Source: Bacilli bacterium
GTDB lineage: Bacteria; Bacillota_I; Bacilli_A; RF39; UBA660
Assembly: GCA_017411405.1 (NCBI GenBank)
Contig: JAFQQE010000012.1
Coordinates: forward strand, 81,280 to 145,279
Length of the DNA: 64,000 nt
Direction: 5' to 3'
Shown here: positions 1-64,000 of the stretch, one piece after another
Numbering within the stretch: position 1 is the first letter of the stretch
How the letters are laid out: every line of letters starts with the position of its first letter
Notes under the pieces: generated by a model
Databases searched by the model: none
Told to the model about the DNA's origin: nothing
The model's input: only the letters and a program-made list of their open reading frames with translations
Program-made: the position numbers and the translations under genes

Positions 1-1106
1 GTGGAAGAATATACAATAATGAAGTTGATAGCAAATATATAAATACTCGTGAAACTTATATATTTAAAAAGGGAGAAACTTTATTTAATTATCATAGAGC
101 AGTATTAGATGCAAAAAAGAATAAATATTTGATACTCTGTGAAGGACAGATGGATGCTATTAGAATATATTCTAGTGGATTAAAAAATGTTGTTGCTACT
201 ATGGGAACTGCTTTAACTAGAGAACATATTAATTTAATTAGAAAATTAAATGTTAGAGTAGTTTTAAATATGGATGCTGATAAAGCTGGAATAAATGCTG
301 CTTTAATAAATGGAGATTTAATAAAAAATGCTGGTATTTCTGTTAGTGTAGTTACTTTAACTGGAGCTAAAGATCCTGATGAATATATACTTAAATATGG
401 GCTTGATGCTTATAAAGATGCAATTAGTCATGCTATATCATTATTTGATTTTAAGTTAAATTATTTAAAGAGTAATAAAAATTTAAATAATGCTAATGAT
501 TTAAGTGAATATATTAATAACGTTATTGATGAACTTAATAAAAGTAATGACGATATATTAAAAGATGTAACTATTAGTAAATTAAGTGAGGATTATAATA
601 TAGATAAGAATATATTATTATCTAAATTAGTAAATACTGAAGTAAAAAAAGATGTTACAGTTAAAAGAAAAGTAAAAAAACAAAATCAAAATATTAGAGC
701 TGTAGAAGAGATACTTTATTATATGATGAATAATGTTAAATATGCTAAAATATTTACTAAAGAGTTAAATTATATTCCTGATAAAAATTATTTTGATTTA
801 GAAAAAGATATACAAGCTTATATAATTTTAAATAATACAATTAATTTAGCTGATTTTATTAGTTATGAAATAAATAATGGTAAAGAAGAATTAATTAAGA
901 ATATTATTAATAATCATGATAGTGATATTGAAATGGATGAAAGTGAATTTACTAATTATATTAAAATAGTTAATAAATGGGTTATAGATAGTAAAATAAG
1001 TAATTTGAAAGTAGAACTTAAGAATGAAACTGATATAAATAAAAAGAAAGAGTTAATGGATTTAATTACCAAGATTAAAAGAGGGAGTGAAGAATATGGT
1101 AAATAA
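1..1106 (+). CDS. dnaG: DNA primase DnaG, 3' part (5' end outside window)
   Basis: Synthesises RNA primers for replication. The reading frame is already open at base 3, so the N-terminal zinc finger and part of the RNAP fold lie upstream of the window. The TOPRIM catalytic centre is visible: the Glu motif EGQMDAIR near base 142, then NMDADKAG (the DxD metal site) near base 269. After the TOPRIM there is a weakly conserved helical C-terminal region ending in a charged helix, where the DnaB-binding domain sits in the family. The gene overlaps rpoD by 11 bases. The dnaG-rpoD pair is the classic macromolecular synthesis operon. An apparent start at base 129 is an internal Leu codon, not a real start. 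Identification is firm. Confidence 0.95.
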
Positions 1107-2184
1107 GATAAAAACTTTGGAAGAAAGAGAAGCAGAATTAATTAAAATAGGTAAGGAAAAAGGTTATATTACTTATGAAGTATTGGCTGATAGTTTAAAG
1201 GGACTTGATATAGATAGCGATGCTTTAGATGAATTATATAACAAATTAATTAGTAATGATATAGAAATTATTGCTAGTGAAGATGAAGCTGGTGGAGCTA
1301 AAAAAAATGAAGAAGTAGAAATTTTAAGTGATGAAGATATTACTAAAGATATTAACATTAATGATCCTGTTAGAATGTACTTAAAAGAAATAGGTAAAAT
1401 AAGCTTATTATCTGGAGAAGAAGAGATGGAATTATCTGTTCGTGTTGCTAATGGAGATGAGGAAGCAGCAGCAATGCTTGCTGAATCTAATTTACGTTTA
1501 GTTGTATCTATTGCAAAAAGATATGTTGGACGTGGATTACTATTCTTAGATTTGATTCAAGAAGGTAATATAGGTTTAATGAAAGCGGTAGAAAAATTTG
1601 ATTATGATAAAGGATATAAATTTTCTACTTATGCAACTTGGTGGATTAGACAAGCTATTACTCGTGCTTTAGCTGATCAAGCAAGAACTATTCGTGTCCC
1701 TGTTCATATGGTAGAAACAATTAATAAAATGTCTCGTATTCAAAGACAAATGACTCTAGAATTAAATCGTGAACCTAGTGAAGAAGAAATTGCTGAAAGA
1801 ATGGATATTTCTGTTGAAAAAGTAAGAGAAGTTATTAAAATAAGTCAAGATCCAGTTAGTTTAGAAACACCAATTGGAGAAGAAGATGATTCTCATTTAG
1901 GTGATTTTATTAAAGATGAAAGAAGTCTAAGCCCAGAAGAGTATGCAACAAATGAAATATTAAAAGAAGAAATTCAATCTGTTTTATCTACTTTACAACC
2001 TCGTGAACAACAAGTCTTAGAATTACGTTTTGGTCTTATAGATGGCACTTGCTATACATTAGAAGAAGTTGGTAAAAAGTTTAATGTAACTAGAGAAAGA
2101 ATACGTCAAATAGAAGCTAAAGCATTAAGAAAATTAAGACATCCATCACGTGCAAAAAAATTAAAGGATTTCATGAATGATTAA
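1096..2184 (+). CDS. rpoD: Primary sigma factor SigA/RpoD
   Basis: Housekeeping sigma-70 subunit that directs RNA polymerase to -35/-10 promoters. I start it at the ATG at 1096, because GAGGGAG lies 8 bases upstream; a GTG at 1087 is inside that ribosome site. The protein has 362 residues: an acidic N-terminal region 1.1-like part, region 1.2 ([11 protein letters not shown]), region 2 with the -10 reading helix ([13 protein letters not shown]), region 3, and region 4 ending in the helix-turn-helix [20 protein letters not shown]. It is shorter than E. coli RpoD because the non-conserved region insertion is absent, as in Firmicutes. It lies between dnaG and trmK with short overlaps, so all three are co-transcribed. 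Confidence 0.97.
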
Positions 2185-2830
2185 TATGATAAGTGATAGA
2201 TTAAAATCTTTAACTAAATATGTTGATAAAAATGATGTGGCAATTGATGTTGGATGTGATCATGCTATGCTAGATGTATATTTAGTTAAAAATAATATAA
2301 TAGATAAAATAATAGTTAGCGATATAAGTAATAGTGCTTTAGAACAAGGTATAGAAAATATAAAAAAATATAATTTAGTAGGTAAAGTAATTCCTAGAGT
2401 AGGTAATGGGTTAGAAGTTTTAAATGATAGTGATAATGTAAATACAGTAATAATATCTGGCATGGGTAGTAATACAATTTTGGAGATATTAAATAATAAA
2501 TATATATATAATATAAACAAATTAATTATTCAGTCTAATAAAGATTATTATTTATTAAGAAAGAATGTAAATAAGATGGGATATAATATAAAACATGAAG
2601 AAGTAATATCAGATAATGATAAAATATATATTAATATTGTCTTTACTAGGGGTATAAAAAAATATAATGAAGATGAATTAAAATATGGAACAAAAAACAT
2701 GATAAATAAAGAGTTATATTATAATTGTTTAATTGAAGAAAAGGAAAGAATAATAGGTTGTATTACAGATAAAGATTTAATAAGTTCTTTAAGACAAGAG
2801 ATAAGATTGTTAAAAGAAAAGTGTAAGTAA
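2177..2830 (+). CDS. trmK: tRNA (adenine-N1)-methyltransferase TrmK
   Basis: Methylates N1 of A22 in the D-loop of bacterial tRNAs using S-adenosylmethionine. The SAM-binding motif DVGCDHAML is near residue 24, followed by [13 protein letters not shown] near residue 95, both typical of the TrmK (YqfN/COG2384) family. The length of 217 aa is normal. The ATG at 2177 has AAGGA about 9 bases upstream and overlaps rpoD by 8 bases; an in-frame ATG at 2186 is the alternative. The order rpoD-trmK is conserved in many Firmicutes, which supports the name. A terminator follows. Confidence 0.9.
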
Positions 2831-2842
2831 ATTTTAAAAAAT

Positions 2843-2876
2843 GGAATTAATGATATAGATTAATTTCTTTTTTTTA
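2843..2876 (+). terminator. Rho-independent terminator after trmK
   Basis: AATTAAT and ATTAATT flank a 7-base loop and are followed by a run of T. It ends the dnaG-rpoD-trmK operon before mutS. Confidence 0.7.
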
Positions 2877-2905
2877 TGTATAATATTTTTTAGCGAGGTA
2901 GTGCT

Positions 2906-5443
2906 ATGAAGAGAAGCGAAGTAAATTATAATGATTTATCTCCTATGATGCAACAATATATGGATATAAAAAAAGATTATGAAGATGTACTTTTATTTTT
3001 TAGACTAGGGGATTTTTATGAACTATTTTTTGAAGATGCTGAAGTAACAAGTAGAGAATTGGAATTAACTTTAACAGGTAAAAATGCTGGATTAAAAGAA
3101 CGTGTTCCTATGTGTGGCGTTCCTCATCATTCTGCTAAAGGTTATATTGAAAAATTAGTAAATAAGTCTTATAAAGTTGCCCTTGTTGAGCAATTAGAAG
3201 ATCCAAAAAATACAAAAGGTATGGTTAAAAGAGGAGTAGTACAAGTATTTAGTAAAGGGACTATAGTTGATTTAGAATATTTAGATAGTAAAAATAGCAA
3301 TTATATAGGAAGTGTAAGTGATGAAATAAATGAATATTTAATAACTTATGCAGATATATCTACTGGAGAATTATACAGTGAAGCATTAATACATGATAAA
3401 GATAAATTAATTAATGAAATTATTAATTTAAATTTAAAAGAGGTTTTAATTACAAATGATTTTGATATATCTTTACTTAATATATTAAAAAATAATTATA
3501 ATATTAATATTACTATTAGTGATAAATTATTAGAGGATAAATATAGTAATTGTTATAGAAATATAAATGATGATAGAGTAATTAAAGGAATTAAGCATTT
3601 ATTTTATTATTTGTCTGTTATAGAACTTAATGATTTAGATCATATGAATGAAGTGAAAATAGTAAAACGTGATAATTATTTAAATATGGATGTTCATACT
3701 ATTAGAAATTTAGAATTATTTGAAACTTTAAGATTAAAAGAAAGACAATATTCTCTTATTTGGCTTCTTGATAAAACTAAGACTGCTATGGGAGCAAGAA
3801 CGTTAAAAAATATGTTAATGCATCCTTTAAAAGATATAAAGTTAATTAATGAAAGATTGGATATAGTAGAAAAATTAAATAATGAATTTTTACATCGTGA
3901 AAATTTAAGAAATAATTTATATGAGGTTTATGATTTAGAAAGATTATGTGGTAAGGTTATATGTGGTTCTTTAAATGCTAGAGATTTGTTACAAATTAAG
4001 AGATCGTTAAGTGTTTTGCCTAATATAATTGATATTGTTAAAAGCCTTGGTTTTGATTATGAAATAAGTGATCATAGGGAACTCTATGAGCTTTTAGAGA
4101 AAAGTATTTATGAAGAACCTCCTATAACTATAAAAGAAGGTTATTTAATTAAAACCGGCTATAATAGTGAATTAGATGAATTAAAAGAATTACGCTGTGG
4201 TGGTAAAGAATTTATTTCGACTTTGGAACAAGCAGAGAGAGAGAAAACAGGTATTTCTAATTTAAAAGTAGGTTTTAATAAGGTGTTTGGTTATTATATA
4301 GAAGTTAGTCGTGGACAACTTGATAAAGTAAAAGATGAATATGGTTGGGAAAGAAGACAAACATTAACAAATGCAGAAAGATTTATTACTCCTACTTTAA
4401 AAGAAAAAGAGGCTTTAGTATTAAATGCTGAGGAAAGAATAATAGATTTAGAATATAATTTATTTATGGAAATTAAGAGTAAAGTTAAAGAAGCTATAGG
4501 AGAGTTAAAAAAGACTGCTTATATATTAAGTTTACTTGATGTATATGCGTCTTTATCTATAGTAAGTGAAGAATATAAATTAATTAGACCTAACTTAGTA
4601 AGTGAAAGAAATGTTTTAATTAAAGATGGTTTTCACCCAGTTGTTGAGTGTGTTTCTAAGTTTGAATATGTAAAAAACGATATTATTATGGATGAATCTA
4701 TAAACACTTTACTTATTACTGGCCCTAATATGAGTGGTAAAAGTACTTATATGAGACAATTTGCAATTACAATTATACTTGCACAAATGGGTTCATTTGT
4801 TCCTGCTAGTAGTGCAACATTACCTATTTTTGATTCTATTTTTACAAGAATAGGAGCAAGTGATGATTTAGTAGGTGGAGAATCTACTTTTATGGTAGAA
4901 ATGTTAGAAGCTAGAAATGCTATTGTTAATGCAACAGCGAACAGTTTGATATTATTTGATGAATTAGGACGTGGAACGGCAACGTTTGATGGCTTATCTA
5001 TTGCTCAATCAATTTTAGAATATGTTGATTCAAACATAAAATGTAAAACTATGTTTTCTACTCATTATCATGAACTAACAAGTTTAGAAAATAATCATTC
5101 TACTATAAAGAATGTTCATGTAGAAGCCGTGGATAATGATGGAGTAATTACTTTTTTACATAAAGTATGTGATGGGGCAGTTGATAAGAGTTATGGTATA
5201 CATGTTGCTTCTTTAGCGAAAATGCCAGATAGTGTAATTAGACGTGCTAGCGAAATTTTGAATATATATGAATCTGATAAAAGTAAAAAAGAAATAGTTG
5301 AGAGAAGTGAACAAATCAGTTTTACTTTTGAAAATAAAGAAAGTGAAGTAGAAAAAGAATTAAAAAATATTGATATTATGAAAATTACTCCGATTGATGC
5401 GATTAATATATTATATAAATTACAAGATAAATTAAAAAAATAA
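2906..5443 (+). CDS. mutS: DNA mismatch repair protein MutS
   Basis: Recognises mismatches and small loops and recruits MutL. The length of 845 aa is normal for MutS1. The mismatch-binding Phe-x-Glu is FYE at residues 37-39 in GDFYELF. The connector, lever and clamp regions follow, then the ATPase with Walker A GPNMSGKSTYMRQ near residue 605, the Walker B region ILFDELGRGTATFDG, and the helix-turn-helix at the C-terminus. It has its own TATAAT-like -10 just upstream (about 2879) and the start ATG follows GCGAGG. Its partner mutL is far away at 50.5 kb, not in one operon as in Bacillus. Confidence 0.97.
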   Translation: MKRSEVNYNDLSPMMQQYMDIKKDYEDVLLFFRLGDFYELFFEDAEVTSRELELTLTGKNAGLKERVPMCGVPHHSAKGYIEKLVNKSYKVALVEQLEDPKNTKGMVKRGVVQVFSKGTIVDLEYLDSKNSNYIGSVSDEINEYLITYADISTGELYSEALIHDKDKLINEIINLNLKEVLITNDFDISLLNILKNNYNINITISDKLLEDKYSNCYRNINDDRVIKGIKHLFYYLSVIELNDLDHMNEVKIVKRDNYLNMDVHTIRNLELFETLRLKERQYSLIWLLDKTKTAMGARTLKNMLMHPLKDIKLINERLDIVEKLNNEFLHRENLRNNLYEVYDLERLCGKVICGSLNARDLLQIKRSLSVLPNIIDIVKSLGFDYEISDHRELYELLEKSIYEEPPITIKEGYLIKTGYNSELDELKELRCGGKEFISTLEQAEREKTGISNLKVGFNKVFGYYIEVSRGQLDKVKDEYGWERRQTLTNAERFITPTLKEKEALVLNAEERIIDLEYNLFMEIKSKVKEAIGELKKTAYILSLLDVYASLSIVSEEYKLIRPNLVSERNVLIKDGFHPVVECVSKFEYVKNDIIMDESINTLLITGPNMSGKSTYMRQFAITIILAQMGSFVPASSATLPIFDSIFTRIGASDDLVGGESTFMVEMLEARNAIVNATANSLILFDELGRGTATFDGLSIAQSILEYVDSNIKCKTMFSTHYHELTSLENNHSTIKNVHVEAVDNDGVITFLHKVCDGAVDKSYGIHVASLAKMPDSVIRRASEILNIYESDKSKKEIVERSEQISFTFENKESEVEKELKNIDIMKITPIDAINILYKLQDKLKK

Positions 5444-5467
5444 TAGGTATATAAAATCTATTATTTT
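5436..5467. terminator. Bidirectional terminator between mutS and the minus-strand gene
   Basis: An AATAATAG / CTATTATT hairpin has A-rich sequence on the left and T-rich sequence on the right. It can terminate mutS on the + strand and the convergent gene on the - strand. Confidence 0.6.
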
Positions 5468-5469
5468 TA

Positions 5470-5898
5470 TTATATATATTTTTTTAATTTACATTCTAAT
5501 CTTTCGTGTTTATGAAGAATTATATAATCAAATAATGAATTATACTTGTTGTAAAAATAATCACAGTAATTATAACCATTATAAAAATTCTTTTTTAATA
5601 ACTCACTAATATTGTTATTTTTTTCACTATTAATATTTTTTATAAAAATATTAAAACTATCTAAATAATTATCACTAGTTCCTAGTATTTTATAATATTT
5701 AATATTAGTTAATTCTAAAATTCTTTTTTCTAATTCTTTTAATATTTCATTTTCATTAAAAACAAAAACGGAATTATCCTTTTTTTTAGAGAAATATCCT
5801 AAAAGGATAGAATATATTTCTAAACTATATTTGTTAATTTCTTCTTTGTTGTTTGATAATTCTATTAATTTAGTTATATATTTAATAGTTTTTAGCAT
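5470..5898 (-). CDS. Hypothetical protein, 142 aa
   Basis: Function not recognised. It is a Lys/Asn/Ile-rich, mostly helical soluble protein with no signal peptide or membrane segment. The C-terminal half is rich in Tyr and Phe (NYCDYFYNKYNSLFDYI) and ends with Cys-containing basic residues. The ATG is preceded by a good AGGAAGGA ribosome site, which supports a real gene. It lies between mutS (convergent) and the pilB-like gene (upstream, same strand), separated from the latter by a terminator. Nothing in its context fixes a role. Confidence 0.6.
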   Translation of the reverse strand: MLKTIKYITKLIELSNNKEEINKYSLEIYSILLGYFSKKKDNSVFVFNENEILKELEKRILELTNIKYYKILGTSDNYLDSFNIFIKNINSEKNNNISELLKKNFYNGYNYCDYFYNKYNSLFDYIILHKHERLECKLKKYI

Positions 5899-5950
5899 AA
5901 AAATCCTTCCTTTTTTTATCTATTATAGTTGATGGATAAATTAAAGTAAA

Positions 5951-5973
5951 TAAAAAACTCCTTTATGGAGTTT
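5951..5973 (-). terminator. Terminator of the pilB-like gene
   Basis: Read on the minus strand: AAACTCC, a loop, GGAGTTT, then a T run. The hairpin overlaps the stop codon region of the ATPase gene. Confidence 0.75.
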
Positions 5974-7384
5974 AGTTGTTTAAAAAATCTAAATCAAATA
6001 CTTCATAGTCCGAATCATTTTTTTCAACTATTTTTTTTATATTTTCATTGTCGATTAATATATTTTTATTTTTTTCAGCTATTTCTAATGATTCTGTCAA
6101 ACCTTTACTTGTTAAGTCTGAATCATCAATATCGATCGCTTTAACTAATTCTTCAAAAGTTGTATCGCCATTTATTACTTTAGTAAGTCCATCTTGTAAC
6201 ATATTAATTGTTCCAGAGCTATAAACTAAATCTCTTAATTCTTCTTTTTTTATGTTATTTGTAATAGCATCTCTAATATCTTGATTAATTTCAAGTACTT
6301 CGTGTATTGCTATACGACCTTTGTATCCATCATGACATTTATCGCAACTTTTTGTTTCATAAATTTCGTTAATATCCAAATTCAAACTATTTTTAAATAC
6401 TTTCTTTTCGTATGGAGTAGTTGGTCTTGTTCCTCTACAATATGGGCATAATTTTTTACATAATTTTTGACTTACTATACCAGTTAATGCAGTTCCTAAT
6501 AAATATCTTTCAATATTCATATCTAGTAAACGTTCTATTGTATTTAATGCTGTGTTTGTATGTATTGTTGATAAAACTAAATGTCCTGTAATTGATGCAC
6601 GAACAGCTATTTTGGCTGTTTCATCGTCTCTTATTTCTCCGATCATTATTATATCTGGGTCTTGACGTAATATACTTCTTAAGCAAGCAGCAAAAGTGAG
6701 ACCTATATCACTAATTACTTGTACTTGATTAATTCCAGGAATATTCATTTCTATTGGATCTTCTACTGTTATTATATTTCTATCTATTGTATTTAATCTT
6801 TGCAAAACTGAATATACTGTTGTTGATTTACCACTACCTGTTGCTCCTGTTACTAAAATTATTCCATTTGGTTGTTCGCTCATTTTTATTATTTTTTTTA
6901 AATTTGTATCGTTAAATCCTAAAGTTTCTAATCCTTGTGTACTCATTGAATAATCTAAGATACGTACTACTATGTTTTCTCCCATATTAGTAGGCAATGA
7001 ACTCACACGTAAATCTACGTCTTTATCTAATATTTTTTGTTTAATAGCACCATCTTGAGGTATTCTACTTTCTGTTATATTCATACCAGCTAGTATTTTC
7101 ATTCTAGTTATCATATTTTTTTTGACGTAACCAGGTACGTTTGCATAATTTCTAAGTTCTCCATCAATACGTATTCTAATTATTATTCCATCTTCAGTTG
7201 GATTAAAATGTATATCAGACGCTTTATTATTTATTGAGTCAACTATTATATTATTAACTATATCAGTAATTGCTACATTTTCATAATCATAAGTTTTCAT
7301 AAAGTTAGTTGGAGTTGTATTAGAAATTGTTTCTTTATTTAGTATTGGATTTATTATATCGTCGTATAAAATATCTTCATTCAT
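5972..7384 (-). CDS. PilB/GspE-family type IV pilus or pseudopilus assembly ATPase
   Basis: Hexameric AAA-like ATPase that drives pilin polymerisation at the inner face of the membrane. Walker A is GATGSGKST at residues 180-188, followed by the Asp box, a Walker B region (DPDIIMIGEIRD) and the His box (ATxTGHLVLSTIHTNTA-like). A tetracysteine zinc site is present as CPYC and CDKC. At 470 aa it lacks most of the N-terminal MshE-type domain of long PilB, so it is closer in size to ComGA or short GspE. No pilC, pilD or pilM genes are adjacent. A protein with a type IV pilin N-terminus occurs at 32.8 kb. Which machine it serves (competence pseudopilus, T4P) cannot be told from here. Confidence 0.88.
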   Translation of the reverse strand: MNEDILYDDIINPILNKETISNTTPTNFMKTYDYENVAITDIVNNIIVDSINNKASDIHFNPTEDGIIIRIRIDGELRNYANVPGYVKKNMITRMKILAGMNITESRIPQDGAIKQKILDKDVDLRVSSLPTNMGENIVVRILDYSMSTQGLETLGFNDTNLKKIIKMSEQPNGIILVTGATGSGKSTTVYSVLQRLNTIDRNIITVEDPIEMNIPGINQVQVISDIGLTFAACLRSILRQDPDIIMIGEIRDDETAKIAVRASITGHLVLSTIHTNTALNTIERLLDMNIERYLLGTALTGIVSQKLCKKLCPYCRGTRPTTPYEKKVFKNSLNLDINEIYETKSCDKCHDGYKGRIAIHEVLEINQDIRDAITNNIKKEELRDLVYSSGTINMLQDGLTKVINGDTTFEELVKAIDIDDSDLTSKGLTESLEIAEKNKNILIDNENIKKIVEKNDSDYEVFDLDFLNN

Positions 7385-7590
7385 AATACCACTCCTTATT
7401 CTATAAAATATTATAATATAAAATTATATAAAACACAATATCAAGTATAAAAAAGTTTTACTTTTTTTCTTATTTAGTTTATTATTAAATTAAGTATAAT
7501 ATGGAGTAGTGGTACTCATGAATTTGTTGAAAACTAAAGTATATAAGACTTTATACAATACCGAAAATAATAATATTGTTGTATAAAGTA
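7385..7590. other. Divergent intergenic region upstream of the T-box
   Basis: Contains the pilB-like upstream region (minus-strand TTGTGT then TATAAT, 17 apart) and, on the + strand, a possible TATAAT at 7495-7500. A 22-codon open frame with an upstream GGAG runs 7518-7586. An 11-bp inverted repeat, ACTTTATACAA (7548-7558) with TTGTATAAAGT (7579-7589), abuts the -35 of the valS promoter. It could be an operator or a weak hairpin. Confidence 0.4.
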
Positions 7591-7619
7591 TTGAAATTTA
7601 AAATAAATTAATATATAAT
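7591..7619 (+). promoter_or_regulatory. Promoter of valS
   Basis: TTGAAA at 7591-7596 and TATAAT at 7614-7619 with a 17-base spacer. Transcription would begin near 7626, just before the T-box leader. Confidence 0.8.
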
Positions 7620-7625
7620 ATGTAA

Positions 7626-7847
7626 GAAATGCAGAGAAGTTGAGGAAGTATATTAAATTATTTTTTAAAGAGAGTTAGTGGCTGGTGTGAACTAATAAAA
7701 ATATTTAGTAGAAAGTAGCAATGGAGCTGAATGTCTGAGTTTAGTAAGATATTACGTTTAACGCGTTAAGTTAAGAGGTGTATTAAATACATAAATTAAG
7801 GTGGTACCACGAAAATTCTCGTCCTTTGGATTGGGAATTTTTTATTT
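7626..7847 (+). promoter_or_regulatory. T-box leader (valine) with terminator
   Basis: tRNA-sensing leader that lets valS be transcribed when uncharged tRNA-Val accumulates. The conserved T-box GGTGGTACCACG is at 7800-7811. Stem I features are present: AGAGAGTTAGTGG, GCTGGTGTGAAC, and then GAATGTCTGAG, in which GTC at 7733-7735 is the likely valine specifier codon. The terminator is AAATTCTC paired with GGGAATTT and a T run at about 7815-7845. The specifier assignment fits valS directly downstream. Confidence 0.9.
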
Positions 7848-7864
7848 TAGAAAGGAAAAATATT

Positions 7865-10405
7865 ATGTTAGAAACAAAATATAATCATAAGTCAGTAGAA
7901 ATTGGTAAGTATGAAAATTGGAAAAGTAAAGGATACTTTGAGCCAACAAATAATGGTAAAGGTAAATTTTCTATAGTTATTCCACCTCCTAATGTTACAG
8001 GTAAATTACATTTAGGACATGCTTGGGATACAACTTTACAAGATATAATTGTAAGATTTAAAAGAATGCAAGGGTTTGATACTTTATGGTTGCCTGGAAT
8101 GGACCATGCTGCTATAGCAACTGAAGCTAAAGTAGTAGCAAAATTAAAAAGTAATGGTATAAATAAATATGAATTAGGTCGTGAAGGTTTTTTAAAGGAA
8201 GCATGGAAGTGGAAAGAAGAATATGCTGAAAATATTAGAAATCAATGGGGAAAATTAGGTTTATCTTTGGCTTATTCAAAAGAACGTTTTACTTTAGATG
8301 AAGGATTAAATAAAGCAGTTACTAAAGTATTTGTTGATTTGTATAATGAAGGATTAATTTATAGAGGGGAAAGAATAATAAATTGGGATCCAGAGGCTAA
8401 AACTGCTTTATCTAATGAAGAAGTTTTATATGAAGAAGTTGAAGGTGCATTTTATCATTTAAAATATTATTTAGAGGGTAGTGATAAATATTTAAGAGTT
8501 GCTACAACAAGACCTGAAACTTTATTTGGCGATACAGCAGTTGCTGTAAATCCTAATGATGAAAGATATAAAGAATATATTGGGCAAAATGTTATACTAC
8601 CTATTTTAAATAAACCAATACCTATTGTTGCTGATGAACATGCTGATCCTGAATTTGGTACTGGTGTTGTTAAAATTACTCCAGCGCATGATCCTAACGA
8701 TTTTGAAGTTGGAAATCGTCATAATTTAGAAAGAATAAAAGTTTTAAATCCTGACGGAACAATGAATGATAATGCTGGTATTTATTCTGGTTTAGATAGA
8801 TTTGAATGCAGAAAAAGATTGATAGAAGATTTAACCAATGAAAATTTATTAATTGAAATTGAACCAATCACGCATTCTGTTGGACATAGTGAAAGAACTA
8901 GTGTAATGGTAGAACCATATTTATCTAAACAATGGTTTGTTAAAATGGAAGAACTAGCTAAGCGTGTTTTAGAAATACAAAAAAACGAAGATGAAAAAGT
9001 GAATTTTGTTCCTGAAAGATTTGAGAAAATATTAAATCATTGGATGGAAGATTGCCATGATTGGTGTATATCACGTCAATTATGGTGGGGACATAGAATT
9101 CCTGCATGGTATAAAGGAGATAGTATTTATGTAGGTGAAGTTGCTCCTGTAGGTGATGGTTGGGTTCAAGATGAGGATGTTTTAGATACGTGGTTTTCTA
9201 GTGCTTTATGGCCTTTTTCAACTTTTGGTTGGCCGGATAAAACTGAAGATTTAGAAAAGTTTTTTCCTACTGATGTGTTAGTTACTGGATATGATATTAT
9301 TTTCTTCTGGGTAGCAAGAATGGTTTTCCAAGGATTACATTTTATGAATCAAAGACCTTTTAAAGATTGTTTAGTACATGGTTTGATTCGTGATAAAATA
9401 GGTAGAAAAATGTCTAAGAGTTTAGGTAATGGAGTAGATCCTATGGATGTTATTGAAGAATATGGATGTGATGCATTGCGTTTCTTCTTATGTAGTAATA
9501 GTGCTCCTGGACAAGATTTAAGATATGATGAAGAAAAAGTTAAGGGTGAATGGAATTTCATAAATAAATTATGGAATGCATCTCGATATGTTTTAATGAA
9601 TGTAGAAGATTTTGATATGAAAAATTATAATTTAGATAATTTAGAAATTCAAGACAAATATATTTTAAACAAAATGAATAATACTATAAAACATGTTACA
9701 AAACATATGGAAAAATATGATTTTAATATAGTTGGAAGTACATTATATGATTTTATATGGACTGATTTCTGTGATAATTATATTGAAATGAGTAAATTTA
9801 AACAAGATGATACTACTAAATCTGTTCTTATTACAGTATTAATGAATATAATAAAAATGTTACATCCATTTATGCCTTTCGTAACTGAGGAAATATATTT
9901 AATGATGCCTAATAAAGATGCTGAATCTATTATGATTAGTTCTTATCCTGAATTTAATAATAAGTTTAAATTTGATAAAGAAGAAAAAGAAATTATTAAT
10001 ATGTTGGAGTATGTAACTTTATTTAGAAATAAATTACATGATATAAATTGTGGTAAAGAATTTGAAATTATTACAAATAATGAAAATGGGTTATTATTTA
10101 ATTTATTAAAATTAAAAGATAAAAAAGTAATGAATTCTAAATATAATGATTCCGTAAAAGTAAATTTATATGATTATGATATTTCTATTTATTTTGATAA
10201 TAGTAGTAATTTAGAAAATGAAATAAATGAATTAAATAAAGAAAAAGATAATCTTATAAAGAGTATTGAAAGACGTGAAAAATTGCTTTCTAATGAAAAC
10301 TATGTTAATAAAGCACCTGTATTTGTTGTAGAAAAAGATAGAGAATTATTAAAACAAGAAAAAGATAGATTAGAATTTATTAATAGAGAATTAAATAACT
10401 TATAG
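7865..10405 (+). CDS. valS: Valyl-tRNA synthetase
   Basis: Class I synthetase that charges tRNA-Val and edits threonine. I start at the ATG at 7865, 8 bases after GAAAGGA. An upstream in-frame frame extension overlaps the T-box terminator and is not credible. The HIGH motif is in [16 protein letters not shown] near residue 50, and KMSKS is in [10 protein letters not shown] near residue 515. The CP1 editing domain lies between them ([15 protein letters not shown]). The last about 65 residues form the Val-specific coiled-coil arm. The length of 846 aa is normal. It is regulated by the valine T-box. Confidence 0.97.
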
Positions 10406-10447
10406 AAATATTTTATATGATGATTTTTATATAAAAAGTTTTAAAAT

Positions 10448-10474
10448 ACTAATTATAAATTATTAGTGTTTTTT
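10448..10474 (+). terminator. Terminator of valS
   Basis: ACTAAT and ATTAGT flank an AT-rich loop and a T run follows directly. Confidence 0.6.
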
Positions 10475-10477
10475 TTC

Positions 10478-10506
10478 TTGAAATAATAAAAATTATTTTA
10501 TATAAT
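10478..10506 (+). promoter_or_regulatory. Promoter of the zinc-ribbon membrane protein gene
   Basis: TTGAAA (10478-10483) and TATAAT (10501-10506) with a 17-base spacer. A 10-codon frame with a GAGGAG ribosome site (10524-10556) lies between promoter and gene and may be a leader peptide. That last point is weak. Confidence 0.7.
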
Positions 10507-10569
10507 CAATAATAGAGAGGAGTATGGAAATTATTATTTATTTTAATAATTTATAAAAAAGGTGATAAT

Positions 10570-11670
10570 ATGTTTGATTTTAGTAATTTTAATAATGCTG
10601 ATATAGTTAATACAACAGCAAATAATGAAGGGATGTTAGCTTTATTTTTAGGGACTTTAATTTTTTCTTTGATATTATCTATTATATTAATAATATCTTA
10701 TGTTAAAGCTTTAAAGAAATCAGGAGCATCTTTAATTAATATTTTATGGTTGTTTTTACCTATACCAATATTAGGAAGTGTTATGTTAGCATTGAAGATT
10801 GATCCTAAAAAATATGGTAAGGGTAGTGGTTATTTAGTTGGTATGATTTTATTACCTATAATATTTGTTCCTATTATAGCTTTTTCAGATAATGTTGTAA
10901 AAGACAATAGTGAAAAACAAGATAATACGAATTTTGATGCAATGAATGTTGTGAACAATGATGTTGAAATTAATAGTTTTGGAAACACATCAATAGTAGA
11001 TAATACGAATAATATACCAGTAGAAAATAATAATACATTAGAAGTTGAAACAGATGTTAATCGTCAAGGTATATCTAATTTAAATATTGAACCTCAAATT
11101 GAAAATTCAATAAATGTTGTAGATTCTACTATTAAAGATATGCAAGAACAAAATAATGGTACTCTAAATAATGAACCTGTTTTAGATTCTACACCTATAA
11201 TGGAAAGTGCTCCAGCATTTAATAGTGTGCCTGAAATTCCTGTAAGCGAACCTGTGAATGTAGAAACAAATATTGAAACCCTTTCAGAAAACCAAGCGCA
11301 ACCATCAGCATTTAATAGTGTGCCTGAAATTCCTGTAAGCGAACCTGTGAATGTAGAAACAAATATTGAAACTTTTTCAGAAAATCAAGTACAATCATCA
11401 GCATTTAATAGTGTGCCTGAAATTCCTGTAAGCGAACCAGTTGGTTTAGCTTCAACTATAGAACAAATTCCTGAAAAACCGGTTGAGCCTAATATTAATA
11501 ATGGAATAGATAATGTGGTTCAAATAGAGCCAATTATGGAAGAACCTATTAAGGTTGAAGAAGTTTATGTTACTCCAATAGTTACAGATAATAAAGTTTG
11601 TAAAAATTGTGGTAATGCTATTCCTGATATTGTTTCAATTTGTCCTAATTGTGGAACAGATAATGAGTAA
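10570..11670 (+). CDS. Membrane protein with Pro/Glu/Val repeats and C-terminal zinc ribbon
   Basis: The exact function is unknown. Residues about 20-45 and 50-105 hold three hydrophobic segments (LFLGTLIFSLILSIILI, NILWLFLPIPILGSVML, GYLVGMILLPIIFVPIIAF). The resemblance is to small membrane proteins annotated in gut Firmicutes with a DUF5684-like N-terminus. A long Asn/Glu-rich linker follows with a tandem 31-aa repeat (AFNSVPEIPVSEPVNVETN), two and a half copies. A zinc ribbon closes the protein (CKNCGNAIP, CPNCG). It is preceded by a strong promoter and followed by a terminator, so it forms a single-gene unit. The start ATG has AAAGGTGAT upstream. Confidence 0.75.
   Translation: MFDFSNFNNADIVNTTANNEGMLALFLGTLIFSLILSIILIISYVKALKKSGASLINILWLFLPIPILGSVMLALKIDPKKYGKGSGYLVGMILLPIIFVPIIAFSDNVVKDNSEKQDNTNFDAMNVVNNDVEINSFGNTSIVDNTNNIPVENNNTLEVETDVNRQGISNLNIEPQIENSINVVDSTIKDMQEQNNGTLNNEPVLDSTPIMESAPAFNSVPEIPVSEPVNVETNIETLSENQAQPSAFNSVPEIPVSEPVNVETNIETFSENQVQSSAFNSVPEIPVSEPVGLASTIEQIPEKPVEPNINNGIDNVVQIEPIMEEPIKVEEVYVTPIVTDNKVCKNCGNAIPDIVSICPNCGTDNE
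11215..11442 (+). repeat. 93-bp tandem repeat inside the zinc-ribbon protein gene
   Basis: Copies begin at 11215, 11308 and 11401 (the last partial). They are nearly identical at DNA level and in frame (31 codons). The near-identity shows a recent duplication or continuing homogenisation. Confidence 0.9.
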
Positions 11671-11690
11671 ATTAAGAATTTACTCTTTTA
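11665..11690 (+). terminator. Terminator overlapping the stop codon
   Basis: GAGTAAATT and AATTTACTC with a 2-3 base loop, then TTTTA. The stop codon TAA is in the left arm. Confidence 0.7.
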
Positions 11691-11730
11691 AATTGTTTAA
11701 TAATATTATATAATTATATAAGGTGATAGT

Positions 11731-12627
11731 ATGAATACTAGAATAGTTGAAGAGTGTTATACACTAATTGATTTAATGAGTATTATAATAGAAAAAGAAA
11801 CTGATGAATACGTTATTAATAATGCTAAAAAATGTTTGGTTTATTTTGTTAATCAATTATATGAAGAAGAAAATAAAAATAAAAGTAATATTAATTCAAG
11901 AGATTTTTATGAGCAAATTTTATTAAATAATGGAATAGAAAAAAATAAACTAAAAGAATTGAAAAAGCCTGAAAAAAGTGAAGGAGAAAAAATTAGAGAA
12001 TCAATAATTAATTATAAGTTGAGTGTTTTATTAAGAGAATTGAAAAATGTTTTAAAAAGACCGAATTTTCTATCTTTAAGAACTTGGGTTAATAATTTTT
12101 ATGATATTGTAGTTTATTATCAACTTGATAAACAGGAAATGTTTACTTTTATGATTAATAATATGAAAAAATATTCTGTAGAAGATAAAGTTATTCAGAA
12201 AGCAAGTAAATTATATTTAGAAAAAGATGGGGTAATTGGTCCGAAATCTGTAGAAGAAAAAAAATCAATTGAGAAAGAATATTCTATTATAAAAAAGAAA
12301 AAAAATAGAATTTCAGAGGAAAAATTAAATGCTTTAAGGAAAAAATCACTTGATACTATTCAAAGTAATATAAATATAAGTTTGGCTGATAATGATTTTG
12401 AAAAGAAGAGATTTGTTTATGTAAAAGCATATTTAATAAAATTAAAAAATTTAATTAAGACAGGAAAAGAAAAAATAGATATTCAACATAAAATAAATAG
12501 TCTTACTTCTATTTTATTAAACATCAAAAGTAAAACTATAAAAAAATCAAAAACTATTGAAAGCGTAGAAGAAAATTTGGAGAATGATGATACTGATATA
12601 AAAAAAGGAGTGAGTTTAATTAAATGA
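11731..12627 (+). CDS. Hypothetical helical protein, 298 aa
   Basis: Not recognised. It is a soluble, Lys/Glu/Asn-rich protein predicted to be almost all helix, with several likely coiled-coil stretches (about 75-115 and 165-215) and no membrane segment or signal. A TATAAT-like -10 and AAGGTGAT ribosome site precede the ATG. It overlaps the next gene by 4 bases (ATGA), so the two are translationally coupled and probably work together. It ends in TGA, which is evidence for the standard code. Confidence 0.6.
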   Translation: MNTRIVEECYTLIDLMSIIIEKETDEYVINNAKKCLVYFVNQLYEEENKNKSNINSRDFYEQILLNNGIEKNKLKELKKPEKSEGEKIRESIINYKLSVLLRELKNVLKRPNFLSLRTWVNNFYDIVVYYQLDKQEMFTFMINNMKKYSVEDKVIQKASKLYLEKDGVIGPKSVEEKKSIEKEYSIIKKKKNRISEEKLNALRKKSLDTIQSNINISLADNDFEKKRFVYVKAYLIKLKNLIKTGKEKIDIQHKINSLTSILLNIKSKTIKKSKTIESVEENLENDDTDIKKGVSLIK

Positions 12628-12872
12628 TAGAGAACGGAACTATTGTTGAATTAAGCAATAATAAAAAATATATATTAACTGATTCTGTTATAGAAAATAA
12701 TCATATTTATTATTTAGCTTTAGAAGTAGATTATAAAACAGAAATTCCTAATGAAAATAGTATGTTTTTTGAACTTAAAAATAATAATATTTTAACTCCA
12801 ATTACTGATATTAATGATATAGATTTTTTAAAAATAGTATTTGTAAATAAATTTATTGAAAATACAAATTAA
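12624..12872 (+). CDS. Small hypothetical protein, 82 aa
   Basis: Not recognised by name. The predicted strands (GTIVELSNNKKYILTD, HIYYLALEVDY) suggest a small beta-barrel. The pattern 'G-x-V-x-hydrophobic-x-N-K-K-Y' resembles the repeated modules in the 650-aa protein at 46961. It overlaps the previous gene by 4 bases and is presumably co-translated with it. A promoter for the next unit begins directly after its stop. Confidence 0.6.
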   Translation: MIENGTIVELSNNKKYILTDSVIENNHIYYLALEVDYKTEIPNENSMFFELKNNNILTPITDINDIDFLKIVFVNKFIENTN

Positions 12873-12877
12873 ATTGT

Positions 12878-12906
12878 TTGCATATCATAAAAAACTATGT
12901 TATAAT
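12878..12906 (+). promoter_or_regulatory. Promoter of a short leader unit
   Basis: TTGCAT (12878-12883) and TATAAT (12901-12906) with a 17-base spacer. A transcript would start near 12913 and run into the hairpin at 12941. Confidence 0.6.
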
Positions 12907-12940
12907 ACCCGTTACAAATGGGGTTATTTGTATAGAATAT

Positions 12941-12967
12941 AAAGAAACTCTAAGTTTCTTTATTTTT
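12941..12967 (+). terminator. Terminator or attenuator in the leader
   Basis: AAAGAAACT, a 3-base loop, AGTTTCTTT, then TATTTTTAT. Only about 30 bases separate it from the promoter start site. A second small hairpin (ACAAAT / ATTTGT) lies between them. Confidence 0.6.
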
Positions 12968-13032
12968 ATAGAATTATAATTATTATTTTTACATAATTTT
13001 TTATTGAGATAATTATGCTGGGGGGGATCTTA

Positions 13033-13590
13033 ATGATATTAAAATATTTCGAAAAATTTTTTAATCATAAGTTTAAAAAATATATTATTAATTATGAAAT
13101 AAAAAATAATAAAATTAAAATAATAAATTCTTATGGGGAATTTAAAGAAGTAGATAATAATGTAAAGAATAAAGTAAAAGTTATGGAGGTAATTAGTGAT
13201 CATAAAAAGGAAATAACTGAAAAAATTAATTATTATGACAATAAAAGAAATGATTATATATTTATAATATTTAGTAGTTTATTATTTATATTATTTTTAG
13301 GATTTATTTGTTTATTTAGTTTTTTTACAGGAAGTTATATATTTTTATTATTATCTATAGTATCTTTTAGTATAAGTTTAGTAGTATTTAGTTCTAATTT
13401 ATATAATATTTTATTATTTAGAAAAGAAGTAAAAAGGTTAGTAAATGCTATTGAAAACAAGAATTTTGCTGATAATAATGAATTTAAAGAAATTATATTA
13501 GATAGTTTTATATTTGTTAAAAATTATATTTATAATGTATTGATTAAGATTATTTCTTTATTTGAAAATATAAAAGTAAAATTTAATTAA
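13033..13590 (+). CDS. Hypothetical membrane protein, 185 aa
   Basis: Not recognised. I start at the ATG at 13033, 6 bases after a run of seven G that serves as ribosome site; the in-frame ATG at 13015 is upstream of that site. Two adjacent membrane segments (YIFIIFSSLLFILFLGFICL and FLLLSIVSFSISLVVFSSNL, about residues 72-120) are flanked by basic, Lys-rich cytoplasmic parts. The upstream promoter is separated from the gene by a terminator-like hairpin, so expression may be attenuated. It lies just upstream of trpS. Confidence 0.65.
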   Translation: MILKYFEKFFNHKFKKYIINYEIKNNKIKIINSYGEFKEVDNNVKNKVKVMEVISDHKKEITEKINYYDNKRNDYIFIIFSSLLFILFLGFICLFSFFTGSYIFLLLSIVSFSISLVVFSSNLYNILLFRKEVKRLVNAIENKNFADNNEFKEIILDSFIFVKNYIYNVLIKIISLFENIKVKFN

Positions 13591-13637
13591 TTTTATTTTT
13601 TTATGTGTTATAATATTTTTAAGGATGAGTGATAATT

Positions 13638-14624
13638 ATGAAAAAAAGAATATTAACAGGATTACAACCAACTGGAGTTATTACATTAGGTAATTATATA
13701 GGTGCTATTAAACAAATGATAGAAATGCAAGAAAATTATGAATCTTATATTTTTATTGCAGATATGCATGCTATTACTGTAAATCAAGATCCTATAGTTT
13801 TACGTGAAAATATTAAAAGTTTAGTTGCTTTATATTTAGCTTGTGGGATAGATCCTAAAAAGAATACTATATATATTCAATCTGATAATCCATATATCGG
13901 AGGTATAAGTTGGATGTTAGAATGTAATTCATATTATGGAGAATTATCAAGAATGACACAATTTAAAGATAAAGCAAAAAAGAATGCTAATTTTACTTCA
14001 GGACTTTTAACTTATCCCGTATTAATGGCTGCAGATATTTTATCTATGGATGCTGATTATGTTCCTGTTGGAGTAGATCAAAAACAACATGTAGAGTTGG
14101 CTAGGGATATAGCAATAAGATTTAATAATAAATATGGGGAAATGTTTAAAATACCTGAACCTATTTTAAAAAAAGTTGGTACAAAAATAATGGATTTACA
14201 AACACCTGATAAAAAAATGAGTAAGAGCAGTGAAAATCAAAAGGGAGTTATAAGATTATTAGATGATATAGATGTTATAAGAAAAAAGATAATGTCTGCA
14301 ACAACTGATTCTGAAATGGTTGTTAGATTTGATCCTGAAAATAAACCTGGAATATCAAATTTAATAAATATATATTCATCTTTAACTAATAAAAGTATAG
14401 AGGAAATAGAAATGGAATTTAAAGATTCTAATTATGGTAATTTTAAAAGTAGAGTTGCTGATATAGTAGTTGATGTAATATCTAATATTCAAAATAAATA
14501 TAATGAAATATTAAATAGTGATTATTTAGATGAAATTTTAGATAGTGGTATGAATAAAAATATAGAAATTTCTAAAGAATTCTATCAAAAAATGAAAAAA
14601 GTTATTGGATTAGGTAGAAATTAA
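13638..14624 (+). CDS. trpS: Tryptophanyl-tRNA synthetase
   Basis: Class Ic synthetase that charges tRNA-Trp. The ATG at 13638 gives the conserved N-terminus MKKRILTGLQPTG; a GTG three codons upstream is less likely. The HIGH-like motif is PTGVITLGNYIGA, and KMSKS is KKMSKSSENQ near residue 195. The tryptophan pocket motif DADYVPVGVDQKQHVEL is present. The length of 328 aa is normal. TGTTATAAT lies just upstream as an extended -10. No T-box precedes it, unlike valS. Confidence 0.96.
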   Translation: MKKRILTGLQPTGVITLGNYIGAIKQMIEMQENYESYIFIADMHAITVNQDPIVLRENIKSLVALYLACGIDPKKNTIYIQSDNPYIGGISWMLECNSYYGELSRMTQFKDKAKKNANFTSGLLTYPVLMAADILSMDADYVPVGVDQKQHVELARDIAIRFNNKYGEMFKIPEPILKKVGTKIMDLQTPDKKMSKSSENQKGVIRLLDDIDVIRKKIMSATTDSEMVVRFDPENKPGISNLINIYSSLTNKSIEEIEMEFKDSNYGNFKSRVADIVVDVISNIQNKYNEILNSDYLDEILDSGMNKNIEISKEFYQKMKKVIGLGRN

Positions 14625-14635
14625 TTAGTTTTTAC

Positions 14636-14664
14636 TTGATAATTGTATTATTATTTGATACAAT
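14636..14664 (+). promoter_or_regulatory. Promoter of tRNA-His
   Basis: TTGATA (14636-14641) and TACAAT (14659-14664), 17-base spacer, about 12 bases before the tRNA. The same bases contain an ATTGTAT / ATACAAT inverted repeat followed by TATTTT, which may terminate trpS. The two functions overlap. Confidence 0.65.
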
Positions 14665-14676
14665 TATTTTGTTCTT

Positions 14677-14753
14677 GGCGGGATTGGTGAAGTGGTTAAC
14701 ACGCCGGATTGTGGCTCCGGTATGCGTGGGTTCGATCCCCACATCTCGCCCCA
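14677..14753 (+). tRNA. tRNA-His (anticodon GTG)
   Basis: The full cloverleaf can be folded. The acceptor is GCGGGAT with ATCTCGC (one G-T pair), the anticodon stem is CCGGA/TCCGG with loop TTGTGGC, and the T stem is GTGGG/CCCAC. The extra G-1 that marks tRNA-His is encoded at 14677 and faces C73 at 14750. CCA is encoded at 14751-14753. Its 3' end and following terminator are copied several times downstream, and the accessory island begins here. Confidence 0.97.
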
Positions 14754-14765
14754 TTTGAGTATTTG

Positions 14766-14797
14766 GTGAAGCTGAAAGATGCTTCACTTTTTCTTTT
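14766..14797 (+). terminator. Terminator of tRNA-His, founder of a repeated family
   Basis: GTGAAGC (14766-14772) and GCTTCAC (14781-14787) followed by TTTTTCTTTT. Related copies occur at 16048, 17431, 18774, 19864 and 21104, each preceded by CCCCATT as here. Confidence 0.85.
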
Positions 14798-14966
14798 GAA
14801 TAAGCCTTATTTTAAGGGCTTTTGATATTTTAAATGATTTTTAATAATAAAAAATTTTAAAAAAGTTATAGAAAAATTGATAAAATTAAATTTAAAAATA
14901 TAATCACTAAAAATTCTTGAATTTAATATATTTTTTTGATGAAAAAATCAATAAAAATAGTAAAAA

Positions 14967-15099
14967 GTCAAAAAAAGGTCAAAAAAATCGAAAAAAAAGG
15001 TCAAGCACTAGGTCAAGGATTGGTCAAGGAAATCAACTGAAAAAGGCAAATAAAAGTCATATTTAGCTCATTTTTTGGTCAAAAATAAGTACAGTAAAT
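14967..15099 (+). repeat. 11-bp phased repeat array 1
   Basis: Degenerate units of consensus GTCAnnAAAAR. Unit starts: 14967, 14978, 15000, 15012, 15023, 15045 (GGCA), 15056, 15067 (CTCA), 15078, 15089 (GTAC). Steps are 11 or multiples, with one 12. The last unit is GTAC, and the -10 of the next gene begins 71 bases after its start. The stretch 14798-15193 has no gene. Confidence 0.85.
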
Positions 15100-15135
15100 T
15101 TCGTAAACTTAGGTTGTAAAGGGTTTTATAGCATA

Positions 15136-15165
15136 TTTACAAATAATAATATGTGATGATATAAT
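15136..15165 (+). promoter_or_regulatory. Promoter of island gene 1
   Basis: TTTACA (15136-15141) and TATAAT (15160-15165) with an 18-base spacer. The same elements, spacing and distance from the array recur before island genes 2 and 3. Confidence 0.7.
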
Positions 15166-15193
15166 TTTAAATAGAAAGTAGGTTGAATTAAAA

Positions 15194-15946
15194 ATGGAAG
15201 AAAAGAAAAATAATAAAGGATTAGTTTTGTTAATTGTAATTTTATTAATTTTAGTACTAGGATTAGTAGGGTATATTTTTTATGATAAAGTTTTGTTAAA
15301 AGACATACCACAAAATGAGAATAATATTACTTCAATTACGACTACAAATATAAAAGAAAGTTATAATGATATAAAAGCAATATTTAAATCTTTGCCTAAT
15401 AAAAATGATGAATCAGTATTGTGGGATGGTTCCATTAATGATCTTATTAAAGAAGAAGTTAATTTTGACACAGATTTTAAGAATGTTAGTAAAAATGAAC
15501 ATGGTTTTGATTTAGATTATAGTTGTGTTGAATATAATCCTGAGGATAATGATGAAGGAATAGATAAATGTACTAAATTTGAAATTGTTATAAATAATCA
15601 AAAAAATGAATTATATTCTAATTTTTGGTATCATTTAAGGGTAATGTTAACAAAAGAATATCTAATTACTTATGATGGTAGTTTTGCAGGAGATTTAAGG
15701 ATTTTTGATAAGACAGGAAAAGAAATTTTTAATGAATACATAGCTACTGATTTTGGAATTAAATTAGATGAAGAAAATTATGTTGATGAAATTTATGGTT
15801 ATACACCTAGTATTAAAGATAATAAGTTATATTTTGTAAAATATATTAAAGGAAATGAGGATACTTTTGTTATAAGTAATTTTGATTTAAGTAATAAAAA
15901 AGTAACTGAAATTTCAAATTTTAAGGGCGATGTAGGAATAATTTAA
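15194..15946 (+). CDS. Island gene 1: membrane-anchored protein, 250 aa
   Basis: Function unknown. It starts with MEEKKNNKGL and has one uncleaved membrane anchor (about residues 10-31, LIVILLILVLGLVGYIFYDK) followed by a Thr/Asn-rich linker. The exposed domain of about 200 residues is predicted strand-rich, with two or three Cys. The first 35 residues are almost the same in the next two genes, while the outer domains differ strongly. That is the pattern of a family with a fixed anchor and diversified exterior. The ribosome site is AGGTTG, 9 bases before the ATG. It has its own array-promoter and 3' hairpin element. Confidence 0.75.
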   Translation: MEEKKNNKGLVLLIVILLILVLGLVGYIFYDKVLLKDIPQNENNITSITTTNIKESYNDIKAIFKSLPNKNDESVLWDGSINDLIKEEVNFDTDFKNVSKNEHGFDLDYSCVEYNPEDNDEGIDKCTKFEIVINNQKNELYSNFWYHLRVMLTKEYLITYDGSFAGDLRIFDKTGKEIFNEYIATDFGIKLDEENYVDEIYGYTPSIKDNKLYFVKYIKGNEDTFVISNFDLSNKKVTEISNFKGDVGII

Positions 15947-16080
15947 AATAACTGGATATATAAAAATATTTGTGCTAAAGTGATAATAGAGGACAAGATA
16001 CAAGGGAGCTTCTATTATGTTCACAAAACGCCCCATTAAGATATTTGGTGAAGCTGAAAAAAGCTTCACTTTTTCTTTTG
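15947..16080 (+). other. Conserved 3' hairpin element A plus terminator
   Basis: ATAACTGGATATAT, then GTGATAATAGA (15980-15990) paired with TCTATTA...TTCAC (16011-16024) across a G-rich loop. Next comes ACGCCCCATT, copied from the tRNA-His 3' end, and the terminator GTGAAGC/GCTTCAC (16048-16069) with a T run. It is most likely the structured 3' UTR of island gene 1. Confidence 0.75.
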
Positions 16081-16249
16081 CAAAAGCCTTTATTTATAGG
16101 GGGTTAAGAGTAATTATTATATTTATATCTTTTATAATTATTAATTAATTTTCTTAAAATTATACAAAAAATCTATTAAAAAATAGAATATCAAAAATCA
16201 TTAAAAAAATGTTGTTTTTTATGTAAAAATTAGGTAAAAACTTTTTTAG

Positions 16250-16360
16250 GTCAAAAAAAGGTCCAGGAAGTGGCTAAAAAAAGTCAAGGTTTAGGTCAGA
16301 AAAAAGTCAAAAAAAGGTCAAAAAAAAGTCATATTTCGGTCATAAAAAAGTACTGGACAT
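16250..16360 (+). repeat. 11-bp phased repeat array 2
   Basis: Unit starts: 16250, 16261, 16272 (GGCT), 16283, 16295, 16306, 16317, 16328, 16339, 16350 (GTAC). All steps are 11 except one of 12. The -10 of island gene 2 begins 71 bases after the last unit start. The gene-free stretch 16081-16249 is plain AT-rich DNA. Confidence 0.88.
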
Positions 16361-16396
16361 GTTGTAAAGTAAGATAGTAAAGGGAATTTTAAAATA

Positions 16397-16426
16397 TTTA
16401 CAAGAAATAAAACAAGATGATATAAT
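16397..16426 (+). promoter_or_regulatory. Promoter of island gene 2
   Basis: TTTACA (16397-16402) and TATAAT (16421-16426), 18-base spacer. Confidence 0.7.
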
Positions 16427-16455
16427 TTTGTTATAGAAAAAGAGGTTGAAAAAAT

Positions 16456-17304
16456 ATGGAAGAAAATAAAAATAATAAAGGATTAATTTGGTTAATATTA
16501 ATTTTAATAATATTAGTATTAGGATTAGTAGGTTATATTGTATATGATAAACTTTTAAAAATTGATAAGACTATTCCTAATAATGATGAAACAACAATTA
16601 CCACAACAACTACTGTAAAAAATGAAATATTCAGAGATAGTGTTTCTGAACTATTTGTTGATTATCCAATTAAAAATGATGAAACTGTTATTGCAAATGG
16701 GTTTATTGATGAAATTATAGAAAAAAATATAAGTCATAAAGAAATATATGAAAATAAAAAAAGTAAATTTATTGGGACAGATATTGAATTTACATATAAT
16801 TCAAAAAAATGTAATATGGAAGAAGTACAAGATGATAATGGGAACATTATCAATTATGAGAATTGGTGTGAAGATATAGAAATTAGTATAGATGGTAATC
16901 ATATTTTTACTATAAATGTACCTGCTAAAGGTCCAGGAGAAGATATTCCGTATATTCTCATAACTAACAACTATATAATTAGCCAATATGATGGATTTGA
17001 TGAATTTGATGGAAACGGAGTTATTAAAATATTTAATTTAAATGGTAAATTGATTAAAGAAATAAAAAACACAAGTTATATGGGTATGCTAGATGATTGT
17101 GGTGATTATAACGAAAATGAAAATACTGTGTTTTATGATAAATATGTAATGATAGATAATAATAAACTATATTATGTTTCTTATTCTGATGTATGGTTTC
17201 CGGGAAATGACACAGAAAATGCAAGTATAAATTACTTAGATTTAGATACTATGACAGAAAACGTTTTAAAGAAATTTAAAGCAAGATTTACACAACAATG
17301 TTAA
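16456..17304 (+). CDS. Island gene 2: membrane-anchored protein, 282 aa
   Basis: Paralogue of island genes 1 and 3. It has the same N-terminus (MEENKNNKGLIWLILILIIL), one membrane anchor at about residues 10-31 and a Thr-rich linker (ETTITTTTTV). The exterior domain differs, with four Cys (CNMEEVQDD..., NWCEDIEI, DDCGDY, and one near the C-terminus). The predicted strands and motifs of the type IKIFNLNGKLIKEI recall beta-propeller-like or bacterial surface domains, but no family is recognised. It is co-located with its own array, promoter and hairpin element B. Confidence 0.75.
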   Translation: MEENKNNKGLIWLILILIILVLGLVGYIVYDKLLKIDKTIPNNDETTITTTTTVKNEIFRDSVSELFVDYPIKNDETVIANGFIDEIIEKNISHKEIYENKKSKFIGTDIEFTYNSKKCNMEEVQDDNGNIINYENWCEDIEISIDGNHIFTINVPAKGPGEDIPYILITNNYIISQYDGFDEFDGNGVIKIFNLNGKLIKEIKNTSYMGMLDDCGDYNENENTVFYDKYVMIDNNKLYYVSYSDVWFPGNDTENASINYLDLDTMTENVLKKFKARFTQQC

Positions 17305-17319
17305 TTCGTAAAAAAATAT

Positions 17320-17463
17320 AATTAAAATTAATAACTGGATATATGAAAATAAGTGTGATAAAGTGATAATAGAGGACAGAAACTAAGGGAGCTTCTATTA
17401 TGTTCACAATACGCCCCATTTGAGTATTTGGTGAAGCTGAAATAAGCTTCGCTTTTTCTTTTG
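17320..17463 (+). other. Conserved 3' hairpin element B plus terminator
   Basis: AATTAAAATTAATAACTGG leads to GTGATAATAGA (17363-17373) paired with TCTATTA...TTCAC (17394-17407). ACGCCCCATTTGAGTATT follows, matching the bases after tRNA-His exactly over this stretch apart from the first base. The terminator is GTGAAGC/GCTTCGC at 17431-17452; its G-T pair keeps the stem. Confidence 0.78.
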
Positions 17464-17785
17464 GAAATCCCTTATTTCAAGGGCTTTTGTCATTTTAAAT
17501 GATTTTTGATAATAAAATATTTTCAAAAAAAATAGAAAAATTGATAAAATTAAATTTAAAAATAAAATCTCTAAAAATTCCTTAATTTAATACTTTTTTT
17601 GATGAAAAAATCAATAAAAAAATGGTAAAAGTCAAAAAAAGGTCAAAAAAATAGAAAAAAAAGGTCAAGCATTAGGTCAAGGATTGGTCAAGGAATTCAA
17701 CAGTAAAAGGCAAAATAAAGTCATATTTAGGTCATTTTTTGGTCAAAAATAAGTACAGTAAATTTCGTAAACTTAGATTGTAAAG
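17430..17785 (+). repeat. About 365-bp direct repeat, copy 2
   Basis: Second copy of 14765-15130: terminator, AT-rich filler and 11-bp array in the same order with only scattered changes and small indels. Confidence 0.85.
17631..17763 (+). repeat. 11-bp phased repeat array 3
   Basis: Unit starts: 17631, 17642, 17664, 17676, 17687, 17720, 17731, 17742, 17753 (GTAC), i.e. steps of 11, 22 or 33 with one 12. The -10 begins 71 bases after the last unit start, exactly as in arrays 1 and 2. Confidence 0.87.
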
Positions 17786-17799
17786 GCCTTTCTAGATTA

Positions 17800-17829
17800 T
17801 TTACAAGAAGTAATTAATATTGATATAAT
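17800..17829 (+). promoter_or_regulatory. Promoter of island gene 3
   Basis: TTTACA (17800-17805) and TATAAT (17824-17829), 18-base spacer. Confidence 0.7.
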
Positions 17830-17859
17830 AAAAATATAGAAAAAGAGGTTGAAATAAAA

Positions 17860-18630
17860 ATGGAAGAAAAGAAAAATAATAAAGGATTAATTTGGTTAAT
17901 AGTAATTTTAATTATTTTAGTATTAGGATTAGTAGGATATATCGTTTATGATATAGTTTTGAAAGTTGATAAAACTAATCTTACTCCAAATAATACTAGC
18001 ACAACTACTACAAGTAAAAAGATTATAGAAGAACAAAATTTTACTAAATATCCTGAAAAAAACGATGATAATATTGTTAATTTTAACTTGCATGAATTAT
18101 ACGTTAATGAAAATGTTAATTTAATGGAAAATTTTAAAAATTTAAAGTTAAAAAAAGGAAATATAGATTATACACTAAATTGTACGAAGTATGATGAAGC
18201 GCATGTTGAAGCATTTGGATATGCATGTAGTCATTTTGAAATTTTAATTAATAAAGTAAAATTAGAAGATTATTTTAATGAAGGTTGTGGACATACAAAG
18301 CATATTATAATTAATGGAGATTATTTAATATTACAACTTTCCACAGGATGTGATGAAGGTTGTGGATATATTAAAATATTTAAAAATGGCGAACTTATTT
18401 ATACTGTAAAAGGTACTACATCTTATTTGGATTTAAATGATTCTTTTGATAATATAATAAAATATTCTAATAACAAATTATATTACTTTATCCAAACAAA
18501 AGAAACAGATGTGGCTTATAATGTATTGAAAATGATTGATTTTAATAAATCTGAAATAATAGAAGAAGAATTAGAAAGAAAAGAAACTGATTATGCTGTT
18601 TGCTATGATCTTTCTGGCGAATTTGAATAA
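17860..18630 (+). CDS. Island gene 3: membrane-anchored protein, 256 aa
   Basis: Third paralogue. The first 30 residues (MEEKKNNKGLIWLIVILIIL...) are nearly identical to gene 1, with one anchor at about 10-31, then TTTTSKK. The outer domain has six Cys in CTKYDEAHVEAFGYACSHF, EGCGHTKH, GCDEGCGYIKIF and AVCYDL, suggesting disulfides or metal binding outside the cell. No family is recognised. It is preceded by array 3 and followed by hairpin element C. Confidence 0.75.
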   Translation: MEEKKNNKGLIWLIVILIILVLGLVGYIVYDIVLKVDKTNLTPNNTSTTTTSKKIIEEQNFTKYPEKNDDNIVNFNLHELYVNENVNLMENFKNLKLKKGNIDYTLNCTKYDEAHVEAFGYACSHFEILINKVKLEDYFNEGCGHTKHIIINGDYLILQLSTGCDEGCGYIKIFKNGELIYTVKGTTSYLDLNDSFDNIIKYSNNKLYYFIQTKETDVAYNVLKMIDFNKSEIIEEELERKETDYAVCYDLSGEFE

Positions 18631-18661
18631 TATTTGTATAAATTGTTAAATGAATAATATA

Positions 18662-18805
18662 TAATTAAAATTAATAACTGGATTTACAAAAATATATGTG
18701 ATAGAGTAATAATAGAGGACAGAAACTAAGGGAGCTTCTATTATGTTCACAAAACGCCCCATTAGGCAATTTGGTGAAGCTGAAATACGCTTCACTTTTT
18801 TCTTT
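18662..18805 (+). other. Conserved 3' hairpin element C plus terminator
   Basis: TTAATAACTGG block, GTAATAATAGA (18706-18716) with TCTATTA...TTCAC (18737-18750), ACGCCCCATT, and terminator GTGAAGC/GCTTCAC (18774-18795). The first unit of array 4 (18806) begins directly at the end of the terminator T run. Confidence 0.78.
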
Positions 18806-18958
18806 GTCATAAAAAAGTCAAAAAATGGTCAACTTTTGGTCATGAAAAAGTCTTGAAAAGGTCCTGAAAAAGTACAGAAAAAGTCAAAAATTTATAAATA
18901 AAAGTCAGGTTAAGGTCAAAAAAAGGTCATAAATAAGTCAAAAAAAGGTACTGGACTT
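18806..18958 (+). repeat. 11-bp phased repeat array 4
   Basis: The clearest array. Unit starts: 18806, 18817, 18828, 18839, 18850, 18861, 18872 (GTAC), 18883, 18904, 18915, 18926, 18937, 18948 (GTAC). All steps are 11 except one 21. The -10 (TAAAAT) begins 67 bases after the last start. A-tracts of 4-7 fall at the same place in most units. Confidence 0.92.
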
Positions 18959-19011
18959 TTTGTAACAAATTTTTTTTAAAACAAAAAATTATTTCTTTTA
19001 AATCATTTTTA

Positions 19012-19020
19012 TGTTAAAAT
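19012..19020 (+). promoter_or_regulatory. Extended -10 promoter of island gene 4
   Basis: TGTTAAAAT with TAAAAT at 19015-19020. The bases from about 18985 to the ribosome site are nearly identical before island gene 6 (21378). Confidence 0.55.
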
Positions 19021-19045
19021 ATAAAATACAAATGGAGGTTTTGAA

Positions 19046-19558
19046 ATGGAAATAATTAATAAAGAATATGTAAAAATAGATAAATTTGATCTTTTTATCG
19101 AGCAAGTAAGAGCATCAACAGAAGATAATAAATTTAATATAAATTTTTTTCAAAATTTAACACGTATTATCTATGATTATGAAAAGAAAAATCATAGATC
19201 TATAAATGAACTATATATAAAAACTGATAGTCTATGTTATAAAAAATTACAAAAGACTATACAATTTTCTATAAAAAGACAAACAGTAATAAATGCTATA
19301 ATATTTGCTTTATTAAATAATGAGACAAATATTGCATTACAGTTAATAAATCATATTAAACAAGATAAAATTTTTCCTAGTCAATTGGATAATTTATTAG
19401 ATTATGTTTTTATTAATGGAATGAATACAAATGATTTTTTCAATGGTGAAAAAGATAAATTTATTTATAATGATACTAAAAATGAAATTGAAATAGGTAA
19501 AATTTATAATGTAAATACAATTAAATCGACAGGACAAACTAAAAAATTAATTAAATAA
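19046..19558 (+). CDS. Island gene 4: hypothetical protein, 170 aa
   Basis: Not recognised. Soluble and helix-rich, with no signal or anchor. It contains Lys/Asn-rich amphipathic helices and a Gln/Leu-rich part (ALQLINHIKQDKIFPSQLDNLLDYVF) like short helical-repeat proteins. A strong GGAGG site is 7 bases before the ATG. The promoter and ribosome-site region is a duplicate of that of island gene 6, although the proteins do not look alike. This again shows that upstream modules are shared while coding parts differ. Confidence 0.7.
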   Translation: MEIINKEYVKIDKFDLFIEQVRASTEDNKFNINFFQNLTRIIYDYEKKNHRSINELYIKTDSLCYKKLQKTIQFSIKRQTVINAIIFALLNNETNIALQLINHIKQDKIFPSQLDNLLDYVFINGMNTNDFFNGEKDKFIYNDTKNEIEIGKIYNVNTIKSTGQTKKLIK

Positions 19559-19618
19559 AAATATTTTATACTAAAAGTAGTATTTTTGACAGACTAAATA
19601 TATATAATATTATGTGGA

Positions 19619-19762
19619 GTCAAAAATTGGGCAGAAAAAGGTCAAACTACAGGTCATGTTTTGGTCAACCTTTAGTCATGAGTTGGGCAAGGAATGGTCA
19701 TGAAGTGGTCACACAAAAGTCAAGATTTGGTCATTTTTAGGTCAAAAAAAGGTCAAAAAAAT
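19619..19762 (+). repeat. 11-bp phased repeat array 5
   Basis: Unit starts: 19619, 19630 (GGCA), 19641, 19653, 19664, 19675, 19686 (GGCA), 19697, 19708, 19719, 19730, 19741, 19752. Twelve steps, all 11 except one 12. It starts about 60 bases after island gene 4. The only thing downstream before the next array is hairpin element D with a possible TATAAT near 19775. Confidence 0.9.
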
Positions 19763-19812
19763 CTAGACTAAATTTATATAATGCGGTATAAATTTTATTG
19801 TAAGGATAATTT

Positions 19813-19896
19813 GACAATAGAGGGCTTCTATTATGTTCACAAAACGCCCCATTAAGATATTTGGTGAAGCTCTAGTAAGCTTCACTTTTTCTTTTG
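19813..19896 (+). other. Conserved hairpin element D plus terminator (short form)
   Basis: Short-loop version: AATAGA and TCTATT around a 5-base loop, then TATGTTCACAAAACGCCCCATT and terminator GTGAAGC/GCTTCAC (19864-19885). Unlike the other copies it does not follow a gene directly; array 5 lies between. It could be a free-standing small RNA. Confidence 0.65.
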
Positions 19897-19905
19897 CATA
19901 AAAAA

Positions 19906-20046
19906 GTCAAAAAAAGGTCAAGTTTTGGTCACGAAAAAGACCTGAAAAAGTACCGAAAAAGTCCAGAAAAAGGCAAAAAATTATAGAAAAAAGTCAAGAC
20001 TAGGCAAAAAACAAGCAATTTTTGATCAAAAAAATGTCAAAAAAAG
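19906..20046 (+). repeat. 11-bp phased repeat array 6
   Basis: Unit starts: 19906, 19917, 19928, 19939 (GACC), 19950 (GTAC), 19961, 19972 (GGCA), 19993, 20003 (GGCA), 20014 (AGCA), 20025 (ATCA), 20036. Steps are 11 with one 21 and one 10. It shares unit order with arrays 4 and 7 and is the most degenerate at its 3' end. Confidence 0.82.
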
Positions 20047-20096
20047 TTATGTGAGTATTGTTTGTGATATAATAATTTTAGAAAAGGAGAAATCAC

Positions 20097-20639
20097 ATGA
20101 AAAAAACAAGTAAAAAGAATGTTAGACGCGCCCTATTATCTATAACTGTTGGGATATTAGTATGCATGCCACTTGCAGTCATAGAGGCATGGCCAGTGGT
20201 AATACTTTTCGGTGGTATTTGTAGTATTTTTCCAGGTGCGGTAATTCTTGATAAATTAGGGCTAATAGAATTAGTTGATGTAAAAAGATATAAAAAAATT
20301 GTTGATGAAAAAGGTAATATATTATATGATGATTATGAAAATGTAAAAAAAGTAGATGCGAACGATTATGAAAAAGAATTGAGATTTGCTGACGAAAGAA
20401 AAAGAGCAAATATATTATTTGAAGATACATACAAAAAGCCAATTATTACTAAACAAACAAGAGAAAATATTTTAAATTCTCCTAATTTATATTCAAATTG
20501 CGATATTAGAGTTAGGATGGGAAAATTTTATACTGACGAAGAAAAAGAAAAGTATATAGAAGAAAGCTTAAAAAGACCTTTACCTGGTGAAGAAGGACTT
20601 AAACTAATAAAAAAGTGGAAACCAAGAAATAATAAGTAA
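20097..20639 (+). CDS. Island gene 5: membrane protein, 180 aa
   Basis: Not recognised. A basic N-terminus (MKKTSKKNVRRALL) leads into two hydrophobic segments at about residues 12-32 and 34-55 (SITVGILVCMPLAVIEAWPV, VILFGGICSIFPGAVILDKL). A charged soluble domain of about 120 residues with many Lys/Glu follows. The N-in topology puts the large domain in the cytoplasm if both segments span. AAAAGGAGAAATCAC gives a good ribosome site. It lies after array 6. Confidence 0.68.
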   Translation: MKKTSKKNVRRALLSITVGILVCMPLAVIEAWPVVILFGGICSIFPGAVILDKLGLIELVDVKRYKKIVDEKGNILYDDYENVKKVDANDYEKELRFADERKRANILFEDTYKKPIITKQTRENILNSPNLYSNCDIRVRMGKFYTDEEKEKYIEESLKRPLPGEEGLKLIKKWKPRNNK

Positions 20640-20643
20640 TATT

Positions 20644-20672
20644 TTGACATCTTATAATATTTATGATATATT
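20644..20672 (+). promoter_or_regulatory. Strong promoter before the inverted-repeat element
   Basis: TTGACA (20644-20649) and TATATT (20667-20672), spacer 17. It starts 5 bases after the stop of island gene 5 and would begin transcription near 20679. Confidence 0.65.
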
Positions 20673-20706
20673 GAATACGTCAAAGAAATTTGCATAAAAT
20701 AAAAAA

Positions 20707-20936
20707 GGATACATTTGATTGCGAGAATCAGATGTTTCCCTTAATGGATTGCATCTGAAATCAACAGTTGTTGAAATCAGATGTTTTTATTATTTATACA
20801 GTAAGGTGATTACTATAAAAAATAATAGTAGATTTATTATAAATAGAGAAAACTCTCTTTTAGTCATAATTAACCACCACCTTTCATTTATGTTTATAAA
20901 CGAAAGGGAAGGCATCTGATATTTTCAAATGTATCC
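20707..20936 (+). repeat. 230-bp terminal-inverted-repeat element (MITE or structured RNA)
   Basis: The ends are exact 12-bp inverted repeats, GGATACATTTGA (20707-20718) and TCAAATGTATCC (20925-20936). Inside, ATCAGATG (20727-20734) pairs with CATCTGAT (20913-20920), and TTCCCTT pairs with AAGGGAA. The interior folds into further hairpins (CATCTGA...TCAGATG, AGTAnnnnnnTACT, AGAGaaaaCTCT, CCTTTC...GAAAGG). A 66-codon frame crosses it but looks accidental. A strong promoter lies 30 bases upstream. It is either a non-autonomous transposon or an RNA with a closed multi-branch fold. Confidence 0.7.
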
Positions 20937-20989
20937 AAATAAATTATAGCAAACATTTGTATTTTCGACAATAAGAATCTATAAAAAAA

Positions 20990-21137
20990 TATAATTAAAG
21001 TTAATAACTGGATATATAGAAATATATGTGATAAAGTGATAATAGAGGACAGGAACTAAGGAAACTTCTGTTATGTTCACAACATGCCCCATTAACATGT
21101 TTGGTGAAGCTGAAATAAGCTTCATTTTTTCTTTGGC
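20990..21137 (+). other. Conserved 3' hairpin element E plus terminator
   Basis: TTAATAACTGGATATAT, GTGATAATAGA (21036-21046) with TCTGTTA...TTCAC (21067-21080), where an A-to-G change leaves a wobble pair. TGCCCCATT follows, then terminator GTGAAGC/GCTTCAT (21104-21125). It is separated from island gene 5 by the inverted-repeat element, as if that element had been inserted in the 3' UTR. Confidence 0.75.
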
Positions 21138-21289
21138 GTAAAAAAGTCAGAAAAAACGTCAACTTTTGGTCACGAAAAAGACCTGAAAAAGTACTGGAAA
21201 AGTCCAGAAAAAGTCAAAAAATTAGAGAAAAAAGACAGGTTTAGGTCAAAAAAAAGGTCAAAAATAAGTCATAAAAAAGTACTGGACTT
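21135..21289 (+). repeat. 11-bp phased repeat array 7
   Basis: Unit starts: 21135 (GGCG), 21146, 21158, 21169, 21180 (GACC), 21191 (GTAC), 21202, 21213, 21234 (GACA), 21245, 21257, 21268, 21279 (GTAC). Steps are 11, with two 12 and the same single 21 as array 4. The -10 begins 67 bases after the last unit start, as for array 4. Confidence 0.9.
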
Positions 21290-21342
21290 TTTGTAACAAA
21301 TTTTTTTTTAAATAAAAAATAATTTCTTTTAAATCATTTTTA

Positions 21343-21351
21343 TGTTAAAAT
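21343..21351 (+). promoter_or_regulatory. Extended -10 promoter of island gene 6
   Basis: TGTTAAAAT with TAAAAT at 21346-21351, in a block almost identical to that before island gene 4. Confidence 0.55.
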
Positions 21352-21377
21352 ATAAAACACAAACGGAGGTTTTGTAT

Positions 21378-22127
21378 ATGAATATAGAATTTGTATCTAA
21401 AGATAATGAAGCAAAAGTGTTTGATGAAAATAACAATGGTAAAAAAATTAATAATACTGATAATATTGAAGAAATATTAATAAAAGAAAATGTAATTGAA
21501 AACATGGAAAAGGAAATTGAACAATTAAAAAAAGATATTAATAATTATAATAAAAGTCGAAGAATTCCAACTTGGTTACCTTTAACTATGTTTACAATAC
21601 TACCTTTAATTATTAATCCTATTATAATGAATGAACTTGGTGTATGGAATGATATAATATCTAATACTATTCTTGGTATAAATAAGTTAGGACCATTACT
21701 AACTGTTTCAATTACCGGTTTTATGATAATACCTGGGTCTTTAATGTCATTATCATTTTTATTAGCAAATAAAGAAAGAAATAAATATCAAAAAGCTAGA
21801 GAAATAAAATTAGAATTTTTAAAAAAAGATATTGTTAATCAAAGAGAATTATTAAATGAATTAAAAAACAACAAAACTTTAAGTGAAGAAAATAAAGATT
21901 TTAAAGTTCAAAAAGTTAATGATTTAGAGCAATTAAAAAGTTTAAGAGCATGTTTATTATTATGTGAACATATTGCTTACAATGAAAAGAAATGGTATAA
22001 ATATTATCAAGAAGGTAAGTTAGCTAAAAAAATGGAAAAATATTGGAATGAATCTGGTGTAGAAATGGCTAAAGATTATTTTGAAGAAAAAGGACCTATA
22101 TTAGCCAAAAAATATGATAAAAAATAA
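21378..22127 (+). CDS. Island gene 6: coiled-coil membrane protein, 249 aa
   Basis: Not recognised. I start at the ATG at 21378, 8 bases after GGAGG; an upstream in-frame ATG falls inside the promoter. Residues about 20-60 form a charged coiled coil (EEILIKENVIENMEKEIEQL). Two membrane segments follow (WLPLTMFTILPLIINPIIM and LLTVSITGFMIIPGSLMSLS), then a long Lys/Glu-rich coiled coil and a C-terminal Tyr/Trp-rich tail. The architecture suggests a cytoplasmic coiled-coil protein anchored by a hairpin of two helices. Confidence 0.68.
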   Translation: MNIEFVSKDNEAKVFDENNNGKKINNTDNIEEILIKENVIENMEKEIEQLKKDINNYNKSRRIPTWLPLTMFTILPLIINPIIMNELGVWNDIISNTILGINKLGPLLTVSITGFMIIPGSLMSLSFLLANKERNKYQKAREIKLEFLKKDIVNQRELLNELKNNKTLSEENKDFKVQKVNDLEQLKSLRACLLLCEHIAYNEKKWYKYYQEGKLAKKMEKYWNESGVEMAKDYFEEKGPILAKKYDKK

Positions 22128-22163
22128 AAAGTTTTATTTAGAAAAAGATAAAATATGAATAAG

Positions 22164-22230
22164 GTCATAATTTGGTCAAAAAAAGGTCATGCAGTAGGTC
22201 ATTTTTTGGGCAACCTTTGGAAAATAAAAA
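22164..22230 (+). repeat. 11-bp phased repeat array 8 (short)
   Basis: Unit starts: 22164, 22175, 22186, 22198, 22209 (GGCA), 22220 (GAAA). This is the last array; after it the island's repeats cease. No hairpin element follows, and the next gene is the LigD-like one. Confidence 0.8.
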
Positions 22231-22342
22231 GTTATAAATATAGTTTAAAAAAGATAACACAATATTAAAAAATATGATTATAATTACGCTCTAATAAGGT
22301 ATAATTTTTTTTATATGTGTTAAATTAGTATAGAGGTAATAT

Positions 22343-23734
22343 ATGAAGAATAATTTAACTAAATATAATAATAAAAGAAATTTTGATAAAACTAAAGAAC
22401 CTAGAGGTAAAAAAGAAAGTAATAATAAAAAACTTAGATTTGTTGTTCAACATCATATTGCAAGAAAAGATCATTATGATTTGAGATTAGAATACGATGG
22501 AGTATTAAAGAGTTGGGCAGTACCTAAAGGACCTAGTTATAATATTAAAGATAAACGTTTATCAATTTTAGTAGAAGATCATCCATTAGAATATCGTAAT
22601 TTTGAAGGTGTTATACCTAAAGGTGAGTATGGTGGTGGTACTGTCATGTTATTTGACGAAGGAACTTATGAACCTTTATATGACTTTAAGAAAAGTTTTA
22701 AAGATGGAATGATAAAAATTATATTATATGGAAAAAGATTAAAAGGTGTTTGGACTTTAGTTCATTTTAAAGAAGATAATTGGTTGTTAATCAAGGAAAA
22801 AGATGAATATATGGAATTTAGTGATATTAAAACTATTAATACAAGTATTAAAAGTGGTAGAACAATGGAAGAGATTGAAAATGGTATAAAAAATAATACT
22901 GAAGATGTTATAGAGGGTGTTAAGATAAGTAATCCTGATAAGATAATTTATAAGAAACCAAATATTACTAAATTGGAAATAATTAAGTATTATAAAGCTG
23001 TTTCAAAAAGAATGTTGCCATATTTAAAAAATCGTGTTATAAGTACGGTTAGATGTCCTGATGGAATAGATGGTGCTTCTTTTTTTAAAAAACATTTTGA
23101 AAATGAAAGAGAAGGTTTATGTAAAGTAGATTTAAAAAATATGAGTAGTAAAGAAGATGATTATTATTTTCTAACAAGTGTAAAAGGTTTAATAAGTGAA
23201 GTTCAAATGAATAGTTTTGAATTTCATATTTGGGGAAGTAGAGTGGAAGATTTAGAAAATCCTGATATATTGGTTTTTGATTTCGATCCTGATGAAAATT
23301 TAAATTTAAAGAAATTAAGAGATGGAGTTAGAGATTTAAAAAGTATATTAGATGAATTGAAATTAAAGTCTTTTTTGAAAACTAGTGGTGGTAAAGGTTA
23401 TCATGTTTTGGTTCCAATTAGTGGGGTAAATTGGAAAGAATTTCGTTTGATTGCGAAAAATATTGCAGAATTAATGGAAGCAAAATGGCCTTTAAAATAT
23501 ACAAGTAATATTAGAAAACATAAACGTAAGAATAAAATATTTATTGATTGGGTCAGAAATACTAGGGGAGCTACTAGTGTTGCACCATATTCTTTAAGAC
23601 TAAGAAATAAAGCAACTGTGTCCTTTCCAATCTCTTGGAATGAGTTAGATAAAATTAAACCGAATAGTATAACTTTAAAAAAAGCATTAGAAAAAATAAA
23701 AGGAAAAGATCCTTGGAAAGGTTTTTATAAATAA
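22343..23734 (+). CDS. LigD-like 3'-phosphoesterase + polymerase fusion, no ligase domain
   Basis: End-processing enzyme of bacterial non-homologous end joining. Residues about 10-165 form the phosphoesterase domain with its full active site: QHH, HYDLRLE (His, Asp, Arg) and DHPLEY (His, Tyr). Residues about 190-460 form the archaeo-eukaryotic-primase-type polymerase: HFENER region, the metal-binding DFDPDE, the SGGKGYHV motif and FIDWVRN (third acidic residue). The ATP-dependent ligase domain that joins these in LigD of Pseudomonas or Mycobacterium is absent. The ligase may be separate, and no Ku gene is in the window. It lies at the right edge of the island. Confidence 0.9.
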   Translation: MKNNLTKYNNKRNFDKTKEPRGKKESNNKKLRFVVQHHIARKDHYDLRLEYDGVLKSWAVPKGPSYNIKDKRLSILVEDHPLEYRNFEGVIPKGEYGGGTVMLFDEGTYEPLYDFKKSFKDGMIKIILYGKRLKGVWTLVHFKEDNWLLIKEKDEYMEFSDIKTINTSIKSGRTMEEIENGIKNNTEDVIEGVKISNPDKIIYKKPNITKLEIIKYYKAVSKRMLPYLKNRVISTVRCPDGIDGASFFKKHFENEREGLCKVDLKNMSSKEDDYYFLTSVKGLISEVQMNSFEFHIWGSRVEDLENPDILVFDFDPDENLNLKKLRDGVRDLKSILDELKLKSFLKTSGGKGYHVLVPISGVNWKEFRLIAKNIAELMEAKWPLKYTSNIRKHKRKNKIFIDWVRNTRGATSVAPYSLRLRNKATVSFPISWNELDKIKPNSITLKKALEKIKGKDPWKGFYK

Positions 23735-23794
23735 TAAGTATTGTAAATTATTTCTTTTTGTGTAATAATAGTTTTAATTTTTGAGGGTGGTATT

Positions 23795-24526
23795 ATGCTT
23801 TGTCCGTTTTATTTTTTTGATGAAAAAGAAAGAGAGTTAGAAAATATACATTGTGATATTATATTTAATATATCTAAGTTATTTAAAGAATTGAATACTA
23901 ATAACATTTATGAAATATTTTATATTTATTGTTATTTGTTATGGAATGGTTATTTTTCAGTGGATAAAATATACATGTATGATTATAAAGATATTTTAGA
24001 TGAAGATAACACTATATTTTTAGGTAAGGGTTGCTGTAGGCATAATTCATCTCTTTTAACTGATGTATTAAGATATTTAGAATTTAATAGCACGGAAGTA
24101 AGTATAAGAACTATAAATGTTAAATTAGATAGAATAATTAATGATATCAAAAGAATACATGTATTATATGGAGAAAAAGAAGAAAAAGTACCTAAAAATC
24201 TTCCGAATCATAGTGTTGTTTTAGTTAAACAAAATAGTTCTCTTTTGTTAGATTCTACAGCATTAACTTGTATAGAAGTTTTAAATAAAGGCAAACTTTA
24301 TTGTCCTGATGGGAAATATAAAATAAATAGAAAGCTATTTTTAAATGAAATAAATAAAAGAAATATTAATTTTGAAAGTAAATCATTATTAAGTAAAGAA
24401 GTTTTAAAAAATCATTATTTTATAGCTAAAAATATAATAAAAGATAATAAAAATTTAATTGAAGATTTTTATAATGATAATAATAATAAATATAATAAAG
24501 TTAAAGAATTAGTTAAAAAAATATAA
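23795..24526 (+). CDS. Transglutaminase-like (papain-fold) protein, 243 aa
   Basis: The core has an arrangement typical of the transglutaminase-like cysteine-protease fold: Cys in GKGCCRHNSSLLTDVL (about residue 77), His in LPNHSVVLV, and Asp in LLLDSTAL, in that order and spacing. It has no signal peptide, so it probably acts in the cytoplasm. The substrate is unknown, and neither neighbour suggests one. A GAGGGTGG ribosome site is present. The C-terminal 60 residues are a Lys/Asn-rich helical tail. Confidence 0.7.
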   Translation: MLCPFYFFDEKERELENIHCDIIFNISKLFKELNTNNIYEIFYIYCYLLWNGYFSVDKIYMYDYKDILDEDNTIFLGKGCCRHNSSLLTDVLRYLEFNSTEVSIRTINVKLDRIINDIKRIHVLYGEKEEKVPKNLPNHSVVLVKQNSSLLLDSTALTCIEVLNKGKLYCPDGKYKINRKLFLNEINKRNINFESKSLLSKEVLKNHYFIAKNIIKDNKNLIEDFYNDNNNKYNKVKELVKKI

Positions 24527-24533
24527 TTTTTAT

Positions 24534-24564
24534 AAAGTATAGTTATTATACTTTATTTTTTTTT
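24534..24564 (+). terminator. Terminator after the transglutaminase-like gene
   Basis: AAAGTATA / TATACTTT hairpin followed by a long T run. Confidence 0.75.
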
Positions 24565-24603
24565 AATACTTTGATATAATTTATTAAGAATAAGAGGGAT
24601 TAT

Positions 24604-25494
24604 ATGAATAATGTAGTGGATATGGTTAAATATTATATAGTACATAAAAATGCTGATAATAGTGTTATAGAATATTTAAAAAATAAAATAGATAAATGTG
24701 AAATTAAAGATCTAATTGTTGTACAGGTTGAATTATTATTTACTGATCCTTGTGATAATGTAGTTAGCGAATTAGTTAATTATATAAATAATAAAATAAA
24801 TATAATATTAAAAGATATTAAGTTGTCTTCTTTAGTTAATTTAATATGTGATTTACATAATAAAGTAGATGATTTGTTAGATTTAAATAAAGAATTAGAA
24901 AATAATAATGATACTATGTTTTCTAATATAAAACTTAAAAATTTTAATAATGATATAAGTGATACTGATAATGCTTCTATTTTAATTAATGAAATTCAAA
25001 ATAATAAATTTATTATTAGTAGAAATAATAGTGTAATTAGTTCTATTAATATTTGGTTAAATAATTTGTCTAATAGTTTTAATAAGAGAGTAGATAATGT
25101 AAATATTAAAGAATTATTAGTTAGTTATATAGATTTATTATCTTTAATTAATAAAGATGAGTTTATAAATAACTATATTAATAAAATATCTAATAATATT
25201 GATAAATTATTATTAAATAGTAATTTGTTAGAGACTATAACTAATATAATACCAGAGATAGATAAAATATATAAAGATAATTATGAAGAAAAAAATAATA
25301 TATATAAATTATTAGATTATTATATTGATTTGGTAGAAATAACTGTAAAGAAAAAAATTAATAATTTAAATTATGAAGAAAAGATATTATTAAAAGAGAA
25401 GATAGAGTTAATAATTGAAGAAATATTAAATAATGATAATCCTGATGATGATTTTAAAGTGTTAGTTATTAATAGTTATTTAAAATTATTATAA
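24604..25494 (+). CDS. Hypothetical protein, 296 aa
   Basis: Not recognised. Soluble, very Asn/Asp/Ile/Leu-rich and predicted all-helical, with no Trp-rich or Cys motifs and no signal. Repeating patterns such as NKISNNIDKLLLNSNLLETI suggest helical repeats. GATATAAT and AAGAGGGAT precede the ATG, supporting expression. The composition may be mostly a result of AT pressure, so remote homology cannot be judged by eye. Confidence 0.55.
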   Translation: MNNVVDMVKYYIVHKNADNSVIEYLKNKIDKCEIKDLIVVQVELLFTDPCDNVVSELVNYINNKINIILKDIKLSSLVNLICDLHNKVDDLLDLNKELENNNDTMFSNIKLKNFNNDISDTDNASILINEIQNNKFIISRNNSVISSINIWLNNLSNSFNKRVDNVNIKELLVSYIDLLSLINKDEFINNYINKISNNIDKLLLNSNLLETITNIIPEIDKIYKDNYEEKNNIYKLLDYYIDLVEITVKKKINNLNYEEKILLKEKIELIIEEILNNDNPDDDFKVLVINSYLKLL

Positions 25495-25528
25495 TAAACA
25501 AAATATAATATTGTGCATATAATTAAGT

Positions 25529-25744
25529 ATGAAGACAATAAAATTAAATGAATTTACTCATGATGGAGAATTAATTAATTTAGAGACTGATTATATGCCA
25601 TATGAAAAACTTTTATATAATCCTTCTTTGTATTTAGATAAGAATAAGAAATATTATTTTTATTGTAAGAATGGTGTTAAAAGTAAAAAGGTAGTAAGTA
25701 TATTGGAAATATATGGGTATGATGTTACAAGAGTTATTAATTAG
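25529..25744 (+). CDS. Minimal rhodanese-like protein, 71 aa
   Basis: Short version of a rhodanese (sulfurtransferase) domain. The active-site loop is YFYCKNGVKSKK, with Cys in the C-x-x-G-x-x-S pattern, followed by the helix and the closing GYDVTRVIN. It is much shorter than the usual 100-120 residues because the N-terminal strand-helix part is compressed. TATAAT at 25518-25523 is only 5 bases from the ATG and no ribosome site is seen, so the mRNA may be leaderless. Confidence 0.7.
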   Translation: MKTIKLNEFTHDGELINLETDYMPYEKLLYNPSLYLDKNKKYYFYCKNGVKSKKVVSILEIYGYDVTRVIN

Positions 25745-25790
25745 CTCTTTTTTTTATTTATTAATTGTTATATAATTAATTTGTGATTAT

Positions 25791-26369
25791 ATGAAAGATT
25801 TAGATATATTATTAACTAATTTATTAATGAGTATTGGTGTATGGGGGTATATTTTATCTTGTTTATGTATAATAATTGAGTCTATAATTCCTATACTTCC
25901 TTTAAGTGTATTTATAACTTTATTATTTTATAAATTTGGTGTATTTATTGGTTTTATAATTAGTTATATTTTTACTATTATTGGTTGTATTGTTTCGTAT
26001 AATATATTTAATAGTAAATTAAGAATAAAATTAGATAATTATATAATTAGAAAAGATAGTAAAAATCTTGATAAGATAGTTAAGAATATAAGAAATGTAA
26101 AGTTTGTAAATTTATCTTTATTGATAGCGTTACCTTTTACTCCTGCGTTTTTAATTAATATAGCGTGTGGTTTGGCGAATGTTAGTAAGAAAAAATATTT
26201 TTTAGCTTTAGTTATTGGTAAAGTATTTTTAGTAATATTTTGGGGATTAGTTGGTACAAGTGTTATAACTAGTATTAAAAATCCTATTAATTTAATTTAT
26301 ATAGGATTATTATTGATATTATGTTTTTTAATAAGTCGATTTGTTAGTAAGAAAGAAGGTATAGAATGA
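25791..26369 (+). CDS. DedA/TVP38-type (VTT-domain) membrane protein
   Basis: Polytopic membrane protein of the SNARE-associated/VTT superfamily, known in bacteria for lipid carrier or phospholipid flipping and envelope homeostasis. About five hydrophobic segments in 192 aa. The family pattern is visible in ESIIPILPLSVF near the start and in IALPFTPAFLINIACGLANVS, with the re-entrant-loop proline and Gly. TATAAT at 25771-25776 lies 14 bases before the ATG, so the leader is very short. It overlaps rmuC by 4 bases (ATGA). Confidence 0.8.
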   Translation: MKDLDILLTNLLMSIGVWGYILSCLCIIIESIIPILPLSVFITLLFYKFGVFIGFIISYIFTIIGCIVSYNIFNSKLRIKLDNYIIRKDSKNLDKIVKNIRNVKFVNLSLLIALPFTPAFLINIACGLANVSKKKYFLALVIGKVFLVIFWGLVGTSVITSIKNPINLIYIGLLLILCFLISRFVSKKEGIE

Positions 26370-27433
26370 TATATGTAGTTATTGGATTATTGGTAGTTAG
26401 TATAGTATTAAATATTATATTATTATTTAAAAAGAATAATAATGATACTATAGAAAGATTAGGTAAGTTAGAAACTGATTTGACTAAAGAATTGGGTGAG
26501 TTTAAATTTAATTTTAGTAGAACTATAAATGAAGATTTTACTAAGTTAAATGAAACTATTATAAATAGATTAAATATTATAAATGATAAAGTAAATGAAA
26601 GATTAGATGTTAATTTTGAAAAGACTAATAAGACTTTTACAAATATTTTAGAAAGATTATCTAAGATAGATGAAGCTCAAAAGAAGATAGACAGTTTAAG
26701 TGGTGAGATAGTTAGTTTACAATCAGTACTTACAGATAAAAAGACTAGGGGTATATTTGGGGAAACTAATTTAAATTATATATTAGATAGTATTTTTGGT
26801 AAGAATGATAAAATATATCAGACTCAATATAGTTTAGGGAATGGATTTATTAGTGATGCTATATTATTTGCTCCAGAGCCATTGGGAACTATTTGTATAG
26901 ATAGTAAATTTCCTTTGGAAAATTATAGAAGAATGACAGATAAAAATTTAAGTAGTATAGAAAGAGATAATGCTACTAAATTATTTAAAGCGGATGTAAA
27001 GAAACATATTGATGCTATAAGACAAAAATATATTGTTCCAGGTGTTACTAGTAGTGAAGCAATAATGTTTTTGCCTGCTGAAGCAATATTTGCTGAAATA
27101 AATGCATATCACTCTGATTTAGTAGAATATAGTTATAAATCTAAAGTATGGATATGTGGTCCTACAACTTTAATGAGTACATTAACTATAATTAGTATGA
27201 TATTAAAGAATATGGAAAGAGATAAGTATGCTAAAGTTATACATAATGAGTTAAATAAATTAGGTATAGAGTTTGATAGATATAAAGATCGTTGGGATAA
27301 GTTATCAAGAAGTATAGACACTGTATCAAAAGATGTAAAAGATATACATACTACAACTGAAAAAATTACTAAGAGATTTGATGCTATAAATAATGTAAGT
27401 GTAGAGAAAAATTTATTAGAGAATAATGAGTAG
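26366..27433 (+). CDS. rmuC: DNA recombination protein RmuC
   Basis: Membrane-tethered coiled-coil protein with a restriction-endonuclease-like domain that limits DNA inversion and protects against foreign DNA. Residues 2-20 are a membrane anchor, about 30-125 a coiled coil, and about 128-300 the conserved RmuC core. The core includes KTRGIFGE, DAILFAPEPLGTICIDSKFP (the acidic and Lys residues of a PD-(D/E)XK-like site) and FLPAEAIFAEI. The length of 355 aa is somewhat short but complete. It is coupled to the upstream DedA-like gene by an ATGA overlap. Confidence 0.93.
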   Translation: MIYVVIGLLVVSIVLNIILLFKKNNNDTIERLGKLETDLTKELGEFKFNFSRTINEDFTKLNETIINRLNIINDKVNERLDVNFEKTNKTFTNILERLSKIDEAQKKIDSLSGEIVSLQSVLTDKKTRGIFGETNLNYILDSIFGKNDKIYQTQYSLGNGFISDAILFAPEPLGTICIDSKFPLENYRRMTDKNLSSIERDNATKLFKADVKKHIDAIRQKYIVPGVTSSEAIMFLPAEAIFAEINAYHSDLVEYSYKSKVWICGPTTLMSTLTIISMILKNMERDKYAKVIHNELNKLGIEFDRYKDRWDKLSRSIDTVSKDVKDIHTTTEKITKRFDAINNVSVEKNLLENNE

Positions 27434-27459
27434 TTAAACTTACCCAATAAAATGGTTTC

Positions 27460-27494
27460 AGTACTTAATCGTTAGATTGAGTACTATTTTTTTA
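27460..27494 (+). terminator. Terminator of rmuC
   Basis: AGTACTTAAT / ATTGAGTACT hairpin with a T run. The same right arm holds the stop codon of the minus-strand peptide gene. An imperfect direct copy of its left part (AGTACT.AA..GTTAG) occurs at 27606-27624. Confidence 0.75.
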
Positions 27495-27573
27495 TACATA
27501 GAATCATTAAAGAGACTACTAATAAAATGATAATTAATATTAGAAATGAGATTAGTAAATCTTTTTTCTTCAT
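27484..27573 (-). CDS. Small hydrophobic peptide, 29 aa (type I toxin-like)
   Basis: Read on the minus strand from the ATG at 27573: basic N-terminus MKKKDLL, an uninterrupted run of about 20 Ile/Leu/Val/Ser/Met residues, then CIKK. A strong GAGGAGG ribosome site lies 6 bases before the ATG. Size, single transmembrane helix and charged ends resemble type I toxin peptides (Fst/TxpA/Ldr-like) and other small membrane peptides. The Fst signature WLxxRKK is not present. It is convergent with rmuC, and a direct repeat is shared between its 5' leader and the terminator. Confidence 0.6.
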   Translation of the reverse strand: MKKKDLLISFLILIIILLVVSLMILCIKK

Positions 27574-27802
27574 AATATCAAGCCTCCTCTTAAAGAAAGC
27601 AGGCAAGTACTCAACGGTTAGTATTTCCTAATAATCATTATGAAAAAAAATATCTATTATTACAACAATCTATTGTATAAAAATATATATATATATATTA
27701 TTAGTAAATGACAAATGCTATTTTACATCTAAGTTGTAAATCAAATATATTATTATTTTATTAATTATATATAGTTTGATATAATAGTTTTAACAAGAGG
27801 AA
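27574..27802. other. AT-rich region between the peptide gene and the 165-aa gene
   Basis: Holds the leader and promoter of the minus-strand peptide, an (AT)n tract near 27680-27700, and, for the + strand, GATATAAT at about 27778-27785 upstream of the next gene. No other gene is seen. Confidence 0.5.
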
Positions 27803-28300
27803 GTGTTGAAGTTGAAAGATATATTAGAAAATATTTTTGGATTTTTATATACATTGAGTATGGGCGATTATATATTTTTTATGTTAGCTTTTATATTATT
27901 ATTAGGTGTAGTATATATGATCTATTTAATAAAAAAGGAAGATGAGAAAGTGGAAACATATTATAAGGAAGAAAATTCTGATTATTTAGAAAGTATTAAA
28001 GAGAAGATAGAAAAAGAGTATAAACCTACTACAATTAAATTAACTGAATATGAAGAAGAACAAGAAAAGAACGCTATTATTAGCTATGACGAATTAGTGA
28101 AAAATAAGGATAGCTATACTATTTCTTATGATGATGAATATGTTTCTAATAGTGAAATAAATGTAAAGAAGATATCAAGTGATAACACTGGTGTAAAAAG
28201 TGATAATAATGAAACTTTACAAGTTAAATTAATGAATTATGATAAAGAAGAGGCTTTTTTAACTGCCTTAAAACAATTACAACAAAATTTATCAAATTAA
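27803..28300 (+). CDS. Membrane-anchored hypothetical protein, about 165 aa
   Basis: Not recognised. One membrane segment near the N-terminus (YIFFMLAFILLLGVVYMIYL, about residues 22-42) and a long acidic, Lys/Glu-rich cytoplasmic tail. The tail ends in FLTALKQLQQNLSN, a conserved-looking short helix. The start is uncertain: GTG at 27803, TTG at 27806 or TTG at 27812, all downstream of AAGAGGA; none is ATG. A single-pass protein with a long acidic tail next to a cell-surface gene might be a division or secretion adaptor, but this is only a guess. Confidence 0.6.
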   Translation: MLKLKDILENIFGFLYTLSMGDYIFFMLAFILLLGVVYMIYLIKKEDEKVETYYKEENSDYLESIKEKIEKEYKPTTIKLTEYEEEQEKNAIISYDELVKNKDSYTISYDDEYVSNSEINVKKISSDNTGVKSDNNETLQVKLMNYDKEEAFLTALKQLQQNLSN

Positions 28301-28326
28301 TACTTTAAATAAGTATTTTTTTTTGA
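28299..28326 (+). terminator. Terminator after the 165-aa gene
   Basis: AATACTT / AAGTATT with a 5-base loop and eight T. Confidence 0.75.
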
Positions 28327-28355
28327 TATAATTAAATAGATTAGAGGGTGTTATT

Positions 28356-30341
28356 ATGAATAATACAAAAAAGATGTTAATAGTAAGTATAGTAGTTATT
28401 GTTTTAGTAACTTGTATATCGTTAGTATCTTATGGTTATGTATACACTAAATCTTTTGGAAATAGTGAAGTAAAAAATACTACTTTTATTAGTCAAACAT
28501 TAAAAGTACTATATAGTGATGGAAGTGAATCTATTACAAGTGATTATGGTAATAATTTTGTACCTGGTTCTATTATTAATAAAACATTCACTTTAACTAA
28601 TATTGGAAATAATGATGTTTCTTATTCTATTAATATAAGTGAAGTAATAAATTCATTTACTAGAAAAGATGATATAGTGTATGAGGTAAGTGAAAGTGGT
28701 ACTGTAATAGGCTCTGGAACTTTTCCTAGTAGTGATGAAACGTTGGTATTAGGTGATAGTTTAAATCAAGGGCAATCAAAGACTTATACATTAATTATTA
28801 GTTATTTAAATACTGAGGATAATCAAATTGTTGATAGTGGAGCTACAATAGGTGGTAAAATTACTTTTGGAGAAAGATCAAATTCTTTATATAAATTGAA
28901 TATATATGGAAATAGTAAACAAGATGGAACACCAAGTCCAACTAATCCTCTTGAAGTTCTTAGTTTGGGGACTAAGACTAACAATTTATTTGATTTGAAT
29001 ATATTAAATAACACACTTTATGAAGTTAACAATGATAAAGTTAAAATTCTTAAAAGTAATACCGTAGGTTGGGCTGAGTTAGAATCTTTAAATTTAAAAC
29101 CAAATACTAAATACATTTTAAGTGTTGAAAATGCAATGGATATAGATATAAGGACAAATGATTATAATGTGAAATTGTTTAAAAAGGATAATACTAATAC
29201 AGCTGTTTTTACGACTGATGATACAGGAGTAACTTGTTTTAAATTTTTTAGTCCTGATGATTCTTATCCTTTTGAGATCGGGTATATTCAATTGAATGAA
29301 GGAGAAACGGCAACTAATTATGAGCCTTTTGGTAAATATGAAATTCCTATATCAGTAGAAAGTGGAAAGAATTTATTTGATATTAATTCAACTAAATTAG
29401 CTTTAATGAATGTTCATGCTGAGAATCGTGCTCCAAAGATAGAAAATAATATAATATATAGTGGTGGTAAAACTGGCTCATCTGAAGGAGCAACTCTTTA
29501 TATTAATACTTTAGGTAATGATTCAACGACTATATCTTTTGATGCTGATTATAATGATTCGGAAACAACACATTATTATAGAATTTATTTGTTCAATGAT
29601 ATTGATGAAAATGGTCTAATTATAGACGTTAATAGAGGTACAATTTTTTCAGTTAGTAAGGAAAACAAGAATGTAGTGACTGTCGATACTAGAGGGTATA
29701 AATATGTTGGAATTGTTTTTTGGAGTACTAATCAATATGGAATGGCTATTTCTAATCTTCAATTTGAAAAAGGGGATAAGGCAACTAATTATGAACCATA
29801 TAAATATTCTTATGTTAAAAGTATTTATTTAGATGAGCCTTTAAGAAGTGTTGGAACTTGTGATACTTGTTCTGATTATATTGATTTAGTTAATGGTAAG
29901 GTGGTAAGAAATATAACTAAACAGTATTTAAAAGATTTTGGATATATATTACAAAATGTTGCTGTAACTGGAGGATATAGAGCGGGATATTTTTCTCCAA
30001 CTCCTAGTATTATTTCCATGAAAAAAGGAATTGCGCTTGGTGGATTTAGTAATGTTTTGCCAGCAAATGATGGAGCATGGGGCTCTTTAAATAGTGAAAA
30101 TATTAGGTTTGGGCAAAATAATACAGTGTTATATATTTATACGACTAATACTTATGCAACAAAAGCTGATTTACTTAATTATTTAGGTAATGGTGATTCT
30201 ACTGTTCCTTATGTAGTGTATCAATTAAATAATCCAGTATATGAAACTATAGAGTCCATTGATTCTAGTGATTTTGTTGGGAAAACTGTAGTAGTATGTG
30301 ATAAAGAAGGAATTTGTGCTAGTAGAGTTGATCAAATTTAA
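28356..30341 (+). CDS. Large secreted/surface protein with phage-receptor-binding-like modules, 661 aa
   Basis: An N-terminal signal anchor (residues 7-27, MLIVSIVVIVLVTCISLVS) is followed by a region with the TasA/camelysin-like pattern (SYGYVYTKSFGN..., FVPGSIINKTFTLTNIGNND). The rest has modules familiar from siphophage tail and Firmicute surface proteins: LYKLNIYGNSKQDGTPSPT, GKNLFDIN, two copies of E-x-x-x-ATNYEP(F/Y), and LDEPLRSVG with DLVNGKVVRNI. These are carbohydrate-binding-like jellyrolls in known relatives. There is no LPXTG-type tail, so retention would be through the N-terminal anchor. It is a single-gene unit with GATATAAT upstream and a terminator. Confidence 0.75.
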   Translation: MNNTKKMLIVSIVVIVLVTCISLVSYGYVYTKSFGNSEVKNTTFISQTLKVLYSDGSESITSDYGNNFVPGSIINKTFTLTNIGNNDVSYSINISEVINSFTRKDDIVYEVSESGTVIGSGTFPSSDETLVLGDSLNQGQSKTYTLIISYLNTEDNQIVDSGATIGGKITFGERSNSLYKLNIYGNSKQDGTPSPTNPLEVLSLGTKTNNLFDLNILNNTLYEVNNDKVKILKSNTVGWAELESLNLKPNTKYILSVENAMDIDIRTNDYNVKLFKKDNTNTAVFTTDDTGVTCFKFFSPDDSYPFEIGYIQLNEGETATNYEPFGKYEIPISVESGKNLFDINSTKLALMNVHAENRAPKIENNIIYSGGKTGSSEGATLYINTLGNDSTTISFDADYNDSETTHYYRIYLFNDIDENGLIIDVNRGTIFSVSKENKNVVTVDTRGYKYVGIVFWSTNQYGMAISNLQFEKGDKATNYEPYKYSYVKSIYLDEPLRSVGTCDTCSDYIDLVNGKVVRNITKQYLKDFGYILQNVAVTGGYRAGYFSPTPSIISMKKGIALGGFSNVLPANDGAWGSLNSENIRFGQNNTVLYIYTTNTYATKADLLNYLGNGDSTVPYVVYQLNNPVYETIESIDSSDFVGKTVVVCDKEGICASRVDQI

Positions 30342-30355
30342 TGTAAAGTTTTATA

Positions 30356-30384
30356 AAAGCAGTTAAAAAAAACTGCTTTTTATT
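30356..30384 (+). terminator. Terminator before murG
   Basis: AAAGCAGTT / AACTGCTTT hairpin with a T run. Confidence 0.8.
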
Positions 30385-30409
30385 ATATAATCTTATTAGA
30401 GGTGGATAT

Positions 30410-31486
30410 ATGAAAGTTATAATTACTGCTGGAGGTACTGGGGGGCATATTTATCCTGCGTTAGCGATTGTAAATAAAATAAAAGAGTTAGAACCTAATA
30501 GTGAATTTATATATATTGGTACACATAATAGAATGGAAAAGGATATTGTTCCTAAACATAATTTAGAATATGTTGGATTAGAAATATATGGTTTATCTAA
30601 GAAAAATATATTTAGAAATGTTAAAAATGTTTTTTTAATTAGTAAGGCTATAAATAAATGTAAAAAAATTATGAAAGATTTTAAACCTGATATAGTTATT
30701 GGTGTAGGTGGATATGTTACTTATCCTGTTATTTTTGCTGCACATAGTTTAGGTATTAAGACATTTATTCATGAACAAAATAGTATACCTGGTAAATCTA
30801 ATAGGGCATTAGAAAAATATGTGGATTTGATTGGCGTAAGTTTTAAAGATAGTGAAAAATACTTTAAAGATAGAAGTAAAGTTCATTTTACTGGTAATCC
30901 TTGTAGTGAAAATGCTTTAGATATAAGAAAGATTAGTAAAACTAAGTTTGGTGTTGATGCTTATAGAAAATTAGTGTTAGTAGTAAGCGGTAGTTTAGGA
31001 TCAAGTGTAGTTAATGAAAAAATGAAAGATTTTTTACTTGATAGTGGTGATAAAGATTATGACATAATATATATTACTGGTAAAAGTCATTACGAATCTT
31101 TTAATAGTAATTCTTTTCCAAGTAATGTACATATATATCCTTTTATTGAGAATTTAAGTGGGTTACTTAAAGATGCTGATGTTGTTGTCAGTCGAGCTGG
31201 TGCTAGTTCTTTAAGCGAAATTATTGCTTTATCTATACCAAGCATTATTATTCCTAGTCCTTATGTTGCTAATAATCATCAATATTATAATGCATTAAGT
31301 TTAAAAAATAGTGAAGCTTGTATAATGTTAGAAGAAAAAGATTTAAATAGCAAAGTATTAAGTGAGAGTATCGATAAATGTTTAGATCAAAAGTATAGAG
31401 AAAAGTTAAAAAGTAATATGAAATCATTTAGTATAAAAAATAGTAGTACTAGAATATATGAATTAATTAAAGATATAATAAAGTAG
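30410..31486 (+). CDS. murG: UDP-GlcNAc:lipid-I transferase MurG
   Basis: Adds GlcNAc to lipid I to make lipid II at the inner membrane face. The N-terminal Gly-rich loop ITAGGTGGHIYPALAI is at residues 4-19, the conserved EQNS motif is in FIHEQNSIPG, and the GT-B C-terminal signature is VVSRAGASSLSEIIAL. The length of 358 aa is normal. It begins a run murG, divIB, queH with gaps of a few bases. The presence of murG shows a walled organism. Confidence 0.97.
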   Translation: MKVIITAGGTGGHIYPALAIVNKIKELEPNSEFIYIGTHNRMEKDIVPKHNLEYVGLEIYGLSKKNIFRNVKNVFLISKAINKCKKIMKDFKPDIVIGVGGYVTYPVIFAAHSLGIKTFIHEQNSIPGKSNRALEKYVDLIGVSFKDSEKYFKDRSKVHFTGNPCSENALDIRKISKTKFGVDAYRKLVLVVSGSLGSSVVNEKMKDFLLDSGDKDYDIIYITGKSHYESFNSNSFPSNVHIYPFIENLSGLLKDADVVVSRAGASSLSEIIALSIPSIIIPSPYVANNHQYYNALSLKNSEACIMLEEKDLNSKVLSESIDKCLDQKYREKLKSNMKSFSIKNSSTRIYELIKDIIK

Positions 31487-31493
31487 GTTTTAT

Positions 31494-32207
31494 ATGAAGA
31501 AGAAAGTTAGAAAAAGATTAAATATAAAAAGAACTATAGTTTTTTTGTTATTTATTTATATTATAGGTTATCTTGTATATTTTATGTTGAATCAACCTAT
31601 TAAGCATATTGAAATAAGTGGTAATAGTAGAGTAAGTGATAATGAGATATTGCGTATTAGTAAGTTAGAAAATTATCCATCTATATTTAAATATAGAACT
31701 AGTACTATTGAAAAGAGAATAAAAACTATAGAATTAGTTAATGAAGTTAAAGTGAAAAAATGGTTTGGTTTTAAAGTTATTATAGAAGTTGATGAGAATG
31801 AATTGTTATTTTATTATAAAAATACTGATAATATTGCTATAAGTAGTGGAAATATTATAAAAAATAATTATAATAATGTTTATGGATTACCAATATTATT
31901 AAATGATGTAGATAAAGATTTATTAAAAAAGTTTATTATTTCTTTTGGTAACATTAAAACTAATATTATTTCTGAGATGAATACTATAGAATATAAGCCT
32001 TTATATAATAGTGAAAATGTTGTTATTAGTGATAATAGATTTGTTATTTTAATGAATGATGGTAATACTATTGAAGTTAATACTAATTCTTTAAGTGTAT
32101 TAAATAAATATAATGATATTTATGCTTCTTTAGATGGCAAGAAGGGGACAATTAGTTTAGATACTAATAAATTAAGTAGTTTGGTATTTATACCTTATGA
32201 GGAGTAG
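31494..32207 (+). CDS. divIB: Cell division protein DivIB/FtsQ
   Basis: Bitopic divisome protein with a basic cytoplasmic N-terminus (about 14 residues), a membrane segment (TIVFLLFIYIIGYLVYFML) and an extracytoplasmic POTRA domain (IKHIEISGNSRVSDNEILRIS, VNEVKVKKWFGFKVIIEV). A beta domain of about 100 residues follows. The length of 237 aa is typical. The gap to murG is 7 bases, and the murG-divIB order is conserved in the division and cell-wall cluster. Confidence 0.9.
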   Translation: MKKKVRKRLNIKRTIVFLLFIYIIGYLVYFMLNQPIKHIEISGNSRVSDNEILRISKLENYPSIFKYRTSTIEKRIKTIELVNEVKVKKWFGFKVIIEVDENELLFYYKNTDNIAISSGNIIKNNYNNVYGLPILLNDVDKDLLKKFIISFGNIKTNIISEMNTIEYKPLYNSENVVISDNRFVILMNDGNTIEVNTNSLSVLNKYNDIYASLDGKKGTISLDTNKLSSLVFIPYEE

Positions 32208-32212
32208 TTTTT

Positions 32213-32806
32213 ATGAATTATGATAAAGAAATGAATAAAATAATAGAAAGTTTAGATCATAAACCTAAATTATTATTACATTCTTGTTGTGCACCTTGTT
32301 CGACAACAGTTATAGAAAGATTAATTTCATATTTTGATATTACTATATTATATTATAATCCTAATATAGAACCTATTAGTGAATATGAATTAAGGAAAGG
32401 TGAACAAAAAAGAATAGTTAAAGAATATGGTATTAATTTTTTAGATTGTGATTATGATAATGAACTTTTTAACAATATGTCTAAAGGGTTAGAATTAGTT
32501 CCCGAAAGAGGAATAAGATGTCATAAGTGTTATAGATTAAGACTCGATTATACTGCTAAAAAAGCTAAAGAAAATAATTTTGAATTTTTTGGAACAACTT
32601 TAACTGTTAGTCCATATAAATTAAGTAATGTTATTAATGAAATTGGTTTAGAATTGGAAACTATGTATGATATTAAATTTTTAGTTAGTGATTTTAAGAA
32701 AAATGAAGGGTATAAAAGAAGTATAGAACTATCTAGAAAATATAATTTGTATAGGCAAAATTATTGTGGTTGTAAATTTTCAAAAGTAGGTGATATCAAT
32801 GAATAA
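32213..32806 (+). CDS. queH: Epoxyqueuosine reductase QueH
   Basis: Converts epoxyqueuosine to queuosine in tRNA; QueH is the non-orthologous replacement of QueG. The iron-sulfur and metal Cys signatures are present: HSCCAPC near residue 24, CHKC near residue 103 and YCGCKFS at the C-terminus. The motifs YYNPNIEP and FFGTTLTVSPYK are family hallmarks. The length of 197 aa is normal. It overlaps the pilin-like gene by 8 bases. Confidence 0.93.
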   Translation: MNYDKEMNKIIESLDHKPKLLLHSCCAPCSTTVIERLISYFDITILYYNPNIEPISEYELRKGEQKRIVKEYGINFLDCDYDNELFNNMSKGLELVPERGIRCHKCYRLRLDYTAKKAKENNFEFFGTTLTVSPYKLSNVINEIGLELETMYDIKFLVSDFKKNEGYKRSIELSRKYNLYRQNYCGCKFSKVGDINE

Positions 32807-33944
32807 GAAAGGATTTACATTGGTAGAATTATTAAGTGTCGTTATTATACTTAGTATATTGATTGTAGTAGTTGCTACTAATGGATTTGGATTATTTAAT
32901 AAAGCTAAAGAAAAAATTAATGAACAAGAAATAAATAATATTAAAGAATCAATAAGTATATTATTAACTGAAATAGATCATTGTGAGGATGATACTAAAG
33001 ATTATGAAACTTTAAAAAAATATTTTAATAATATTGGTACAGTTAATAGTTGTGATAGTTTGAAATCTACTTTGAAATCTACTGTAAGTAGAGTAGTATT
33101 ATTAAATATGGAAGAATTGCTAGAAGATAAATATATAGATGATAAAATATATAATAGTATTGGTACTATTATATTGCCTTTTGATTCTATTGATAATGAT
33201 GTTTTAAATTTGCATATTATTGAAAAAAAAATATTAGAATATGAGAATGTAGAAAAGATAAAAGAATGTAGTAGTGATTTTCCAGATGATGTATATGGTG
33301 ATATAAATTTTGATGGCGATATTAATGTTAGCGATGCTGTGATGATACAAAATTTTGCCAAGGCGAGTAATGAATTAAGTGATATACAAAAAGTATTAGT
33401 TGATGTAAATAATGATAAAGAAATAACTCTTGAAGATGCTGTAGTGTTACAACGTTATTTATTGATGCCTGAAATTTTTCCTATAGATAAATATTATGAT
33501 AAAGAAAGTATCAAGGAATATATGTATGGTGATATTAATGTTGATGGTAACGTTGATGATGAAGATCTAGATAAATTAACGGATTATTTAAAAAAATATA
33601 TTAATCCTTTACAACAAATATTATCTGATGTAGATAATGATGGAAGTATAACGGAGTATGATGGTGTATTATTATTTAGATATTCTATGAATATAAATGA
33701 ATGTGATATTTGTGAGAAAATATATGCTATTGATAATACTTTTGGGTGTGGTGATATAAATGGAGATGAAAATTTTGATGAAAATGATATAATAATGTTA
33801 GAAGATTATTTAAATAATAAAGATACTTATAAATTTTATTTGCTTTCACTTAATCAACAAAGAAGAGCAGACATAAATGGGGATGGAAAAGTAGATATTT
33901 CTGATTTATATATTTTAAATGAATATTTGGATAAACAAAAATAA
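32799..33944 (+). CDS. Type IV pilin-like protein with three dockerin-like modules
   Basis: The N-terminus MNKKGFTLVELLSVVIIL is a class III (prepilin) signal with Gly-Phe cleavage site and Glu at +5, followed by the hydrophobic pilin helix. From about residue 165 there are three pairs of Ca-binding dockerin-type loops: GDINFDGDINVSDAV with VDVNNDKEITLEDAV, GDINVDGNVDDEDL with SDVDNDGSITEYDG, and GDINGDENFDENDI with ADINGDGKVDISDL. Dockerins bind cohesins in cellulosomes and some adhesion systems. The ATG at 32799 is preceded by AGGTGAT. A prepilin peptidase is not in the window. Confidence 0.85.
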   Translation: MNKKGFTLVELLSVVIILSILIVVVATNGFGLFNKAKEKINEQEINNIKESISILLTEIDHCEDDTKDYETLKKYFNNIGTVNSCDSLKSTLKSTVSRVVLLNMEELLEDKYIDDKIYNSIGTIILPFDSIDNDVLNLHIIEKKILEYENVEKIKECSSDFPDDVYGDINFDGDINVSDAVMIQNFAKASNELSDIQKVLVDVNNDKEITLEDAVVLQRYLLMPEIFPIDKYYDKESIKEYMYGDINVDGNVDDEDLDKLTDYLKKYINPLQQILSDVDNDGSITEYDGVLLFRYSMNINECDICEKIYAIDNTFGCGDINGDENFDENDIIMLEDYLNNKDTYKFYLLSLNQQRRADINGDGKVDISDLYILNEYLDKQK

Positions 33945-33961
33945 ATGGGTGATTGTGTTAT

Positions 33962-36025
33962 ATGAAGAAATTAAAAGAATTTATATTTAGTAAAAGAGTA
34001 AGAGATATTATTTTAATAAGTTTATTTGTGTTTGTTACAGAATTGATAGTAAGATTTGTAACAAATATAGATATAAATTATGGAATTTTAAGAATATTTA
34101 TATCTTCTTTAATTATAGGTATGATAGTATCTTTGATTAGTTCTTACTTTAATAAAGTAATAGGTAAAATAATTAAGATTATTATTTCTTTTTTACTTAC
34201 ATTTTATATATTTGTGGAAGTTGGTTTATATAATTATTTAGGTTTTTATATGGGAATAGGTAATGGGGAACAAGGTGCTAAGAATTTGAGTTATATATTA
34301 GATTTTCTTAAATCAGTTAAACCTACATATTATTTAGTTTTTATACCATTTATTTTATTGATTCTATATTATATATTTATTGATAAAAAGTTATTAAAGT
34401 TTGAGGAAACTAAGAAGAGTAAAAGAGTAGGAGTAAAAAAACTTATTCCAACATTAATATCTCTTATAACTATTGTTATTTTAAGTGGTATATATTATAG
34501 TACTTTAATTATTCCATTTATGCAAAATAAATTAGAAAGTACTGATAATAAAACGTTATTCTTATATCCTGAAAATAGTAATTTATCTGTTAGTCAATTT
34601 GGTGTATTAGTATATGGAGTTACAGATATTAATTCAATTATATTTGATATAAATATTGAAGATGTTGATAAATTTGAAAATGTAAATGGAGAAAATAATA
34701 ATGATGTTATTACTGATTATTCTAGGATTATTAATGATGATGCATGGAATAGTTTAATTAGTAATGAAAAAAATAGTACATATAATAATTTAAATAATTA
34801 TTTTATTAATAGAGATATTACTAGTAAAAATGAATATACTGGTATATTTAAAGATAAGAATTTGATAGTTATTCTTTTAGAAAGTGTTAATGAAATAGCG
34901 TTAGAAAAAGAGTTTTTTCCTAATATATGGAAAATATATAGTGAAGGTATAAGTTTTAGAAATAATTATTCACCACGTAATAATTGTAGTACTGGTAATA
35001 ATGAAATGACAGTTATGACTGGTTTATATAGTATTAATAATACTTGTACTGCTAATAAATATAAGAATAATGAGTATTATCAAGCTATATTCAATATATT
35101 TAAAAATAGTGGTTATAATGCTACAAGTTATCACTCATATACTGATAAATATTATTCTAGACATACTATACATAAAAATATGGGTAGTGAAAAATTTTAT
35201 GGTGTAGTTGATCTTGGGATGGAATATAGTAATATTTATGAGGAATGGCCTAGTGATCTTACATTTTTTGAAACTGCGATGCCATATTTTATAAATCAAG
35301 ATAAGTTTTTAGCATTTATGACTACTGTAACTACACATCAAACGTATAATGTTCCTAGTACTTTGGGTGATAAGTATTTAGATTTGTTTAGTGATACAGA
35401 ATATTCAACTACTACAAAGAGATATTTATCTAAAATGTATGAACTTGATAAAGCTTTAGGATATATGTTAGAAGAATTAGAGAAAAATGGTAAATTAGAT
35501 GATACAGTAATAGCGATGTTTTCTGATCATTATCCATATGGTTTAACTAATACTCAAATAAATAGTGTTTTAGATTATGATGTTAATATTAGACAAGAAG
35601 TAGATAGAACACCTATGGTTATATATAATTCAAAAATTGAACCAAAAGAAATAACTAAATATACTAGTTTAGTAGATTTGTTGCCAACATTATTAAATAT
35701 GTTTGACTTAAACTATGATCCTAGACTTTATTTTGGTACTGATATTATGAGTGATAATGTTGGACGCGTAGCCTTTGCTGATGGTTCTTGGCAAGATGAA
35801 GTAGGATTCTATTCAGCTACTAATGGAAAATTTACTGAAACGAATAATGAAGGTAAAACTTACACTATAGATGAGATTAAAATGATTAATAAAGAAATTA
35901 GTACTGAAAAGAAGATGAGTAATTTAGCTATAAAGAATAATTATTTTGAATATTTAAAAGATGGTTTAGAAAAAAATAAGGTTGTAGTAAGTGACGTAGT
36001 AGAAAATAGTGATAAAGCAGAATAA
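33962..36025 (+). CDS. LtaS-family phosphoglycerol transferase (lipoteichoic acid synthase-like)
   Basis: Membrane enzyme that transfers glycerol-phosphate from phosphatidylglycerol onto a lipid anchor outside the cell. About five N-terminal membrane segments span residues 15-190, then an extracytoplasmic sulfatase/alkaline-phosphatase-fold domain. Metal and catalytic motifs are LIVILLESVNE (Glu), NNCSTGNNEMTVMTG (nucleophile Thr), and MFSDHYPYG (Asp-His). The length of 687 aa is normal. I use the ATG at 33962, about 10 bases after GGGTGAT, not the upstream TTG. LtaS itself versus a related enzyme cannot be settled. Confidence 0.87.
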   Translation: MKKLKEFIFSKRVRDIILISLFVFVTELIVRFVTNIDINYGILRIFISSLIIGMIVSLISSYFNKVIGKIIKIIISFLLTFYIFVEVGLYNYLGFYMGIGNGEQGAKNLSYILDFLKSVKPTYYLVFIPFILLILYYIFIDKKLLKFEETKKSKRVGVKKLIPTLISLITIVILSGIYYSTLIIPFMQNKLESTDNKTLFLYPENSNLSVSQFGVLVYGVTDINSIIFDINIEDVDKFENVNGENNNDVITDYSRIINDDAWNSLISNEKNSTYNNLNNYFINRDITSKNEYTGIFKDKNLIVILLESVNEIALEKEFFPNIWKIYSEGISFRNNYSPRNNCSTGNNEMTVMTGLYSINNTCTANKYKNNEYYQAIFNIFKNSGYNATSYHSYTDKYYSRHTIHKNMGSEKFYGVVDLGMEYSNIYEEWPSDLTFFETAMPYFINQDKFLAFMTTVTTHQTYNVPSTLGDKYLDLFSDTEYSTTTKRYLSKMYELDKALGYMLEELEKNGKLDDTVIAMFSDHYPYGLTNTQINSVLDYDVNIRQEVDRTPMVIYNSKIEPKEITKYTSLVDLLPTLLNMFDLNYDPRLYFGTDIMSDNVGRVAFADGSWQDEVGFYSATNGKFTETNNEGKTYTIDEIKMINKEISTEKKMSNLAIKNNYFEYLKDGLEKNKVVVSDVVENSDKAE

Positions 36026-36066
36026 TGTAAAATATGTGTAAAATTTTAAATTATAATGATTTAAAG

Positions 36067-36098
36067 AATCTGTTAGGAAATATATAACAGATTTTTTT
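36067..36098 (+). terminator. Terminator after the ltaS-like gene
   Basis: AATCTGTT / AACAGATT hairpin and a T run. The rest of 36099-36219 is AT-rich with only the next gene's GGGAGG ribosome site. Confidence 0.75.
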
Positions 36099-36219
36099 AA
36101 TTGCATAAATTTTTATAATATTTTTTACTAATATAAAATTTTTGTATACCTGATTTTATAAATTTGTAATTTTACATGTTTTTATTATTTATGTTATTTT
36201 TGCTTGGGAGGTCGAAGTA

Positions 36220-37104
36220 ATGAAAAATGATATAAAATTTATAAATGATAAAGTAGTAAAAAAGATATTAACTAGTGAGGAGGAAGAAAATAGAGAATAT
36301 TTAGTTAGAATAATAAGTGGAGTAACTGGTATAGATAAGACGTTATTAAAAGATAATATTAAATTAGTTACAAACGAAATAAGTAGTAATATTAATACTG
36401 TAAATAGTGTAGTGGATGCAGTGTTTGATGATAATAGAGAATATATTAATATAGAAATTAATTATAATTATAGCAAAACTACTATAGTAAAAAATAATAT
36501 TTATGTGTATCATATGATATTAAGACAAGTAAAAAAATCTAAGGATTACAAGAAAGTAACTCCTGTAATACAAATAAATATAAACGGATATGATTTATTT
36601 GGAAAAAATGACTTTTTATATAAAACACAAATGAAAGAGATGAAATATAATTTAATAAGAGATGAAATGATAACGGTATATGATATAAATCTAGATTTTC
36701 TTAGAAATATAGATTATAATAAAATAAAGAAAGGACATATATCTGATTTAGAAAAAATATTATATTTATTTATTTGTGATGATAAAGTATTATTAGATGA
36801 TATGTATAAAGGTGATATAACAATGGATAAGATTAGAGATGATTTTGATAAGATAACTTGGGAAAGAGATTCTGTATTATATTATGATCCGGAAGATTTA
36901 AATAGGCAAATAATAGAAGAAAAAGTAGAAGAAGAAGTAAATAAGAGAATGGAGGAAATAAATAAAAGATTAGATAAAGAAACTAAACAAACTCAAAAAC
37001 TTATTGTTAAAAATATGATTGAAAAAGGTTTAGATGATAAAATTATAAAAGATGTATTAAATATAGATGATGAAACTTTGAAAAGTTGTAAAGAAATAAA
37101 TTGA
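36220..37104 (+). CDS. Rpn/PD-(D/E)XK nuclease-family protein, 294 aa
   Basis: Related to the Rpn recombination-promoting nucleases, often annotated 'PD-(D/E)XK nuclease family transposase'. It begins with the typical FINDKVVKKIL and ends in a coiled-coil region with Glu/Lys helix and a last helix containing MIEKGLDDKIIKDVLNID, both usual for the family. The core acidic residues are VVDAVFDD and YINIEINYNYSK, where the second is normally E-x-Q; here Gln is Asn. The members are mobile-element associated, but no terminal repeats or transposase partner are visible here. Confidence 0.8.
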   Translation: MKNDIKFINDKVVKKILTSEEEENREYLVRIISGVTGIDKTLLKDNIKLVTNEISSNINTVNSVVDAVFDDNREYINIEINYNYSKTTIVKNNIYVYHMILRQVKKSKDYKKVTPVIQININGYDLFGKNDFLYKTQMKEMKYNLIRDEMITVYDINLDFLRNIDYNKIKKGHISDLEKILYLFICDDKVLLDDMYKGDITMDKIRDDFDKITWERDSVLYYDPEDLNRQIIEEKVEEEVNKRMEEINKRLDKETKQTQKLIVKNMIEKGLDDKIIKDVLNIDDETLKSCKEIN

Positions 37105-37171
37105 CATTTCTTTTTTTATATTGTATTCTTGAAATCGAGGAATATTTAGAAAATCGAAAGTGAGTGAATAT

Positions 37172-39190
37172 ATGAATTTAGTAATAGTTGAGTCGCCAAG
37201 TAAGACTAAAGCGATTGGTAAATATTTAGGTAGTAATTATAAAGTTGTATCAAGTAAAGGGCATATAAGAGATTTAGCTACTAGTGGTAAATTTGGATTG
37301 GGTGTAGATATAGAAAAAGATTTTGAACCTAATTATATACCTATAACTGGTAAGAAAAAAATAATTAATGAATTAAAGCGTGATGCTAAAGAGGCTGATA
37401 TGGTTTATCTTGCAACAGACCCTGATCGTGAAGGAGAAGCTATTAGTTGGCATTTATATGATGCTATAGGATTAAATGATGATAATTATAAAAGAATTCT
37501 TTTTAATGAAATAACAGAAGGTGCTGTAAAAGATGCTATAAAAAATCCTAAGATGATTGATTATAATTTAGTTAAGAGTCAAGAAACTAGAAGAATATTA
37601 GACAGAATTATAGGATTTAGGTTGTCAAAACTTATGCAATCTAAAACTGGAGGTAAATCTGCTGGACGTGTACAAAGCGTAGCATTAAAACTTATTGTAG
37701 ATAGAGAAAGAGAAATAGAAGCTTTTATACCAGAAGAATATTGGACTATAGAAGCTGATTTTGATTTATTTAAGTCTGAATTAGAAAAATATAATAATAA
37801 GAAATTAGAAATTAAAAGCGAAGAAGAAGCGAATAAAATACTTATTGAGTTATCTGATACATTTAAAGTAATTAGTGTAGAGAGTAAAGAAAAAAATAAA
37901 AAGGGTGTAATGCCATTTATTACTTCTACATTACAACAAGCTTGTTCTACTAAATTTAATTTTGGTTCTAGTAAAACTATGAGTATAGCTCAAAAGTTAT
38001 ATGAAGGTAAAGATATTGGTAGTGAAACTGTCGGTTTAATTAGTTATATGAGAACTGATTCAACAAGACTTTCAAATGTTTTTGTTAGTGATGCTTTATC
38101 ATATATAGAAAGTGAATTTGGAAAAGAATACGTAGGGAATGTTAAGATAAGTAAAAAGACTGATAACGTACAGGATGCTCATGAAGCTATAAGGCCTACA
38201 AGTATAAAACGTACTCCAGAAAGTGTTAAAAAATATTTAACTAGTGATGAATTTAAAGTATATAGTATTATTTATTATCGTGCTCTAGCTAGTTTAATGA
38301 AGGATGCTAAAGTTATTCAAACAAGTATAGTAATGGATAATAATAATTATCATTTTAAAACTACTGGTCAAGTTACTAGTTTTGACGGATTTATGAAAGT
38401 ATATAAGGATTATATGAATTCTGAAGATGTAACTCTTCCAATTATTAAAGAAGGAGATATTTTTAATACTGATAAGATATCAAGTGAACAACATTTTACT
38501 AAACCTGCATCTCGTTATACAGAAGCTTCATTAATTAAAGAAATGGAAAGTTTAGGAATAGGTAGACCTAGTACTTATGCTAAGACTATGGAAACTTTAA
38601 AAGAAAGAGCTTATGTTAATATTATAGATAAGAAATTTCATCCAACTGAAGTTGGTATAGAAACTACAGATAAATTACAAGAATTTTTCTCTAATATAAT
38701 AAATGTTGAATATACTCGTGATATGGAAACTGATTTAGATGAAATTGCTTTAGAAAAGCAAGATAATATTAAAGTATTAAGAGATTTTTATGATAAGTTT
38801 GAACCATTAGTAGAAAATGCTTTTTCTAATATGGAGAAGAAAGCACCTGTTAGTACTGGCGAGGTTTGCCCTAATTGTGGTAATGAATTAGTTATTAGGA
38901 AGGGTAGATATGGAGAATTTACTGCTTGTAGTAATTATCCGGAATGTAAATATATAAAACAAGTAGAAAAAGAGATAAAAGAAATTTGTGATTGTCCTGT
39001 TTGTAATAATGGGAAAATAATAGAAAAGAAAACTAAGAAAAATAAAATATTTTATGGATGTAATAATTATCCTAAATGTAAAACTGCTGCTTGGGATATA
39101 CCTACTGGAGAATTATGTCCAGAATGTAAGAACTTATTAATTAATAAAAATAATATTATTAAGTGTAGTAATTGTGAATATGAAAAGTAA
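37172..39190 (+). CDS. topA: DNA topoisomerase I (TopA)
   Basis: Relaxes negative supercoils. I use the ATG at 37172, giving MNLVIVESPSKTKAIGKYLG, the canonical TOPRIM start; GTG at 37160 is inside the ribosome site. The TOPRIM acidic triad is DPDREGEA, and the active-site Tyr is in LISYMRTDSTRLS near residue 290. Three C-terminal zinc ribbons follow (CPNCG/CSNYPEC, CPVC/CNNYPKC, CPEC/CSNC). The length of 672 aa is normal. Confidence 0.97.
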   Translation: MNLVIVESPSKTKAIGKYLGSNYKVVSSKGHIRDLATSGKFGLGVDIEKDFEPNYIPITGKKKIINELKRDAKEADMVYLATDPDREGEAISWHLYDAIGLNDDNYKRILFNEITEGAVKDAIKNPKMIDYNLVKSQETRRILDRIIGFRLSKLMQSKTGGKSAGRVQSVALKLIVDREREIEAFIPEEYWTIEADFDLFKSELEKYNNKKLEIKSEEEANKILIELSDTFKVISVESKEKNKKGVMPFITSTLQQACSTKFNFGSSKTMSIAQKLYEGKDIGSETVGLISYMRTDSTRLSNVFVSDALSYIESEFGKEYVGNVKISKKTDNVQDAHEAIRPTSIKRTPESVKKYLTSDEFKVYSIIYYRALASLMKDAKVIQTSIVMDNNNYHFKTTGQVTSFDGFMKVYKDYMNSEDVTLPIIKEGDIFNTDKISSEQHFTKPASRYTEASLIKEMESLGIGRPSTYAKTMETLKERAYVNIIDKKFHPTEVGIETTDKLQEFFSNIINVEYTRDMETDLDEIALEKQDNIKVLRDFYDKFEPLVENAFSNMEKKAPVSTGEVCPNCGNELVIRKGRYGEFTACSNYPECKYIKQVEKEIKEICDCPVCNNGKIIEKKTKKNKIFYGCNNYPKCKTAAWDIPTGELCPECKNLLINKNNIIKCSNCEYEK

Positions 39191-39212
39191 ACTTAAAAGT
39201 TTGCTTTTTTTT
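39189..39212 (+). terminator. Terminator of topA
   Basis: AAACTT / AAGTTT hairpin then GC and a T run. Confidence 0.6.
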
Positions 39213-39249
39213 AATTCTTTGTGATATTATTAATCTAGGAAGTGATAGA

Positions 39250-40125
39250 ATGAAGAAAAGTTTTTTAGATAGAAAAGATGGATATAGAATAAAAGATATG
39301 ACTGGTATGAATCAAATATTGATTGATTTAAAACCAAGAAGATGTGATAGTGATGTATATATTAATCAAGATATGGATATAACTGAATTAGTTAATTATA
39401 TGGATAAGTTAAAAAAAGATGGTAAGTCTGTTACTTATTTTCATGCGTTTTTAACTGCATTAGGTAAAACTATATATAATAGAAATAAATTAAATAGATT
39501 TGTTCAAAATAGACATTTATTTGAACATAAAGAAATAGTTATATCTTTTGTTGCTAAGGTTAGTTTTGATGATAAGAGTGAAGAAATAATGGTATTAGTT
39601 CCAATAAATGAAGATGATAATATTTTTACTATTAGTGAATTTGTTAAAAATAAAGTAGATGAAATTAGAGAAAAGAAAAGTAAAAAAGAAGGTGCTAATA
39701 ATGCTATAGATTTCTTAGGTAAATTACCTAATATTATTAGAATTCCTTTAATTGGTATATTTAAATGGTTAGATAGAATAGATTTATTACCTAGTAGTTT
39801 GATTAAAGATAATTTATATTATAGTAGTGTAATAGTTTCTAATTTAGGTTCTATTAAATGTGATGCTATATATCATAATTTAACTAATTTGGGTACTTGT
39901 ACTGGTTTAATTACTATGGGTGAAATTAAAACTAAAGAAGTAATAAATGATAAAGGTAAAAAAGAAATTAGAAAGTTTTGTAGTTTTGGAATAAATTTAG
40001 ATGAGAGAATAGCAGATGGATATTATATGGCTAAATCTATGAAATTATTAGAAAGAATATTAAATAATCCTAGTATGCTTGAAAGTAAAATTAGTGAAAA
40101 AATCGAAGTAGAAGAAAATAGGTAA
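39250..40125 (+). CDS. E2-type acyltransferase domain protein (CAT fold), 291 aa
   Basis: Resembles the catalytic domain of 2-oxo-acid dehydrogenase acyltransferases (CAT fold) without lipoyl or E1/E3-binding domains. SVTYFHAFLTALGKTIYNR and YYSSVIVSNLGSIKCDAIYH align with the family. At the site of the catalytic HRxxDG motif it has DERIADGYY, so the catalytic His is replaced by Glu. No dehydrogenase E1 or E3 genes are near. It may have lost acyl transfer or be an analogue with another role. It lies between topA and sepF as its own unit. Confidence 0.75.
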   Translation: MKKSFLDRKDGYRIKDMTGMNQILIDLKPRRCDSDVYINQDMDITELVNYMDKLKKDGKSVTYFHAFLTALGKTIYNRNKLNRFVQNRHLFEHKEIVISFVAKVSFDDKSEEIMVLVPINEDDNIFTISEFVKNKVDEIREKKSKKEGANNAIDFLGKLPNIIRIPLIGIFKWLDRIDLLPSSLIKDNLYYSSVIVSNLGSIKCDAIYHNLTNLGTCTGLITMGEIKTKEVINDKGKKEIRKFCSFGINLDERIADGYYMAKSMKLLERILNNPSMLESKISEKIEVEENR

Positions 40126-40202
40126 ATATTTATTAAAATTTCTATTTACTTAATTTGATTATTTATGTTATACTATAATAGTAATCATAGGAGGAAAATG
40201 AT

Positions 40203-40616
40203 ATGGCGTTTGATGGAATAAAAAAAGCATTATTTGATAATGATAATAAAGATAATTCAGTAGAAGATAATTTTTATACTATTAGTAATAAACAGTTAAA
40301 AGAAGAAGAAAGTAAGAATGGAAGTAAGATGATTCTTGTTGAACCTAGAGCATATTCTGAAAGTCAACAAATTGCAGATTATTTGAAAAATAGAAATTCT
40401 GTTGTAGTTAATTTAAAGAGAGTAACTAGCGATCAAGCTAAAAGATTAATTGACTTTTTAACTGGAACAATATATGCTATAGGTGGTTCTTTGCAAAAGT
40501 TAGGTAATGGAATCTATTTATGTACACCAAATAATGTTAATGTACAAGGTAAAATGAGTGAGTCTGAAGAAAAAGAAAAAGCTAAAACTAAATACGAAAG
40601 TGATATAGAATTCTAA
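40203..40616 (+). CDS. sepF: Cell division protein SepF
   Basis: FtsZ-binding, membrane-tethering division protein. An amphipathic N-terminal helix (MAFDGIKKALFD) is followed by a linker and the conserved core: ILVEPRAYSESQQIADYLK, SVVVNLKRVTSDQAKRLIDF, GTIYAIGGSLQKLGNGIYLCTP. The length of 137 aa is normal. A strong AGGAGG site and a TATACTATAAT-like promoter precede it. It lies upstream of divIVA, as in the Firmicute division cluster. Confidence 0.95.
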   Translation: MAFDGIKKALFDNDNKDNSVEDNFYTISNKQLKEEESKNGSKMILVEPRAYSESQQIADYLKNRNSVVVNLKRVTSDQAKRLIDFLTGTIYAIGGSLQKLGNGIYLCTPNNVNVQGKMSESEEKEKAKTKYESDIEF

Positions 40617-40635
40617 TAAATTAGGATGTGGTTAT

Positions 40636-41070
40636 ATGGAAAAATTTAATACTTCTTTTACAGGATATAAAAAAGAAGAAGTTAATAAGTTTATAGATGA
40701 TGTTATTAAGCAAGTAGAGTCTATGATTAATAATATGAAATCTAAAGATTTAGAAATAGAAAAATTAAAAAGTGAATTAGAGCATTATAAATCTTTAGAA
40801 AGTAATTTTAATAGGGCATTGTTGTTAGCAGAGGATGCTGGACAACAAATTAGAAATAGTGCAAGGAGTGAATCTACAAAACTTTTAGAAGATGCTAAAA
40901 GAAATGCTGATAGAATAATTAATAACGCACTTATTAAAGCAGAAAATACTGAAAGGCAAGCAGAAAAATTAAGAAGAAATATAATCATATTTAAAAGACG
41001 TTTAAGAGATATATTAGAATCTCAAATGGAATTAGTGGATGATATTGATCATATTGATATAAATGATTAA
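40636..41070 (+). CDS. divIVA: DivIVA-family polar/septal coiled-coil protein
   Basis: Binds curved membrane at poles and septa. The N-terminal lipid-binding motif is FNTSFTGYKKEEVNKFIDDV, followed by a long coiled coil with heptads to the end. The length of 144 aa is typical of short DivIVA/GpsB proteins. GpsB is possible, but the position after sepF favours DivIVA. The gap from sepF is 19 bases. A clear terminator follows. Confidence 0.9.
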   Translation: MEKFNTSFTGYKKEEVNKFIDDVIKQVESMINNMKSKDLEIEKLKSELEHYKSLESNFNRALLLAEDAGQQIRNSARSESTKLLEDAKRNADRIINNALIKAENTERQAEKLRRNIIIFKRRLRDILESQMELVDDIDHIDIND

Positions 41071-41077
41071 ACATATT

Positions 41078-41105
41078 AAAGGCAATTGAAAAATTGTCTT
41101 TTTTC
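41078..41105 (+). terminator. Terminator of sepF-divIVA
   Basis: AAGGCAATT / AATTGTCTT hairpin with a 4-base loop and a T run. Confidence 0.8.
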
Positions 41106-41153
41106 TTTCATTTTTAATTAAAAAATGTTACTATAATTGATAGTGGTGATAGT

Positions 41154-43325
41154 ATGTATTATATTAAAGGTAAATTTAAACAATCTATATTTAAAAGTGA
41201 TTCTGGATATAATGTTGGCTTATTTAAAATAAGTGAAACTGATGATCCTGAAATGGAAACTTTTTTAAAAAAGACAGTTACTTTTACAGGTTATTTTAGT
41301 GAACTAAATCCTGATGATACATACATACTTTATGGTTCTTTGATATATCATGATCGTTATGGATATCAATATAGTGTTGCTAGTTATGAAAAATGTATGC
41401 CTACTGGAAGAGATGCTGTTGTGGAATTTTTAACTAGTTCTTTAATAAAAGGGTGTGGTGAGAAAACTGCAATTAAGATTGTAGATATATTAGGTGATAA
41501 TGCTATAGAAAAAATAAAAGAAAATATAAATAATTTAGATCTTATATCTGGTATAAGTGATACTAAAAAGAAATCTATTTATAATTCAATACTTAAATAT
41601 TATGAATCTAATGAAACTATTATTAAGTTAAAAGAATATGGTTTTAGTATAAAAGAAAGTATGAAATTAATTAATGTATATGGTAATGGTATATTAAATA
41701 TTGTTATTAATAATATATATAGTTTAATAGATTTAATAGATTTTAAGACTTTAGATAAAATATATTTAAATATATATAAAGAAACTACTAATTTACGTAT
41801 TTTAGCTTGTATTGTTGAAACTATGAAAAGAATTACTTTTAATAGTGGAGATACTTATTCTTATAAAGATGAAATAATAGTTAGTTTGAGAGATGAATTT
41901 AATATTATTATTGATAGTGATGATTATTTTAGTATGTTAAGTAATGAAAATAGAATAGTTATTAAAGATGATAAGTATTATTTAAAAGAGTATTATGATA
42001 GTGAAAAAAATATAGTTAAAAGATTATATGAAATTAATAATGTTAAAGTAGTTAGTAAAAAGAATGTAAATAATTATATAGAAGCTTTAGAAAAAGAATT
42101 TCATATTAAATATAATGATGAACAAAAAGAAGCTATTAGTTCTATTATAGATAATAATTTAATTGTTATTACTGGCGGACCTGGTACTGGTAAGACTACT
42201 ATAGTTAATGGTATTTTGAATTTGTATAAATTAGTAAATAAGTTAAGTGATGATGGTTTAAATAATAAAGTTGCTTTAATTGCACCTACTGGAAGAGCTA
42301 GTAAGAGAATGAGTGAAACTACTAATTTTGGTGCATCTACTATTCATAGATATTTAAAATGGAATAAAGAGACTGATACGTTTGGTATTAATGAATATAA
42401 TAAAACTTACCATGAATTAGTTATAGTAGATGAAACTAGTATGATTGATACTATGTTGTTTGATACTTTATTAAAAGGGTTAAGAAAGGATGTAAAGTTA
42501 GTTCTTGTTGGTGATGAGGCACAATTACCTAGCGTTTCTCCTGGACTTATATTAAATGATATAATAAGTAGCAATAAATTTAAGCATATTAGACTTACTA
42601 ATATTTATAGACAAAGTAAGAATTCTTATATTCCAATACTTGCAAGTGAAATAAAATCTAAGAATTTAACTGATTATTTAGATAAAAAAGATGACTATAA
42701 TTTTATAGAATGTAATAGTAGAGATATAAAATCTTTGGTAGTTAATATTGCTAATAAAAGTTTAGATAAAGGATATAGTGATAATAATATACAAATACTT
42801 GCACCTATGTATAAGGGAGAAATTGGTATAGATAATTTGAATATTAATTTACAAAGTATATTTAATCCACACGATGATAATTTAAGTGAGGTAGTAATTG
42901 GTAGTGTAACTTATAGAATAAATGATAAAGTGTTGAATTTAGTAAATGATGTTGATAAGGGGATATATAATGGTGATATAGGTTATGTATATGATATTGA
43001 TATAAATAGTAAGAGTGATTTTATTAGGGTTAATTTTGATAATAATATTGTATCTTTTAAAAGAGATGAAATGTCTAGTATAAAGCATGCTTATGCTATA
43101 AGTATACACAAGGCTCAAGGTAGTGAATTTGACCATGTTATTATGCCTATAAGTAAATCTTATAATAAGATGTTATATAATAAGCTTATTTATACTGGTA
43201 TATCTCGTGCTAAGAAGAGTTTAATTATTATAGGAAGTAAGGAAGCGTTTTTATACTCTGTAAATAATGATTATAGTAATACAAGAAAGACAACTCTTTT
43301 AGAATTATTAGTGAATAAAAAATAA
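41154..43325 (+). CDS. recD2: RecD2-type DNA helicase
   Basis: 5'-3' superfamily 1B helicase that works without RecBC in Firmicutes. The N-terminal OB-like region (residues about 1-80) is followed by helix-hairpin-helix repeats (SSLIKGCGEKTAIKIVDILG). Walker A is ITGGPGTGKTTIVNGI near residue 342, motif II is VIVDETSMIDT, motif III is LVGDEAQLPSVSPG, and motif VI is YTGISRAKKSLIIIG. The length of 723 aa fits. It is followed by a tiny membrane-protein gene, as in Bacillus (recD2, yrz genes, alaS). Confidence 0.95.
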   Translation: MYYIKGKFKQSIFKSDSGYNVGLFKISETDDPEMETFLKKTVTFTGYFSELNPDDTYILYGSLIYHDRYGYQYSVASYEKCMPTGRDAVVEFLTSSLIKGCGEKTAIKIVDILGDNAIEKIKENINNLDLISGISDTKKKSIYNSILKYYESNETIIKLKEYGFSIKESMKLINVYGNGILNIVINNIYSLIDLIDFKTLDKIYLNIYKETTNLRILACIVETMKRITFNSGDTYSYKDEIIVSLRDEFNIIIDSDDYFSMLSNENRIVIKDDKYYLKEYYDSEKNIVKRLYEINNVKVVSKKNVNNYIEALEKEFHIKYNDEQKEAISSIIDNNLIVITGGPGTGKTTIVNGILNLYKLVNKLSDDGLNNKVALIAPTGRASKRMSETTNFGASTIHRYLKWNKETDTFGINEYNKTYHELVIVDETSMIDTMLFDTLLKGLRKDVKLVLVGDEAQLPSVSPGLILNDIISSNKFKHIRLTNIYRQSKNSYIPILASEIKSKNLTDYLDKKDDYNFIECNSRDIKSLVVNIANKSLDKGYSDNNIQILAPMYKGEIGIDNLNINLQSIFNPHDDNLSEVVIGSVTYRINDKVLNLVNDVDKGIYNGDIGYVYDIDINSKSDFIRVNFDNNIVSFKRDEMSSIKHAYAISIHKAQGSEFDHVIMPISKSYNKMLYNKLIYTGISRAKKSLIIIGSKEAFLYSVNNDYSNTRKTTLLELLVNKK

Positions 43326-43359
43326 TTTATTATACATAATAATTGTAAAGGAGAAGATT

Positions 43360-43488
43360 ATGAAAAAATTAGGAAAAACTTTAACAGTTATGGGTATACT
43401 TGGTGCAGCAGGTATGGGAACTTATATGTATATGAAAATGAATAAAAATGTAGTAAAAGAATATATGACTTATCTTGATAATAGATAA
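43360..43488 (+). CDS. Tiny membrane protein, 42 aa
   Basis: ATG at 43360 with AAAGGAGAAG just upstream. It has a basic N-terminus MKKLGKT, a short hydrophobic segment rich in Gly/Ala/Met (LTVMGILGAAGMGTYMYM), then a charged C-terminus. Bacillus genomes carry similar about 40-aa genes (YrzQ/DUF3918 type) in the same recD2-alaS neighbourhood, so this may be the counterpart; the match is by position and size only. Confidence 0.65.
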   Translation: MKKLGKTLTVMGILGAAGMGTYMYMKMNKNVVKEYMTYLDNR

Positions 43489-43521
43489 GTTTTTATATTA
43501 TAATAAAGTATAGGTGGTTAT

Positions 43522-44454
43522 ATGGAATATATTATTAAGTCTAATTCTTATAGATTGAGTAAAGATAAAATAAATGAATTAACTTTAGGTATAGAAAAGG
43601 ATAATATAAGTTATTTTGATTTAAATATAGATTCAATAAATGTTATATTAGAAGAAGCTAGTTATAATTCTTTATTTGATTCCAAAAAAGCTATAATTGT
43701 TTATAATAGTAATATATTTGGTACTAAGTATGAATATAAAGATGACTTAGAATTATTAGAGAAATATTTAAATAATTCTAATAGTAATACTATATTAATA
43801 TTTTTATCAGATAGTATTTCTTTAAAAAAGAAATGTGTTAAGATGATAAAAGATAATGATCATTTATTTGAATTGAGTATGCCTATAAAAGATGATTTAA
43901 ATGATAAGATAAAAGATTATTTATCTAAGTATAATTATAAGATTGAAAATAAGGCTTTAACTAAATTAATAAATAATTTGGATAGTAATTATGATTATAT
44001 ATTAAATGAATTAGATAAAGTTATGCTTGTTAAAAAAGATTATTTAATTAATTTAGATGATATAGAAAAATATACTATTAGTATTAAGAGTGATAATATA
44101 TTTGATTTTGTTAATGTAATTATAAAGAAAGATACTAAGAAAATTAAAGAATATTTAGATAATTATATATATGAAAAATTAGAACCTGCTATATTATTTA
44201 GTAATATTGCTAATCAATATAGATTAATATATGTAGTTAAAAATTTAGTGAAAAATGGATATAGCGAAAAGAAAATAGCAGAAGAGTTAGATATTCATCC
44301 ATATAGAGTTAAGATTGCTTATGAGAATTCTTTTAATTATAGGGATAAAGAATTAATAGATATTCTACTTAGTATTGGTGAATATGATGAAAAGATTAAA
44401 AGTGGTTTACTAGATAAGTATGTTGCTTTAAAAGTTTTTTTATTAAATTTATAG
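43522..44454 (+). CDS. holA: DNA polymerase III delta subunit HolA
   Basis: Clamp-loader subunit that opens the sliding clamp. Residues 1-130 form the degenerate AAA+ fold (SLFDSKKAIIVYN, NSNTILIFLSD), residues about 130-200 the lid (LINNLDSNYDYILNELDKV), and the C-terminal collar ends with PYRVKIAYENSFNYRDKEL, typical of HolA. The length of 310 aa is normal. No other clamp-loader gene is adjacent. Confidence 0.88.
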   Translation: MEYIIKSNSYRLSKDKINELTLGIEKDNISYFDLNIDSINVILEEASYNSLFDSKKAIIVYNSNIFGTKYEYKDDLELLEKYLNNSNSNTILIFLSDSISLKKKCVKMIKDNDHLFELSMPIKDDLNDKIKDYLSKYNYKIENKALTKLINNLDSNYDYILNELDKVMLVKKDYLINLDDIEKYTISIKSDNIFDFVNVIIKKDTKKIKEYLDNYIYEKLEPAILFSNIANQYRLIYVVKNLVKNGYSEKKIAEELDIHPYRVKIAYENSFNYRDKELIDILLSIGEYDEKIKSGLLDKYVALKVFLLNL

Positions 44455-44502
44455 TGATTAATAGAATATTTTTTGATAAAATAGATAAGGTTAGGTGATT
44501 AG

Positions 44503-45153
44503 ATGAAGAGTGTAATAGCTATAGATGGACCTGCTGGTAGTGGTAAAGGTACTATTGCTAAATTAGTTGGTAAAAAATTAGGTTATATGTATATTGATTC
44601 AGGAGCTATTTATAGGTGTGTTGCTTTATTAACTATTAGGAATGGCATTGATATAAATGATGAAGAAAAACTATGTGATATAGCTAAGAAAATGAATGTT
44701 GAATTTATTGATAATAAAGTGTTTTTAGATTTAGAAGATGTTGGGGTAGATATTAGAAGTAAAGAAGTTTCAGATATTGTATCGTTAGTATCTAAGCATA
44801 AAAAACTTAGAGATATTATAATTGAAATAGAGAGAAATTATGCTAAGGATAAAGATATAATAATGGAAGGTAGAGATATTACTACTGTAGTATTTCCGAA
44901 TGCTAAATATAAATTTTATTTAGATGCTGATTTAAATGTTCGAGCGAAGAGAAGATATGAAGAATTAATAAAAAGAAACATTAAAATCACTTTAGAAGAA
45001 GTAGTTGACGGTATTAGTAAAAGAGATTATAATGATACACATAAAGAAGTTGGTGCTTTAATTAGAACTGACGAACAAATATATATTAATACTACTGATG
45101 TAGAGATAGAAGAAGTAGTAAATAAAATAATAGAAGTTGTTAGGAGTGAATAA
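44503..45153 (+). CDS. cmk: Cytidylate kinase
   Basis: Phosphorylates CMP and dCMP. The P-loop is AIDGPAGSGKGTIAK at residues 5-19, the CMP-binding region is YIDSGAIYRC, and GRDITTVVFPNA with LDADLNVRAKRRY forms the lid and sugar-contact region. The length of 216 aa is normal. It lies just upstream of alaS, which begins 1 base after its stop, so the two are co-transcribed. Confidence 0.95.
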   Translation: MKSVIAIDGPAGSGKGTIAKLVGKKLGYMYIDSGAIYRCVALLTIRNGIDINDEEKLCDIAKKMNVEFIDNKVFLDLEDVGVDIRSKEVSDIVSLVSKHKKLRDIIIEIERNYAKDKDIIMEGRDITTVVFPNAKYKFYLDADLNVRAKRRYEELIKRNIKITLEEVVDGISKRDYNDTHKEVGALIRTDEQIYINTTDVEIEEVVNKIIEVVRSE

Positions 45154-45154
45154 T

Positions 45155-46903
45155 ATGAATTTAAAAGATTTATATATTAATTATTTTATAGAAAAAGGAC
45201 ATAAACAAATACCTTCTGCACCTGTTGTTCCAGAAAATGATCCAAGTGTTTTATTTAATACAGCTGGTATGCAACCTTTAATACCTTATTTAATGGGTAA
45301 GGAGCATCCATATGGGACTAGGCTTGTAGATTATCAAAAATGTGTTAGAACTAATGATTTAGATAATATAGGAGATAATTATCATCATACATTTTTTGAA
45401 ATGTTGGGTAACTGGAGTTTAGGCGATTATTTTAAAGAAGAAAGTATTGAATATAGTTTTGGTTTTCTTACTGAAGTTTTAAATATGCCTGTTGATAAAT
45501 TAGCTGTAACAATATTTAAAGGTAATGATTTAATTAAAAGAGATGAAGTAAGTAGAAATAAATGGCTTAGTTTAGGTATAAGTGAAAAACATATTGCTGA
45601 AACTGAAGATGATAATTTTTGGATAGCAGGAGAAACTGGCCCTTGTGGAAGCGATACTGAAATATTTTATTTTAGAAGTAATGATCCTGTGCCTGTTGAA
45701 TTTGATCCTGAAGATGAAAGATGGGTTGAAATTTGGAATAATGTATTTATGGAATTTGAAAAACATAGTGATGGAACAATTACAGAGTTACCTAAAAAGA
45801 ATGTAGATACTGGAATGGGTTATGAAAGAGTAGTTGCAATATTAGATGGTGTTAATGATAATTATAAATCTAGTATATGGAAAAATACTATTGAAAAGAT
45901 AGAAGCAATATCAGGTAAAAGCTATTTAGGTAATGAAAAGAGCATGAGAATTATTGCTGATCATTTAAGATGTGCAGTATTTATAAGTGCTGATAATTCT
46001 GGTATTAAACCAAGTAATACTGATCAAGGTTATATTTTAAGAAGACTAATTAGACGTGCTATAAGACATGCTAAGAATTTGGGTATTGATATAAATTCTA
46101 ATTGGGAAGAAGAAATTGCTCTTACTATAATTTCAGAATACAAAAAGTATTATAGTGAATTAGTTGATAATAAAGATGTTGTTTTAGATGTATTAAAAAA
46201 TGAAAAAATTAAATTTAATAGAACTTTAGAAAAAGGTCTAAAAGAATTTGAAAAAATGATTTCAAATATTAATGATAATAAGTTAAATAAGGATGATGCG
46301 TTTAAATTATATGATACTTATGGATTCCCAATAGAATTAACTATAGAATTATCTAAAGAGAGAAATATTGAAGTTGATGTTGAAGGTTTTAAAGAAAAAT
46401 TTAAGGCTCATCAAGAATTATCGCGTCAAGGTTCTAGTGAAAAATTTAAAGGTGGTTTAGCTTCAACTGGGGAAAAAGAAACAAAATATCATACTGCAAC
46501 TCATTTATTAAATGCTGCATTGAAAATAGTTGTTGGTCCTGATGTTCATCAAAAGGGAAGTAATATTACTAATGAGAGAATGAGATTTGATTTTAGTTGT
46601 GATCATAAACTTAGTGATGAAGAAAAACAAAGAGCAGAAGAATTAGTTAATAATTGGATTAAAGAAGATTTAAAAGTTATAGTAACAGAAATGAGTAAAG
46701 AAGATGCTATAAAAAGTGGTGCTGAATGTATGTTTATTGAAAAATATCCAGATACTGTTACTGTATATAGTATAGGTGATGTATCACGTGAATTATGTGG
46801 TGGTCCACATGTATCTAGTACAGGATGTCTTGGAACATTTAAAATAAAAAAAGAAGAAGCATCATCTGCTGGTGTTAGAAGAATTAAGGCTGTTTTAGAG
46901 TAA
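45155..46903 (+). CDS. alaS: Alanyl-tRNA synthetase, short form
   Basis: Class II synthetase for tRNA-Ala. I start at the ATG at 45155, 8 bases after AGGAG. The catalytic core (FNTAGMQPLIPYLMG, HHTFFEMLGNWSLGDYFKEE) and tRNA-binding domain (TDQGYILRRLIRRAIRHA) are complete. The editing domain keeps its zinc/catalytic residues in HTATH and CGGPH. The protein has 582 residues against about 870 usual. The beta-barrel between tRNA-binding and editing parts is almost deleted, and the C-terminal DHHA1/C-Ala domain is missing. The end is a clean stop plus terminator, so this is not a frameshift. Confidence 0.93.
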   Translation: MNLKDLYINYFIEKGHKQIPSAPVVPENDPSVLFNTAGMQPLIPYLMGKEHPYGTRLVDYQKCVRTNDLDNIGDNYHHTFFEMLGNWSLGDYFKEESIEYSFGFLTEVLNMPVDKLAVTIFKGNDLIKRDEVSRNKWLSLGISEKHIAETEDDNFWIAGETGPCGSDTEIFYFRSNDPVPVEFDPEDERWVEIWNNVFMEFEKHSDGTITELPKKNVDTGMGYERVVAILDGVNDNYKSSIWKNTIEKIEAISGKSYLGNEKSMRIIADHLRCAVFISADNSGIKPSNTDQGYILRRLIRRAIRHAKNLGIDINSNWEEEIALTIISEYKKYYSELVDNKDVVLDVLKNEKIKFNRTLEKGLKEFEKMISNINDNKLNKDDAFKLYDTYGFPIELTIELSKERNIEVDVEGFKEKFKAHQELSRQGSSEKFKGGLASTGEKETKYHTATHLLNAALKIVVGPDVHQKGSNITNERMRFDFSCDHKLSDEEKQRAEELVNNWIKEDLKVIVTEMSKEDAIKSGAECMFIEKYPDTVTVYSIGDVSRELCGGPHVSSTGCLGTFKIKKEEASSAGVRRIKAVLE

Positions 46904-46927
46904 GAGAATTGACTTCTCTTTTTTTGT
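46902..46927 (+). terminator. Terminator of alaS
   Basis: AAGAGAA / TTCTCTT hairpin and seven T. Confidence 0.75.
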
Positions 46928-46960
46928 ATGCTAAAATATTAGACATTTGTAAGGGGTGGA

Positions 46961-48913
46961 ATGATGGGATTTTTAGGCTTTATAAAAAACTTTTTTAAAA
47001 GAAATAAATATATTGAATTACCTATAAAAAAAGTAGAGAAATTAAAAAATGAATATGATTATAATGAAACAGAAGAAACTATCACATTAGATACAAAAAA
47101 ATTATCAAATGAACTATCTAATATAGAAAAAGGTACTATTATTTATGCAAATAGATATGATAATGAAGAAGAAATGGAACAGATACCTATAGGGCATAGA
47201 AGAGGGTCTTATTTAGTTCTAGGTAAAAATGATAATTATTTATTATGTTTTACTGGTACAGGAGTATTTCCTGAAAAAATAAGAAAATATAGATTTTTAA
47301 AAGTGATTAAAGATATATATGATATGAAAAAAGAAACATATTTTCATTTAAATAATATTGAATATATAAATGATGAAAGGTTTTTAAATACTGTAGATAA
47401 TTTAGATAAAGAAGATATGATTACTTTAAATAAACATCTTAGTATTTTAAAAAATAGAGGATACTATGATAAATTTGATTTAAATATCTCTCTGGAAGAT
47501 ATAGAATGCAATGTTGGTGATGTTATATCTTTTAAAAGTAAATTATATTTTATTATAGAAACCAATAAAGAAAGTTACAAATGTATTGAATTAACTAAAA
47601 ACTTTATTGATGATTCTTTTAAAGTAGATGGTTTATATTTTAATTTAAATAATATAATTGATATTAATAAGAGTAGTAATATTAAATTAATGAATTATGT
47701 TAGTGGAGAAACTTTAGATAATATTTTAAGTAATATAAATAATTATTTTATTGATTTAGATAATAAAAAATATGTACAAAGAGGTAGTGTTGTAATATAT
47801 AATAATGAATATTATTATGTTTATGGTGAAGAAGGAAATAATTGGTTATTATTTAAATTATATAATGATTTTAATGAAGAATATGATGAACTTAGTATAT
47901 CTAGTAAAGTATTTTATACTGACTATAAAAACAATATAAAATTAGATAAAGATTGTAATATTAAAAATTATATTTTAGCTACTGAAGAAGAAATAGATAT
48001 TATTAAAGATAAGAAAAAACATTATAAGAAAACATTAGAATATAAAAAATTTAAAGAAGAACAAGAAAAAAAGAAACAAGAATATTATAATCCGTATTTT
48101 AAACCTGGTGTTATAGTTATGGCTAAAGATTTTAGTAGAGAAACCTATATTATTATTGATAGAGATTATGATTTAATATCTTGTATTTCTATTAAAGAAT
48201 TAGATAATAATAGAATAGTAATTAGAGATTTTAGTAGTAGTCAAATTATGTCTATTAAAGTAAGAGCTAATGAATTAAAAAGAGTGAAGGATAAAATAGA
48301 GTATTTAACTAATAATAAAATATCTGAAAATAGTGGCGTTAAAATTGAACTTAATAGAGGTGTAGTAATTAAAAGAAAAGATTCTTATTTTTATATTTAT
48401 GGTACTACAGGTAATAATTGGATGTTATTTGAAATATATAAAGAGAAAGATGTGGATAATAAATATAATGAAATAACTATAAAAGATTTAATATTTTATA
48501 CTGACTTTAGTAATTTAATAACATTAAATAAGAATCTAATAGATTATGAAATAATTGCTATTGCTAACGATCTAGAAATAGAAAATATTAGAAAAAGTAA
48601 AAAATCTTATAATAAAAAGAATAATAAAAGTTATAAAGAAGTATATCCTACAAAATTATATAATGGTGTAGTTATAGAAGATAGAAATAATTTAGGTACA
48701 AAATATGTTATATATGACTATGGTTCTTTATATTCTAGATGTATTAGTTTAGACGATTTAAATTCTGGAATAAAGAAAATAAAAACTATTTTAACTAGTG
48801 ATTTAATTATATCTGATAGTATTGTTTATGATAATGTAAAAGAATTAATAGATAGTTATTGTAATATTGAAGTTAGTTCTATAGATGATAATTATACTAA
48901 AACATTAAAATAA
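46961..48913 (+). CDS. Hypothetical repeat protein, 650 aa
   Basis: Not recognised. It begins with an amphipathic, basic N-terminus (MMGFLGFIKNFFKRNKY) and then contains several related beta-rich modules. Two of them are close to each other: RGSVVIYNNEYYYVYGEEGN...WLLFKLY with VFYTDYKNNIKLDKD, and RGVVIKRKDSYFYIYGTTGN...WMLFEIY with IFYTDFSNLITLNKN. Shorter related units begin KGTIIYANRY, KPGVIVMAKDF and YNGVVIEDRNN. The modules resemble the 82-aa protein at 12624. There is no signal peptide and it is probably cytoplasmic. AAGGGGTGG is the ribosome site; the start could be either of two adjacent ATGs. Confidence 0.65.
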   Translation: MMGFLGFIKNFFKRNKYIELPIKKVEKLKNEYDYNETEETITLDTKKLSNELSNIEKGTIIYANRYDNEEEMEQIPIGHRRGSYLVLGKNDNYLLCFTGTGVFPEKIRKYRFLKVIKDIYDMKKETYFHLNNIEYINDERFLNTVDNLDKEDMITLNKHLSILKNRGYYDKFDLNISLEDIECNVGDVISFKSKLYFIIETNKESYKCIELTKNFIDDSFKVDGLYFNLNNIIDINKSSNIKLMNYVSGETLDNILSNINNYFIDLDNKKYVQRGSVVIYNNEYYYVYGEEGNNWLLFKLYNDFNEEYDELSISSKVFYTDYKNNIKLDKDCNIKNYILATEEEIDIIKDKKKHYKKTLEYKKFKEEQEKKKQEYYNPYFKPGVIVMAKDFSRETYIIIDRDYDLISCISIKELDNNRIVIRDFSSSQIMSIKVRANELKRVKDKIEYLTNNKISENSGVKIELNRGVVIKRKDSYFYIYGTTGNNWMLFEIYKEKDVDNKYNEITIKDLIFYTDFSNLITLNKNLIDYEIIAIANDLEIENIRKSKKSYNKKNNKSYKEVYPTKLYNGVVIEDRNNLGTKYVIYDYGSLYSRCISLDDLNSGIKKIKTILTSDLIISDSIVYDNVKELIDSYCNIEVSSIDDNYTKTLK

Positions 48914-48918
48914 TATTT

Positions 48919-48950
48919 AAGAAATTGGTTTATACTAATTTCTTTTTTTT
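48919..48950 (+). terminator. Terminator after the 650-aa gene
   Basis: AAGAAATT / AATTTCTT hairpin with a T run. Confidence 0.75.
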
Positions 48951-48995
48951 AAAATTCATGATAAAATTAAATTAATTAAGAAGGGTTGATCTATT

Positions 48996-49520
48996 ATGTT
49001 TGATAAGTTTGTTCCAGATATTTATGCTAAGAGTATTTATACTATTGATTATGCTTCCTTAAAAAAGAAGAAAGTTAAGTGTTTAATATTTGATTTAAAT
49101 AATACTATTGCGCCTTTAACTTTAAAAAAACCTAATAAAAAATTATTAGATTTATTTGAAGAATTGAAAGATATGAAATTTAAGATATATATAGTAAGTA
49201 ATAGTAGCAAAAAAAGAGTTGAACCTTTTAAGGATAATTTGTGTGTAGATTCTGCTTATTTAGCTTTTAAACCTAGTTTAAGAAAGTTTAAAAAAATATT
49301 AGATATTACTAATTACAAAGAAAATCAAATAGCTTGTATTGGTGATGAATTAATAAGTGATATATGGGCTAGCAATAGAATGAACTTTGTTAGTATATTA
49401 GTAAATCCAATGGGGTCTAAAGAATATGTATCTACTAAGTTAGGTAGGTTATTTGAAAATTATATAATAGATAAATTAACTAATAAAAAATTATTTAGAA
49501 GGGGGAAATATTATGAATAG
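48996..49520 (+). CDS. yqeG: HAD-superfamily phosphatase YqeG
   Basis: YqeG-type HAD IIIA hydrolase, possibly a phosphatidylglycerophosphate phosphatase as in other bacteria and plants. The N-terminus FVPDIYAKSIYTIDYASL is characteristic. Motif I is FDLNNTIAPL, where the usual DxDxT reads DLNNT, so the second Asp is Asn. Motif II is IVSNSSKKR, motif III K is FKPSL, and motif IV is CIGDELISDIWASNR. The length of 174 aa is normal. It overlaps yqeH by 8 bases; the yqeG-yqeH order is conserved in Firmicutes. Confidence 0.88.
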   Translation: MFDKFVPDIYAKSIYTIDYASLKKKKVKCLIFDLNNTIAPLTLKKPNKKLLDLFEELKDMKFKIYIVSNSSKKRVEPFKDNLCVDSAYLAFKPSLRKFKKILDITNYKENQIACIGDELISDIWASNRMNFVSILVNPMGSKEYVSTKLGRLFENYIIDKLTNKKLFRRGKYYE

Positions 49521-50475
49521 GGTATGTTTTGGCTGTGGAAGTATATTACAATCAGATAGTGAAATGATTACTGGTTATGTTCCTAAAGAAAAGATAGACA
49601 ATGCTAATTATTGTAAACGTTGTTTTAGATTAACTCATTATGGTGATAAAACTAGTAATGATTTTGAAAAGAGTACTAAAACTATTTTAGATAAAGTGAA
49701 TTTTAGTAATAATTATAAAATATTTATAATTGATTTTATAAATATTAATAATAATACTATGAATATATTTAAAAGTATAAAGGGTAATAAGTTATTATTA
49801 ATTAGTAAAATTGATTTAATTGATAAATCTATTAATATAAATAATGTAGTAAAAAGAATTAAAGAGATTTATAGAATAAGTAGTGATATAAGATATATAA
49901 GTAGTGTTAAAGATTATGGTGTTAATTCTTTATTAAAATATTTGGAAATTAAAAATATAAAGAAATGTTATATATTAGGGCCTACTAATAGTGGTAAGAG
50001 TACATTAATAAATAAATTAATGGAATTATATAATCCTAAATTAAATAAGTTAACTATATCTAATAAACGTAATACTACTTTGGAATTTATTAAAATTAAA
50101 ATAAAAGATATTACTTTTATAGATAGTCCTGGTTTTTTAATTAATGATTATAATTTAGATAATAAATATAAGAGTATTATTAAACCTATAACATTTAATA
50201 TGAAAGAGAATGAAGTTATTAAGATAAATGATTTTTATATAAAGTTTAGTAATAATACTAGTATAACAATTTATTTATTTGATAAATTAGAAATGGGTAA
50301 ATATTATAAAGAATTAGAATTTAATTATGATATGGAAATTGATGATAATATAGATTTATGTATAAATGGATTTGGTATTATTAATATTAAACATGGTGGT
50401 AATATTCGTATTAATAATTTAGATAAAGATTTAATTAGTATTAGACGTAGTGTTTTTGGGGGATATGATGAGTAA
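49513..50475 (+). CDS. yqeH: Circularly permuted GTPase YqeH
   Basis: 30S ribosome-assembly GTPase. An N-terminal treble-clef zinc finger (CFGCGSILQSD, CKRCFRLTHYGD) precedes a permuted G domain. The G4-like motif LLISKIDLIDKS comes first, then the P-loop LGPTNSGKSTLINKL near residue 157, then G3 IDSPGFL. The C-terminal domain is short for the family (320 aa against about 365). GGGGGAAATAT is the ribosome site. It overlaps mutL by 8 bases. Confidence 0.9.
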   Translation: MNRVCFGCGSILQSDSEMITGYVPKEKIDNANYCKRCFRLTHYGDKTSNDFEKSTKTILDKVNFSNNYKIFIIDFININNNTMNIFKSIKGNKLLLISKIDLIDKSININNVVKRIKEIYRISSDIRYISSVKDYGVNSLLKYLEIKNIKKCYILGPTNSGKSTLINKLMELYNPKLNKLTISNKRNTTLEFIKIKIKDITFIDSPGFLINDYNLDNKYKSIIKPITFNMKENEVIKINDFYIKFSNNTSITIYLFDKLEMGKYYKELEFNYDMEIDDNIDLCINGFGIINIKHGGNIRINNLDKDLISIRRSVFGGYDE

Positions 50476-52237
50476 AATACAAGTAATGAGTGAAACTTTA
50501 GCTAATAAGATTGCTGCTGGAGAAGTTGTAGAAAGAGTATCTAGTGTAGTTAAAGAATTAGTTGAAAATAGTATAGATGCTCATGCTAAAAGTATTAAAG
50601 TTGAATTAGAAAATAGTGGACTTAAAAGTATTAGTGTAACTGATGATGGTGTTGGTATGGATAGGGAAGATGCTAAACTTTCTTTTTCTAGACATGCAAC
50701 AAGTAAATTATATAAGGATGACGACCTATTTTTTATAAATACTTTAGGTTTTAGAGGTGAAGCATTACCAAGTATAGCTAGTGTAAGTAAAGTAAGACTT
50801 AAAACTAGTACAGGAAGTGTTGGTACTGAAATTATTATTCATGGAGGTAAATTAATTAGTATTAATGATTCTGATAGTAGAGTTGGTACTACTTTTGTTG
50901 TTGAAGATCTATTTTATAATACTCCGGCTAGATTAAAATATTTAAAGAGTGATACTACTGAATTATCTAGTGTAATAATGTATATGGAAAAACTTTCTTT
51001 AGCTAATCCTCATATTAAGTTTACTTTAATAAATAATGATAAAACTATAATAAGTACTAGTGGTAGTAATAATTTACTTAAAACTATTTATGAATTATAT
51101 GGATATAGTGTTAGTAGTAATATGATGAGTATTAATGTTAATAGTGAAGATTATGATATTAATGGATATATTTGTAAACCTAGTATACTTAAATCTAATA
51201 GAAATCATATGACTACTATAGTTAATGGTAGAATAGTAAAGAATACAGAATTAAATAGAGCTATAAATGATGCTTATAATACTTATAAACCTGATATAAA
51301 ATATCCTGTAGTGGTATTAAATATTAATACAGATCCTACTATAATAGATGTTAATATACATCCTACTAAACAAGATATTAAGTTTAGTAAATTAGCTGAG
51401 TTAAATGAATTAGTTAATAAAAGTATTAAAGATGCTTTATATAAAACTTTGTTAGTACCTAAAATTGAAGTTAAAGAGATAAATAGTAATAACGAAATAA
51501 ATATAATGAAGGATATAGAAAAACCTATAGAGTATGTTATAAATAAAGATATTAATAAATTAAATGATGAACAAATAAAATTAGATTTTACTAATGTAAG
51601 TGATATAAATGAAATAGATAGTGGATATGTTGATGAAAAAAATATTAAATTTAAAAAGTTAGAATTATATCCTTGTGGTTTAGTAATGGGAACTTATATA
51701 GTTTGTGAAAATGAAGATAATATGTATTTAATAGATAGTCATGCCGCTCATGAAAGAATAAATTATGAAAAATATTTAAAAAGTTTATCTAGTGAAGAAA
51801 TAAGTACTATAGATCTTTTAATACCAATAACTATAGAACTTAATCCATCTGATTATACTAAATTTATGGAAAGAATAGATGTTTTAAAAAATATGGGATT
51901 TTCTATTAGTGAGTTTGGTATTAATACAATTATGTTTAGTAGTCATCCAACATGGTTACTCAATGGTTATGAAAAAGATTCTATAGAAAGACTTGTAGAT
52001 TTAATTATTAATGATTATAATGTTGATAGAGTAAAATTCAATGATTCTATATCAAAAACATTAGCTTGTAAAATGAGTGTAAAGGGTAATACTAGAATTA
52101 ATATGGAGCAAATGCAAAATATAATTGATGAATTAGTATTATGTGATAATCCGTATAATTGTCCTCACGGAAGACCGACTATTATTACTTTTACTAAGTA
52201 TGAATTAGAAAAGATGTTTAAAAGAATAATGAATTAG
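50468..52237 (+). CDS. mutL: DNA mismatch repair protein MutL
   Basis: GHKL ATPase and nicking endonuclease partner of MutS. I use the ATG at 50468, 6 bases after GGGGG; the ATG at 50465 is too close. The ATPase motifs are NKIAAGEVVERVSSVVKELVENSIDA and TDDGVGMDREDAKL, and GFRGEALPSIASVSK follows. The C-terminal domain keeps the endonuclease metal site DSHAAHERINYE (the usual Gln is Ser) and CPHGRP plus FKR at the end. The length of 589 aa is normal. It is coupled to yqeH. Confidence 0.95.
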   Translation: MSKIQVMSETLANKIAAGEVVERVSSVVKELVENSIDAHAKSIKVELENSGLKSISVTDDGVGMDREDAKLSFSRHATSKLYKDDDLFFINTLGFRGEALPSIASVSKVRLKTSTGSVGTEIIIHGGKLISINDSDSRVGTTFVVEDLFYNTPARLKYLKSDTTELSSVIMYMEKLSLANPHIKFTLINNDKTIISTSGSNNLLKTIYELYGYSVSSNMMSINVNSEDYDINGYICKPSILKSNRNHMTTIVNGRIVKNTELNRAINDAYNTYKPDIKYPVVVLNINTDPTIIDVNIHPTKQDIKFSKLAELNELVNKSIKDALYKTLLVPKIEVKEINSNNEINIMKDIEKPIEYVINKDINKLNDEQIKLDFTNVSDINEIDSGYVDEKNIKFKKLELYPCGLVMGTYIVCENEDNMYLIDSHAAHERINYEKYLKSLSSEEISTIDLLIPITIELNPSDYTKFMERIDVLKNMGFSISEFGINTIMFSSHPTWLLNGYEKDSIERLVDLIINDYNVDRVKFNDSISKTLACKMSVKGNTRINMEQMQNIIDELVLCDNPYNCPHGRPTIITFTKYELEKMFKRIMN

Positions 52238-52254
52238 AATAGAGAGGGTTACTT

Positions 52255-52365
52255 ATGAAAAATATTTTTAAAGATGATAAATCATTTTATATTATTGTTG
52301 GTTTAGCACTTATTATACCTATTATTATAGGGCTTATATATGTATTTACAACAATTTATGGTTAA
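52255..52365 (+). CDS. Tiny membrane protein, 36 aa
   Basis: ATG at 52255 follows GAGAGGGTTACTT. A charged N-terminus (MKNIFKDDKS) is followed by one strongly hydrophobic helix (IIVGLALIIPIIIGLIYVF) and ends TTIYG. It begins 17 bases after mutL and is followed directly by a terminator, so it closes that operon. No family is recognised. Confidence 0.6.
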   Translation: MKNIFKDDKSFYIIVGLALIIPIIIGLIYVFTTIYG

Positions 52366-52391
52366 AAAAGTAAAATATTACTTTTTTTTTA
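52364..52391 (+). terminator. Terminator of the yqeGH-mutL operon
   Basis: AGTAA / TTACT core hairpin extended by A-T pairs, with a T run of nine. Confidence 0.7.
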
Positions 52392-52430
52392 TTTAGATTT
52401 ATAGTAAAATATTGATAGTAGGGTGATACG

Positions 52431-54113
52431 ATGAAAGATACAATTAAAAGACAAAGTATGATAATTATTTCTATAATTGGTATAGTTGTAGTATCATTGA
52501 TAATGGGACTTACTTATGCTTATCAATCTGTTAATGTTACTTATAGTGAGGGTAGTGATGATGATCTTACAGTAAAAGCTGGTGTATTAGATGTTAGTTT
52601 TGTAGCAAGTAGTAGAATTAATGAAACTAATTTAGAACTTATGAATGATTATACTAATGCAAAGTATTCTGAGTTTACTGTAACAAATAATAGTAGTTAT
52701 TATGTTAGTTATTATATAAGTTTAACAGATATGACTTGTTCAAGTGCTTTAACAAGTCCTGATTTTAAATATACATTAACTAAAGTTAATGGTAGTAAAG
52801 AAGATTTTATTTATACAGGTGATTTTTCTTCTTTAGATTGTACTCAAGATTATGAACTAATGTTAGATGGTTCTAAATATAGAACTTTATCTTTAAATAA
52901 AAGCGAAACTTTAAGATTGTATTTATGGTTAGAAGAAACTGATGAAGATCAAAACATTTTAGAAAATACAACTTTTAAAGGTAAAATACAAATTAATTCA
53001 ACATTTACAGATAGTCCATTTAATGAGGGGACTCTAGCTTATAAAATATTAAATAATTCAAAAAATGTAACAGCAGAAGAAATAGAAAAAGGATATGCTG
53101 TATATAGTAAAGATCCTAAAACTCTTCCGGCAGAAAATATAAGCGAATCTGATGAAAGCACATTATCAGAAACTCCTGATGATTTTACAGAAAATACAGG
53201 AAATAATAGTTATTATTTTAGAGGTAATGTAAATAATAATTATGTAAATTTTGCAGGAATGTGTTGGAGAATAGTAAGAATAGATGGAAATAGTAATATA
53301 AAACTTATATTAGAAGATCAATATACAACATGTGATGATGATGAAACATCAGAAACTGATACAATAAAATATACAGGAGCATGGGATATAGAAGCTAGTG
53401 ATGGAACAAATATCACAATGGATGGTTCTATACCATATAGAGTTGGTAATTTTGGATATGATGATTCTAGTGGTAAATATAAGATGTCATATTTAAATCC
53501 AGTAGACAATAAAGATAGAGCGATGGTAAATGCATTTAAGTATTTTCAAACAAACACTTTAAAGAATAAAATAAATGCTTTACATGATGGTAAAAATTTA
53601 AGTGATTATTTAGTAAGTGGAAATTGGTGTTTGAATGACAAGGCTTATAGTGATGAGCAAGGAACAACAATATTAGAAAATCCTGATTATTCGTCAAGCT
53701 TCTACTATGATAGTTATGTACGATTATATGGAAAAACAACTAAAGAGCCAACATTAAAGTGCCCAGTAGAAACAATGGAAACATTTGCTGATAGTACTTA
53801 TATGTATGTAGGAACCTTAACAGCAGATGAAATTGTATATGCTGGAGGAAAGATGTATGAAACCGTCGTGAGTAATTATTTAATAAATAATTGGCAAATT
53901 AATAATTCTAAATATTTTTGGTTGATTTCGCCTGACGGATTCAATAGTGCTGGCGATACCGCAGTCGACATGAGCTACTATGGCGTTATGAACAACTTCA
54001 GTGTGGACTTAAGCGACACCATCGCGTTTCGTCCGTCAGTTTCTCTAACGTCTAGTGTTACTGTAGCTCCAAATGGGAATGGTGATATAACTAATCCTTA
54101 TGTTATTGAGTAA
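52431..54113 (+). CDS. Surface protein with C-terminal C-type-lectin-like, DGR-target-like domain, 560 aa
   Basis: A signal anchor (residues 10-28, IIISIIGIVVVSLIMGLTYA) is followed by a TasA/camelysin-like beta domain up to about residue 190 (AGVLDVSFVAS, SYYVSYYISLTDM). The second half is a formylglycine-enzyme/C-type-lectin-like domain (YYFRGNVNNNYVNFAGMCWRIVRIDG; KYFWLISPDGF; AFRPSVSL). That is the layout of many gut-bacterial DGR target proteins, whose last lines read 'SP..N.....N.......VRPVVSL'. Residues about 499-540 are encoded by DNA of about 50% G+C with many NNC codons, quite unlike the rest of the gene. No reverse transcriptase or Avd gene is nearby. Confidence 0.8.
   Translation: MKDTIKRQSMIIISIIGIVVVSLIMGLTYAYQSVNVTYSEGSDDDLTVKAGVLDVSFVASSRINETNLELMNDYTNAKYSEFTVTNNSSYYVSYYISLTDMTCSSALTSPDFKYTLTKVNGSKEDFIYTGDFSSLDCTQDYELMLDGSKYRTLSLNKSETLRLYLWLEETDEDQNILENTTFKGKIQINSTFTDSPFNEGTLAYKILNNSKNVTAEEIEKGYAVYSKDPKTLPAENISESDESTLSETPDDFTENTGNNSYYFRGNVNNNYVNFAGMCWRIVRIDGNSNIKLILEDQYTTCDDDETSETDTIKYTGAWDIEASDGTNITMDGSIPYRVGNFGYDDSSGKYKMSYLNPVDNKDRAMVNAFKYFQTNTLKNKINALHDGKNLSDYLVSGNWCLNDKAYSDEQGTTILENPDYSSSFYYDSYVRLYGKTTKEPTLKCPVETMETFADSTYMYVGTLTADEIVYAGGKMYETVVSNYLINNWQINNSKYFWLISPDGFNSAGDTAVDMSYYGVMNNFSVDLSDTIAFRPSVSLTSSVTVAPNGNGDITNPYVIE
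53928..54050 (+). other. Candidate DGR variable region (VR)
   Basis: Base composition jumps to about half G+C (56 of 109 bases counted from 53930 by eye). Codons such as GAC, AGC, TAC, AAC, ACC, ATC, GTC and GGC cluster, while the flanks use NNT/NNA almost only. These are the codons produced when adenines of AAC/AAT template codons are replaced. The 3' border TTTCGTCCGTCAGTTTC is GC-rich like an IMH. No template copy is found in the window. Confidence 0.65.
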
Positions 54114-54124
54114 TTAAGTGGATG

Positions 54125-54166
54125 AAATAGAAATTGCATTTTAAGTTGCTATTTCTATTTTTTGTA
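54125..54166 (+). terminator. Terminator of the DGR-target-like gene
   Basis: AAATAGAAAT / ATTTCTATTT hairpin with a loop of about 16 bases, then a T run. Confidence 0.75.
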
Positions 54167-54205
54167 AAGTTACTTGATTGTTTTAAATAATTTATTTCTA
54201 ATTGT

Positions 54206-54475
54206 ATTAGAAGGTAGATGATATTATAGAAGAATTAAATGAGGCTTATTATAAGAGATTTATGTCTGCTATTGAAATAGCATATAAAGAAGTTTTGTTA
54301 AATAATCAAAGAGGTAAAGAAAAAAAGGTTAATAAACAAATCGATTTATTTTGAAATTTTTTGATAAGAGGTGATTATGCTTCTTTTCGAAAGAAAAGTA
54401 TATCTAACTTAAAGCTTAAAGATGAAACAATAAATAGCAATGTTGAAATTAGCTAATGAAAAATTAGTTGGTATT
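54206..54475 (+). pseudogene. Decayed coding remnants
   Basis: No complete gene is present between 54167 and 54560. From about 54207 to 54353 a frame without proper start reads KVDDIIEELNEAYYKRFMSA... and ends in TGA. Another short frame near 54380-54455 reads DYASFRKKSISNLKLKDE. The codon pattern looks like former genes of the host composition. Identity is unknown. A terminator at 54499-54523 closes the stretch. Confidence 0.4.
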
Positions 54476-54498
54476 TTTAAATCTTAAAATTATAAATT

Positions 54499-54523
54499 GA
54501 TAGTGAATACTATCTTTTTTTTT
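54499..54523 (+). terminator. Terminator before lepB
   Basis: GATAGT / ACTATC with a 4-base loop and a T run. It may belong to a lost upstream gene. Confidence 0.75.
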
Positions 54524-54560
54524 ATTGCTTTGATATAATTTATATTAGGTTGGTGTTAAT

Positions 54561-55055
54561 ATGTTTAAAGAAAAAATTAAAGAATATATACCTTATTTAG
54601 TAATTGTAATTGTTGTTATTGTAATACGTACTTATTTTTTTACTCCAATTAAAGTAAACGGAGAAAGTATGATGAATACTTTATATGATAAAGATACTAT
54701 GATTTTAAATAAGATAGGTATGAAATTTAGTGAATTAAAGAGATTTGATATTGTAGTTATTAAGGTGAATAATAATTATATAATTAAAAGAATTATTGGT
54801 TTACCTGGTGAAACTATAGAATATAAAAATGGAAAATTATATATAAATGGTAAAGTGTTTAAAGATCCATATTATAAAGATAATACAGATGATTTTATAA
54901 AAGTAGAAGTTCCTAATGGATATTATTTTGTTATGGGGGATAATAGAAGTGATTCTTTAGATAGTAGAATTATTGGTCCTATCAATAAAGATGATATAAA
55001 AGGAACAACTAATTTGGTTATATTTCCTTTTAAAAACATGGGTATAGTTAAGTAA
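54561..55055 (+). CDS. lepB: Signal peptidase I
   Basis: Cleaves signal peptides outside the membrane. One N-terminal anchor (residues 9-27). The nucleophile Ser is in VNGESMMNTL (residue about 38), and the general-base Lys is in YIIKRIIGLPGE. Box D/E is YFVMGDNRSDSLDSRIIGPI. The length of 164 aa is typical of Gram-positive SipS-type enzymes. TGATATAAT and TTGGTG precede the ATG. Confidence 0.95.
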   Translation: MFKEKIKEYIPYLVIVIVVIVIRTYFFTPIKVNGESMMNTLYDKDTMILNKIGMKFSELKRFDIVVIKVNNNYIIKRIIGLPGETIEYKNGKLYINGKVFKDPYYKDNTDDFIKVEVPNGYYFVMGDNRSDSLDSRIIGPINKDDIKGTTNLVIFPFKNMGIVK

Positions 55056-55073
55056 TAAAAAGGTGTTGTTGTT

Positions 55074-55922
55074 ATGAATTGTATTGAAAGAATTTTGTAT
55101 TATTTACAAGGAGAAATGATAGAACCTAAAGCATTTGGGATATTCCATATTATTTGTTTATTATTGATGTTTATAATAATATATATTTTATATAGTATTA
55201 AAGGTAAACATAATGATAAACAATTGAAGTTTATTTTAGGTTTTTATAGTATTGTTGCTTTAATATTAGAAGTGTTGAAACAATTAATATGGTCTTTTAA
55301 TTATGATTCAATAACAAATAGTGTTACTTGGGATTATGAATGGTATGCTTTTCCTTTTCAATTATGTACTACTCCAATATATGTGTGTTTATTTTGTTTA
55401 TTTTTGAAAAAAGGTAAATTGAGAGATAGTTTATTATCTTATATATCTTTTATAACTATATTAGGTAGTATTTCTACTATGATATTACCTGATAGTTGTC
55501 TAGTTAGTGATATATTAGTTAATATCCATACTATGTGGTTACATTTAGGAAGTTTTGTTATTTCCGTTTATTTATTAATTACTAAAGAAGTAAAGTTAAA
55601 TATAAAAAATTTAGTTAGTGCTAATATTGTATTTATTATATTTGTTTTACTATCTCTTGTATTAAATATATCAATATATAGTAGTGGTATTTTAAATGGA
55701 GAAACATTTAATATGTTTTATATTAGTCCTTATTTTATTAGTGATCTTCCTGTATTTAATATAATTCAAGAAAATCTACCTTATTTATTATTTTTAATTA
55801 TATATATTTGGACTATAGTATTAGGAAGCGTATTAATTTTTTTTATAGTTTCTTTAATCAAACGATGTGGTATAGTAAATAAAAATGAAAAAGGCAAAGA
55901 AGAAATTATTAAAGATTATTAA
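55074..55922 (+). CDS. YwaF/TIGR02206-like membrane protein with a chimeric C-terminus
   Basis: Integral membrane protein with about six helices, typical of the YwaF family of unknown function (FHIICLLLMFIIIYIL, WYAFPFQLCTTPIYVCLF, FMMWLHLGS-like HTMWLHLGSF). The last ten residues, KGKEEIIKDY, equal the sequence of the following dinD gene at its residues 77-86. The DNA 55889-55919 differs from 56250-56280 at only two places. So the native C-terminus was replaced or extended by a copied dinD fragment. The first about 272 residues look intact. Confidence 0.72.
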   Translation: MNCIERILYYLQGEMIEPKAFGIFHIICLLLMFIIIYILYSIKGKHNDKQLKFILGFYSIVALILEVLKQLIWSFNYDSITNSVTWDYEWYAFPFQLCTTPIYVCLFCLFLKKGKLRDSLLSYISFITILGSISTMILPDSCLVSDILVNIHTMWLHLGSFVISVYLLITKEVKLNIKNLVSANIVFIIFVLLSLVLNISIYSSGILNGETFNMFYISPYFISDLPVFNIIQENLPYLLFLIIYIWTIVLGSVLIFFIVSLIKRCGIVNKNEKGKEEIIKDY

Positions 55923-55945
55923 CTTAGTAAAAATATGGTATAAAA
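55889..55945 (+). repeat. Partial copy of dinD at the 3' end of the YwaF-like gene
   Basis: A 31-base stretch is nearly identical to 56250-56280, in the same reading frame, with fading similarity for another 20-25 bases downstream. It is a direct repeat with about 361-bp spacing. Confidence 0.8.
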
Positions 55946-56022
55946 CTTAATTAATTACAAAAAATAAGGAAATCGAAAAGTAAGAAAAACTTTTATATAA
56001 AACAATAAAGAAGGAGGTAGCA

Positions 56023-56877
56023 ATGAAGAAAATTGGAGATAAATATACTAACAATACTTTTGAAAACATAAAGCATATTGATGATTATGGCAATGAATTT
56101 TGGTTTGCTCGTGAATTACAAAAAGTATTGGAATATAAAGATTGGAGAAATTTTCAAAAAGTAATAGATAAAGCAGTTATATCAGCAAACAATAGTGTTT
56201 CAAGTAAAGAAGATTGGGTTGTCGAGGTTAACAAGCCAATAAAAACTGGAAAAGGTAAAGAAGAAATTATTAAAGACTATAAACTTTCAAGATATATATG
56301 TTATTTAATAGTACAAAATGCTGATCCAAGTAAAGAAGTTGTTGCCTTAGGACAAACATATTTTGCTATACAAACTAGAAAACAAGAAATAACGGAACAA
56401 GAATATGATTTGCTGTCAGATGATGAAAAAAGATTTTATCAAAGAAAATTAACAAGACAAGGTAATTACACACTACAAAAAGTTGCATCATCTGCTGGTG
56501 TTAAAAATATGGCTGAATTCCATAATGCAGGATATAAAGGACTATATAATGGTGAAACTGCTGATGATATTTTTAAAAGAAAGAAATTAAGATATAGAGA
56601 AGATATTTTAGATAATATGAATGAAGATGAATTAGTTGCTAATTTATTTAGAATAAATCAAACAAAGCAAAGACTAATAAGAGATAATGTACAAGGAGAA
56701 AAAGAAGCGAAAGATGTACATTATGAAGTTGGTCAAAAAGTTAGGAAAGCAATTTTAGATATTGGTGGAATGATGCCAGAAGAAATGCCAACACCTAAAA
56801 AGAGTTTAAAAGAACTTGAAAGAGAAAAGAAACAATTAGAAACTAAAGATCAAAAGAAACTTGAGGGAATAAAATAA
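56023..56877 (+). CDS. dinD: DNA-damage-inducible protein D-like (BRO-N domain)
   Basis: Homologue of DinD/ArcT, which in E. coli is LexA-regulated and inhibits RecA strand exchange. The N-terminal BRO-like domain is visible (NEFWFARELQKVLEYKDWRNFQKVIDKA), followed by RYICYLIVQNADPSKEVVALGQTYFAIQTRKQE, a family hallmark, and a helical C-terminus. The length of 284 aa is normal. AAGGAGGTAG is a strong ribosome site. No clear LexA box was seen upstream. Genes of this type are often horizontally acquired, and the copied fragment upstream fits a recent insertion. Confidence 0.88.
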   Translation: MKKIGDKYTNNTFENIKHIDDYGNEFWFARELQKVLEYKDWRNFQKVIDKAVISANNSVSSKEDWVVEVNKPIKTGKGKEEIIKDYKLSRYICYLIVQNADPSKEVVALGQTYFAIQTRKQEITEQEYDLLSDDEKRFYQRKLTRQGNYTLQKVASSAGVKNMAEFHNAGYKGLYNGETADDIFKRKKLRYREDILDNMNEDELVANLFRINQTKQRLIRDNVQGEKEAKDVHYEVGQKVRKAILDIGGMMPEEMPTPKKSLKELEREKKQLETKDQKKLEGIK

Positions 56878-56892
56878 AGGAAGTGTTAAATA

Positions 56893-57816
56893 ATGGATAT
56901 GTATCAAAAAAGAGAGATGAGAAAAAATAAAAAGATTGTCGAAAACACAAAAAGTTTACCATCGACGAATATCAACTGGTTTCCAGGACATATGCAAAAA
57001 ACAAAACGTCAAATAAGTGAATTATTGCCTCTTATAGATGTTGTATATGAGCTTATTGATGCTAGGATACCATATTCTAGTAAAATTGTAGATATAGACA
57101 ATATTATAAAGAATAAACCAAGAATACTTATTATGACTAAATATGATTTATGTGATAAGGAAGAGACCTGTAAATGGGTTAAATATTATGAGGATAAAGG
57201 ATATAAAGTTATAAAGGCTAATTTGAATAATAGTGATATTATTAAAGATATTACTAGAATTACTAATGATTTTATGGAAGAAATTAATAGTAAGAGATTA
57301 GATAAAGGTATGAAAGAAAAACAAATTAAGGCTTTGGTAATTGGAATACCTAATGTTGGTAAAAGTACTTTGATTAACAAAATGGTTGGTAAGAAAGTTA
57401 GTGATGTTGGTAATAAGCCTGGTGTTACTAAAAATTTAACTTGGTTAAAAACAAATAGTAATATATTATTGTTGGATACTCCGGGAATATTATGGCCTAA
57501 ATTTGATAATAATGAAGTTGCTCTTAATTTAGCCAGTATGACAGCTATCAAACAAGAAATACTTGATAAAGATGAAATTGCTATACATATTTTAAATAAA
57601 TTATATAATTTTTATCCAAATATTTTAAAGATGAGATATAATATTGATTATATTGATGATGATTTATGTGTTACTTATGATGCTATAGGTAAAAAAATAG
57701 GTGCTATTATTAGTGGCGGAGAAGTTGATTATAATAGAGTAAGTGATCATATTTTAAACGATATAAAAAATGAATATGTAAAGGATATTACATTTGATAG
57801 GATAGATGATAAATGA
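56893..57816 (+). CDS. rbgA: Ribosome biogenesis GTPase YlqF/RbgA
   Basis: Circularly permuted GTPase needed for late 50S assembly. The N-terminus INWFPGHMQKTKRQI is the family hallmark. Motif G4 is MTKYDL, the P-loop GIPNVGKSTLINKM lies near residue 152, and G3 is LLDTPGILWPKF. The length of 307 aa is normal. It ends in TGA overlapping the ATG of the next gene by 4 bases. rbgA followed by rnhB in the same operon is a conserved Firmicute order, here with one gene inserted. Confidence 0.95.
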   Translation: MDMYQKREMRKNKKIVENTKSLPSTNINWFPGHMQKTKRQISELLPLIDVVYELIDARIPYSSKIVDIDNIIKNKPRILIMTKYDLCDKEETCKWVKYYEDKGYKVIKANLNNSDIIKDITRITNDFMEEINSKRLDKGMKEKQIKALVIGIPNVGKSTLINKMVGKKVSDVGNKPGVTKNLTWLKTNSNILLLDTPGILWPKFDNNEVALNLASMTAIKQEILDKDEIAIHILNKLYNFYPNILKMRYNIDYIDDDLCVTYDAIGKKIGAIISGGEVDYNRVSDHILNDIKNEYVKDITFDRIDDK

Positions 57817-58493
57817 AAATTACAGATGATGAGAAGATAGAAAGAATAGATGAAATAGAAAGAATTTTGATAGAAATATTAGATTTAGATAATATATTTT
57901 CTGTAGAAGAAAAAAGTTCTTTTTTTGAAAAGATAATACCTTATTTACAACATAATAGAAATAAAACTTTATTAGGAAGAAAACCTGAAACTATTGAAAG
58001 ACAAATTGATAATTATATTAATTTTTGTAAAAGTATAGGATTAAAAAAAATTGAAATAGTAAAAAGTATATATAATTTTCCTAGTATAATACATACATTT
58101 AATGAAGAGGATTTTTTATACAAATATATTTTAATGAGTGTTGTTGAAAATGAGGATAATACTATTAGAAAGAATATGATAGTAGAAAAGCCTGAAGATT
58201 TTAAAATTAGTTTAAATGTATTATATGCTAGATATTGTTTAATGAAAGATTTAAAATATCCTAATATAACATGGAGAAATTTAATACATGATTCTCATAA
58301 TGATTTTGTAAGTAAGTTTGTTAAAAGAGGGTATGATAAAGCTTATAAGGTTTATAAAAGTTGTGATATGTTGACTAAAGAAGTATTAGAAAATATGTAT
58401 CCTGTTGATTATAATTTTATTTTAGAATTAGATAATTTAGATATAAATAATTTTGGTGTTAGTGATGAAAAAAGAAATAATAAAAAATTTTGA
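57813..58493 (+). CDS. Hypothetical helical protein between rbgA and rnhB, 226 aa
   Basis: Not firmly recognised. All-helical, no membrane part. The stretch SIGLKKIEIVKSIYNFPSII and related ones (IVEKPEDFKISLNVLYARYC) have the spacing of helix-helix-Pro repeats as in mTERF-like nucleic-acid-binding proteins, but this is only a visual likeness. It overlaps rbgA (ATGA, 4 bases) and rnhB (29 bases), so it is tightly co-translated with ribosome and RNA genes. Confidence 0.6.
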   Translation: MKITDDEKIERIDEIERILIEILDLDNIFSVEEKSSFFEKIIPYLQHNRNKTLLGRKPETIERQIDNYINFCKSIGLKKIEIVKSIYNFPSIIHTFNEEDFLYKYILMSVVENEDNTIRKNMIVEKPEDFKISLNVLYARYCLMKDLKYPNITWRNLIHDSHNDFVSKFVKRGYDKAYKVYKSCDMLTKEVLENMYPVDYNFILELDNLDINNFGVSDEKRNNKKF

Positions 58494-59097
58494 TAATTTA
58501 GCATATGAAAAAGAATTATATAAAAGTGGTGTAAAATTAATTGCAGGTGTTGATGAAGTTGGTCGTGGGCCATTAATAGGTCCTGTTGTTGCAGCTGCTG
58601 TAATTTTACCTTCTAATTATAAATTAGAAGGACTTACTGATTCTAAAAAGTTAAGCGAAAAAAAAAGAGATGAATACTATAAAATTATAATGGAAAATGC
58701 AATTGCTGTTGGTATTGGTATTATTGATGAAAATGTAATTGATGAGGTTAATATATATGAAGCTACTAAGTTAGCTATGAAGGACGCTATTGATAAATTA
58801 AGTGTTAAACCAGAACATGTTTTAATAGATGCTATGCCTTTAGATATAGAGATTAATACAACTAGCATTATTAAAGGAGATCTTTTTAGTCAATCTATAG
58901 CAGCAGCTAGTGTTATTGCAAAAGTAACAAGAGACAGTATGATGTATGAGTTAGATAAAAAATATCCTATGTATGGTTTTGCTAGTCATAAAGGTTATCC
59001 GACTAAGAAACATATAGATGCAATAAATGAATATGGTTTAATTGATGGGTATAGAAAGACTTATGCTCCTATTAAAGATATAGTTAAGGAGGGTTAA
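58465..59097 (+). CDS. rnhB: Ribonuclease HII
   Basis: Removes ribonucleotides from DNA-RNA hybrids. The acidic site is GVDEVGRGPLIGPVVAAAV (Asp-Glu), with DSKKLSEKKR, the Asp in VLIDAMPL, and the second-shell region SIAAASVIAKVTRD. The length of 210 aa is typical. I use the ATG at 58465, which overlaps the upstream gene by 29 bases; a TTG at 58453 is less likely. ftsY begins 3 bases after its stop. Confidence 0.95.
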   Translation: MKKEIIKNFDNLAYEKELYKSGVKLIAGVDEVGRGPLIGPVVAAAVILPSNYKLEGLTDSKKLSEKKRDEYYKIIMENAIAVGIGIIDENVIDEVNIYEATKLAMKDAIDKLSVKPEHVLIDAMPLDIEINTTSIIKGDLFSQSIAAASVIAKVTRDSMMYELDKKYPMYGFASHKGYPTKKHIDAINEYGLIDGYRKTYAPIKDIVKEG

Positions 59098-59099
59098 AA

Positions 59100-60071
59100 A
59101 TGGGTTTGTTTGATAAATTTAAGTCTATTTTTAAAAAAGAAGAGAAAAAAGATTTAGAAAGTTATGATAAGGGTTTAGAAAAAACTCGTAATGAGTTTGT
59201 TAGTGAATTAAATTTGTTAGGTATAAAATATACTAAAGTTACTGAAGAATATTTTGAAGAATTAGAAAGTTTATTAATAAAAGCTGATATTGGTGTTAAT
59301 ACTGTATTTGATTTTTTAGATAAATTAAGAAAAAGAGTTAAAAGTGAAAATATTACTGATACTAATATGTTAAAAGAAGTAATAGTTGATGAATTATTTT
59401 TAATATATGTTAATGGAGATAGTTTAAGTGATAAAATAAATTTTAATAGTGATGGGCCTACGGTACTTTTGTTTGTTGGGGTTAATGGAGTAGGTAAAAC
59501 GACTACAATAGGTAAGCTTGCTAATAAGTATAAATTAGAAGGTAAAAAAGTTATGTTAATTGCTGGTGATACTTTTAGAGCAGGAGCTGTAGAACAATTG
59601 AAAATTTGGGCTGATAGAACTAATTCTTTGTTTTTTGGTAAAGAGGGAATAGATCCTGCAGGTGTTGTTTATGAAGGAATAGAAAACGCTTTAAAAGAAG
59701 ATGTTGATATAGTATTAGTTGATACTGCAGGAAGACTTCAAAATAAAGTTAATTTAATGAATGAATTAGAAAAAATTAATAAAGTTATAGGTAGATTAAT
59801 TCCTAATGCCCCTCAAGAAACTTTACTAATTATAGATGCAACCACTGGACAAAATGGTATATTACAAGCAGAAAGTTTTAAGGAGGTTACAGATATTACT
59901 GGTATTGTTTTAACTAAATTAGATGGTACTGCTAAGGGCGGTATAGTACTCGCGATAAAAGAGAGTGTTGGAATACCTGTTAAATTTATTGGACTTGGTG
60001 AAGGCGTTGATGATTTAAAAACGTTTGATATTGAAGAATATATATATGGTTTATTTAAGGATATGATGTGA
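59100..60071 (+). CDS. ftsY: Signal recognition particle receptor FtsY
   Basis: SRP-receptor GTPase for cotranslational targeting. A short basic N-terminus (MGLFDKFKSIFKKEEKK) replaces the long acidic A domain. The N domain is followed by the G domain: LFVGVNGVGKTTTIGKLA, DTFRAGAVEQL, DTAGRLQNK, TKLDGTAKGG and GLGEGVDDL. The length of 323 aa is that of Firmicute FtsY. It ends in TGA and is coupled to ylxM by a 1-base stop-start overlap (TGATG). Confidence 0.97.
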   Translation: MGLFDKFKSIFKKEEKKDLESYDKGLEKTRNEFVSELNLLGIKYTKVTEEYFEELESLLIKADIGVNTVFDFLDKLRKRVKSENITDTNMLKEVIVDELFLIYVNGDSLSDKINFNSDGPTVLLFVGVNGVGKTTTIGKLANKYKLEGKKVMLIAGDTFRAGAVEQLKIWADRTNSLFFGKEGIDPAGVVYEGIENALKEDVDIVLVDTAGRLQNKVNLMNELEKINKVIGRLIPNAPQETLLIIDATTGQNGILQAESFKEVTDITGIVLTKLDGTAKGGIVLAIKESVGIPVKFIGLGEGVDDLKTFDIEEYIYGLFKDMM

Positions 60072-60352
60072 TGGAAGAAAGAGAATATATTATTGCTTTA
60101 TATGAATATTATGGTAAATTGTTGACTTTAAAACAACAAAGTTATTTTGAAGATTATTATTATGATAATTTAACTATGGAAGAGATTGCTATAAATGATT
60201 CTGTAAGTAAAAATGCAGTTAGTAAACAGTTAATTAGTATAAAAGATAAATTAATATCTTTAGAAGAAATACTTAATTTATATAGTAATAGAATAAAAAT
60301 TAATAAAATTTTAAAAGAAACAGACTTTAATAAAATAAGTGAGTATATTTAA
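60071..60352 (+). CDS. ylxM: SRP-associated helix-turn-helix protein YlxM
   Basis: Small HTH protein that in streptococci binds Ffh and modulates the SRP; it is usually located between ftsY and ffh. REYIIALYEYYGKLLTLKQQSYFEDYYYDNLTMEEIA and the following SVSKNAVSKQL helix match the family. The length of 93 aa is normal (about 110). ffh does not follow here; a terminator does. Confidence 0.9.
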   Translation: MEEREYIIALYEYYGKLLTLKQQSYFEDYYYDNLTMEEIAINDSVSKNAVSKQLISIKDKLISLEEILNLYSNRIKINKILKETDFNKISEYI

Positions 60353-60384
60353 AATACTTAGTTTGATTACTGAGTATTTTTTAA
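60352..60384 (+). terminator. Terminator after ylxM
   Basis: AAATACTTAG / CTGAGTATTT hairpin, then T. It ends the rbgA-rnhB-ftsY-ylxM operon. Confidence 0.75.
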
Positions 60385-60431
60385 TTTAAATAAATATATA
60401 AACACTTGTTTTGTTTCTTAAAGATAAAAAT

Positions 60432-60459
60432 TTGACAAAAAAGAAAAATAGTGTATAAT
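60432..60459 (+). promoter_or_regulatory. Strong promoter of the sortase-substrate operon
   Basis: TTGACA (60432-60437) and TATAAT (60454-60459), spacer 16, extended by TG at -14. It is the best consensus promoter in the window. Confidence 0.85.
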
Positions 60460-60489
60460 AGTAGCCGTTAAAGAAAGAGGGAATGTTTT

Positions 60490-62247
60490 GTGAAAAATTT
60501 AGTTAAAATTATTTTATGTTTTATTTTTGTTTTTAGTTTTTCTTTAAATGTTTATGCTGCTAGTTCTAGTATAACAGTAAGTAAAACCGGTGATGAATTA
60601 GAATATATAAATGGTTTAAAGATTAATGAAAATAAAGCAAGTTCTTATAAGATTTATGTATTAGATAAAGATACATATTTTGATAGTAAGAAAACTTTAA
60701 AAAATCCAGTTTTAGCTGATTCTGGTATAAGTTATATTATTAATAATAGTGATGTAACTAGTAATAGTGATAGAAATTATTATATTACACAAGTAGCTAT
60801 ACTATGGTATCAAGATGTTTTAAATGGTAATGATAATAATATAAGTAGTGAAATGAAAACTTATATTAAAAATAATACTAAAAAAACAGAGTGTTATTAT
60901 ATTAATAAGTTAGTAAATGGTGCTATAGAATATAGCAAATCTTCGAATTTATTAAATATAGTTACTGAAGATATTACTTTTAGTAAAGAAGGAAGTTATT
61001 ATTATTCTAATGAGATAGAAGTAGAATCTTATAATTTAAAAAGTAATCCTGTTATTAAGTTATATAATGATCCAAAGAATACTGATATAATTGAAGAGGA
61101 TCTTACTAAAGATGGTATTAGTACTTTTAAAATTAAAGTTCCTGTAAAATCTTTAGAAGAAGATATTATTGATTTTGAATTAAATGTAACAGGCAAAGTA
61201 AATGATGATAATTATTATCAATATGATAATGTTATATATAGTAGAAAATATACTGATACTATTAATGTAAATGATAATATGATAGTTAGTATAGAAGAAT
61301 TTAAAACAACTTATGTAAGAATTGAAGTAATAGATAATGATGGAGATTATATTAGTGGATTAAACTTTAAAGTATATAGTGGTGATTGTACTAATACAAC
61401 TTGTTCTAGTAAAAATTTAGTACATAGTTTTACTACTAAGAGTGTTTATACTACTTTAAGTAATAAATTAACTTATGGAACTTATACAGTTGTTTTATCA
61501 AGTAAAACAAAATATGATTTACCAGAAAAGACTTTAATTGAAGTATTAAATATAGAAGATACTCAAAAATTTATTATTAAAGAAACTGGTGATAATGTAG
61601 CTGATAATGAAGATGTTAAAGACGATAATACTAATGATAAAGATATAGTAAATAATAAGAATATATATATTTATAATGATATTAAAGATAAGAATAATAC
61701 TTTAAGTATATATGATATAAAAGGTAATTTAGCACATAGTTATAGTAGTGATAATAATCCATATAACATTAATTTAAGTGTTGGAGAATATTACATAATA
61801 GATTCAAATAATTTATTAGATAAAGTTTATTTTATGATAACTAGTAGTGATGAATTAATGGTTAAAGTTAATGGAATTTATGTTAGTGCTAATTATATAA
61901 CATTAAATAAAATTATATTTGAAGACGTTGAAGATGACGATTTAATAGTAGATGATAATATAAATAATAATGATAATGTTACTGATAATAATTCTAGTAA
62001 TAATAACTATTATGTAGATGAAAATGGTAATATACATATAGACAATATTGATGGAATAGATAGTATAGAAATTACAAACAAAGTTGAAACTAATACTGAT
62101 GTTGAGATTAATTGGCTTGATAAAGTTGTAGATTGTCCTACTACTAGTTTATCTTCTAGCTTAAAATATATAATTGGTGCAATTATTTTAAGTACTGGTT
62201 TATATTTAGTAATTAGAAATGTCAAGAGAAGTAAAAATAATATTTAG
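60490..62247 (+). CDS. Secreted sortase substrate, 585 aa
   Basis: The GTG start (RBS AGAGGG) is followed by a cleavable signal peptide ending NVYAASSS at about residue 25. The first domain resembles the adhesin (TQXA-like) type, with YYITQVAILWYQDVLNG but no Cys to form a thioester. Then come Cna-B-like beta domains (YVRIEVIDNDGDYISGLNFKVYSG) and an Asp/Asn-rich linker. The C-terminus has a sorting-signal layout: VVDCPTTSLSSS, a hydrophobic helix (YIIGAIILSTGLYLVI), then RNVKRSKNN. The sortase gene directly downstream overlaps it by 29 bases. The putative motif CPTTS is not standard LPXTG. Confidence 0.8.
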   Translation: MKNLVKIILCFIFVFSFSLNVYAASSSITVSKTGDELEYINGLKINENKASSYKIYVLDKDTYFDSKKTLKNPVLADSGISYIINNSDVTSNSDRNYYITQVAILWYQDVLNGNDNNISSEMKTYIKNNTKKTECYYINKLVNGAIEYSKSSNLLNIVTEDITFSKEGSYYYSNEIEVESYNLKSNPVIKLYNDPKNTDIIEEDLTKDGISTFKIKVPVKSLEEDIIDFELNVTGKVNDDNYYQYDNVIYSRKYTDTINVNDNMIVSIEEFKTTYVRIEVIDNDGDYISGLNFKVYSGDCTNTTCSSKNLVHSFTTKSVYTTLSNKLTYGTYTVVLSSKTKYDLPEKTLIEVLNIEDTQKFIIKETGDNVADNEDVKDDNTNDKDIVNNKNIYIYNDIKDKNNTLSIYDIKGNLAHSYSSDNNPYNINLSVGEYYIIDSNNLLDKVYFMITSSDELMVKVNGIYVSANYITLNKIIFEDVEDDDLIVDDNINNNDNVTDNNSSNNNYYVDENGNIHIDNIDGIDSIEITNKVETNTDVEINWLDKVVDCPTTSLSSSLKYIIGAIILSTGLYLVIRNVKRSKNNI

Positions 62248-62863
62248 TTTTATTATATTATTTGTTGGTTTATGTATATTTTGTTCTGAATATTTTGAAT
62301 CTAAAAAAATTGCTGTATATGATTATATGAATGGGTTATATTATAATAATGATTCTAAGATTGATGAAGAAGATATACTTATTAATGAAGAAGTTATAGA
62401 GAATAATGAGGAAATAGAGTTAGAAGATACTAAAGAAGAAGAAAAAGTAGTTGAAAAAGTAAAATATATTGGATATTTAAATATACCTAAGATTAATTTA
62501 AAAAAAGGATTTACTAATATAGAAAGTAAATATAATACAGTTAGTAGAAATATACAAATATTAGATAGTTCTGATTATCCTGACAAAGTTAATGGTAATG
62601 TTATATTTGCAAGTCATTCTGGGAATTCTAGTGTATCTTATTTTAAAAAATTATATTTGTTAGGTATAGGGGATAATGTTTATATAGAGTATAATAGTAA
62701 AAATTATACTTATCAAATAGTTGATATATATGAAGTAGAAAAGACAGGTAAAGTTAATATAAGAAGAAATAAAGATAAAAGTATATTAACTTTGATTACT
62801 TGTACTAAGAATAATAGTGAAACTCAAACTGTATATATTAGTGAACTTATAAGTGTAGAGTAA
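62219..62863 (+). CDS. Sortase
   Basis: Membrane transpeptidase that anchors surface proteins. The N-terminal anchor (residues 6-24) is followed by an acidic Glu-rich linker (about 45-75) and a sortase barrel. The catalytic His is in FASHSGNSSVSYF and the Cys in LTLITCTKNNSE. Where many sortases have Arg about nine residues after Cys, this one reads SETQTVYISEL; some Firmicute class B/D-like enzymes have the same QTVYI. The start overlaps the substrate gene by 29 bases, so both are translated together, suggesting a dedicated pair. Confidence 0.88.
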   Translation: MSREVKIIFSFIILFVGLCIFCSEYFESKKIAVYDYMNGLYYNNDSKIDEEDILINEEVIENNEEIELEDTKEEEKVVEKVKYIGYLNIPKINLKKGFTNIESKYNTVSRNIQILDSSDYPDKVNGNVIFASHSGNSSVSYFKKLYLLGIGDNVYIEYNSKNYTYQIVDIYEVEKTGKVNIRRNKDKSILTLITCTKNNSETQTVYISELISVE

Positions 62864-62878
62864 AAAGGGGTGCTTTAT

Positions 62879-63472
62879 ATGGTTGAATTTAATTTATTAG
62901 AAAAATTAAATATAATATTTGATTTTATAAAGAAAAATTCTTTAATAAGTTTAGTTATATTACTTATTATAGTAATGTTATTAGATTTGTTTTATGGAAA
63001 AAATAAGAAGAGTACTAAAATAACATATAGTATAATAATATGTTTAAGTCTAATATATATATTTATGATTTATTATAAACCATTATTTAATATAATAGAT
63101 GTTTATATAACTAATATAGTTAAACTTACTTATTTTCCTTCTATTATAGATTATATTAGTTTTGTTTTTGTTAGTGTATTTATACAAATATTTTCTTATA
63201 AGAAGGGTAGTAATGTAATAAAAAATATTAATTTATGGTGTGGGATATTTATAGAGATATTATTTATTATAAATGTTATTGCAATGAATAATATAGTAGT
63301 TGATTTAAATAGTGTAACTTCTATATATCAAAATGATTTATTATTAAGTATATTTCAAATAACTGGTTTAGTATTTGTTATTTGGTTATTATTTAATATT
63401 ATGTATTTAATAGTTCATATATTTGTTAATAATAGAATTGAAATGCCTAAATTAAATGAATATTATGAATAA
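62879..63472 (+). CDS. Polytopic membrane protein, 197 aa
   Basis: Not recognised. I start at the ATG at 62879, 8 bases after AAAAGGGG. Five hydrophobic segments are seen (SLVILLIIVMLLDLF, YSIIICLSLIYIFMIYY, IIDYISFVFVSVFIQIF, LWCGIFIEILFIINVIAM, IFQITGLVFVIWLLFNIMYL). It is the third gene of the substrate-sortase operon, 15 bases after the sortase, so it may assist assembly or anchoring at the membrane; that is inference. Confidence 0.68.
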   Translation: MVEFNLLEKLNIIFDFIKKNSLISLVILLIIVMLLDLFYGKNKKSTKITYSIIICLSLIYIFMIYYKPLFNIIDVYITNIVKLTYFPSIIDYISFVFVSVFIQIFSYKKGSNVIKNINLWCGIFIEILFIINVIAMNNIVVDLNSVTSIYQNDLLLSIFQITGLVFVIWLLFNIMYLIVHIFVNNRIEMPKLNEYYE

Positions 63473-63481
63473 ATGTCAAAA

Positions 63482-63577
63482 ACAGTGCAAAAAGGATTAA
63501 AAAATATAAAAATGCACTGTTTTTTTAAAATTTAGTGCAAAAATGGTTAAAAAAACACAAAAATGCACTGTTTTTTT
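63482..63577 (+). terminator. Two tandem near-identical terminators
   Basis: ACAGTGCA (63482) with TGCACTGT (63513-63520) and a T run; then AGTGCA (63534) with TGCACT (63564-63569) and a T run. The second is a duplicate of the first including ttttttaaaattta at its end. Confidence 0.8.
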
Positions 63578-63625
63578 AAAATTTAGTTTATTTTTAAAAA
63601 TATTACTCAATAAAATTATAAAGTA

Positions 63626-63634
63626 TGTTATAAT
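63626..63634 (+). promoter_or_regulatory. Extended -10 promoter of proS
   Basis: TGTTATAAT with TATAAT at 63629-63634 and no good -35. No T-box is seen before proS. Confidence 0.6.
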
Positions 63635-63656
63635 TTATTAGATAAGAGGTGTTATT

Positions 63657-64000
63657 ATGAAAGATAATAAAAATATAACTAGTAGAGATGTAGATTTTGC
63701 TAAATGGTATAATGATGTTATTTTTAATGCTGATTTAATTGATTATTCAAGTGTTAAAGGAAGTATGATTATTAGACCTTATGGTTATGCTATTTGGGAA
63801 AATATACAAAGTGTATTAGATAAGAAGTTTAAAGAATTAGGTCATGTTAATGTACAAATGCCTATGTTTATACCTGAAAGTTTATTAAATATAGAAAAAG
63901 ATCATGTAGAAGGTTTTGCTCCTGAGGTTGCTTGGGTAACTCATGGAGGGAATACTCTATTAGATGAAAGAATGTGTGTAAGACCTACTAGTGAAGTTTT
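63657..64000 (+). CDS. proS: Prolyl-tRNA synthetase, archaeal/eukaryal-type, 5' part (runs off the window)
   Basis: The first 114 residues are visible. [42 protein letters not shown] is the start of type-3 ProRS (no editing INS domain), with the class II motif around [17 protein letters not shown] and [14 protein letters not shown] matches the proline-binding TSE loop. GATAAGAGGTG is the ribosome site. Bacteria such as Mollicutes and several Firmicutes use this type. Confidence 0.93.

Follow-up and report, generated by a model that had tools for sequence, protein, structure and literature searches.

The 3' end of the tRNA-His gene in the window (the whole 64,000-nt stretch of DNA that was analysed) is followed by a tandem row of single-gene cassettes that carry eight arrays of a phased 11-bp repeat. 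In the first-pass annotation these arrays had been taken for a free-standing chromosomal feature; we find instead that each is part of a single-gene, mobile cassette flanked by copies of the tRNA-His 3' end. We see about an even chance that the locus is a row of integrase-less mobile cassettes whose arrays form the cis site for a filament protein, supplied in trans, that aids recombination. The cassette ends are marked by an 8–9 bp direct repeat of the tRNA 3' end (att), which occurs as CGCCCCATT at six places, with the last copy reading TGCCCCATT; by pattern search, the six copies are confined within the genome to the tRNA-His locus. They split it into five complete cassettes (c0–c4) and a sixth (c5) without a right end. 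The tRNA gene, att copies and right ends are as follows:

14678..14753, +, tRNA-His (GTG), 3' end is the integration target (ARAGORN; Rfam RF00005; empty site in G044)
14747..14755, +, att copy 1, CGCCCCATT, the tRNA 3' end, then hairpin terminator GGTGAAGC...GCTTCAC-T-run (pattern search)
16029..16037, +, att copy 2, c0/c1 boundary (this and the next four: pattern search, alignment)
17412..17420, +, att copy 3, c1/c2 boundary
18755..18763, +, att copy 4, c2/c3 boundary
19845..19853, +, att copy 5, c3/c4 boundary
21085..21093, +, att copy 6, TGCCCCATT, c4/c5 boundary
17318..17411, +, right end of the c0/c1/c2/c4 type, conserved, inverted repeat AATAGAGG...CTTCTATT directly before att (alignment; fold)
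19763..19844, +, right end of the c3 type, common to the G178 cassette (87% identity over right end plus att)

The cassettes are uniform in design and measure 1.1–1.5 kb, each with one gene and its own promoter. The genes encode proteins of different sizes and, in the first three cassettes, different outer domains behind the same N-terminal anchor:

15194..15946, +, c0 gene, 250 aa, single-TM anchor plus outer domain without known family
16456..17304, +, c1 gene, 282 aa, N-terminal anchor as in c0, outer domain different
17860..18630, +, c2 gene, 256 aa, N-terminal anchor as in c0/c1, outer domain different
19046..19558, +, c3 gene, 170 aa, no family; paralog at C18 (L338:17302-17802)
20097..20639, +, c4 gene, 180 aa, no family
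20690..20867, c4 module resembling a type I toxin-antitoxin pair: hydrophobic ORF of 25 aa on - (20790-20867), facing a sequence that folds into a stable hairpin (20690-20800, +)
21378..22127, +, c5 gene, 249 aa, no family

None of the cassette ORFs has a Pfam family above cut-off. The cassettes contain no recombinase gene, and Pfam revealed in them neither a partition or replication gene nor remnants of ICE or IME genes. The genome of the window has five PF00589 matches, none of them in the window and none at tRNA-His.

Profile segmentation of the locus gave 88 units in eight arrays, in agreement with the about 90 units of GTCA at period 11 described before:

14967..15099, +, A1, 11 units, c0, left
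16250..16360, +, A2, 10 units, c1, left
17631..17763, +, A3, 11 units, c2, left
18806..18958, +, A4, 13 units including a 21-base step, c3, left; homologous array in G178
19619..19762, +, A5, 13 units, c3, right-hand; 3-unit right array at the matching place in G178
19895..20046, +, A6, 12 units, c4, left
21135..21289, +, A7, 13 units, c5, left
22164..22219, +, A8, 5 units, following the c5 gene; lacks a right att copy, no copy of CGCCCCA found after it

Pairs of exact GTCA cores in the window are spaced by 11 (29 pairs), 12 (7), 21 (1), 22 (20) or 23 bases (7); no pairs were found at other distances from 5 to 24 bases, and such spacing is absent for the complementary core on the other strand. 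In second-order Markov simulations, by comparison, the mean number of lag-11 pairs was 0.23 and the maximum 2 in 600. The segmentation also reproduced the single 21-base step reported as common to A4, A6 and A7. We then searched the whole assembly (1.02 Mb without N) for arrays of period 11 of any kind. The true matches were the eight arrays (shuffled maximum 14–21), with A8 scoring only 11.8; two other scan windows above 16 were a tRNA gene and a non-array sequence. The first-pass annotation had named a spread of arrays throughout the genome as an outcome that would speak against it; this does not hold, because the whole-genome scan gives these eight alone. No additional array site above shuffle level was found outside the locus in this genome (78% complete), and thus a site specific to the element fits better than a host regulon.

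The earlier view that the arrays function as helically phased DNA rather than as protein-coding sequence is supported, and Rfam yielded no match in them, only the tRNA. Their proposed position between a terminator and a promoter holds for six arrays but not for A5 and A8, which lie behind genes. Curved DNA had also been predicted. Using a simple wedge model and 300 shuffles per array, we obtained a predicted curvature clearly above the shuffles for A4, A6 and A7 (0/300 as curved), but not a convincing one for A1, A2, A3 and A5 (10–32/300). Many A-tracts are broken up or have T-tracts in their place, and the spacers vary from unit to unit while GTCA is retained through about 88 units.

Comparison with relatives shows that the cassettes are mobile. 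In G178, which belongs to another genus, one such cassette lies at tRNA-His with CGCCCCAT at both ends, a 13-unit left array, a different gene and a 3-unit right array; it was found via the cassette right end and a looser array pattern, an exact GTCA x4 search of the family being too strict. The tRNA-His site of its genus-mate G044 is empty. A second filled/empty pair, G020/G160 (G160 empty), concerns a cassette without arrays. The gene in the G178 cassette shares 80% identity with an ordinary chromosomal gene in the genome of the window, the match running from the -10 box to the stop codon; hence the cassettes carry captured genes. Array, ends and core are common to the genera, and the genes differ.

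We propose that cassettes insert one after another at the tRNA-His 3' end by site-specific recombination, each insertion restoring the tRNA end and terminator. A cassette begins with a left end (att, terminator and an array of 10–13 units), continues with a captured gene and closes with a right end made up of an inverted repeat and att, sometimes with a second array. It is reasonable to suppose that a protein that wraps DNA or forms filaments binds the arrays, which may be the cassette family's own cis-acting assembly site, and the 11-base ladder probably guides a protein that moves or packages the cassettes. This protein would come in trans, most likely from another mobile element; one subunit per helical turn could build a head-to-tail filament that wraps the DNA beside the recombination core and lets a recombinase, also in trans, excise or integrate the cassette. 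We infer that such a helper exists, that a tyrosine recombinase performs the recombination and that the array serves this process rather than transcription or partition.

The position of the arrays is in part consistent with this proposal: they flank the core on the left in c3, c4, c5 and G178 (50–51 bp) and on the right in c3 and G178 (about 91–93 bp), distances that come from related, not independent, cassettes. On the other hand, c0–c2 have a gap of about 220 bp between array and core, c0, c1, c2 and c4 have an array on the left side only, and six of the genes have an array ahead of their promoter. Tyrosine-integrase attP sites carry arm-type repeats to either side of the core, to which the integrase N-domain binds; to our knowledge, 10–13 units exceed the known integrase arm clusters. 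This likewise counts against the proposal, as does the finding that homologous arrays conserve their core positions no better than their spacers.

Among described elements, CIMEs keep their att ends, have no integration genes, lie in tandem at a target gene and need an integrase in trans (PMC5704250). The tRNA-His cassettes are alike in that they retain att ends in tandem at their target gene without integration or transfer genes; however, CIMEs are decayed ICEs or IMEs, whereas these cassettes are short, uniform one-gene units with long 11-bp arrays and, by Pfam, no ICE trace. CALINs are integrase-less arrays of attC cassettes (PMC11389934), and with integrons they share the head-to-tail single-gene cassettes with similar ends, different genes and no nearby integrase. 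Integrons recombine at attC through IntI; the locus uses as recombination site the tRNA 3' end with its direct repeat, not a folded attC, and its cassettes have their own promoters and 11-bp unit arrays. Filaments in which each turn of DNA binds one subunit are built by winged-helix proteins of the excisionase type (RdfS, P2 Cox, lambda Xis) and by their relative BldC; RdfS assembles beside attP, on sites of about 40 bp without a consensus motif (PMC11963761). These head-to-tail filaments assemble near att cores or on promoters, and the arrays are phased likewise and in some cassettes close to the core, but show a clear consensus over 110–150 bp; no protein of this type was identified for them. 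Tentatively, the cassettes may represent a new gene-capture system: helper-dependent one-gene units with a tRNA 3' end as insertion site and a phased array of 10–13 units as filament-nucleation or recognition tag, by which one trans machine could mobilise any adjoining gene, integron-like but with a different site and mechanism. If true, an uncultured low-GC bacterial family possesses cassettes that take up ordinary genes and accumulate in a row at a tRNA gene while encoding no recombinase of their own, and mobilisation of integrase-less cassettes becomes directly testable via the protein that reads the 11-bp ladder.

It seems unlikely to us that the arrays are operators from which all cassette genes are jointly controlled by a PhoB/OmpR-type response regulator or some other regulator that binds head to tail. 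Six arrays do lie upstream of gene promoters, some of them with weak -35 boxes by eye, and the unit is similar to the Pho box of E. coli (CTGTCATAAAA): Pho boxes are tandem 11-bp direct repeats of GTCA plus an A-rich spacer. But 10–13 units are far above a normal operator, A5 and the right array of G178 stand behind genes, the distance to the -10 box varies (about 66 bp in c3, 48 in G178, 32 in c4), and at other promoters of the 78% complete genome no sites rise above shuffle level. We also regard as improbable a centromere-like or iteron-like replication or transfer site of an excised circle, loaded by a ribbon-helix-helix or similar helper protein. ParR/parC plasmid centromeres, the lead of the first-pass annotation, have direct repeats of 11 bp, about one helical turn, and a wrapping protein, which is plausible here too. 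The arrays, however, sit in integrated, tRNA-anchored cassettes, one or two in each, that have no partition or replication gene; as stated before, no parM or parR is recognisable in the locus.

Short arrays in two other genomes of the same family (G294, G325) favour this centromere-like reading: there, mobile elements that encode a tyrosine integrase carry about five 11-bp units of GTAC/GGAC plus an A-tract, about 400–500 bp ahead of two small genes of ribbon-helix-helix-like type. Against it, these arrays have few units and another core, their element ends do not match tRNA-His, and the sole Pfam result for the two small proteins is a HicB match below threshold in one of them. If the arrays were phased A-tract, UP-element-like DNA whose shape alone stimulates the cassette promoters, GTCA would be a by-product of tandem duplication. 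This reading would suit the strong predicted curvature of A4, A6 and A7; we think it very unlikely, as GTCA persists beside varying spacers and broken A-tracts, four arrays are not clearly curved and some lie behind genes. Ordinary tandem-repeat expansion, passively carried in a duplicated locus, is scarcely credible: many phage contigs do contain ordinary 11-bp GTCA tandem repeats, but here the core is kept while spacers differ between units, and the layout of 13 units has been retained in another genus despite about 20% divergence, in a mobile cassette beside a different gene.

Returning to the trans-acting helper, a further point against the proposal is that we identified no recombinase or binding protein for the cassettes. 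Searches for the cassette ends and the array in viral contigs, plasmids and phages revealed no helper; a 31-base Listeria match was seen in them. Neither in the window's genome nor in seven relatives do 11-bp GTCA arrays lie beside the integrases. The element at C13, which has an integrase, ends at another sequence, CTTCAGGGGG; a small ORF beside this integrase was considered as DUF3173, for which Pfam gave no confirmation. Look-alike arrays were rejected: GTCA x5 matches in viral contigs (at least 120) were ordinary 11-bp tandem repeats with near-identical spacers and not relatives, a stricter pattern across genome contigs gave 14 loci, mostly ordinary tandem repeats, the G193 and G194 matches were due to chance, and arrays in G331/G151, G608/G655 and G618 had different cores or lay in phage or IS contexts. 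Four-unit GTCA promoters were observed in Gammaproteobacteria (L211, L215, L221). The cargo of related tRNA-His insertions within the family of the window's genome comprises an AbiJ defence gene, an acetyltransferase and modules of toxin-antitoxin-like type; the site may therefore serve these bacteria as a general exchange point for small genes.

The first-pass annotation placed the arrays between tRNA-His and a LigD-like gene and missed their context: repeated tRNA-His ends divide the locus into units.

14678-14753, tRNA-His

The end of this gene, CGCCCCATT, together with a hairpin terminator (GGTGAAGC...GCTTCAC plus a T-run), is found in copies at 14747, 16029, 17412, 18755, 19845 and, with one change, at 21085; no further copies were found elsewhere in the genome. 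Five complete units (1282, 1383, 1343, 1090 and 1240 bp) are followed by a sixth, c5, which has lost the right end. Each single-gene cassette is ordered as att (the core site), terminator, array, promoter, one gene co-directional with the tRNA and a conserved right end, in which alignment reveals an inverted repeat AATAGAGG...CTTCTATT directly before the following att. A second array lies behind the gene in c3 (A5), and A8 is probably the second array of the broken c5. As we read the alignment, the att core is flanked by what may be an imperfect inverted repeat, CACAAAACGCCCCATT...ATTTGGTG, of the kind seen at core sites of tyrosine recombinases. The distance from the att core to the start of the left array is 50-51 bp in c3, c4, c5 and the cassette of a relative, G178, and the last right-array unit lies ~91-93 bp from the core in c3 and G178; in c0-c2 the left array is ~220 bp away, so that the distance is not universal. 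The LigD-like protein itself (22343-23734) has phosphoesterase and primase-polymerase domains without a ligase domain, and is found downstream of tRNA-His in the relative G020 too. The window also contains a 93-bp tandem repeat (2.4 copies, 11213-11438) and a 51-bp one (2.1 copies, 63484-63587).

The eight arrays of degenerate 11-bp repeats proposed earlier were borne out, with 88 units by profile segmentation (G 94%, T 83%, C 88%, A 79%, then seven A/T-rich bases), as was the 21-base step common to A4, A6 and A7. GTCA pairs in the window are spaced by 11, 12, 21, 22 or 23 bases and by nothing else between 5 and 24, on a single strand only; 29 pairs at lag 11 compare with at most 2 in each of 600 Markov-2 simulations. 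Nor are such arrays spread across the genome: a scan for any period-11 array (1.04 Mb, 29 contigs, 78% complete) returned only the eight of this locus, the best two windows outside being a tRNA gene and one non-array stretch. In a profile scan of the genome, unit chains outside the locus were fewer than in shuffled sequence, with an equal maximum. By a simple wedge model, strong DNA curvature is predicted for A4, A6 and A7, and the other arrays are not clearly curved. Between homologous arrays of different cassettes the GTCA core positions are altered as often as the spacers; the evidence for a conserved core is therefore the comparison among units inside arrays.

Searching 386 family genomes with the cassette right end led to G178, of a different genus. 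It has the same left end behind tRNA-His, and the 21-base step recurs in its 13-unit array; then come a different gene (357 aa), a 3-unit right array and a c3-type right end, with a second CGCCCCAT 1477 bp past the first. Its genus-mate G044 has an empty site, tRNA-His continuing straight into the sequence found behind the G178 cassette. At the same place G020 carries a 793-bp acetyltransferase cassette, absent from its genus-mate G160. In G008 the tRNA-His insertion is 2.6 kb long and includes a 52-bp direct repeat and an AbiJ defence gene, without an integrase. Thus tRNA-His is a recurrent target of small elements in the family and, judging from these sequence comparisons, the units are mobile. 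Array-bearing cassettes are rare (2 of 386 family genomes, tolerant pattern), and nothing comparable turned up in the other families among 395 sampled genomes of the class. The G008 insertion (L181, 576-2747) also holds a 396-aa ORF.

The cassettes carry captured genes. From the -10 box through the stop codon, the G178 gene is 80% identical in DNA to one that has an ordinary chromosomal setting in the window's genome (contig C27), and beyond the -10 box, on its upstream side, the similarity stops. A paralog of the c3 gene lies in the chromosome, on C18; the c0, c1 and c2 genes and one on C25 share a membrane anchor, outside which all differ. No cassette gene matched a Pfam or PADLOC family above cut-off. 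In c4 (20690-20867), the reading frame of a hydrophobic 25-aa peptide, preceded by a good ribosome site, lies opposite a stable hairpin sequence, resembling a type I toxin-antitoxin module; a 16-base stretch of it recurs unchanged in small elements next to the tRNA-His genes of G008 and G025.

No recombinase gene lies within the cassettes. Of the five tyrosine recombinases encoded in the genome, two are Xer-like in size, three belong to mobile elements and none is near tRNA-His; the C13 element ends at a sequence other than the tRNA-His end, and no integrase examined in this genome or in seven relatives adjoins an array. A helper could reside in the missing part of the incomplete genome or in other strains. 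Two tyrosine integrases (L394 in G020, L395 in G178), 99.7% identical across two genera that both have tRNA-His cassettes, represent a recently shared mobile element and a possible helper.

The arrays are part of the cassette backbone, in phase with the DNA helix, without other copies in the genome and at set distances from the core in c3, c4, c5 and G178, which argues for an element-specific site that would be bound by a protein supplied in trans. The closest parallel we found is the winged-helix directionality factors and their relatives: RdfS, P2 Cox, lambda Xis and BldC assemble head-to-tail with one subunit per DNA turn, RdfS beside attP (PMC11963761). Binding by the arm domain of an integrase would also fit. 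A partition or transfer protein would fit as well; in keeping with this option, mobile elements with a tyrosine integrase in G294 and G325, genomes of the same bacterial family, bear shorter arrays that lie upstream of a pair of small ribbon-helix-helix-like genes:

L322 (G294), ~14290, 11-bp GTAC/GGAC + A-tract array
L323 (G325), ~2030-2115, 11-bp GTAC/GGAC + A-tract array
(element end near CTTCAGGGGGTTTTGG)

Operators of a PhoB-type host regulon are disfavoured, because the genome has no other sites and the distance from array to promoter is variable.

In its working the locus resembles a row of cis-mobilizable elements or an integrase-less cassette array; no ICE or IME gene remnants were found in the cassettes. 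It differs from an integron by its site, the tRNA 3' end. Searches of the open-access literature brought up no report that combines one-gene cassettes with this site and long 11-bp ladders, and we give a minority chance to the locus being more distinct than a variant of known cassette or mobilizable elements. Small genomes from a different family carry 11-bp GTCA or GTAAC arrays close to IS3-like transposase genes (L407 in G655; L408 and L418 in G608, which has three array copies). Four-unit GTCA 11-bp repeats in proteobacterial MAGs (L211, L215, L221) stand directly upstream of a small membrane-protein gene and are possibly an operator.
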